Shown here: in pieces, positions 1 to 64,000 of the stretch | Layout: each line of letters opens with the position of its first letter | How positions within the stretch are numbered: the first letter of the stretch is position 1 | From: Blastomussa wellsi | Lineage: Eukaryota; Cnidaria; Anthozoa; Scleractinia; Plerogyridae | Direction: 5' to 3' | DNA length: 64,000 nt | NCBI GenBank assembly: GCA_947652115.1 | Contig: OX393570.1 | Span: 14,964,464 to 15,028,463 of the forward strand | Notes under the pieces: generated by a model | Told to the model about the DNA's origin: nothing | Database searches by the model: none | What the model saw: the letters and a program-made list of their open reading frames with translations, nothing else | Position numbers and translations under genes: made by a program

Positions 1-1359
1 TTCGTAGAATTGTTACATGTACACTGTACGTTGCAATATTCAGGACATGAGGTCCGGTGTTGACATGAATAAATACTGTAAATAGTCTGCATCATTATCA
101 CATCGTGCTGAAGGGTAAAGCGATAATGTGGTGAGCAAATAAAACGAAAAAACTCACCGAAAATGTGATGCGTATCAGATTACCATGTGCGAGACTTGAG
201 CAAGATGTTGTTCGTTTTTTGACTTTGACAACCTAAAATTTACTATATATTAAAGGTGGACAAATGAAATGAACTTGAAATAAACTTTGTTTGATTTAAA
301 CTTCCACGCAAACTGAAGCAAACAAACTGGACAAAAAGAGATAAAGTATTTTCAAATTTCAAGCGGTGAAATCGCGCCATGAATTGATTGATTAATTTTG
401 TTACAGTCCGTATCAATTTTGGTTGCAATTCTCATGACATGTGCAGCTAAAATTTTTGTGAAATATTTACTCTTTTCCATTACCTGTCTGATCTTTTTTT
501 ATTTGAATATTTTCATCCTTTCACGTTCATTTTTGCGTTCGGTAATAAAACATCAGCTCGTGTTTCCAGACATACCGCCGTATAACAATGAAAACACAAC
601 ACAAAACACGAATAAACTTGAAAAGAAGAGAAAGTATTGTACCTGTTACTTTTTTTCTGAGCTTTGGAACTAATTTGCGTGGTGGAAAAAATGAACAACT
701 TTTTAACTTGAGTCTTGCGGTTTGCGAACCCTAAGTCATTTTCCCCACGAATTTATTTCCTTTTCAGTTTAACAAAACAGCGAGCAAGGTGCATTCTGAT
801 AGTAACAACACAGAAACATTATTTCCTCCATATGGTTGAGTGTGATCGGTCAACATTACCGGCAATGCGAAAGTTTGAGCGGTCAAAACCCCAATCAGGC
901 CGGACATTGTCCGTTGACCGGCCGTTATTTTCAGCCCTGAGGTGCATGACAGTTGACCGTTGGTTGCGTCTACATGTACTGTAAGCATGAATGTGTTATG
1001 AGAAGACATGTTCTAATTGACCATCAAACAGTGTATGACGATGTTACAAGGTGAAAGTAAAATGATTTACAATTTTCATTAAAAAATACATCATATGGTC
1101 CATCGTCTGATTTTCTAAACTAACTTCAAAACATTTTTGTAATATCATTATCATTTTATTGTATCATCTATCGTATCAGCATTCTGCACATGCATTCGTC
1201 CTTTCAGTTATTCTTCTCAATCTACCTTGTCACCTTGCACACCTAGGCTTAATTAGCCAACATTTTACAAAATTAAAAAGCATTATTAATTCATTATTGT
1301 ACAAACACACTTAAAGGTTATATTGCAACTTGTAATGTTGTTCTTTGATCATGTTTCAG
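1..1359. other. Non-coding stretch, probably TBC1D23 intron
   Basis: The first TBC1D23 exon visible starts at 1360 in the middle of the protein, so this AT-rich stretch is most likely the intron before it. The open frames here are short, lack plausible splice partners and resemble no known protein. I see no RNA gene or well-formed mobile element. Confidence 0.55.
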
Positions 1360-19672
<18,313 letters not shown>

Positions 19673-19842
19673 TATAATGATTGAAATTGTTCGTATTTAT
19701 GGAATTATGGCTGATTTTTAATACAGCTCTTGATTTCTCAAGAATTCCGTGTACCTTGTGGAGCGTGTCAGGAAAAAGTATCGTTAAAGAAGAGTTTATC
19801 TTGGCCATCTGAAAAAATATATATGTTTCTAAATGCATTGTC

Positions 19843-19848
19843 ATTAAA
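19843..19848 (+). terminator. Likely TBC1D23 poly(A) signal (ATTAAA)
   Basis: ATTAAA, the commonest variant of the poly(A) signal, lies 171 bases after the TBC1D23 stop codon. I saw no perfect AATAAA between the stop and this point. Confidence 0.4.
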
Positions 19849-20394
19849 ATTAATGATTGTAAATTCTCATCACCGTTTCAAAAGCACACTGATATGATTC
19901 TCTCCTGTGACTTCAATCAATACGCGCCTTTTGTATTCAGAAATAGGAGAAATGGCCGTTTTGTAGTATTAAAACGACCGATGGTAATTCCAAATTCAGT
20001 AGTTACTTGTTGTTATAAGGCTGTATCACGTAGCCGAGCAGTCCCGTTTTTTCTTAGTCCGTTGAGCGCGAAGCGAAAAAATGGTCGCGCGAAACCTGGG
20101 AAACTCTGGGAGGCGCGCCTCGTCTATGTATCACATGTCAAAAAGGCAAGATGTCAGGCGGAGAGAGAGTTCTGTAAGCTTCTAATGACGTTGATCAAAG
20201 AGGAAATCCCTGGGTTGGTTTTTAAAGCTCGAGTTTTGGAGAATTGTTTAACAAACAAGTATTGTTTTCAGCTTGTGCGAATGGTCTAATTATGTGAATA
20301 GGTATGATAAGAAAGAAATTATTGACCCTACATTATGGAATCAGTAACTGATATGTATTGATGTATGCGTAATTTGTTACATAATAGAGCGGTT

Positions 20395-20670
20395 TTCATT
20401 TGAGTGACGAAAGTAATCCGCGAATTGCGTTGGTTTAGCATTACTATGCGCTCAGTGATTGGTTTAAACATCTCGTGCCACTTCTTCAACCAATCAGAAG
20501 CAAAACCAAAGCCAATCGTGACTCGCACGCGCACGTTTTCCCGCGCTTTGTGTTGGCTACGTGTAATTCGAGTTTTAATTGGATCAGTTGACTTGTCTCC
20601 GTCCTTTGTGAATTGGCTAAAGGAATTACTTCGGTTTTGGTTTTACGACGCTCAATTGAAACTTGCTCTA
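20395..20670. repeat. MITE with TAGAGC ends (TA target)
   Basis: The left end tagagcggttttcatttgag and the right end (complement tagagcaagtttcaattgag) form imperfect inverted repeats bounding 276 bp. TA at both borders is consistent with a TA target. The interior contains several CCAAT-like words (aaccaatcagaag). Non-coding. Confidence 0.7.
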
Positions 20671-21374
20671 TATTTGTAGCTTTTTTGGCGGTGGTGAATT
20701 ACTCCAAGGCAATCTTGAATTATGTTTATTTATACAAAAATAGAGAAATTTCAAATGGGTAGCATTTATTGCTCACTTACTTCAATAAAATGTAACTGAA
20801 CTATCTCGGACATATTGATCAACGATATGGGTTATTGCGTTCTCGGATAGCCTGATTTTCAGAAATTTCTGGTCAGTCGTCTCGTTGCCCACTCCCACAT
20901 AGCGACCAGTAGCCTCTTACACAGGCGTTCTTTTTAAAGAACATTAATATTTGTTTACGAAGCTGACTTTCAAGATCTGGACTGTAATCCAGGCTCTAAG
21001 CCAATCGGACCGATTCAATCCGCCTCTGTGCTGAAGTGCAGGGTCTATCGTAAGCTTGTGATTCTACTGACCCTCTAGTGTAGCAGTTGTTATTATTATA
21101 GGACATTGTTCCTGGTGTTTGTTGTATTGTTCTCTTAAAGGGGTGCAAGAAATTCATATGAAACCTTAGTCGTTATTTAAAACTCTAGTTACTGTCTTTA
21201 TCAAAGAGCCTGAGTGACTTAAATAAACCTTTTGTAACATTTTTACCCCAGAGACTAGCACTGAAAACAAACAACAGGAAAAATGGACTGAATTTCATGC
21301 CGTTTTGCGAGTCACAAAAGAGCGAAAGCCTGGGTTCCAGGTTGCACTCGCGTTGAAAACTTTCAAAAACAGAT

Positions 21375-21507
21375 TTAGCCTGCGTAGCTGGCGGGATTCG
21401 TGGCGAAGTGAATTTGTTTTTGGGAGGCCGTCGTCGGAGCGGCAAAGCCGTGGCGAATGCTGAGTGAGTAGCTGGCCCCCTCAAATCCCGCCGGCTACGC
21501 AGGCTAA
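21375..21507. repeat. 133-bp inverted-repeat element (ttagcctgcgtagc ends)
   Basis: The ends ttagcctgcgtagctggcgg and its near-complement (cccgccggctacgcaggctaa) pair over about 22 bp around a GC-rich centre. No ORF; typical of small hairpin MITEs. Confidence 0.75.
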
Positions 21508-21539
21508 AACAGATTCAATCGCTCAAACTGTTTACAGTC

Positions 21540-21620
21540 TTTGGTGCGGTTAGTTGACGTTTCGAGCGTTAGCCCTTCGTCGGAGCGAATCGAGGAATTG
21601 TGGGGTCGTGTGTGGTTTAT
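21540..21620 (-). repeat. Dispersed PLE-tail-like repeat fragment
   Basis: The words gacgtttcgagcgttagcc and cgtcggagcga are the complement of those at 43365-43400 (cgctccgacgtggggctaac). They mark a fragment of the same dispersed repeat in the opposite direction. Confidence 0.4.
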
Positions 21621-21625
21621 ATTTA

Positions 21626-21905
21626 AGCAATAGACCACAAGTTTCTATGGTTTATAAGCTGATAAACCACGCGGGATGTTGGCAGAACACGAGAAGAATT
21701 TGTAAATCACGAGCCGCAGGCGAGTGATTTACGAATTCTTCGAGTGTTCTTCCAACATCCCAAGTGGTTTATCAGCTTATAAACCATAGAAACTTGTGGT
21801 CTATTGCTTTTATATAATAATTCAGAAGACGCGCGATTTTTCCATGAGTTTACTGGCACAATAAACCATAGCTGATTGACCAATCAGAGCGCGCGCATTG
21901 ATTTG
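21626..21905. repeat. Hairpin MITE family A, copy 2
   Basis: 21626-21809 is a near-perfect palindrome: agcaatagaccacaag at the left, cttgtggtctattgct at the right, with roughly 90-bp arms meeting at about 21718. Together with the adjacent 21810-21905 it matches 2158-2400 in inverse orientation, showing that the mobile unit includes the flank as well as the hairpin. Confidence 0.85.
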
Positions 21906-23069
21906 TTTATTATATAAACAGAATTATAACATAACTAAAGCAAAGCGCGCGCTCTGATTGGTCAATTCAGCATCTACTATTTGCCCATGGGTGTATGCTG
22001 CTGACGTGTGTGCAAATGCGCGCGCTTCAGCGAATGCACCATTCAAAATGTGAAAATTGTTTTCAACGGTTCATTCTCTGAATCGATGTGAAATTCAGTC
22101 CTTCGTGTTTTAATAACTTTGGACGGTTGTCTACTTTTTTTCCCTGAGTTTGTTCATAATTCTATTGAACTATTTCACCGGTTGTTGGATACAGACCTTT
22201 TGATCGATATTTCAGGAAACGTGATTAAACTTTATCGAGTTGCTGGTGTGCAGTCGCTTGTCATGAATGAATTTTCGCGCGCTTATTTTCTCCTGTCATG
22301 TAAGACTACACCAACATTTTTTGCGATGTACCTCAATAAAAGCAGCTCTGTTGTCCCAATGTCTCAGTGTTATGTTATAAAACAAATAGCAACCTCCCGC
22401 GTGCATGCTATGGCGTTTACCATTTGTTAAAGATGGAGCTACGCTATTGGGTGGTGCCTGGTAACGTGAAAAACAAGAGAATAAATTAGTTGAATGAAAA
22501 GCGTTCCTTGATACCATGAGGATTACATGTAAGGGCGCGATCCATTGGACCAAAAATCCCGGTTTGAATTTCCTAAATTTCCACGTGCCGAAAGGAACGG
22601 TATTTTCCACTTGACCGAACCGGTCACGTCAAAATGGCGGGTTTGTAGTCCGACTCTTGCTTGTTACTCGACGATTTTACAAGTTCACAGAAAATACCCT
22701 GCAGAACAATGAGGGTAGAGTTAAAACACCGAGCTGCTTCAAAAGGAGAAGTAAACTTACCTTTACTTATAATTATTTTGAGCTCAATCTTTGGAAATAT
22801 GAACAGAGGAAACGAAGGAACTTCTCTCCCATAAATTGGACGAATACCCGTGCAAAAGTTATCGCCGCAGACATCGAAACATGTCAAAGAAATAATTTTT
22901 AGTCGCGTGAGACGCAGAAACGTACGCTACGTACGTTGGGTAAAAGCCTCTGGCCGTCATGATTTGTGACTTCAGGGTCTTGACGACAGCTCTATCCGTC
23001 AGCTTGAGAAACGAAACTGAGTGGAAATGTCAAATTGAACAGAAAATTTCCGGAATTTCCAATTTTCCG

Positions 23070-23330
23070 GAAAAATGCATTTTTGTTGTCTTTTTCTACG
23101 TCCCGAAGGTGTTCTCGGAATCGGTCGCCTAATCGTCTCCCTGTTTCGCCGGTGTACAACTTTTTGCAAAGAGTGCAAGTTATGCAGGAGATGACATTGC
23201 CTGAGGTACAGGTGAAATGATCAGTGACGTTTGAATGAAAGTTGCTAAAAGATTCTACCAGTATCGGGATAATGTTGAAGTAATTTAAAGTTTTTTTTAG
23301 CTGCGTGGTTGTGAGGTTGAATGGAATTCT
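23070..23330 (-). pseudogene. Penelope-like element GIY-YIG fragment
   Basis: The minus strand of about 23215-23075 reads CITCTLCKKLYTGETGRRLG, then DRFREHLRDVEKDNKNA. This is the start of a GIY-YIG endonuclease domain (the LYTGETGR segment with its downstream Arg and the HLRDVEK helix) as carried by Penelope-like retroelements. Preceding Cys residues fit the CCHH/Cys-rich linker before that domain. Only a short segment survives. It lies between the convergent TBC1D23 and NAA50 genes. Confidence 0.65.
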
Positions 23331-23393
23331 ATCGTTGTTTTCTCTCTGTGACGTTTGTAAGACGTTGACTATAAAGTTGTTTTGAAACTACAT

Positions 23394-23721
23394 CATTCTC
23401 GTCCCCACAGCCCTTTTCGTTTCTCTTAGCCGGCAGGGCCTTGGCACGAAAAACGAAGGGCTCTGGGGGACACACGATTTTCAAAAAAATTCGAATTTTC
23501 TTTATTGGCTGTTGAGAACAAAGAAATATTAAACGGAAGTGAAAATGTTCGCCGGCCGCCTTATTACAACACACAACATGTAGAATCATCAATGCTATAT
23601 ACATGCAGTCCGGAAGTCCTAGAATCTCGGACTTGAAATCGTATGTCTCCAGAGCCCTTCGTTTTTCGTGCCAAGGCCCTGCCGGCTAAGAGAAACGAAA
23701 AGGGCTATGGGGACGAGAATG
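23394..23721. mobile_element. MULE-like MITE with 9-bp target duplication
   Basis: About 78-bp inverted arms (23394-23473 and 23643-23721; outermost cattctcgtcccca) bound 328 bp. The bases aaactacat occur immediately before (23385-23393) and after (23722-23730), a perfect 9-bp target-site duplication. The long terminal inverted repeats and 9-bp duplication point to a Mutator-like superfamily; that placement is inference. Confidence 0.85.
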
Positions 23722-24088
23722 AAACTACATCTGCTGCAACCTCGTCCCAGTCCTTTCCGTGCGTACGTACGTGTGGGCGGACGCCACACCCAAATTTTCC
23801 CGGCTCGATGGGTTTGCCAATCTCTAAAGGTGTCGTAGGTATGGATGCTCCGCCGGCCGCCCGCGCGCGCCTTCGGCTCCGCTAAAAGGACAAAAGAGGA
23901 AAAAATGGCAGTGAGAAAATCTGGGTGCAAGATGCATGAAAAATTTTGCATTATCTCTCTTTTTCGCTTCATGCTCAACAGATTAACAAAAAATTCCAGA
24001 ATATTTGCAATCTGTCAAACTTCGTAACACGATTTCCTTTCCTGGAAGCAGCACAGCTACCAAAAGGGGTTTCAAATTTCACTATAAC

Positions 24089-24094
24089 TTTATT
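24089..24094 (-). terminator. Likely NAA50 poly(A) signal (AATAAA)
   Basis: TTTATT on the plus strand is AATAAA on the minus strand, 342 bases past the NAA50 stop codon at 24436-24438. No other signal closer to the stop stood out. Confidence 0.45.
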
Positions 24095-24435
24095 AATTTG
24101 TAACATAGAACTCCTAATTTTAATATTGACAAAGCTGTTGAAGCTACAATATGTAACAGGACCAAGGGTGACGATGGAAATGTTTACTGTTTCATTGAAC
24201 CAAGAATCAAATGCTAAAAGAAATGAGATCAGGTCTGGATCTCTCTTCCCTTGGTCTAAAAGAAGGTTTCTCTAAGCAGCATTGTTGTCTCATCTATATT
24301 ACAGACATATACACCATTCAATTCAAGGCCTCCCTGGGGCATGCCCCCAGCATATACCCTCCCCTACTAGGGACTGGTGTTTTCTGTTGGTCACAATTTC
24401 CACTGTTCTATTCATGGGAGATTTTCTCATCTTCT

Positions 24436-27400
24436 TTATATACAAATATGAATAATCTTTTTGCTCCTTAGTGTTTTCTGTAAGACATGTGCATCAGCAG
24501 GTTCAATATGCTTGTAGTATTGTTTCTTCGTTTCTATTATTTCGAATCCAAATCCTTTGTAAAATCCTATCGCTCCTGCATTGCTAACTTGAACATGCCT
24601 GCAAGTAAACAGCAAAAGATAATTAGAATCGAACTTCAACTTAAGTCGCATAGATGTTGTGAGAAAATTTTGCCATGTGCATTAAGTCGGTTAGGAGTTT
24701 ACATCACATCTGCAAAATATGTAACCAGGCTTTGTTGCATTGAAGGCACATGATTCAATAATGGTGGACACAAAATCTCAAGAAAAACTGATAAAAAACA
24801 TCTTCCCATGCTTTTTGGGCAAAATGGCTTGGACAGGTGAGTAAGAACCACTTAAAGATTAAGAAAATGCAAAAACATTGAATTCCAAAAATTTGGTTCC
24901 AGTGGCACTTAAAGGGAAAAAAGAAAAGGTAAGCCTCACGCCAAGATGCACATACTGGCGGATCTTATCCTGGTTTCCAAACCATTAAGCAGCAAGGAAT
25001 ATTTCTGCTCTCCCCTGGATGGGACACTAGTCCATCGCAGGGTTACCCTCCAGCAGTAAATTCGCCAGTACCCATTTATACACCTGAGTGAAGAGAGGCA
25101 CTGTGAGAGTAAAGTGTCTTGCCCAAGATTACAAAGCAGTGCCCCGGCTGAGCCTTGAACCCAAACTGTCCGATCTGGAATCCAGCGCACTAACCATTAG
25201 GCCACTACACCTCCCATGGAAATTTAGTTGCAGTGGCACTTTAAGGGAAAGTATCATTTAATTTTTTAATTTTGGTGTAAAAAGTGGAAATATTAGCAAA
25301 AAATACAAGTATTACGATGCTACAGAACACGTACTAGCCAACAAAAAGTACCCAAACTAGGAGATCTTCATGCAACCCTCAATACCTACCTAATTTAGAT
25401 ATAATTTCCTTTTAAAGTTTTAACAGGTTACTACTTACAAATAAACATTGTCAATGTTGCCATCTTTTTCACAGCATTTCAACACATGCTCAAGCATAAC
25501 AGTTCCTAAATGATGATGAAAAACAGTACATTATTTTAAAGCAAACATGATGTCAGGAACAATAAGAAGACTGCAGCCATGGAACCTGTTAAATTGGTCT
25601 TGTGGTGTGCAAATATCCTGTGAAATACTTGTTTTGCACATTATTTGTACTATACACAATGAAACGCATACAAAACACTAACATATCTCCATCAACTTAC
25701 CAATACCAAGTCTCCTATAAGGGGCTAAACATCCCAGAGTCATTATATAAAGCCTTCTGGCATCTTCTGTTTGGTCGATACGACAGCAAACTGCACCAAC
25801 TACAATGTCATTGTAATAAGCTAGAAGAAAGAGAAAGAAATGTCTAAAATCTCTATGAACAAATAGAAGTGATGAAAGTTCCCACTTAAAGTACAATAAA
25901 TAGGAACTTTCACCACATTTTAGCTCAAATGTAATTTTACATGTACTTCCAACAGCAAATGGTTATTTTAGCAAGATAATAAATCACAGCAAATTCTGAT
26001 TTCTCTTCATGGGCAGCTGTTGAAATTTAGTTTTATTTGAACCAGATAGAAAATAATACCACCAGGGCTCCATAAAGCCCTGGTTGCATTATTTTTGTGC
26101 TCTCCAACCTTCATGCATGTACCATTGCTGAATAGTGCATGCTAAAGCATGAAACAACTGTTTATTCAAATTTTGAAACAGAGGAAAAGAGTACTGGAAT
26201 GCCTTTACAATCTGTGGGCTGCTTCACTTTAAAACTACCATATTTTTTGCATCTATCCTAGAGTGACAAATTTAGCACATAAATCTATGTTTTAAAGGTT
26301 TTGTCTGGTTACGTGTAGCATTTAAAGCCTTGCTCAAAAGCGACTCCTGGACAGTAAAATAATCTTTCCATACTTGTTAACTTTTCTCTTCTTCATTGCA
26401 AAATATTTTCCAAGCAGACTTTCACTTATGTTGGTTGGGAAATATTGAAAACATCCGTGAATGAAACATGATCCTTTCACACCAATTTCGTTTCGCACCA
26501 TTTTCACGACCAACTGGTTCATTGGTTCACTGGTTCAAATGGTTCAATGGTCAAAATTGACAAGTAACCAGACAAAGCTAATGATGTTTTGAAAGTAGAA
26601 CTATGGTAAAATTTGTCGCACTTTAAGGATGGAAGCAAATGATAGGGAAAGCACAAATAACAACAATATTTTTATTACTTTAGAATTAGGTCTTAATCTC
26701 CTGGCTCCGCAGGTAGTAACGCTAATCGAGGTGGGCCAGGATAATCAGGGAAAAAGAGAAAGAAAATACAAATGCAAATATGTAATAATTAAGTACGAAA
26801 ACAGAATGAATCTACAGAAACAGCTATGTAATTGAGGTTTGCAATGTAGTAGGTTATGAGAGGTAGATAAATAAGACACAAATGAAAAGATAAGATAGGC
26901 AAAAAAAAAAGGAAAAATAATAGCTACTGAGTGTATTTACATGTACTAACTTTGAGATAATGGATTCTAATTCTTTATGAGAGTCTTCAGATTCTAATAT
27001 ATTGAACAAAATCATACGAAGTTTCCTTTTAAAGATGAGTTTTGGTAGTGTTCGGAGCTTAATTAGTTGGTATCTCATTCTACAGCAGCAATTTGCTTTG
27101 CCATCTTTGCAAACATTAATATCATTCAGATTACCTAGTTTTGCTAGTTCACCAACTTCGAGCACATCCTTGTAGAACTGTGAAATAACAGACATACTAC
27201 ATGAGAATCAACCCCCCGTATCGAACACGAAATACAAGCCTTGCCATAATATTGTTGAAACGCTTAAGTCCCTACCCAGCCCTGGACTAAGTTGATAAAA
27301 CACTTTAAATTGGGTATAGATGCATTTTGCTATTTTGTAACACTTCAAAGGGAAAGGGGATGTTGACAAGCATTTTGAAGTAGATCCAGTCAAAGAACAA

Positions 27401-30400
27401 ATATTTTTTCCAGTGAAAGGACATGTGTCCAACCAAGTCAGACTTTATTATTGTGAATCACTTAATTCTCTTAGGCAAGTTTTTTATTTATAAATGTAAA
27501 ATGAGCAAAATAAATCCAACATTTAGAGTCTTTTTAGCAAAGATTAAGACAGTTTATTATACTGAGAGAAAAATTGATACAAAGAATAACCAACTTTATA
27601 AGCATCATAAAAAGTGGGAAAAATTAATGGCATTTCTTAATTAGTTATTGAGCTAAACCTAAACTCTTTTGCTCTCGGCATGTCTGTTGTTATTTTATTT
27701 ATTTTGTTTATTATCTTTTTATTTCATTTTTTATTTATTTATTTTTTCTTTATAATATGTTATTTTCTACAGTGATTAGTAAACCTGTTTGTAGTTAGTT
27801 GTATGTGAATATTTTGTGACTGTACTTAACTGAACACAAGTAACAACATTGTAATTGTAGCGTATCTTTATAGCAAATTAATGTAGCGTAAGTTTTGTAA
27901 TTATAATTAGATTATTGTAATTCGTGATTAGTAGTGTATTGTAAGTAATGTATTTACGTATTGCTCTGTTGTGTATTGTATTATAAAACAAATGTTAAAA
28001 AAATAAAATTACAAAAAAAGTCACCATTTTGATTGGACGGTTGGACGTCATATGTCCAACTGTTATTTGCTGCCCTGTCTCATAAGCTCAAACGTGTTAT
28101 TGTGTACATGTATGTTTTGTTTAACCTCAATAAAGCATACCCCCCACAGAAGGGATTGGAAATTCCTGGGGGTAAGGGGTTCTCAAAGACCAAAAATTTA
28201 AAGAAATGTATGAAGATTAATTGGAATGTCAAGAGGGGTGGGGGGTCTTAGTAAAAGTCTCTTCCGTGGGGAGGGGTATGGATAATTTATGGAACTACAC
28301 AATTCACTTTCTTAAGGACTTTCAAGGTCCTGAATGTTGGTTTACAAATTCAAGGACTTTCACAGTCGCTATAGACACTACCTTAATAAAGTTCATAGCA
28401 TCACATCTGACATTAAGCATCCAAAAACTGATAAGTGGAGGTCAGGGAATATCAAGTTTCAGTCAAAATCCTCTCTTGTTCTATCATGAATGCTTTCCTC
28501 TGATTGGTTACACTTCTAAGTAAGAAGTGCTTGTCAACAAAATGGTGTCCCCTTCTTCGCGTTTGTGAAGAGTTTTCAGTGTCAGGAGAGATTTGGATAA
28601 TCGTGTTCTTAGTTTTGAACGTCTAGTAGATTTATACTAAAACAATTAGATTATTTACTCTTGTTTTCTATCTTGAGATAGTTGATGAGGGCGATCACGC
28701 AATAGAAGTGTCAAACGCAATCTAATTGTTAAATAGAGGGATTGCTGGGACTAGGTTATAAAATGTAGTTGTATTCCAGATAAGCAAAAGAGATAACTGA
28801 TACAGTAAGCCTAGTAAACACAACAATTCAATTCAATGACAATTCAAAGGAATGTAAAATGCCAACTCCAAAACTACAGTCCTTGATTCATTCACTGTGT
28901 TGAAGTCATGTGACTTTTGTTGATTCCAGGGGAAAGGAAAAGAGGTGGGTTTCTATGTTCTTTTCAAACAAAAATGAACATAGATATTTTTGCTTCAAAT
29001 TAATTCTATAATTTGTAAGTCAACAATAATGCAAATATTTCTCTATACACAACAAGCTGACTTTAAGCTATATGTTATTTCTGACGAGTGAGCGAGCGAA
29101 CAAGGCTGAAATAACTATTTTGTCGGCACGGGATACAACAAGGCCTGGGTTCCAGGCGGGGGCATCATGGGTAATTGTGTAGGGGTATAAAAGACAGAGT
29201 ATAACACGTGGTTGTCATCTAGGCTTCAGAACCAACCGCGTACTTTTCGTTTCGTTTCGTCCTTTCTTCAACTTTTATCATGGCGGTCAGCAAGGACGAC
29301 GTTTCTGAGCTTATCACAACTAACAACGAGTTAATGTCAGATTTCAAGGAACTTCTCAAAGACACCGTTGGCCAGATAAAACGTGCCAACGACGCTTCTG
29401 CGGAGCTCCAAATGCAAGAAATTAAGAAGATCAAGTATCAAGAACCGCACAATTTTAAACGAAGAGCGAACGAAGATCAATATAAGTTTAATCTCAAGCT
29501 TGCAGAAACTTTGGACAGTGCCAAGTCGGCGGCGGAAAAATCCCGGCTTGAGAAAGTCAAACTTGACCTCGAGGAAGGTGAGAAGCTACTTAGCGAACGC
29601 CAGAAACATATACTCTTAGCCGACAAGTCAGAGTTTGGCTGGTGCACCGTAGATGAGTATAAACAACACGACTTAGCGGACGACTCGGAGGACGAAAAGC
29701 GCATCTATAGCGCCGAGAGACGTGCTCGTGTTTCTCTTTCTGCTCGTAAGAAGAAGAAGGCTTCGAATATGCCGTCGGCCAAGAAGTTCTCGCCGCCTGA
29801 CAGATCCACTTCAAACGCCCAGCCACAAGCCCAGTCCTTCCAGTCTGGTGTTGTTAATCCTGGTTTCCAGCCTCGTCGCCCGAATACTGGCACCTGTTTC
29901 GCTTGTGGAAAGCCCGGGCACTGGCGTGCTTGTTGCCCAGCATTGCCCAAGCAGGCTGCCTCATCTTCGAAGTGACTGGATGACGTTCAGGACTTATCAG
30001 GTGTAGTCTCTTCTTGTTTTACAAGCGATTCTAGTGATTTGATTTCCGAAGCGCTGATCGATCAGAATCACCCCGTTTTCAATCATGATTTTGTTTCTTG
30101 CACTGATTTTCCTCAATGCTCTGTTGCTTTTGTTCTCCCGTTCAGCCCACAGTTCGCGGCAGACTCCGTAAGTGTATTGAGTTTTGGCGTTCGTTGGAAG
30201 TGTCGCAGTTTATTTTGCATATTATTAGCGAAGGGTACAAGATTCCCTTTTTTCAACTCCCTATGCCTTTCTTCAAAAGTAACAATGCTTCTGCGCGTGC
30301 TAACAGTAACTTTGTGTCTTCAGCTGTTAATGACCTACTTAATTCCGACCTTGTGGAGGAAATTTTTTGCGTTCCAGACATTATTAACCCACTCACAGTT

Positions 30401-33400
30401 TCCACCCGTAGTTCTGGCAAACAAAGGCTTATTTTGGATCTTCGTCATATAAACACCTTCATTTACAAACAAAAGTTCAAGTTTGAAGATTTGTCTGTGG
30501 CCACGCAGATATTCGACAAGGGTTATTATTTATTTAAATTCGATCTGAAGTCGGGGTACCACCATATTGAAATTTTTCCAGAGCACCGCAAATTCCTCGC
30601 ATTCGCTTGGGACTTTGGAACCGGTGTTTTCAGATATTTTCAATTTTGCGTTCTTCCGTTTGGCCTGTCTTCGGCACCATTCGTTTTCACCAAGATTCTC
30701 AAACCGCTTCAAAAATCCTGGAGGAGTCGGGGTATTCCTATTGCTATTTTCCTGGACGACGGCCTAGGGGGGGGGGAATGGATCAAGTTTCCGCTAAAAT
30801 TAGCAGTCTAACTGTTCATTCTGATCTACTCAAGTCTGGTTTCGTCCCCAACCAGGAAAAGTCTTTATGGGAACCCGTGCAAATTATCACTTGGCTTGGA
30901 GTTATTCTTAACACTATTGAAGGTACTGTTAAGGCCACCGCTGAACGCATTGCAAAATTGTCTTCCGATCTCGTGTTTTTGCAGTCTTTGTCTTCGCAAC
31001 AGACTCTTCGCCAGGTTCACGTTAAAAGTGTCGCTAGTCTTGCAGGCCGGATAATTTCACTTTCCAGTTGCGTGGGGTCAGTGGCACGTATTATGACCAG
31101 GCATCTCTTTTCAGTGGTGAACTCTGCTTTTTCCTGGGATAGCGAAGTTTTCTTGTCGGATGATGCCGTTGCGGAAATTAACTTTTGGGCTGCCAATGTT
31201 GATTCCCTCAACGGGAGGGTTTATTGGGGAGCACAAACGCTACCGGTTAAAGTGAGTTTCTCCGATGCTTCTGATTCAGCCTGTGGTGCATTCCTCGAGT
31301 CTGACCCCGAACTGGTTTTTCATCAGAATTGGTCTCCCGAAGAAAAAGTTCTTAGTTCGACTTGGAGAGAGCTTAAGGCCGTTTGCCTCGCTTTGGAGTC
31401 CTTTGCCGATCGTTTGTCCGACACTAAGGTCATCTGGTATTCAGACAACCAGAACGTTGAGTCTGTTCTTCTCAACGGAAGCAAGAAATTGGATCTGCAG
31501 GCGTTAGCTCTTCAAGCCTTCCAGATTTGCCTGGAGTATCACATCTCTCTCAATGCTAGGTGGATTCCTAGGGACCTTAATGTCAAAGCTGACATTATAA
31601 GCAAGATTGTTGATTTTGACGACTATGCTATTAATGATTCTATTTTTCAGAGCATTGACGACCTTTGGGGCCCGCATTCTGTCGATAGGTTCGCCTGCAG
31701 CTACAATGCCAAACTACCTAGGTTTAATTCCCGGTTTTTTCAGCCCGGATGCAAGGCAGTTGATGCTTTTGCGCAAGACTGGGGATACGATAACAATTGG
31801 CTCTGTCCCCCGGTTTGTCTTATTGTTAGAGTTTTAAAGCACATGGAAGTGTGTCTTGCTAAGGGAACTATAGTTATTCCGCTATGGAAGTCTTCGTTCT
31901 TCTGGAACATTTGCGCAAGAGACGGCGTCCACTGGAATAACTTTGTTGTGGACTGGGTGTACCTGCCAAAGTTTAAGGGGTTATTTGTCCCAGGGAAAGC
32001 CCGTAACTCCCTTTTCGGCACCAGATGCTTAGACTTTGAGGTTGCTGCTATTCGGGTCGACTTTCGTCGTCCCAGGCCCCCTTCCTTTCTAGCGGGGTTT
32101 TGCACTATGCCTAACGGGAAGTGTGACTCTTGTAGTTAGAGGCACCCCCATTTTTTGTTACGTATGAACATGCCTATGCTGCTTGTATTTTTTTTGGTAT
32201 ATTATTCTTGTTCTTTAGGGGAGCATACCCCATTGTCAATAAAGCGTTTATATTACTTGTTGTATCTTTCTTTATGCTTTTCCCCTTTAATCTGCTCTTC
32301 TCAGGGCTTTTCGTCTATTTTTGATATTTTTTTTAGATGTCTTCCGGTCCGGCTTTTGGGACTTCGACCAGAATGTGCTCCCAGATGGTCCAGTCTCAGG
32401 ATTAACGGACAGATTGAAAGTGACAGTCCTTTCCTCAAAGGCCAACAGTACGTCTTTACTGTACCACCGTGCATACCGCAAGTGGAAGGAGTTCGCCATT
32501 AGTATGTTTAATGGGAGCGTTTTCCCCGCAAATCCCTTTCATGTTGCATTGTATCTGCAACACCTTATTGAACAGTCTCAATCCCCCAGCGTGGTAGATT
32601 CTGCCTTTTACGGCATTAAATGGGCTCATAGTATGGCTGGTATCCCCTCCCCCACCGATAACCCTATTGTAGAGGCAGTCAGGTCTGCTTCTAAAAGAAT
32701 CCTTGGTACTGGTCTTGTTAACCGCAAAGAACCCGTTTCATCTAGTTTGATTCATGATATTATTGGCAGGTCTAACCTTGATAACCCTGTTGAATTGCGC
32801 AACATTACTATGTATGTTTTGTCATTTGCTGGCTTCTTTAGGTTTGATGACGTTTCAAGAATTAGGAGAAATGACATTTTCTTCAACGACGGTTTCATGG
32901 TTATTAAGATTCATAAAAGTAAGAACGACCAACTTCGTAGAGGCGATGAAGTCGTCATTTCTGAGCTTTCTAGTTGCGCTTGTCCTGTTAAACTGCTTAG
33001 AAGGTATCTTACTAATTTTCAAATCTCTCCCGAGTCCAGGGAACTGATTTTTAGACCCATTTCTAGAGGTAAGGGGGCTTGTAGGTTAGTGGCCCCCGAC
33101 AAGCCTATCAGTTACACCACTATAAGGGAAGCTTTTAGACGGGATTTGAAGTCCATAGGGGCTGACCCCTCCAGGTTCGGGCTGCACTCTCTCCGCTCAG
33201 GAGGCGCTACTATGGCTGCTAACAATGGTGTCAACGACAGAGTGTTTCAGCGTCACGGACGCTGGAAGTCAGTCCAGGCCAAAGACATTTACGTCGACGA
33301 TGATCTGGAGCAAAGGCTCGCAGTCTCCAAATTTCTTGGGCTTTGAGAGTCAATTTTTCACCCCTTCCCCAATACTTTGTCTGTCTATATACTGTTTGGG

Positions 33401-36400
33401 TTGGTTCTTGCCAGGCCCTTCCAAAATAAACTTATTTGGTTCAGCTTTGCGTGTGTTGTTTCTGTTGTGGAGTGGAGACAAAATATGTTATTTCTGACGA
33501 GTGAGCGAGCGAACAAGGCTGAAATAACTATTTTGTCGGCACGGGATACAACAAGGCCTGGGTTCCAGGCGGGGGCATCATGGGTAATTGTGTAGGGGTA
33601 TAAAAGACAGAGTATAACACGTGGTTGTCATCTAGGCTTCAGAACCAACCGCGTACTTTTCGTTTCGTTTAGTTTAACTTGTTCTTGTTTAGTATTTTTC
33701 TTTTGCAGATGCCTTCAGTCTGACAGGATCGACTGTTCCTTTTTCTATTGATTTTTTACTTTTGTAAAGCCTTCGTAGGATGGGCTAATAATCACTTGGA
33801 GCATGAGCCTTGGTTCCTACCCAGATTTCCTGCACATTTTTTCCCCACAGGGGTTTTTTCTGGCAGGTTTTTTCTGGCCTCCGTGTTAACCGCATTTGTT
33901 TTGTTAGCGGTTGCTCAGCTCTACTAGGTTTACTTTATGATTTTTTATTGTATTTCTATGTACTTCTTTGGTCTTTTTTATATTTTTTGTTCATGTTTCC
34001 CCAGCCCGAGAGCTTATTTGGGAACGCAGGCCTAATGGACAATCTTTAGTATAAGACGGCCTGTCTAGCTTATAGTCTAATGTAATGTAGGAGTTGTTGT
34101 TCCCCAGCCTAACTGGCAGCCTAACTGGCACTGAGCTTGAGAGCTTATTTGGGGAAGTAGGTCAAGTGCATGACCTACAGTATGAGATGGCCTGTTTAGC
34201 TTATATTCTTGTGTAATGTCGGAGTTGTTGTTCCCCAGCCTATCTGGCACTATAAGCTTGAGAGCTTATTAGGGGAAGTAGCCCATGTAGATCGTGATTT
34301 AATAATAGAGTTGCGGTTTAAGCCTTTCTGATACTAAGCCTGTGTGCTTGGAGATCTAGTTTGTAGTTTTATGAAGGAGTTGTTATGTAGTTTCTAAGTA
34401 GTTATAGATATACTGTTTGGGTTGGTTCTTGCCAGGCCCTTCCAAAATAAACTTATTTGGTTCAGCTTTGCGTGTGTTGTTTCTGTTGTGGAGTGGAGAC
34501 AAAATATAGTAATCTTACAATATACAGAATATCACCAAGAGGAAATTTTGCCATGGCCAACTAAACATTTCACGCCCAGATGTATGGGGCGCCGAACCAG
34601 TCAATATTCCCTACATTTTTATAGGGTCTGTTGGACTTTTCATATGGTCAACTCGACTTTTTATATGGTCAACTTCACTTTTTATCTGCTCAACTCGACT
34701 TTTTATATGGTCAACGAATCACTTTTGATATGGTCAACTCGACTTTTTATATGGTCAACTAATCACTTTTGATATGGTCAACTCCACTTTTTATATGGTC
34801 AACTCTATTCTTTATATGGTCAAGTATATATTTTAATTATGGTCAACTTTCGAATTTTTAAAGACGACCAGAATGCAATGCGCCAAAACTCAAGCGTCTC
34901 TGCTTTTTGAGGACACAGCAAGAATTATGGCTCGAGACCCTGCAAGAGAACGCAACGAACACGGGTTGTTTTTATTCTTTGAGAATTTTAAATTACTGCT
35001 TTCGACAATATCCTCTTTCGAAGAAGCCGAAAGATGCAATAACTTGCTTTTTGAGGACATTGACCAGGCTGAGGAACGATTGATTACTGCTGCAGAGACC
35101 ATCCATTTACTCCTCTCAGATATTGAAAATAACCACGATTTAACTGATGTCACATCAATCCTGAATCTGACTCTGAGTAAAGTCAGGAACTTGAGTGATG
35201 AGCTACAGCAATGCAGAAGCGAAATGCCAGACTTCAGCTCTATTGGCGAAAGTGCATACAGTAGCCCAACTGATTCCAGAAGAACAAATACGTTTCTTAA
35301 GGGAAATGCATTTTCCATGGAAAAAGATAGCCAACTTACTTGGTGTAAGTGAAAGCACCCTTAGAAGGAGGAGATTGATGTATGGCATGACCGACCTCGA
35401 AGGGTCAAGTTGGACTCAGGTTTCAGATTCTGATTTGAATAGAATTGTTCAAGAAATCCAAGATCTAACACCCAATATCGGACAGGCCAGACTGCTTGGT
35501 GCTCTGAGAAGTAGGGGCCTAAACATTCAACGATGGCGAGTTAGAAATTGTCTGCGAACCCTTGATCCTGTTGGTACCGTTTTACGCTGGCTTTCGGCAA
35601 TTTACAGAAGAAAGTACAATGTTCCAACTCCGAACGCCCTCTGGCACATTGATAGTAATCACAAACTTATAAGGTGGAGGCTTATTACTCATGTGTGTGT
35701 CGATGGATATTCCCGAATTATAATTTATGCGCACTGCTGCAATAACAATAAAGCAGATACAGTATTGGAACAATTTGTTGGAGGCGTCAACAGTTATGGA
35801 TTACCCTCTAGAGTAAGAAGCGACTATGGCATGGAAAATTTCAAAGTGGCAAAATTTATGTTAGAACAAAGAGGTTGTGATAGAGGCAGTATTATAACTG
35901 GTAGTTCTGTGCACAACTGTCGTGTGGAGAGGGCCCACAGAGATATTTACTCAGGGGTACTTTGCTTCTTTGCAAGAACATTTGCTCACTTGGAGGATAA
36001 TGGCCTCCTTGATCCACTCAAGGAGATGCACTTATTTGCACTACATTACACATTCATCCCAAGGATAAATAAGTGCTTACAGGAATTTAAAAGGCAGTGG
36101 GAAAACCACCCCCTATCTACCGAAGGGAATCGTTCTCCCCTTCAGCTGTATACAGCTGGGATGCTTGAAAATGAACACTCTGGATATGCGGCAGTTGCAA
36201 GTGTGTTTGATGCTGGTAGCATGCACGATTACGGATTTGATCCCTCAGGCCCATTTCCCATGGAAGAAGAAGACTATCAGGTAGTAGTTCCGGATACAAC
36301 TGTCCAACTTTCTGATCAGCAGATTGCATTATTGGAAAATCAGTGTAACCCTTTGCAAGAAAATGACAGAAGTGGTGAAAATACATACTTAGAATGTTTA

Positions 36401-39400
36401 AGAATTCTGTGTTCTTTCATTTAAAGGATAAAGACTGGGCTGAATGTGACTACGAACTTATAGTTTGTACAAAAAGGAAGCAAAGACTAGATACTATAAT
36501 CTGCCACAAAACAAAACAGTCTTTATTAGGATACTATATCACTATAACTTTTATGTTTACAATAGAGATTGTTTGTTCGAAAACCCAACGAAAGATATGT
36601 AACGTTGTTTCAGTCTTTATTACATTATATGACTGTGTTGACATTCAGAAAAAAAAGATGTTTTTAATGATCTCTCCTGTATTTCAAGCAAAATGCTGTA
36701 ACCCTGATTTAACTTAACAGTTAACTCAACAGTGCTACTCAAAGTAAACTAGCAGTCTGAGAAACGTAATCGACACAGATAGTAACTTTATGGCATGTGA
36801 TAATTCTTCACACGATGTTCATCTCCCAACTATCTGAATTCAAAATGGCCATGAATTCTTCTCTAAGCTCACAAAAGCTCGCATATGTGCTAGGCACCTC
36901 CAGAGTGCAACCACAAGTGTGAGAAATTGGTCTTCTCTGAAGACCTTCAGTATCTGTGAACGATATTGTCAAACTGTCAGTGACAATAACATCAGCTGTT
37001 GTAGTAAATCCAGGGTTTTCATTAAAATTTGAAGTAGGCGGATGGTAGAAGTGAAGTAGGCGGCAGTGAAAATTAAGGGGCCGTAAGGCCCCGTCCTCTA
37101 GGGGGGTCTGGGGGCATGCTCACCCAGAAAATTTTGAAATCTAGAAGCTCGGAAATGCCATTTCCAGCATTCTAGGCACCAAAATGAGTACAAGAGACGA
37201 GGAATTTTTCTTAACATCAAAAACGGTTTCTTTTTTTAATTTTTCTACATGATTTATAGACTGGAAAGGAGGTCCTGTAAATTTAAAACCACTATAATAG
37301 CAGACACACTATATATAGTGAAAAAACTGGATGCTATTTAAACCATTCAGGATACAATAAAATATCGGCTATCATAATTTTACTTAAAATATGTATTAAC
37401 ATATTGAATATCACTTTTTTGACAATAGCAACTATTATTTAAACCATTTAAAGGCCTATGATTTAAATGAACTGAAAACAAACAGTGGTACGTGTAACTT
37501 GTGAAGAGAAATAATCGTAATTGAGAATGGCGAAAGTTGCACGGTTTATATGAATTTAAGTTATTCAGTTCTTAAGATTTGCGTTGATTCACGGTCTTTC
37601 AAGTCTTCTTAAATAGAAAATCAAAGACATTTATGCTCACTTACCTGCATCCGGAAGCGGCCGTGCTTTCTTCGAAAAATATGCTAATATATTTCCATCG
37701 CCCACGGCGCGCTTTCTCTCAGCCATTTCAAAAGCACATGGAAAACCGGAAGAGAAAACAGCGTGTAAGCGAGGCATCTTTGCCACCAGTCCTTCTCGCC
37801 TCTTTAATCAAACATGGCGGACTGCGAATGGCCAAAGTGTCGATTGCCGTTGATATAGGTTGAAAAGACGTTACTTACAATCATCCATAGCGAAATTATG
37901 AGACATGATATAAAAGTAAGGACTTTTTATTTACGAGTTCTTTTGTTTTTATTACTCTAAAACAATATTAAAAGCTTTCAAATGAAAAAGTAAACCTTGA
38001 GAGTTCGAATGGCAAGAGTAAGCAAAAGTAGGCGGCGCTGATATCGAAAGTAGCCGCCGGAGTTCGCCGGTTGCCGGCTTCTAATGAAAACCCTGTAAAT
38101 CTCAAAAAAGTTGTAAGCTTTGCTTCATCAAGCCCTCTAATAAATCTCTTAAGGTGAGAAATAGTCTCACTCTCAGCTACTGTACCTGGATTGGCTTTGA
38201 GTAGGGCAATTACTTTCACATTGGTTGGTATGATGGAGGAATACAATTGATCTAAAGAACTTACATCTGGAAAATAGATTTTAAGGCGGCTGAGAATTGG
38301 CTGCCAACAATCACTCACATATTGGGGTTTTTGCACAATCTCCTTGTGGGCAACCTCTTTAATGGTTGCTGCTATGTTGCTGGGTACGACTTTCCGTTTA
38401 CAATCAAATGTTGACAAAAAGTCAAGCATCTCCTCACTGTCACAAGCAATAGTATTAGCCAAACAGCCCTCTATAAGCTTGGTTTCAGATTGTGAAACAT
38501 AATGCTTGAAAGAATCTTGCAACATTTCACAGGTGATACTCCCCTCCGTCATACCCAGTGGTCGTTTTCTACTCGATGTTCCCCCACGAGCGTTGTAGCT
38601 GGGAAATCGCTGTGCAAGCTCTGCTGCAACCAACCCCAAGCCTGAAGACGGGATAGAACAAGTCGAAGAGCTGTTGGTAGCCGTTAACGCTGCTACATTT
38701 CGAATGTCATTTCTTTGCAGGTTTCCAATGGCCTCGAGGGCCTGCTTAGCAATGGCACACGCCGAAGAAATTTGCTGCACGTCTTCTTCGTTACGGCTGG
38801 CAGCCATCTTTGATTGAGTTTGGGCGCATTGCATTCTGGTCACATTAAAAATTCAAAAGTTGACCATATAAAAAGCGGAGTTGACCATATCAAAAGTGAT
38901 TAGTTGACCATATAAAAAGTCGAGTTGACCATATCAAAAGTGTGAAGTTGACCATCTCAAAAGTCGAGTTGAGCAGATAAAAAGTGAAGTTGACCATATA
39001 AAAAGTCGAGTTGACCATATGAAAGTCCAACAGATCCTATAAAAATGTAGGGAATATTGACTGGTTCGGCGCCCCATACAGATGAGTTTAAATAAAGTTG
39101 TGTATGTATGTATGTACAAGGACAAATTGCATAATTAACAAAAATGTACCGTACAAATATGCTTTCATTCACTCGAACAAGGAATATAATACAATCGCTT
39201 TCGATTACAGCTTGTTAACTGATCAAAATCATCCGCAATAAATGCTTGGACACAACTACAATCGCCAAAGACAATTCTTCGAAAATTTAATTTTGAAGGA
39301 TCGCAGGCTCGCATACGAATTTCGCCAACTTTGTTTTCTTTTTCTGTATTGCAGTTTTCAATATCGCAATTCTTCCGGGAAAGCAATCTAACTCAACTGG

Positions 39401-39686
39401 CGTAAATTTCTCAAAAAAAGGAATCGGGGCTCGACCATTACGTAACTGTACAAGCTTACCTTATCATTGTAGCTAACCGGAAAAACAACCGAGTTCAATT
39501 TCTTCAGCTGCTTGATGTTATGCGGAGTAACATCCCCAAGCTCCGTTCTTCCTTTCCTAAGAAAAGGAGAGCAAAATCTAGCAACCAACTGGAAAATGAT
39601 CGCAGAAATCGGCAAAGATAAAGTTCTTACGGTTTCATGGGTTTGAAGGTGACAATTTCTTGATCATTCGACATATTTTGCGGCAT
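24436..39686 (-). CDS. NAA50: N-alpha-acetyltransferase 50, complete, six exons
   Basis: NAA50 (San/NAT13) is a GNAT-fold enzyme that transfers acetyl from acetyl-CoA to N-terminal Met of nascent proteins, works with NatA at ribosomes and is needed for sister-chromatid cohesion. Exons: 39686-39631, 39556-39460, 27177-27135, 25820-25701, 25505-25439, 24598-24436; all GT/AG, total 181 codons plus stop (human 169). Visible landmarks are TELGDVTPHNIKQLKKLNSV, the YIMTLGCL strand with the catalytic Tyr, the acetyl-CoA loop RRLGIG, YLHVQVSN with the catalytic His, and FGFEIIETKKQYYK. The N-terminus is about 15 residues longer than in human. Start choice: the first ATG (39686) is in frame; another in-frame Met five codons on (MSNDQEIV) is equally possible. 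Intron 2 is 9.9 kb plus of mobile elements within 27178-39459. The 5' end faces VPS26C. Confidence 0.96.
24952..25215 (-). mobile_element. tRNA-derived SINE, copy 1
   Basis: On the minus strand the element starts gtagtggcctaatggttag, a good pol III A-box, followed by gggttcaaggctc, a decayed B-box. A body containing cttgggcaagacactttact and caggtgtataaatgggtac follows. The copy at 49554-49845 has the same layout with a better B-box. It sits in the NAA50 3' part between exon 6 and exon 5. Confidence 0.8.
25821..27134. other. NAA50 intron 3, no gene seen
   Basis: A 1.3 kb AT-rich intron. The 113-codon minus-strand frame at 26854-27195 is exon 3 of NAA50 read through its donor site into this intron, not a separate gene. 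Nothing else is recognised. Confidence 0.6.
27178..29069. other. NAA50 intron 2, distal part
   Basis: AT-rich intron sequence with a low-complexity TTTAT-rich stretch at about 27690-27780. A short repeat around 28020-28075 (caccattttgatt ... gtccaactgttatttgc) also occurs near 10900-11075. No gene is seen. Confidence 0.55.
29070..29257 (+). repeat. Split direct repeat A1
   Basis: Identical to A2 at 33483-33670. It starts atatgttatttctgacgagt and contains a TATA-like gtataaaag, so it probably carries the element promoter just before the gag ATG at 29280. Confidence 0.9.
29280..29975 (+). CDS. Gag-like protein with CCHC zinc knuckle
   Basis: This 231-aa ORF starts 23 bases after repeat A1. 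Residues 1-115 are helical and charged, 140-165 are basic (RARVSLSARKKKK), and a zinc knuckle lies near the C-terminus: Cys206, Cys209, His214, Cys219 in CFACGKPGHWRACC. It is the likely nucleic-acid-binding structural protein of the retrotransposon. The body sequence is of the type seen in DIRS-like gag proteins and not retroviral. The frame is intact from ATG to stop, and the pol frame begins downstream after about 140 bases. Confidence 0.85.
   Translation: MAVSKDDVSELITTNNELMSDFKELLKDTVGQIKRANDASAELQMQEIKKIKYQEPHNFKRRANEDQYKFNLKLAETLDSAKSAAEKSRLEKVKLDLEEGEKLLSERQKHILLADKSEFGWCTVDEYKQHDLADDSEDEKRIYSAERRARVSLSARKKKKASNMPSAKKFSPPDRSTSNAQPQAQSFQSGVVNPGFQPRRPNTGTCFACGKPGHWRACCPALPKQAASSSK
30116..32139 (+). 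CDS. Reverse transcriptase-RNase H (pol), frame broken at a G10 run
   Basis: Two overlapping frames form one protein. Frame 30116-30811 carries the reverse transcriptase: RLILDLRHIN, FDLKSGYHHI, LPFGLSSAPF and the catalytic FLDD. Immediately after FLDD the reading frame changes at a run of ten G (30767-30776). The sequence continues in the frame listed as 30607-32139: thumb (HSDLLKSGFVPNQEKSLW), then RNase H with Asp220, Glu255, Asp280 and Asp329 of that frame (FSDASDSACGAFL, STWRELKA, WYSDNQ, DLNVKADI). The last 170 residues (DAFAQDWGYDNNWLCPPV) resemble the Dam-like methyltransferase tail of DIRS/PAT pol. The real start may lie before 30116. The break is either a homopolymer indel or a sequencing error. 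Confidence 0.88.
32321..33346 (+). CDS. Tyrosine recombinase (integrase) of the retrotransposon
   Basis: A 341-aa ORF of the lambda-integrase/tyrosine-recombinase family, which replaces DDE integrase in DIRS-like elements by joining a circular DNA intermediate to the target. Residues about 40-125 form the SAM-like core-binding domain. The catalytic domain has Arg174 (GFFRFDDVSRI), His289 and Arg292 (LHSLRSGGA), His312 (RHGRW) and the nucleophile Tyr324 (DIYVDD), so the catalytic set is intact. The actual start may be the Met at 32321 or a later codon, since the first 30 residues look less conserved. It is followed after about 40 bases by repeat B1. Confidence 0.92.
   Translation: MIFFLDVFRSGFWDFDQNVLPDGPVSGLTDRLKVTVLSSKANSTSLLYHRAYRKWKEFAISMFNGSVFPANPFHVALYLQHLIEQSQSPSVVDSAFYGIKWAHSMAGIPSPTDNPIVEAVRSASKRILGTGLVNRKEPVSSSLIHDIIGRSNLDNPVELRNITMYVLSFAGFFRFDDVSRIRRNDIFFNDGFMVIKIHKSKNDQLRRGDEVVISELSSCACPVKLLRRYLTNFQISPESRELIFRPISRGKGACRLVAPDKPISYTTIREAFRRDLKSIGADPSRFGLHSLRSGGATMAANNGVNDRVFQRHGRWKSVQAKDIYVDDDLEQRLAVSKFLGL
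33387..33670 (+). repeat. Joined repeats B1 and A2 of the retrotransposon
   Basis: B1 (33387-33486) is identical to B2 at the 3' end, and A2 (33483-33670) is identical to A1 at the 5' end. The two share atat at their junction. B1 contains ccaaaataaactt, a possible poly(A) signal. Confidence 0.9.
33999..34300 (+). repeat. Tandem repeat of about 125 bp between A2 and B2
   Basis: Units beginning ttccccagcc and containing gagagcttatttggg, then gatggcctgt, then gtaggagttgttgttcccc recur two to three times with substitutions. They lie in the non-coding spacer of the YR retrotransposon. Confidence 0.7.
34408..34507 (+). repeat. Split direct repeat B2, 3' end of the retrotransposon
   Basis: Identical to B1. 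The element ends at ...gagacaaaatat and the host intron continues with agtaatctt. Confidence 0.88.
34581..34893 (+). repeat. Left terminal inverted repeat with tandem subterminal units
   Basis: Begins TGTATGGGGCGCC and ends just past the shared atgcaatgcgcc that contains the transposase start codon. At least ten atggtcaac units lie between 34635 and 34850, alternating short spacers (tcgactttttat, taatcacttttgat). The left TIR is about 50 bp longer than the right one because it has more units. Confidence 0.9.
34873..36424 (+). CDS. Integrase-fold DDE transposase (two overlapping frames)
   Basis: The N-terminal frame 34873-35352 starts inside the TIR (MQCAKTQASL) and is acidic and helical. The second frame 35195-36424 has a helix-turn-helix (FPWKKIANLLGVSESTLRRR) and an rve-type catalytic core: Asp153 (LWHIDSNHK), Asp210 (RVRSDYGMEN) and Glu245 (NCRVERAHRD), numbered in the second frame, a D-D-34-E triad. 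The relatives I recall are integrase-core proteins of fish and cnidarian genomes with the same LWHID, RSD and VER motifs. The two frames differ by one; a short intron or a frameshift in 35195-35352 must join them. The triad is intact, so activity is possible if the N-terminus is joined. Confidence 0.82.
36808..38834 (-). pseudogene. HECT E3-like gene of the transposon, split by a nested element
   Basis: The minus-strand frame starts at ATG 38834 inside the right TIR (MQCAQTQSKM, mirroring the transposase start) and runs to 38102. There a 1085-bp element interrupts it, and it resumes at 37010 to a stop at 36808-36810. Leaving out the insertion, 936 bases stay in frame (311 aa). The N-terminal half is unassigned. 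The C-terminal part has the HECT C-lobe pattern: LKRFIRGLDEAKLTTFLRF before the break, then RRPISHTCGCTLEVPSTY after it, with the TC of the thioester cysteine, then FCELREEF. It resembles the G2E3-type HECT proteins common in fish and coral genomes. As it stands the gene should yield a truncated protein ending in element sequence. Confidence 0.75.
37011..38095. mobile_element. Nested 1085-bp DNA element with 14-bp TIRs and 6-bp target duplication
   Basis: The ends cagggttttcatta and taatgaaaaccctg are perfect inverted repeats. The bases taaatc precede (37005-37010) and follow (38096-38101) the element as a 6-bp duplication. The left part contains ggggccgtaaggccccgtcc and ggggggtctgggggcatgc, words frequent in cnidarian non-autonomous repeats. 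The only ORF (37633-37863) has no recognisable domain, so it is probably non-autonomous. It disrupts the HECT-like gene of the surrounding transposon and is therefore younger than that insertion. Confidence 0.88.
38817..39080 (-). repeat. Right terminal inverted repeat
   Basis: Complement of the left TIR, from the shared caatgcgcccaaactcaa near 38817 to gccccataca at 39080, with about nine ttgaccatat units. Confidence 0.9.
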
Positions 39687-39794
39687 AACTCGTGGAATGA
39701 TTCCCGCCAAATAACACTGCACATGCCCGAGCCTCGCTTTCAAGCGCAAACGTCAGTCCGCTGGACAAGCATCAGTTTGGGCTCTTGTTTCAAA
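39687..39794. promoter_or_regulatory. Bidirectional NAA50/VPS26C promoter with E2F-like site
   Basis: Only 108 bp separate the two divergent start codons, so 5' UTRs and promoter must share this gap. It contains ttcccgccaaa at 39701-39711, a good E2F-type motif, and no TATA box. The arrangement suggests housekeeping, co-regulated expression; that is inference. Confidence 0.75.
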
Positions 39795-42700
39795 ATGGCG
39801 ACTTTGGAGATCCGGCTGAAGAGAGTGAACAAGATTTATTACGAAGGAGTAAGTAGTGCTAGTCTGTTACAGATTTATGCTGAATTCTTACACATAGCTG
39901 AAAAGTTAGGTTTTCCACAGACCTGGTTTTGTAAATGTTCTGTGTGAATAGCAACTCCTGTTTAAAAAAAGACATAACAGTTTTAGCTTATTACAAAACA
40001 TGTTTCGACTTGTGAACTTGTCATCTTCAGTTGCAAATGCATTCTCATCCCCAGAGGCCACAATCCTTTTAGTCAGCCCCAAGAAATCCATACCTCTGGC
40101 CGCCCCCAAATTATGAGCACGGGCAGAGTACTCGTTCTGTAGTTTTCAGCCAATCAGATTTGAGAATGAGTCTGTGAGTCGTGGACTTCTGGTTTTGGAG
40201 GTAGCCAGAGGTCGCGATTCTTGGAGCTGACCAAAAGGAGCCCGACTCTCTGGAGACGAGAATGTTGCAAATGCGGCTGTACAGTTCGGATTTCCCTTTA
40301 TATACATATGTTATAGGATTACGTAATAAATCTATATTAAGAATTTAAAATTGACCAGAAACATATATTTATCCCCCCTCCCCTTTAGGGGGATTTGGAT
40401 AAAAAATGAAATGTCCCATAGTAGTCAAGTGTGCAACAATACCAAATGAAAACCACTGACAACAAGAACAAAACCTCAAGAAAAAGACACTAAACTCCTG
40501 TTTTGGTTTGATCCATTTTTGCAAGCATATATTGCGGTAGTGGTAGTATTGCAGGGGATCAGAATCAGAAAAGATGGGGTGATAAGGTTGCATATAATGG
40601 CACCACACATCGGTCAAATAATTTGTAGTAGCTACATGTACAGTGTCCAGGGGGGGGGGGGGTGTAATGCAGACGGTAGACCTGCAGACTGGCACTCAGG
40701 TTAGCATAAATATCACTCTGGTTTGCCTGAATAGCACTCTGGTTAACCTTAATGATGTAAAGAATGAGAAATACATGTTATGGATGTTGTGGTCTAGATT
40801 TGGTGGCTTGTTTGACTTGATAGTGGATGTTAAGTCTTGACAGGTGTATAGATTTGGTGGTTCGCTTGACTCAGTAGCGGATGTTATTAGTTAAGTCTTG
40901 ACAGGTGTATAGATTTGGTGGTTCGCTTGACTCAGTAGTGGATGTTATTAGTTAAGTCTTGACAGATCTATAGATTTGGTGTTCGCTTGACTCAGTAGTG
41001 GATGTTATTAGTTAAGTCTTGACAGGTGTATAGATTTGGTGGTTCGCTTGACTCAGTAGCGGATGTTATTAGTTAAGTCTTGATAGATGTATAGATTTGG
41101 TGGTTCGCTTGACTCAGTAGTGGATGTTATTAGTTAAGTCTTGACAGGTGTATAGATTTGGTGGTTCGCTTGACTCAGTAGCGGATGTTATTAGTTAAGT
41201 CTTGACAGGTGTATAGATTTGGTGGTTCGCTTGACTCAGTAGTGGATGTTATTAGTTAAGTCTTGATAGATGTATAGATTTGGTGGTTCGCTTGACTCAG
41301 TAGTGGATGTTATTAGTTAAGTCTTGATAGATGTATAGATTTGGTGGTTCGCTTGACTCAGTAGCGGATGTTATTAGTTAAGTCTTGACAGATCTATAGA
41401 TTTGGTGTTCACTTGACTCAGTAGCGGATGTTATTAGTTAAGTCTTGACAGGTGTATAGAGTTGGTGGTTCGCTTGACTCAGTAGCGGATGTTATTAGTT
41501 AAGTCTTGACAGATCTATAGATTTGGTGTTCACTTGACTCAGTAGCGGATGTTATTAGTTAAGTCTTGACAGGTGTATAGATTTGGTGGTTCGCTTGACT
41601 CAGTAGTGGATGTTATTAGTTAAGTCTTGACAGGTGTATAGATTTGGTGGTTCGCTTGACTCAGTAGTGGATGTTATTAGTTAAGTCTTGATAGATGTAT
41701 AGATTTGGTGGTTCGCTTGACTCAGTAGCGGATGTTATTAGTTAAGTCTTGACAGGTGTATAGATTTGGTGGTTCGCTTGACTCAGTAGGGGATGTTATT
41801 AGTTAAGTCTTGACAGGTGTATAGATTTGGTGGTTCGCTTGACTCAGTAGCGGATGTTATTAGTTAAGTCTTGACAGGTGTATAGATTTGGTGGTTCGCT
41901 TGACTCAGTAGCGGATGTTATTAGTTAAGTCTTGACAGATCTATAGATTTGGTGTTCACTTGACTCAGTAGCGGATGTTATTAGTTAAGTCTTGACAGGT
42001 GTATAGATTTGGTGGTTCGCTTGACTCAGTAGTGGATGTTATTAGTTAAGTCTTGATAGATGTATAGATTTGGTGGTTCGCTTGACTCGGTAGTGGATGT
42101 TATTAGTTAAGTCTTGACAGGTGTATAGATTTGGTGTTCACTTGACTCAGTAGCGGATGTTATTAGTTAAGTCTTGACAGGTGTATAGATTTGGTGGTTC
42201 GCTTGACACAGTAGCGGATGTTATTAGTTAAGTCTTGACAGGTGTATAGATTTGGTGTTCACTTGACTCAGTAGCGGATGTTATTAGTTAAGTCTTGACA
42301 GGTGTATAGATTTGGTGGTTCGCTTGACTCAGTAGCGGATGTTATTAGTTAAGTCTTGATAGATGTATAGATTTGGTGGTTCGCTTGACTCAGTAGCGGA
42401 TGTTATTAGTTAAGTCTTGACAGGTCTATAGATTTGGTGGTTCGCTTGACTCAGTAGCGGATGTTATTAGTTAAGTCTTGACAGGTGTATAGATTTGGTG
42501 GTTCGCTTGACTCAGTAGTGGATGTTATTAGTTAAGTCTTGATAGATGTATAGATTTGGTGGTTCGCTTGACTCAGTAGCGGATGTTATTAGTTAAGTCT
42601 TGACAGGTGTATAGATTTGGTGGTTCGCTTGACTCAGTAGTGGATGTTATTAGTTAAGTCTTGATAGATGTATAGATTTGGTGGTTCGCTTGACTCAGTA

Positions 42701-45700
42701 GCGGATGTTATTAGTTAAGTCTTGACAGGTGTAGAGATTTGGTGGTTCGCTTGACTCAGTAGTGGATGTTATTAGTTAAGTCTTGACAGATCTATAGATT
42801 TGGTGGTTCGCTTGACTCGGTAGTGGATGTTATTAGTTAAGTCTTGACAGGTGTATAGATTTGGTGGTTCGCTTGACTCAGTAGTGGATGTTATTAGTTA
42901 AGTCTTGACAGGTCTAGAGATTTGGTGGTTCGCTTGACTCGGTAGTGGATGTTATGTCACGACAGATCTATGCATTAGACTTGGTGGCTTGTTTGACCCA
43001 GTTGTGGATGTCAAGTCTTGACCGGTCTATAGATTTAATGTACATTGGTGTATTTTTATTTTGCAGGATATTGTTAAGGGTGTTATAGTGGTTCAAAGTC
43101 GTGGAGAGCTACCTCATAATGGCATCACTCTCGCTATGGAAGGAGCAGTGAATCTTCAGTTGAGCGCTAAAAGTGTTGGAGTATTTGAAGCATTTTACAA
43201 TTCACTCAAGCCAATCCAACTTGTCAACTACTCCCTGGAGATTGCAAAACCTGGCAAATTATACCATTCAATACATCTTGTTCAATTCTGTTTAGTTGTT
43301 GGTTTTGTGTGGTAGATAACATAAGCTTGAATGAATGTTGCTTTTTATCCCAACTGTAATCAGTCGCTCCGACGTGGGGCTAACGCTCTAAACGTCAGCT
43401 CTCGAATCTCTTTACGGTGGCCAATTCACATTATCAACCCACTTGATAAAACCAAATTATATTATTGTTATACTTCCCACTGACGCAGCACCACAGTTTC
43501 TTTAGAAACTTATTCCCTCGACTTTTTTCAGTTGTTAGTTACTCATTTAGAATAAAAGAATACATATTAAGCATTAGCCTGGTCAGAGTTAACCTAATCT
43601 GTATTAATTGCCAGGAGTGACACGCATAATTTGGCAGGAGCAGTGAAAATTTGCCCTACTGGAATTCCTTACAAACATACAATGTACTGGACTGGTACCA
43701 TCATACAACATATTGACAACCTATCAAATTTGAATTTTTAGGGTTACTATCATAGTGTATATTTTATATTTAGCACATTTAATTTTATCATGCTTACATG
43801 GAATTTGCTCTATACAATTTTATTATTTGTAGTATTATTTAGCCTTTTCTTTCCTGTTTTGTATTATTTTCTGTTGTAAATGTGTCAATATTTGAGTAGT
43901 ATTGAATTGAGAAAGATTTAAATGACTGCAATGTTTACGCCAAATGGCAAGACCGAACTTCCTTTTGAGATTCCACTGAAGCCCAAGGGTGGCAAACCAA
44001 TGTATGAGACTTACCATGGAGTATTTGTCAACATTCAGGTATTCCTACAGTTTGCTGTTGTGTCTTTTGGTTATAGTCCATTGCATGTTTTGTTTTGCCA
44101 GTTCACACAAAACTTTCACTTGTTAACGCCCAAGTTAAATAACTCACTTGTTATTGAAATTTGGCTCATTATATACATGCTAGGTCAAGTTGTTTTGCAT
44201 TTTAAATCTGTTCCATCCTGGCTTAATCTGCTTCAACAAATACATGTAATTGCCTTTTATTTAATGGATCCAAATGACTGGTATTTTTATGTCCTTCTAA
44301 AAATGTTATCTTTCTTTGAAGCAGCATCAGACATCGGATAATATTGGTCAACCAAATTTGCCTGTGAGTTTCAGATTTTAACCAATCAATTAATTGACAT
44401 TGCAATCAGTGATTTGACAAAGGTTGATGCTTTAGGCTGAACAGACTTTGAAACATGGTTTACAAACGTCTCTAACTTTAAAAGTTTCGTGTCTCCCAAA
44501 ATCATGTAAACTCTTCAAAATTTTTATTCAGTTTTGTGACAACTGAGTGTAAAATCCTGTTATTTCCCTACTGCTTGGAAGAAGCTGAGATTAAAATCAC
44601 GTTGTTTGGCCATTTTTAGGAGTATCACAGAAATCATAAAAAATGCTAAGAGTTTGTACAGATTTTCAACCATGTTTCAAAGTCCATGACTTGGCCTATG
44701 TTTTACCTAAAAGCATCAAACTTCATCAGATGACTAATCTCAACGTGATCTTAAGTGTGGTGGGGTCAGTTTGTTGAGTGGTTAAAATCTGAAACTTGCT
44801 CAAAAGGACCTTTTTGAGGGGCTTATTTTTGGAAGGGGCTTATATTCGGAGGGGCTTATTATTGGAGGGAAATTTGCATTTCAAGATAATTGGCTGGGCT
44901 TATAATTGGAGGGAAATTTGTGTCAAAATTTTTGAATGTGCAACTGGTAATATTAGAGGTTTTGGCTAGAAATTCGTAGCAAGTTAATCAGTAGGAAATA
45001 GAATTCACCGGAAGAGAATCAGCGCTTAAAGAAAACAATAGAAAAAGTAAAGAAATATTGCCTTTTGTTACACAGTACCAACCATCTGTGTCAAACATTG
45101 TAGGAGCCTTGCTTAACAAATGGCAAATTATACAAAATCAACCAAGGCTTCGACAAATTTTCAAAGAACCACCAATAATATCTTACAAGAAAGGAAAATC
45201 CTTAAAAGATACACTCGTTAGAGCAAAACTTTAAAAGGTCAACAAATGCTTTCCCAGCAGTCTAGATGTGCGGCCTGTCAACCCTTGCTATTTCCTACCC
45301 TTATGTGTAGTTTGCTTTGGTTTGTATACTTGAGGATAATTTCCAAATACAAGCCCCCGGGGCTTATATTCGGAGGGGCTTATTATAGGAGGTATTTTTG
45401 CGTTTCAGATTTGGGGGACTTGTATACGGAGGGGCTTGTACACGGAGGGGCTCATTTTCGGAATTTTACGGTATTTTTCAAAAAGTATTAAAATGATTCG
45501 CAAAACTCATCTGTTCGACTTAACCGTAATCCAACTGTAGACCTTCTGAAAGGCGTGCTAACAAGAGCATTACTCGATCAAAACTCGCTCTCCGATCCAA
45601 ACCGATCCCCGAGTTGTTCTGTTTTCAGGTTTTGGTCGGTTTTGAGAAAGAGACTGGCTGCATTTTGTTAAATATTCCATTATTTCTTGTTCAATATGGA

Positions 45701-48700
45701 ATCCTGGCATTTGCTAATTAATTTAAACACCCAGATTACATCTCAGAGTACTTGAATTTTCCGGGAGGGCGTGTCCCCGGACCCCCCTTGATTGTATCTC
45801 CCCTCAATATATTCCACCTGTGCTTACAAACAAAAAATGCCTAGGATCGCCCCTGCCAGTGTTCAGAACCAGAATAATGGATAACTAACACAAGCTATGA
45901 TTAGTTCATGGTTGCCTTTGGAAACCATTAGCCAATCATAGCTTGGGTACTCAGAAATTCTAGTGCCGAAGTCAAGTTGGCTTCCTGGAGTTTCTGTCAA
46001 GGGTAATTAGATTGATCACCAACATTTTGGAATTATTTAAATTTTATTATAATTTTAATTACCAAATTAAAGTGCCATTAATTCTTGATGTAGTTTAATT
46101 GATCAGTATTGGAATACAATCAACAGTTTAATTTAATAGGCAGAAATACTTTCATTAAGGTGTTTCAAGGCTGGGCATATCATAAGATTCTTCTCCTGTG
46201 TTTTCTTGTTTTGCAGTATTATCTCAGAACTGAAATGAAGAGGTCATTGTTAAACAAAGATCTTCAGACCCAAGCTGAGTTTATTGTTGAGAGCAAGGTA
46301 CATGTAACTTTCTACAGGGCTTCTGATAATTCGCGGGAAAAAAGGCAAATTTCGCAGGATTTGCAGAGACAAATTCGCGGAGAAAACGGCCGATTTTGCA
46401 GGAAAACAAAGAAGAAAGATTCCAGAAAAAAGAATATTGGAAGGATGTCACATTCAGGGCAGCACACCAACACAGTTCTAAAGGCAACTGCACTTGTTTC
46501 AAGTGACAAGAAAAGCTTCACTGAAATGCTAACCTTCTTTTTCAGCTGCAATTTTAGAGCTGAAAACAGCATTGTAATAAATTTATTTTGTCCTTGCACT
46601 CTTGTGTTGCTTTGCAGTTTACAACTTGTGTCTTCCAATTGTGTCTTGCATGTATGATGAATCATGTGCCTGCATTACTAGAGACAGCAGTTTCCTTTTG
46701 CATGCCGTATAGTGGCAATGAAAAGTCTTCTTGTGCTAAGCTAAGCTAAGAACACCTGGTAGTTTTTGGTACAGATGTACGTTGTTTTCTCGCGGCAATG
46801 ACGAAATTTAAAGACTAATTTGAAAGTTTACGGCAAGTAAACAGCCCCAATAGCCAAGATAGGTTTCAAATATGTTGCACCGACACCGACGTTCAAATAA
46901 ATGATGGATCTATCATGTTGAATTTTAAATACATGTAAATGCCCCTGGTGTTTAATCGAGGCCTTGGGTTTACTTGAGGTCCATTGCACTTTTAATTTGA
47001 ATCTGATCCAAATACAGCTGATGCTCGGTTATAACTTTGGTTCATAAGCGACAACACTCTAACAGTTCAACTCATCAGTTTTTCTCCCTCAAATTCAATG
47101 ATCCTAAATTCATGAAATTCAGCAAAACTAGGGTGTGACAAATGCATTAAAGGTGGCGACATCAATGTTTGAAGTAGAATTGTGATTAGGGAGGAGCTAG
47201 GTTAAATACATTTGTGAAGCATAGTGCCATATTGAACATTTAAATGCAGGCACATTTACATTCATCAAGCCACAAATCATTGGTAAAGCCCTGCTCAACG
47301 GGACATGATAGTTGATAATAGTCAATAAAATAAATAAAATAATGAAGGGATTTCTGCAGCTCCATATCCATAGGCTCGTGGCGCTTTATAACAGAATAGT
47401 TCAAACATAACTTAGATTCAAAAAATTACATCAGTGATGAAACCTATGAAATTGTATAAAAATACTAACTGAAATTTATATCCTAATATTCACACTGCAT
47501 ACATTGTTACGGAGACAGTAGTTCAGTGAAAATGCTGGCAAAATAAGTAAGGTTTGAAATTTGTTCCACTGTTTAGGTGCCCCAAGTGAGTTGTGCTATC
47601 AATATCGATACACTATTGTTGACTGTCATTCACTTTGAACTTGTTCAAAATTGTCATGGATAGTGGATGATAGTTTTTCCCGTTTGACCACATGTATGAT
47701 AACTGGTGATAGTTCAGGAGATTCAACTGTCATTGACTCTTGTGTGCCATTTCACCAGGGCTTAAGTGTCGAAGCAAAAACATCTGACTATTCCACATAG
47801 ATTATTCCCAGTTATAAACAGATTGCAATAAATTATAAGCTGCACTTCCTTAAAAACTTATTCCTACTTTTACAGGCAATATCTAAGAAGGCTGAAATGA
47901 AGTCAGTGGATTTCTCTATCACCCCAGAGTCTCTTGAGAATGTAAAAGAGGTATAAATTTGTCTTCTTCTTGTAACAGAAAATTTACATTAATAATAATA
48001 TAATATCGTCACAGCTTGTGTCATTATTGTCATAATTGCTTGAGTTTCTTTGATACACAGAGAGCGAAGGTTCCAAAATTTTTGGTGAAAGGTCATCTGG
48101 ACAGTGCTCAGTGTTGTATCTCCAAACCTTTCACAGGAGAGGTACGTTATGTTTCAGGTTTTTAAACTGTTGTCTGCCACTGAGTGGTGAAAGTAATTGA
48201 ATGTCTTGATCATCTGGTCTCAACTGATGAAACATGTTATGAATTCACAGCTGGAAGTTGTTCACTCAGCCACAGCAATCAAATCCATTGAACTGCAGCT
48301 TGTCAGAGTAGAAACCTGTGGTGAGTGAATTCATTTTTGAAAATCGTTTTCATTTTTTAGTAAAATGATGATATTTTTAACCTGTAAGACAAAGTGTATT
48401 TCATAAAACCATTTGAATACCCTTTGTCACTGACAAAGATGTGAGTCACATCAAAACATGTCTTGCAGGTTAAAAGGTATTGTGTTTTTTCTAAAAAGTG
48501 CTATTACAGTTTCCCTGACTCGTGATCACGTCCTTGTTAATGCTACTTTTAACTCTCTTGGCCAACAAGTCCTCAGTCAGTCTTTCTAAGAACCCCTTCA
48601 ATATGGATAACTCTCTTTATACGACCAGATTTGGGTTGCCTGTAGCTAGTCAGATTAATGGTGATGGGATAGGATAGGATAGGAAAACCTTTATTGAAAT

Positions 48701-50426
48701 GCAATAGCGGAAACCAATTTTTCAATTCTCAGTTGCTTGAACTTTCACTAAGAAAATCATGGTTTTCCAAAGTACAATATTTCTTAATTAATATTCCTTT
48801 TTGTGTTCAGGTTGTGCAGAAGGATATTCAAAAGATGGTAAGTAACCATTTGGTGGCAGAGAAACTATTCTGACTTCTCTTCCTCTTGCCACTATAAAAT
48901 CAGGGAGAAATTAACTTAAGGCATTTATTTGATCAAGGAAGTCACTTATTGCAATGATAGCAAATCTTTCTGTTCGTATAAACAGTCAGAGAACTGCTCG
49001 AACACTGAAACGTTCACATCATGTCACTTGGTGACCTCAGGGCTGTTTAGTAGCTTTTAGTCAATAGTCTCAAAACGAGTCTAAGTATGAAACCAATCAT
49101 ATTAAAACGTGTTTTACCTTCAAGTTCATTTTCATGCAAAGCAAACTCATTTTCCTATGAATAGTTTTGCACTTAGACTCGTTTTGAAACAGAGGTTAAA
49201 GGGAACTCGGAAATGGCGTATTGTTGTAGATGGAATAATGTTTTTTGTTGAGATTGTGTATTAATATGATTAATTTGCTTTTACTGGATTAATTTACAGC
49301 TACTGAGATTCAGAATATTCAGGTAAGATTCCTATACGATTTTTTTTATCTAACAGTATATACTCTAGAATTTTGACGTTTTTTCTTACCTCCCCTAGTC
49401 TTTTGGTATCGCAGCTTTTAAGGGTGGCAACTTTCGCAGGGTCGCTATTGGATCGAGTAAAATAGTCATGTCATTGTACCCTATGTGAGCTGATCCATCT
49501 AAACAAAAACCGTTTCTATGCAGAATAGTCAAGTCTCCATACGAGCCTAGTGGCTCATCAGGCCGGAGCTTATCCTAGGTTTCCTTAGCACGAAGTGACA
49601 GAAAGTATTTCTACCCCCCCCCCCCCTTTGATGGGATGCTAATCCATCGCAGGGCAACTCCCCCTCCCCCATCCGCAGCATTAAATGCGCCCCGGTACCC
49701 ATTTATACACCTGGGTGGAGAGAGGCACTACTGTGAGAGTAAAGTGTCTTGCCCAAGAACACAACGCAGTGCCCCGGCCAGGGCTCGAACCCGGACTGCC
49801 CGATCCGAAGTTCAGCACACTAACCATTAGATCATGAGGTTATTTTGATTGTTTTGTTTCAGATCGCCGAAGGTGATGTTTGCCGCGGCCTGAGGATTCC
49901 GATTTACATGATTTTTCCACGTCTCTTCACATGCCCGACCTTGACCACTGGCAACTTCAAAATAGGTATAATTAAACTTGTATGAAATGGGCTAAATTGC
50001 AAGAAACTTAAGCCGAAACTGAGCGTTCTTTGGAAAACAAGTTTTGACTTCTCAAACTTTCCAAGTTGGACGCTGGGGAAAAAGACTAGTAGCTTTGATC
50101 GCAAAATCTACGATGAGACAATCAACTTAAAAAGTTCGTAGAAAATGCTGGGTAATGTTACCAAAGCGTCTCCAAGGCTGGAAAAACACGTCAGCCAAAT
50201 CTGTCACTGTTTGGCATCGGATTGGCTGAAAAGATGTTCCTCTTTGACCAATTATAAAGCTCCGCGAGCAACCAAGGTGAATACTTATTAATTTTTCGCT
50301 TTAGCCGCAATGTTATTCCATTTAGCAACGTTAACTATAGTAACGAAACGTCAGCTCTTGAATCTCTTTACGGTGGCCAATTCACGTTATCGACCCAGTT
50401 GATAAAACCAAATTATATTGTTATAC

Positions 50427-50467
<41 letters not shown>

Positions 50468-50596
50468 GTCTCTATAGTATCATTGACTTGTTGTCGTTGT
50501 TGTTGCCTTTCAGAGTTCGAAGTCAATGTGGTAATAGTACTTCAAGATGATCATCTTATTACAGAGAACTTCCCAATTAAAATTATTAGAACTTAA
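39795..50596 (+). CDS. VPS26C: VPS26C (DSCR3), Retriever complex subunit, complete, eleven exons
   Basis: VPS26C is the arrestin-fold subunit of Retriever, which with the CCC and WASH complexes recycles integral membrane proteins from endosomes to the cell surface. Exons: 39795-39848, 43067-43260, 43939-44038, 46217-46297, 47876-47950, 48061-48141, 48251-48320, 48811-48837, 49300-49322, 49863-49965, 50514-50596. Together they give 296 codons plus stop (human 297). Landmarks: MEGAVNLQLSAKSVGVFEAF, ETYHGVFVNIQ, SIELQLVRVETCG, GDVCRGLRIPIYMIFPRLFT, VNVVIVLQDDHLITENFP. All junctions are GT/AG except intron 2, which has neither and fits ATACC...TTTAC (see findings). Start: the only ATG giving the conserved first strand EIRLKRVNKIYY. 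Head-to-head with NAA50, with a minisatellite in intron 1. Confidence 0.97.
40040..40264. mobile_element. MULE-like MITE with 9-bp target duplication, second copy
   Basis: The ends cattctcatccccagaggcc and ctctctggagacgagaatg are inverted repeats of the same family as 23394-23721. The bases ttgcaaatg precede (40031-40039) and follow (40265-40273) it, another perfect 9-bp duplication. It sits in VPS26C intron 1. Confidence 0.85.
40786..43035 (+). repeat. 61-bp minisatellite, about 35 units
   Basis: The unit reads ttaagtcttgacaggtgtat, then agatttggtggttcgcttga, then ctcagtagcggatgttattag. Units vary at a few linked sites: gacaggtgtat, gatagatgtat or gacagatctat; cggatg or tggatg; and a 60-bp form with ggtgttcacttg. 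Edge units (40786-40830 and 42960-43035) are diverged. It fills two thirds of VPS26C intron 1 and stops about 30 bp before exon 2. It is not a CRISPR array: there are no unique spacers. Confidence 0.95.
43355..43510 (+). repeat. Dispersed repeat, copy 1 (Penelope-like tail candidate)
   Basis: The stretch gtcagctctcgaatctcttt through cagcaccacagtttctttag recurs almost unchanged at 50343-50465. It lies in VPS26C intron 2. The association with Penelope-like elements is from memory of similar sequences and is tentative. Confidence 0.6.
44818..45480 (+). repeat. Clusters of GGGGCTTAT...GGAGG repeats
   Basis: Two clusters (44818-44960 and 45350-45480) repeat words of the form ggggcttatattcggagg four to five times each, separated by about 390 bp of AT-rich sequence. 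They lie in VPS26C intron 3. Origin is unknown; probably a decayed transposon with internal repeats. Confidence 0.6.
46298..47875. other. VPS26C intron 4, no gene seen
   Basis: A 1.6 kb intron between two firm exons. The 182-codon plus frame at 46109-46657 is VPS26C exon 4 extended through both splice sites. A TAAAA-rich stretch at about 47325-47345 may be a LINE tail. No gene is seen. Confidence 0.6.
49062..49220. repeat. Hairpin MITE family B, copy 2
   Basis: The segment from agtctcaaaacgagtctaag to ggaactcggaaatggcgta matches 7714-7889, including the right end gggaactcggaaatgg. The left terminus is eroded. It lies in a VPS26C intron. Confidence 0.75.
49554..49845 (-). mobile_element. tRNA-derived SINE, copy 2
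   Basis: On the minus strand it begins tgatctaatggttagtgtgc (A-box) and has gggttcgagccctgg, a near-perfect pol III B-box. It continues with cttgggcaagacactttact and a C-rich run at 49613-49626. It aligns along its length with 24952-25215. It lies in VPS26C intron 9 and is not a functional tRNA gene. Confidence 0.85.
50343..50465 (+). repeat. Dispersed repeat, copy 2
   Basis: Near-identical to 43355-43510 over about 120 bp (ctctttacggtggccaattc through accacagtttctttagaaac). It lies in the last VPS26C intron. Confidence 0.65.
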
Positions 50597-51800
50597 AACA
50601 GTGCTATTGTGACTGAAAACTCAGTAGAGAATCCCACTAACACATCTCAAGGATTTCTAGGTCAACTTGTTAACCAATGCATTGCCCATCACACTATTTA
50701 TAAAGAATCTTAGATGTGCTGGAATACATGTACGATCAAAAAGTTGTCACAAAAGCATTTTAACAAAATAGCAATGACTCGGCGTTCTTTCCTGAAGGAA
50801 AAGCTGTTAGGAATGTGAACAATATACAGAATCAATATTTTTATATAAATAAAAAAGACATGATTATATAAAGAAAATAAATGAAAATGTTTCGTGAAGT
50901 ATTGTTGGAAATTCGATGCCTGGTTGCTGAAAGGCTTGAAAACGCTATCCATGGGGTAAATTTGCATGCCGTGAATAATAGACCAAGTGTTGACAACCCA
51001 ACCATACTATCAAAGGCGCGTGAAAAATCCAAAACAACTGCAAAAACCCGCGGCGGTGCGCGGCGCTGAGTAAGCAAAACTCCGCAACGCCGAGTCTGGC
51101 AAATCCCACGGTGCTGAGTCAGCAAAACTCCGCGACGCCGAGTCTGGCAAATCCCACGGTACTGAGTCAGCAAAACTCCGCTACGCGGAATCTGGCAAAT
51201 CCCACGGTGCTGAGACTACTGAGTCTGCAAAACCCCAGGGTGCCGGCTAAGTCTGCAAAACTTCACGATGCTGAGTCTTGCGATTTCTATTGGTTAAAAA
51301 ATGTTTGGTGGCAATTAAGGCCGCGCATGCTTAACGTATTATCGTTACACAGGCACTTGAGTTGCGAAAGTATGAAACAAAAGAATGCGCTGAATCAATG
51401 TGAAGATTTTATAACTTTGTTTTCCCCGTGAGCTATTTTTTCTTGGTTATTTACTTTGCACGTTACGGGTGTTTTTTTTTTCTTTTTCTCTTTCTTCACT
51501 TCCATTTTTTTTGTTAATTCCTTTTTAATTTAAATCGTTATTCAAATTTTATTGATTGTTTTGGTGTTTTCGCACACACTTTGCAATTAATTTTTCTGGA
51601 GTGCGAAGCTAGCAAGGTATCCAGTTAGATGACGTGATACCAAAGCGAGCGCTAATTGTTGTCTAATTAAGGTTCTGTTTGTGACGTAAATGAGAGACGT
51701 TCATTTCCAATAGGTCATTTCGCGGCAACTTCTGACCGAGTTCAGACGCGTTTGTCGCAACTCTCTACAGTCGATAAATTCGCTATTTAAAGTCGAAAAT
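50597..51800. other. Intergenic region after VPS26C
   Basis: Contains a 3-4 unit GC-rich tandem repeat (51068-51275). Poly(A) candidates for VPS26C are the aataaa words at about 50848 and 50876. No coding sequence is recognised; the 110-codon minus frame at 50841-51173 is the tandem repeat translated. Confidence 0.5.
51068..51275 (+). repeat. About 47-bp tandem repeat, 3-4 units
   Basis: Units of the form gagtctggcaaatcccacgg, then tgctgagtcagcaaaactcc, then gcgacgcc repeat with decay towards the right. It is GC-rich relative to its surroundings. Confidence 0.8.
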
Positions 51801-51862
51801 TCGATAACGTGGAATCGAAGGAAAAATCAGAAGACTCTTACAAACAGTCATCCGAGAAAGAG
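51740..51862 (+). other. Probable 5' UTR exon of the repeat-protein gene
   Basis: A donor (gag then gtaaga) follows at 51863 and the next acceptor in register is at 53737. In the frame that would join the coding exon there is a TAA at 51788-51790 and no ATG after it, so this exon would be untranslated. The left border is unknown and the evidence is a single good donor in a GC-richer patch. Confidence 0.35.
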
Positions 51863-52245
51863 GTAAGAGAAAGCTTATTGTTTATTTAAATTTGCACTAA
51901 GTTATATTTTGGGTACAGATCATTTTGGTTGTGATGCTTACGCGGCAATGATTCAAATTAAAAGAGACCGCCTCGGGAAACTCGCGATCCACTTTAGGAA
52001 CAAACTTCGGCCTATAAAATGATAGAGTTGTTTTTCGTATTCAGTGAACAATTTCAAATGAAACAGAACAGAATCGAGAATTTTGACCGTTTAAAATTTT
52101 ACATGGGGTAAGAAATTTAACCAAATGACGTAACACTGGCCATAATTAATTATAAACGATATTATATTATGCAATTAATAAATTAAATTATCTTAATACA
52201 TTGAAACGTAAAAATACACAAGCTCGCACAACTGCAGGCATGTAA

Positions 52246-53660
52246 GTACACCCAAAGAGAATCACACACGCCAACGACAAGTGGACGTACGGACAAATTC
52301 GCCTGCATACACGTTTCCGCACGCAAACACAAACGAGCGAAACAGGTATGCGTACGTCATACACTAACTCCAAGCTAACTGAACAACCATGAAAACCGCT
52401 CCACGCGCACGCATACCTGCACAGAATCTCGAAAGCGCACGCACACGCGTACCCACACACGCACTCAGCAAACACGCAAGCAATAACAAACAGGCCAACG
52501 CTTAGCCTTGCTCCATGTTGCATGTTTGATTCTCAGGCTAGGTTCACACGGGACCGGATTGGAACCGATCCGGACCGGAACGGCTTCTGTTTACATGGAA
52601 CCGTTTGGAACCGATCGGATCCGTTTGAAACTGGTCCCGTGTAATCATAGCCTCAGGAAACTGCTGTATACAAAGCGCACGCACCGGATTGAGAATCAAA
52701 AAAGCGGCAAATCACTGAAAAAGCGACTTGTTGCGTTGCGTAGATTTCTCAGAATTTCCGAAATATTTAGGGGCACTTTTGGAGAGCTCATCATTTCCGA
52801 AAGTTTTTCTCAAAACCCCAATTTTCTCTCCAGTTACACGGGGATCTTTTATGACTTGTTTCAATATTAATTATAATAGCGCGAGCATCAGTTTTTACAA
52901 CTTTTACACGTAACGCAACAATGTTGCAACAACGTGCAGCAACGGTATGTTACACGGGACGATTTTTAACGCAACAAAACCAACTCCAACAAAAATCGGG
53001 AAACAATGTTGCAGGTTTTTGAATCGCTTTTAAATTGCCACAACATGTTGCCGCAATAAAATTAATACTATTAATGTTTCGTTAAAGCTCGTCCGGTACC
53101 GCATGTTACATGAGGACGAATGTCAACTCAACAATGTTGTGTTTAAAATCGTCGTCAAAACTCGTCCGTATACTGAACATCACCTTAAGTGAGGGTGTTA
53201 CACAAAACAACTCCACAAAAATTAAGCAGCAGTGTTGCAGGGTTTTGAATCGCCTTCAGATTGCTGCAAATTGGGCATTTTTGCCAGAAGAATAGTGATT
53301 GCGCAATTAGGGACCTGGATGTATGGGGGCAGTATGCTTTCTGGATTAAACAATTGCCATTTTTCAATTTGCAGTGTGGTACAGTATTTTTTGCAGTTTA
53401 ATTTGATATATAGATGATTGGTATATCTTTCAAAGCTTGCGAGAGCACTGCGTTCATAAAATATATGAAAATGAAGGTAGGCTGCCCCCTTAATGGAGCA
53501 ATTTTCGTTAAAAATCGTCTCTTGTAGTAACACTTCTCAGGTCTAACTCTGTCTCTCACTCGTGCAATATCGAGTTGAAAACTCCAACGGAAATTTCATA
53601 TATCCACGCGCCCGTGTATTATTCTATAGATAAATTACCTTGAATATGCTATGGGATTGC
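52246..53660. other. Repeat-rich intron of the repeat-protein gene
   Basis: It holds an inverted repeat at about 52540-52655 (ggttcacacgggacc / ggtcccgtgtaatc) and acaatgttgcaac-rich degenerate repeats at 52915-53230. A fragment at 53565-53640 resembles 58660-58745 (ctcactcgtg, aaatttc, cgcgcccgtg). No coding sequence is recognised. Confidence 0.5.
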
Positions 53661-53755
53661 TAGACTGATCTCGTTTTAGTTATTTCTATTGTTTGCCAGT
53701 TTTCATTAAGCTGAATGTTTTTGTTTATGCTACTCAGGAGCCTCGTTCGGCCTCA

Positions 53756-56700
53756 ATGGAACAACAGTTGCTGAATTACAACATTATTGAACCAGAGCAA
53801 GCTCTGGCCATAAGGCCCTGGCAAGGTCTTAGAGGTAGGTGTTTATAACTATAGTTTCTGTTTTGGGTACGCGGGATTAACTATGTTTCCGTTTTGGATC
53901 CGCGGGATTACGAAGATTAAGTGAATAACGATGATCGCAGTGTGTTTTTTAATTTAAGAAATTGAATTAGGAACACAGTAGATAAGGTTCATAATCATCG
54001 TCATCACCGTCATCATCATCATCACCATTATTATTGTTATTACTTAACAGCAATAATGGAGTTCCCTAAGGTTAATATCAGCACGCACGTTGGAAAAGTT
54101 GAAGGCTCGCTGGATGAACACGAATCAGCTAAAGCAACAGCTACAGAGACAAAAAGTGCCACTGCTGTCCGTGAGGACCGTCCAGTTACGTCCCAGGAAA
54201 ATGAGATAACGGACGTAATGAACTCTCTTGACGTTACCATCAGTAGGGCCATTGGAAATGATTCATCATGTGAGTCAGCTGAAGCACCAGCTACCGTGGA
54301 AACAACTTACAGTAATGAGGATAAAATCAGTGAATGCGCAGGTGAAATCACCGAGAATAACATCAGCATGACCATTGTAAATGATTCCTCTGTAGATGTA
54401 TATAGGACGGCTGAAGCAACAACTACAGCAGCAATGTCTGCCGCTACTACTCGTCTGGAAAGTCTAATCCCAGCCATTGTTGTTACGTCCCCCGAGGGTA
54501 AAATATTAGAATTAATAAACTCTCCCGATACCACCAGCAACATACCCATAGGAAAAGATTCGTTACTGAATGCAGACAAGCCTGTTGGAGTTTCAAACAT
54601 ACGAAAAAGAAAACGGACAACAAGCTCTGAAAATTGCGTGGATGATTCTGGCCATCCGAAAAAAGATGATTCCAGAACTGAGCAACAACTGCCTGATGAG
54701 TTTAGTGAACCACTAACCAAATGCAGTAAACAGAGGGAATTGGACGCTGCTGATACTACTGCTGCTGATACCGTTTTCAAAGACGAATTGTGTAGTGACT
54801 GTCCCATGAATAATTTCCAGGTTAATTTTACACCCAAGCATTTAATGGCGACGGCACAGTTTCCGGAAAGTAACAGCTGCAAGCCCACTGAGAATGATTC
54901 CTCAGTGAGTGTAAAAGAGTCAACTGAAATAATAACAACTCTAGAAGGAACAAGGTACATCGCGGAAAATGAAATCACTAGCCAATGCAGTTCTGATAGG
55001 GCTGAGGGTAAGGAGGCTAACATTAGCACGCCCAGTAAAAATGATTCCTTACTCAATGTCCAAGGGTCCGCTGAAGTAATAGCTATACCAGAGGAAGCAA
55101 CATACATCGAGGAAAATAAAATCCGTCAAGGCAGCTGTGCGAGGGCTGCGAGTACGGAGATCACGATTAGCATGCCCAATGAAAGAAATTCGCCATCGCA
55201 TGTTCACGAGTCACCTGAACCAACAGCTACAGAGGAAATAAGTATTGTCGGCGAGAATAAGATCAGCGACTGCCTTAGTGAAATCGCTGAGCCAGCTGCC
55301 ATTAGCTTTCCCATGGAAAGAGAATTTTCACTTGATGCCAACCAGTCAGTTGAAGCTACAAACGAAAGACGAAGGAATGGAAACAGAAGCTCTGAAAGTT
55401 GCGTTGATAAGTTTGATTATTCCACAAGTGAGCAACAGTCTGATGGCTTCAGTGAGCCATCGAGAGAAGCCAGTTATCCTTTGTTCATGACAGTTACTAC
55501 TCTTCCTAAAGAGTTCAGGGATGCACTTTGGAATAAATATTGCGCTGAGGATTCCAAGCAAAAAGCTGTTTCACGCAAGAATGTATTCGACGTGCCATCG
55601 TTTTGGGAAGTTAACAGCAGCATGCCCATTGAAAAGGACCATTCTCTGGATGTACAAGAGTCAGCTAACACAGTGCCTACAGAGGAACCATCATCCATTG
55701 GTGAAAATAAAATCTCTGGATTCACTAAAGATTTAACTACGTCCATTAAAGGTAACATCAGCATGTCCAATGGAGAGGAAAACGTACGGAAACGAAAAAG
55801 GAAGGAAAGCTGTGGGAAGCACACAGAGGAGTCCAGCCAGCTGAGCGGGGCTCACTCCACATCTGGAAAACAGTTTGAGGAATTAATCGAGCCACCAAGA
55901 AAATCCAAACGGAAATGTAACGTGGCCTTTGCTACTACTCCCGTGATACAGTTTGCCGAAAGTAACAGCAACAAGCCCACTATTAAAGATCATTCACTGG
56001 ATGTACAAGAGTCAGCTTATTCAGTAGCCACAGGGGAACCAATTTACGCTGGTGACAATAACATTTGGGAATGCACCTACGATGTCGGTGAGTCCGGCGC
56101 TGAAGCTAACATCAGCAGGTCCATTGAAAATGATTCTTCATTAGGTGGGCAAATGCCAGCTGAAGTATTACCTACGCCTGAGGAAACAAATTACATCGGA
56201 GAAAATAAAAACGGTCAAAGCAGCTTTGATGGGTCTGAGGGTACTGAGGTTAAGATCAGCATGATCAGGAATTCGTTAGTGTATGTCCAAGAGTCCGCTG
56301 AAGAAATAGCTACACAGGAAACAAGTATCTTCGGAGAGAATAAGATCAGCGACTGTCCTTATGAAATACGTGAGACACGTGAGGCTACCATCAGTTTGCC
56401 CATTGAAAGGGAATATTCATTGGATGCCGGCCAGTCAGTTGAAGCTACAAACAAAAGACGAAGGAATGGAAAGAGAAGCTCTGAAAGTTGTGTTGATGAG
56501 TTCGATCATTCCGCAACTGGACAACAATCTGATGACTTGAGTGAGCCATCGAGAAAAGCCAGTTATCCTTTGTTCATGACAGTTACTACTCTTCCTAAAG
56601 AGTTCAGGGATGCACTTTGGAATAAATATTACGCTGAGGATTCCAAGCAAAAAGCTGTTTCACGCAAGAATGTTTTCGACGTGCCATCGTTTTGGGAAGT

Positions 56701-58416
56701 TAACGGCAGCATGCCCATTGAAAAGGGTCATTCTCTGGATGTACAAGAGTCAGCTAACACAGTACCTACAAAGGAACCATCTTCCATTGGTGAAAATAAC
56801 ATCTCTGGATGCTCTAATGATAATGCTGGGACCGTTAATAGTAACATCTGCATGTCCAATGGAGAGGAGAACCTAAGGAAACGAAAAAGGAAAAGAAGCT
56901 CTGACAAGCTCGTGGATGAGTCAGACCAGATGAACGAGGCTCAATCCACTACGGTACAACAGTTTAAGGAATTTATTGTGGAGCCACCAAGAAAATCAAG
57001 ACGGGAGTGCAACATGGAAGGAGCTGCTGCTTCTACAGTCTTCAAGGATGAAATGGGCAACAATGAAAGTGAGAAGGATAGCGGTGCTCATCAAACCGTC
57101 TCTGGTCAAGATTCTTCTAAGGTGCGAAATCCAGTTCAAAATGCTCTGGGGATGTGTACTAAAATCAAGAAAGACGAATTGACAGGGCCCCTTGATCCTC
57201 CGGTCTCTGGTGTTGACACACCCGACACCAAGGGATACGTTCATTACTATCTGAGGGCTGCTTATCAACTCTTGTTTGGTGCTGGGCACCAGGCTCCAGT
57301 CGTTTCTACTCCACGTGAAAGCATCACCCATCAGTCTCAGGTTAGAATAGAGGTTGCGCACGTGGTTTTCGTTAAATTGCTATTTCGTTTAAATGTTAGT
57401 TCCTTCAGGGAGATTCTTAAAGAATTTATATGTATATTGTTTTTACCTTACAGGATCCGGGAACTGCAGAGCCGTCGAAATCCAGTGTTAACAGAGCTCG
57501 CCGAAGACGAGTGCAGAGAATTTGGAACGGGAGAGAATTTGTTCCCGAGGTAAGAGTACAGGAAAAAAAAGAACATGCTTTCTGTTTATTTTTAGTCACT
57601 GTCTAATACTACATTCACACTATGCTGAAGACTGAAACATGTTGCCCTGATAAAAGTGGTTATGTCAGGCAGTGGATTGCATTCTGAAGGGATCACGGCA
57701 GTTGTAGTGATTGAAACATCTAACGTATTCTGTTCATTCCGTGCCGACAATGTGAAGCGGTATAATAATAAATTGCAACTGTTATGTCGTCTCAAAATAT
57801 GAAAAACTTATGTTGTCTTAACATCATCTATTCCACAGGCTCAATCAGCTCCCTATTTGCGGAGATTGCGACCAAGAAGAAAGTAAGACCAGGAGCAGGT
57901 CGTCTACGTTCATGGCAGAATGTTCCTGGAGCCATGAACATGTTTTTTTTATTTTATTTCCTCAGCCTGATTTGTGTAAATATAAGCAACATCTTTCTAC
58001 TTGGTGAGCGGGTAAAAATAACTTTAAATAACCCAAAAACAAAAGAAAAAAGCTACAAATTTCAAAAGAAAAAGAAAAAAATCTAAAAAGCTTTTAACTC
58101 CCATTCCCTTATTACGATTCACCCTGACCCTAATCTATACTACTGCAGTAGCCTTTAACACCCAACTTCCCCATTACCTCTGATCCTCTCCTACCCCAGA
58201 AACATCCCCTTAACCCAAACCTTGCACTGCTACCCCGACTGACCCTTCCACTCCCCAGCCACTACATCAAACAAGTTTCCCTACCCCACAAATGTCCCCC
58301 TATCCCCGTAAATCCTCACTTCCCCAATACGTCCGACTGAAAAATAAAATAAATAAATAAACGCCCTGGCAGAACACTTGAAGACATATATTGTTTCAAT
58401 TTATTGTCGTCAGGTG
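53756..58416 (+). CDS. Large Ser/Thr/Glu-rich repeat protein, lineage-specific, function unknown
   Basis: Exons: 53738-53834 (ATG at 53756), 54051-57340, 57454-57549 and 57839-57882, with the stop TGA at 58415-58417 one base into the next exon. This gives about 1170 residues. All sites are GT/AG and phases agree up to 57882. The 3.3 kb exon is a patchwork of two repeat types: about nine copies of an acidic unit (GENKIS...ISMPIE...SLDVQESAE) and five of a basic unit with a nuclear-localisation-like NxRKRKR or NKRRRNGKRSSESCVD followed by QQ...FSEPxRK. A block of about 1.08 kb (55350-55790 and 56430-56870) is nearly duplicated. The C-terminus is very basic (RARRRR, RRLRPRRK). The exon at 58414-58565 is open in another frame for 49 codons with a coiled-coil pattern, suggesting an alternative end. 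No known domain; probably nuclear. Identity unknown. Confidence 0.7.
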
Positions 58417-58565
58417 ATCTGGAGGTGAAAAAGTTTAAAAACCAAAACGAAAACAAACTCATGCAAGTAGAAATGATGTTAGAAAGACAAAGAATTATTC
58501 TGGAAAATGTAAAACTGGAAAAGATGAAATTAAACTATGTAACCATTTTTCAACAATGTTTGTGA
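58414..58565 (+). CDS. Possible alternative last exon (coiled coil)
   Basis: After a good acceptor (gtcgtcag at 58413) the second-base frame is open for 49 codons to TGA at 58563-58565, reading LEVKKFKNQNENKLMQVEMM, then LERQRIILENVKLEKMKL. This is a charged helical pattern of the type that ends many DNA-binding adaptor proteins. Splicing directly from 57882 puts it out of frame, so use as coding sequence needs an unseen exon of suitable length or a different donor. Confidence 0.4.
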
Positions 58566-59025
58566 AATCTCAATATTTAGATATCTCGGTGTTAACTAAT
58601 ATTTGTTGCAATTAATTTCTGACTCCTATCAGTCATAGAGGATAGTACATGGCCGCGCGGACATGCGCTCACTCGTGAAATATCTTCCAACACTCGAAGA
58701 GAAATTTCGTATCTCCAAGCGGCCATTTAATATTCTATTTATTATATAAACACCAGTGAACTTCCAAACCTTTTCACTTTTGCTTGGAAAGGCGCGATTT
58801 ATTGCATGCATAACCATAGTAACGGTGTTATCTTCACGTGTGAAGATAGAAAGATCGCGCGAAAGCTCACCTGGTATTTCACTGCTGTTTTTATAATAAA
58901 ATCAAAATGTAAACCGATTTCCAAGTTTACATACTAATGAACGGGAGAAATGCGTTTAATAAATCGATTCAAACCGTGCAAAAGAACTATCATTTTCCAT
59001 GCATGCAAATACTAATTAATAATGG

Positions 59026-59166
59026 TAATAGGACTGAGTGGAGTCCAATTTGGTCTGTAATCATACGAGTGATTAACAAAATCGGACGACCGCGAAGCGG
59101 GAGTCCGATTTGTTAATCACGATTTTGATTACAAACAGAATTGGACGACACGATGTCCTGTTATCA
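59026..59166. repeat. 141-bp hairpin MITE
   Basis: The arms gagtccaatttggtctgtaa and ttacaaacagaattggac pair, as do gattaacaaaatcggac and gtccgatttgttaatc, around cgaccgcgaagcggg. The outer ends are taataggac and gtcctgtta. Confidence 0.8.
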
Positions 59167-60064
59167 ATTAATGATAACCATTACAATTTCCGAAAAACAA
59201 AAAGTTTTCCTTGAAAAAAGTAAAATATGATAATTACAATTTCCGGGAATACAGTAGAGACATTATCGTTATAAAGTTATAAATTCCGTCATTTTGGAAA
59301 AGCCCCAGCTGTGAAGGGTAAGACTTTGTTGCTATAGTGATTGTTTTCAATGTGGTGATTGGTGGATTTAGCTGACAGGAATTAAAATGATTGTCTTATG
59401 TAACTGTCCGATTACAGCCAACTGTCCGATTACACTGTCCGATTACAACTTTGCAGATTAATTAATGGAAATACAGCAGTTTATGCACCAATCAGTTGTG
59501 AGGGAATTGTAATGATTATGATTAAATGCCGCAATGGGATTGAAATTTCATGAGTAAATCACGTTTAGTCCAACAAAGATTTGCCGCAATTGGTTTGTTT
59601 TTATCTGAAGTCTTTAAAATTCTGAAATCATGATAAGTGTTAACCTTACAAAGCTACTGTTTTGCGTGGGTTTTAGGTTTTTCCGTAAAACCGAACGTTC
59701 TACGTTATAAAGTTGTCAAAAGTAAATGAAGAACTAGCTAAAAGTTTATTCAAGCGGAAGTCATCACTCCACATTGTACCCGAGAGTGCGCGCGCTTATC
59801 TGTTCATTTATCGTTTGAAAGCACACAGGTGAACTAAGACCAACAAACTCGTTTTCCGCGAAAAATATGTTTTCCAGACAAATGATTTTTATTCAGTTGT
59901 AAAAAGTAAATCAAATAAATTATTTATAGTTATGTCACAATTTGGCAAGGTAAAGTTCTTCAGTCTTCGCAGTCATCTATTCCTTTTGGGTGATTCAATT
60001 CTTCTATGATCTTTACTGGCCATTGAAGATCCATAACTGGAAACAATGAATGCCGCTTATGTTT

Positions 60065-60465
60065 AAAGGGAACTTCCACTCTTGATGGAAGCTGACGTTG
60101 AATGTTTAAATAATGCCTTACTCCTTCTTTTATCCGATAATTACGATTTACAAGCTTTAAAAATTCCCGCGGACCGCCATTTTGGATTTTATGTCGTGTA
60201 ATGAGCTAAATGATAAGCTTGCGTGGTTGTCCAATTGTTTCACACAAAAAATCCTCTGCTTTCCTAACAATAGCCGCAGCAATAGCACGTCATGAAATCA
60301 AAAATGGCAGTGCGCGGGAAATTTAAAAGCGATACTTTTATTTTTTTGTTGCTATTGAAGGTTATTTCTCCTTCGTCCGCCGAGCGGTAGAATTTGGAAT
60401 TTGGACATTATTGTAAACAAATTAACGTAAATTTGCTTTAAGGGTTGAGGTTCCCTTTAAGTGCA
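60065..60465. repeat. Element-like segment with TTAAAGGGAAC ends
   Basis: tttaaagggaacttcc at the left and gttccctttaagtg at the right form short inverted repeats with TTAA at each end, as expected of TTAA-targeting (piggyBac- or Kolobok-like) non-autonomous elements. The interior is unassigned. Confidence 0.45.
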
Positions 60466-61824
60466 CCGGCAAAAATGATCGTCAGCTTACACCTGATACA
60501 CCTGGACACTTGCTTGTGTTATAGCGAAGGAATGTATTAATGTTTACTGCTGTACAGAGTCTTGTGCTCAGCTGCTAGAGCGTTACGAGAAATCACAAAT
60601 TCCTTATCTAGAAGAATGTTGAATGGAGATTTGCCATCAGAATGCAGGGGCACCCAACGAGTCTGTTCCTCACTTTATCTGTTCCCCAGCGCAAATGTTG
60701 CTGACCGGCAAAGTGGTTCAGTATATGTTTTCTCGTGGCGGTTGTCACTGAAAAATACTACTACTTTTGCGCTGGCCTATTGCAACTCGGAAGGGCGACT
60801 GAAGAAACTGCTCTACGAAGGCTTGAATCTCGTTGAGAGGAGTAGATTTCAACGGTTTTAATTTCCATGTCCGCACGTTTGTTGTTTGTTCTAATTGCTG
60901 GCTGGGAAAAATATGGATCATGTGCTGGAATAAAGGAAAAGATAAATTTTTCCCAGCAACACTCAAGAACACCTTTAAATGTTTTAATATCATATATTTT
61001 CATTGGGGTGGGGGGGGGGGGGCTCTTCATTCATTTGGATAAAAGAATGTATTTTCCACCGTTTTTTCGATCGGTGCCTCCTGAGAATGGAACCTCTGAA
61101 TGCGTCGCTGTACACCCAACAGCGTCTCAGGTTCGGACTCGTACTCGTCTCCATTAATTTTGCCGACATATTGCAAATAAGTGGCCTAGCAATTGAGGCC
61201 ACCAGCTGGTAAGCCTAAAACGTCTCCGCTTTCCTTGCTTATCAACAAGAAATAACATAGAAGTGTTTTATTTCGCTGGGAATTTTTGGTTGTTTCGGGG
61301 ATACGCGAACTGTCGAAGCGAGGTTTTGGTGGGACTCCAAATATCCAAATTAGTCACTCACTCACTCACGCAGGAGGCAAATCTTTGATCAACGGAAAGT
61401 CGGAATTTTCTCTTTTTGACGGTATTTTTTGGCCTTTTCGAAAAGTAAGTATAAGAAAGTACAATAAACGCTAAAAAATGTTTCACTTTACGGCACCTTA
61501 ACATGAGAAAAAATAAAGACGAACCACATGGAACAGGACTAAATTATAAAAATGTAGGAAACCTTAAAAATTCTAGTTTTTGAGGTAGAAAATCACCAAC
61601 GAGGAACAAATAAACGTATGAAGAAGTTTGAGACGGGTTATAAATAAAAAAATCTGAAAAACTTTTACTAAATTTTTCAAATTGTACGAGCAATGACCTA
61701 ACGCCTTTAAAACGGTTGCGCGCGGATGTCAATTGCGCGTACATTATGGCGTCACATTGATTAACTATGAAAAAAAGAAAATATTCTTTGCTGGTCATCA
61801 CTGACAAGAAGATAAAGAAGGAAA

Positions 61825-62781
61825 ATGGTAGCGTCACGCTTGGTTGTGCTTTGGCATAAGATTCTGTTATCACCGCCAGTATGGTTTGTAGTGGAAATTG
61901 TTGCTAAGAAACCTTGGAAGTGGAGTTTATACAGTTCTGTGGCTGTAACAAGTTTTCTTCCAATACTTACGCTGACAGCGCTCACTTTGGGTACAGTTTT
62001 GTGCGGTTTTATCTCTCTTGTTCTACTTCAGTGCGGATTACTATCTCTGGCAATCGCGTCTTTCATGTCGTCAATCGCAGTTCTTGTTCCTGCAGCGCTT
62101 ACAATGACATTTTTCGTGTATTTGATCTACAAACTTGTAACTATGGCCTTGCGTGCGCTACGGTGGTTGTTAGCCTTACCAAAAACAATATTTGAATGGA
62201 TCAAACAAGAAGTAAAAGGTGTTTTTACGTGGGTCTCTGAGTTCGTCAATAATCTATGTTTTTGGAAATCTATGAAAAGAAAGCACCGAAAAGACACAAC
62301 CACACAAGAACCAGAAGTACGGACGAGGGAAAGCCACAGAACAAGGAGAAGAAATTCACCTCATTTGCTGGATTCTGAGAAAGAAAACTTCGAGTACTAC
62401 ACTCGCCATTCCCGAAAAAGGTCAAAGGGATGGTTCGCTCAGTGGATGAATGGAGAAAGTGACAGCAGTGGTTCAGATAGCGACAGAAGTTTCATATCCT
62501 GCCCACACGGTTACATTTTGCATCTTTCACGCAACGGAAAATATTACGAGCTTGCCTGTGGAGTGTGCGCTAGAGAGCGGCGCTCAGCAAGCTGTTTATC
62601 GTCTGATATCGAGTTCACCTCAGGATCTAGCTCGGATTCGTACCACACAGCTGATGAGTGGCTTGTAGAAGATTGCGATGGCAACATTATTCCTGATTAC
62701 AGGGACCGAGAATTCAAGATGTATGAAGCGCTTTTGAAAAGGGATTTCTGTACTGGTGCCGTGGGAAATAATTATTACTAG
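61825..62781 (+). CDS. Intronless membrane protein, promethin/LDAF1-like architecture
   Basis: A 318-aa single-exon ORF. Residues 1-35 hold a short amphipathic segment. Residues about 36-108 are two or three tightly packed hydrophobic segments (VTSFLPILTLTALTLG, FISLVLLQCGLLSLAIAS, AVLVPAALTMTFFVYLIY). This pattern resembles promethin (LDAF1/TMEM159), the seipin partner that seeds lipid droplets. A second amphipathic helix follows (WLLALPKTIFEWIKQEVKG), then a basic stretch (KRKHRKD), then a Ser/Asp-rich cytosolic tail with a Cys cluster (ISCPHGY ... ACGVCARE) and an acidic end. Promethin is about 160 aa, so the tail would be an extension. The first ATG is used; no upstream in-frame Met was seen. 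Family assignment rests on hydrophobic pattern only; the gene itself is likely real. Confidence 0.7.
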   Translation: MVASRLVVLWHKILLSPPVWFVVEIVAKKPWKWSLYSSVAVTSFLPILTLTALTLGTVLCGFISLVLLQCGLLSLAIASFMSSIAVLVPAALTMTFFVYLIYKLVTMALRALRWLLALPKTIFEWIKQEVKGVFTWVSEFVNNLCFWKSMKRKHRKDTTTQEPEVRTRESHRTRRRNSPHLLDSEKENFEYYTRHSRKRSKGWFAQWMNGESDSSGSDSDRSFISCPHGYILHLSRNGKYYELACGVCARERRSASCLSSDIEFTSGSSSDSYHTADEWLVEDCDGNIIPDYRDREFKMYEALLKRDFCTGAVGNNYY

Positions 62782-62807
62782 CTGAATTATAGTCTGCAAA
62801 TTCAATT

Positions 62808-62877
62808 GTTCTTTTTCGCTCTCGGCCCGAGGGACGTTTCGCGTGAAACGTTCCTCGGGCCGTGAGCCAAGAAGAAC
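62808..62877. repeat. 70-bp palindrome after the membrane-protein gene
   Basis: gttctttttcgctctcggcc pairs with ggccgtgagccaagaagaac around gagggacgtttcgcgtgaaa. It starts 27 bases after the stop codon, so it could be a MITE or could form a hairpin in the 3' UTR. Confidence 0.75.
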
Positions 62878-63117
62878 GCCTGTATTCGCAGGTTAGTTGA
62901 ATTAACGTATTTCCTTGTTTGATGGACTCTTTAAAACCAAATGTTTTTAATACTCCCCTTAAAAAACGTCTTCGCCAAATGTTTTTAATACTCCCCTTAA
63001 AAAATGTCTTCCCTTTTGCACCAAATACTGCTTCAAATTCCTGTCAACAATCATGAATCTCCCCTTTGAACAAATCCAAATCTCCCCAAACCAAATTCCC
63101 CCTTTTGAAGGAAATAA

Positions 63118-64000
63118 TTGAAGTGGCTGCAAACTGTTTCCTGCATTTCTCAGCACCTCAACTTTAGCGAATAGGTACTTTTAGATAACTTTCAGTTGAG
63201 GCAACAATTTTGTATCAACCAGATGTCCATTCACTGGTGAACAAGTTGTGATAATTTCATTGTCATTACAAGTTACGATAGCGACAGTATAACCTTCTAA
63301 ATACACCCTTAACTTTAGCTTTAACTGCCAATAAATCAAAAACGAGCGCGGTGACCCATATTTTTCGTTATCGAGTCTTGATCAGCGAAAAAAGATGAAA
63401 CTTTTTTTAAAAGTTTCAAAAAATTCTTTACATGAGGTTCAGTTAAATGTACGAAAATTTAAGGTGACCCAGAGCTGCATGCAAAGAAGTTTTTGAAACT
63501 TTGCAAAAAGTCTCATCTATTTTTGTTGACAAATTATAATAAAAAATATGGGTCACCGAGCTCTTTTAAAGTTAAGGTTATGCTGTCGCTATGGTAACCC
63601 TTGTGCCATAAAATTATAACAACTTGTTCACCAATCATTGGTCATTTGTTTAACACCATGATTGTAGCATCAGCTGATAAAGAGTGGTTGAAGTGGCTGC
63701 AAACTGTTTCCTTCATTTCTCAGCACCTCAACTTTGACGGATACATACTTTTAGATAATTTTCAGTTGATGCAACAATTTTTTATCAACCAGTTGTCCAT
63801 TCACTGGTGAACAAGTTGTGATGATTTTATTGTCATTACAAGTTACGGTAGCGACAGTATAACCTTCCAAATACACCCTTAACTTTAGCTTTAACTGCCA
63901 ATAAACCAAAAACGAGCCCGGTGACCCATATTTTTTTGTTATCGAATTTTGATCAGCGAGACAAGATGAAAATTTTTGCAAAGTTTAAAAAAATTCTTTG
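63118..64000. repeat. Direct repeat pair with inverted core, running off the window
   Basis: 63118-63432 and 63688-64000 are direct repeats of about 313 bp (ttgaagtggctgcaaactgt ... aaaaattcttt) with few differences. The sequence between them includes the complement of their inner half (atatgggtcaccgagctc and aaggttatgctgtcgctatgg). This suggests a palindromic element or two nested copies. The right copy is cut by the window end. No coding sequence is recognised. Confidence 0.75.

Follow-up and report, generated by a model that had tools for sequence, protein, structure and literature searches.

Why should a gene for a HECT-type ubiquitin ligase lie between the inverted repeats of a transposon, facing an integrase-like transposase? 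The question arises from a locus of the coral Blastomussa wellsi, contained in a stretch of 64,000 nucleotides (here called the window), for which the first-pass annotation had proposed a transposon combining the two genes. This interpretation was supported. Two findings that could have undone it, namely copies without the HECT gene and a HECT gene extending past the repeats, were both sought in this genome and neither was made. Taken as a whole the locus is probably best explained as a two-gene transposon of the IS3EU/GingerRoot type which carries a HECT E3 ligase.

The element extends from 34583 to 39078 (4,496 bp; termini TATGG..CCATA) and is flanked by the 6-bp target site duplication (TSD) CAGATG, present with the same letters at 34577..34582 on the left and at 39079..39084 on the right (both unstranded). 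Its outermost letters are TATGGGG..CCCCATA, which gives TA..TA termini. The annotation had set the bounds at 34581 and 39080, thereby recognising a TIR-bounded element but including 2 bp of the TSD on each side. The left TIR (TATGGGGCGCCG..., 34583..34893, plus strand) contains the first ATG of the transposase gene, and the right TIR (38814..39078, minus strand) holds at its inner end the first ATG of the HECT gene (38834). Homology between the TIRs covers roughly 310 bp of the left and 265 bp of the right one, and the arms measure 59 nt (98% identity) and 167 nt (96%), in agreement with the 260-310 bp read originally. The left TIR carries nine subterminal repeats around TATGGTCAA, with a spacing of about 21 bp, and the right TIR has six copies of them; a 31-base repeat motif gave seven matches versus none in 100 shuffles. 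The convergent layout of the two genes between the TIRs was borne out.

The transposase gene (34873..36424, plus strand) starts at an ATG at 34873 or 34927; compared with sister copies, the loss of 38 bp near 35281 has shifted its frame in the window. It encodes an rva_4 integrase core (PF24764; 35615..36184, plus strand; Pfam E 5.8e-81) with catalytic codons at 35651-35653 (D), 35822-35824 (D) and 35927-35929 (E) on the same strand. The corresponding residues D153, D210 and E245, named in the annotation as a D-D-E core, are invariant in a 12-row alignment including the window (D255, D312 and E347 in P0048 numbering), and the triad is also kept in the transposases paired with the HECTs of nine families. 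In the transposase scans rva_4 was above the Pfam cut-off and rve below it; HTH_21 was below cut-off in two of the four transposases scanned, and Pfam reported no zinc-binding integrase domain in any of these four.

The HECT gene, on the minus strand, is present in the window as pieces. A remnant of exon 1 with the N-terminal region (38548..38834) is joined in frame, through the loss of some 1.7 kb, to a remnant of exon 2 (38096..38547) encoding the later N-lobe and the start of the C-lobe. The C-lobe is then interrupted by a nested insert (CAGGGTTTTCATTA..TAATGAAAACCCTG; 37011..38095, unstranded, 1,085 bp, TSD TAAATC) and ends at 36811..37010 with the catalytic motif HTC (Cys codon 36913-36915, stop 36808-36810). 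The window copy does not keep a full HECT domain, and its fragment on its own matched PF00632 with E 0.035, below the cut-off. These pieces derive from what was once a full HECT gene; the term "ubiquitin ligase fragment" used in the annotation applies to this copy alone. With both genes broken, this copy of the transposon is dead.

The assignment to a HECT C-lobe with a TC motif, weak in the window alone, is carried by relatives and by fold. All four scanned close relatives which reach the C-terminus pass the PF00632 cut-off (E 2.2e-9 to 3.4e-6). In another set of nine relatives none passed the Pfam HECT cut-off, six lying below it and three giving no match; of five HECT ORFs from other families three passed, one was below and L022 (657 aa) had no match. 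The AF2 model of the close relative P0001, matched against the PDB, predicts a complete bilobal HECT fold, and the HECT profile matches HUWE1 (E 5.3e-4) and TOM1 (E 6.2e-4). The likeness to HUWE1, UBR5 and the NEDD4 group in PDB matches includes the bilobal fold, the C-terminal position and the Cys motif, whereas identity in the fold searches is low (10-21%) and the HECT described here is transposon-encoded. The Cys motif, [HRA][TA]C, aligns with that of HUWE1. The catalytic Cys is found in 16/16 rows reaching the C-terminus, out of 17 aligned, and in 10/10 rows from nine HECT families which are 21-73% identical; it is absent in 4 of 13 relatives (P0195 has HTG; P0171, P0170 and P0206 end differently). 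Protein matches place related HECT-like proteins in corals, hemichordates, a sea cucumber and a fish. Pfam gave nothing above cut-off in the N-terminal HECT ORFs, and a ubiquitin-like fold of this region was dropped, the AF2 confidence of P0171 (Desmophyllum) being 56-70, as block means, over residues 101-200. One IMG/VR scan with the HECT alignment yielded no viral relative; a viral carrier may nonetheless exist.

Copies of the element are dispersed in the same 368-Mb genome, and five TIR-bounded copies of the window's family were found. All five have both genes, none being intact in both, and the HECT gene is enclosed by the TIRs, its first ATG lying within the right one. In three of the five the pair of genes is enclosed by TIRs and flanked by an exact 6-bp TSD (window CAGATG, C9 GATACA, C20 AATTTC); C4 shows no TSD match, and the left tip of C15 is lost. 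Length is 4.5 kb in the window and 5.2-5.7 kb in C15 and C9. A diverged relic, L015, matches only in parts of the TIRs and near the 5' end of the transposase gene and gave no protein-level match to three queries.

Genome wide, an rva_4 core lies within 6 kb of 35 of the 74 HECT loci, always in tail-to-tail orientation (35/35), versus a mean of about 0.5 (0.49) and a maximum of 4 in 300 shuffles; for this comparison 150 of 448 candidate rva_4 loci were scored. For the remaining 39 HECT loci no scored core was located in this range, yet at least two that were counted as unpaired (L030, L031) each have a convergent transposase ORF. Since 114 of the 150 scored rva_4 loci are without a HECT match within 6 kb, the HECT gene is not part of every rva_4 element here. 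A strict TIR/TSD test of 20 fetched loci of other families recovered a TIR-enclosed pair flanked by an exact 6-bp TSD in five and was negative in the other 15, in several instances because one end was masked or beyond the fetched stretch. A search for self-inverted repeats in 15 loci was negative. TAYGG is found at transposase-side ends, at copy boundaries, in eight other loci, and by a looser pattern also in L030, L031 and L038; it was not found in L036, and one family terminates in TACGATGG, which is TA..TA yet not TAYGG. As the tail-to-tail pair recurs in many different transposon families of the genome, the ligase seems to belong to the functional equipment of the element. We regard it as rather probable that IS3EU-type transposons carry it as a conserved accessory E3 enzyme, which probably acts on host factors.

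Across families, in a comparison of 13 pairs, synonymous change in the HECT is saturated and pN is 0.158, which indicates purifying selection. Recent copies allow no conclusion about selection: C4 and C20 differ in HECT exon 2 by 0 synonymous and 6 nonsynonymous codons, and two close pairs gave dN/dS of 0.61 and 0.53. The nine-family alignment represents the window's family by the HECT of L011 and the transposase of L009 and excludes three N-terminal-exon ORFs (445, 474 and 287 aa); the trees exclude L037, whose HECT is the same as that of L022 at the aligned positions. Co-divergence of HECT and transposase was not found, as their distances showed no significant correlation (Mantel r 0.18; 792 of 5000 permutations), and this led to a test for HECT exchange. 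L030 and L038 have HECTs 73% identical and transposases only 26% identical. HECT genes were exchanged between two deep transposase lineages.

Polintons/Mavericks are long elements with many genes, including DNA polymerase and capsid genes; judged by size and ORFs they do not apply, the window's family measuring 4.5 kb (5.2-5.7 kb in C15 and C9) with transposase and HECT ORFs besides nested inserts. IS3EU/GingerRoot elements (PMC10045372, PMC12730594) share with it TA..TA termini, a 6-bp TSD and an integrase-like DDE transposase, and those described from rust fungi end in TAYGG..CCRTA. The placement is based on ends, TSD and the rva_4 Pfam core. The difference is the partner, which is here a HECT ubiquitin ligase, while TET-carrying fungal members have an alpha-kinase gene opposite the transposase (PMC12730594); the words HECT and ubiquitin do not occur in the available text of either paper. 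TET/JBP in fungal transposons is thought to counter host silencing and resembles the HECT as a host-type enzyme found in several lineages and transferred between them, but is a dioxygenase acting on methylcytosine in fungi, not a protein ligase in an animal (PMC12730594). Ginger1 also ties an integrase-like transposase to the ubiquitin/SUMO pathway, which its authors suggest participates in transposition (PMC2836005). However, its OTU or Ulp1 protease domain is fused to the transposase and its TSD is 4 bp, whereas the ligase of the window element is a separate gene, would add ubiquitin, and the TSD is 6 bp. With this TSD, and with HHCC, OTU and Ulp1 not found by Pfam in the window ORF and P0048, membership of Ginger1 was rejected. 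Entons/Intons and Styx (PMC3520738, PMC10853768) are likewise multi-gene elements of EnSpm or IS3EU ancestry, but are fungal and encode five to six proteins and four ORFs, respectively, against two genes here; in the portions available a ubiquitin ligase is not mentioned for them, and "ubiquitin" is absent from the main text of the Styx paper (PMC10853768).

The HECT gene could be read in other ways. HECT genes are common in animals, and with 39 of 74 loci lacking a scored transposase nearby a host gene brought next to a transposase by chance or insertion preference could be imagined. This we consider extremely improbable given the excess of pairs over the 0.49 of the shuffles and the TIR-enclosed HECTs with exact TSD (3/5 and 5/20 loci), and it is contradicted outright for the window's family, for the families of L022/L023/L024/L037 and for that of L034. 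Capture of host genes by transposons does occur, and the broken window HECT and the 114 of 150 rva_4 loci without one would suit a captured gene passively carried, with no role in transposition. Such a passenger would hardly have kept its Cys over nine families, in pairs sometimes only 21-28% identical, under saturated synonymous change with pN of 0.158 and in an identical layout in all 35 pairs; the Cys conservation and the selection result make it improbable.

Another reading is a ligase acting mainly on its own transposase or strand-transfer complex, by post-integration extraction, turnover or a limit on dose, as ClpX acts on MuA in phage Mu. The fixed tail-to-tail pairing with starts of both genes in the TIRs suggests coordinated dosage, and the catalytic Cys is in 10/10 rows; the L030/L038 pair and the uncorrelated distance matrices speak against it, and we hold it to be a minority possibility. 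The favoured IS3EU/GingerRoot-type reading supposes a cut-and-paste TIR transposon with two inward-facing genes, each begun inside a TIR, one for a DDE transposase of the rve/rva_4 kind and the other for an E3 ubiquitin ligase of HECT type. The TIRs may serve as paired promoters, and the HECT protein would be an active ligase aiding the spread of the element. The transposases with which one HECT lineage is paired share only about 26% identity, so that a single transposase is a less likely main target of this lineage than a host factor which all these elements have in common, with silencing, chromatin, repair or checkpoint functions as candidate areas. A wider version is tentative, somewhat less probable than its opposite: a large, ancient animal cut-and-paste group in which a dedicated HECT ligase forms a module directed against the host, mobile and open to exchange, an effector which would remove or alter a host silencing or repair factor, be shared between lineages like fungal TET/JBP, and possibly be the source of the HECT-like proteins in corals, hemichordates, sea cucumber and fish.

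A cut-and-paste DNA transposon as a rule codes for no more than one or two conserved proteins (PMC3520738). The literature matches listed, drawn from few subscription papers and no Repbase entries, include no description of a HECT gene in a transposon; one may exist elsewhere. The presence of a conserved, exchangeable ligase in nine families of a single genome suggests that these elements live in part by controlling protein stability or signalling, and complements the protease domains of Ginger1. Annotators should bear in mind that some "HECT domain-containing" genes of corals and other animals may belong to transposons, and the HECT-carrying transposons would offer a concrete route to a host factor which transposons must overcome in early-branching animals.

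The transposon occupies positions 34583-39078 of the window (4,496 bp), with termini TATGGGGCGCC..GGCGCCCCATA and CAGATG on either flank. The first-pass annotation had placed it, with its inverted repeats, at 34581-39080; the repeats are real and far above chance and the element holds, while the exact ends had to be moved inwards by 2 bp of TSD on each side, an overshoot due to the TSD starting with CA and finishing with TG. There are nine copies of the motif TATGGTCAA in the left TIR and six in the right TIR, mostly spaced by about 21 bp. Each TIR has ATGCAATGCGCC at its inner end, which supplies the first ATG of the gene starting there; the predicted transposase and HECT proteins can therefore both start with MQCA[KQ]TQ. 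A repeat unit AGCTTGAGAGCTTATTTGGGGAAGTAGG is present in three degenerate copies to the left of the element, at 34003-34288, with start-to-start distances of 131 and 121 bp.

The transposase core of the window copy belongs to Pfam rva_4 (E 5.8e-81), and the residues initially proposed as its DDE core (D153, D210 and E245 in the original ORF numbering) are invariant in a 12-row alignment including the window. Relative to sister copies this transposase carries a 38-bp deletion causing a frameshift. On the minus strand, about 1.7 kb of the HECT gene is missing, which fuses exon 1 in frame to the later part of exon 2. A 1,085-bp insert (37011-38095), with its own ends CAGGGTTTTCATTA..TAATGAAAACCCTG and the 6-bp TSD TAAATC, also interrupts the gene; it is likely another DNA transposon derivative. 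Both genes of the window copy are therefore dead.

The left TIR, searched as DNA against the Blastomussa wellsi genome (367,841,132 bases, 124 contigs), yielded 17 matches. Among these are the two ends of five copies, as well as two matches from a relic. All five copies have transposase and HECT. In addition to CAGATG of the window copy (contig C16), TSDs are GATACA for the C9 copy and AATTTC for the C20 copy; comparison of the flanks of the C4 copy gave no matching TSD, and the left tip of the C15 copy is missing. An uninterrupted transposase ORF (541 codons stop to stop) is present in the C9 copy and an uninterrupted HECT exon 2 (495 codons) in the C4 and C20 copies, and none of the five copies is intact in both genes. 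Nested mobile elements swell the C4 and C20 copies; by eye, C4 (loci L011/L012) contains an apparent tyrosine-recombinase retroelement and C20 (L013/L014) ORFs resembling other DNA transposases.

The HECT-transposase pairing is general in this genome. The HECT relative P0001 gave 85 matches, merged to 74 loci, and the rva_4 profile PF24764 gave 150 scored loci of 448 candidates. An rva_4 core lies within 6 kb of HECT in 35 of the 74 loci, always in convergent orientation (35/35), against a chance expectation of mean 0.49 and maximum 4 in 300 random placements; the 35 are a lower bound, because L030 and L031, scored as unpaired, have a convergent transposase ORF. Counted from the transposase, HECT is within 6 kb of 36 of the 150 scored loci, the other 114 having none or one too diverged for a match. 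Some rva_4 loci without a HECT match within 6 kb have long ORFs (e.g. C23:8289974-8290543, C23:10832188-10832757 and C9:15744788-15745357); these loci may have another accessory gene or none. At C1:20375646-20391577 there is a tandem array of seven rva_4 fragments, spaced by about 2.4 kb and once by 3.4 kb; every fragment has a single in-frame TAG.

A strict test for TIRs and a 6-bp TSD enclosing the gene pair was passed by five of 20 further loci of the same genome, L022 (ACATTG), L023 (GATATT), L024 (ATTATG), L037 (TTGAAC) and L034 (TAGAGT), whereas 10 base-shuffled loci gave no match. The HECT and transposase ORFs of L022, L023 and L024 are uninterrupted (657 and 410 codons). The transposase-side end starts with TACGG at the copy boundary in eight other loci (L025-L029, L032, L033 and L041); a looser pattern gives a TAYGG end in L030, L031 and L038, that of L030 close to the copy boundary, and a TAYGG end sought on the transposase side of L036 was not found. 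L039 has a 5,000-bp stretch in common with L025 and L040, and the HECT of L039 and L040 is of the same family as that of L025. The stretch stops exactly where L039 was masked; its sharp limits are thus a masking effect and no evidence for a shorter element.

Among ten rows from nine HECT families, the catalytic Cys and the DDE triad are each present in all ten, and the residue preceding the Cys is Thr in nine. The HECT genes of L030 and L038 are 74% identical over 324 codons with pN 0.158 and a saturated pS of 0.82, a comparison showing strong purifying selection on HECT. Five deep HECT comparisons gave pN/pS of 0.19-0.48 and six deep transposase comparisons 0.31-0.54, which are upper bounds at best, since pS is saturated. 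The transposase tree has two deep lineages (100/100 support), one of the window copy, L034 and L038, the other of L022, L025, L028, L030, L032 and L036. The HECT tree unites L030 and L038 across this divide (100/100); L025 and L032 are long branches in the HECT tree, neither belonging to that pair. Constraining the transposase tree to L030+L038 was rejected (p-AU 0.00044), as was constraining the HECT tree to window+L034+L038 (p-AU 1.7e-27), nominal values weakened by the choice of groups after identities and trees were known. The conflict and both rejections show that HECT genes moved between transposase lineages.

In other assemblies, among the matches listed, HECT P0002 and transposase P0050 were seen by eye on contigs of equal size (454,774), as were HECT P0257 and transposase P0054 (2,164,145), which suggests one contig for each pair. 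P0003 and P0064, both on 1,521-bp contigs, were rejected as a side-by-side pair, the length being too short for both. A translated TIR precedes the HECT exon-1 ORFs P0029 and P0030.

Ends and TSD are as in the IS3EU/GingerRoot elements of PMC10045372 and PMC12730594, and place the element with them. Accessory genes are already known there: PMC12730594 describes, in fungi, an alpha-kinase opposite the transposase, and TET/JBP. Ginger1 bears OTU or Ulp1 (PMC2836005), and a meeting report of 2012 mentions host-acquired proteins in diverse DNA transposons, HECT not being named in the portion available (PMC3520738). Among the best matches of the literature searched no description of a transposon-borne HECT ligase was found. 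Most likely, the transposase would mobilise the element, the TIRs would drive expression of both genes, and the HECT ligase would take ubiquitin from a host E2 and pass it to a target important for spread. The exchange of HECT between unlike transposases favours a host factor as this putative target.
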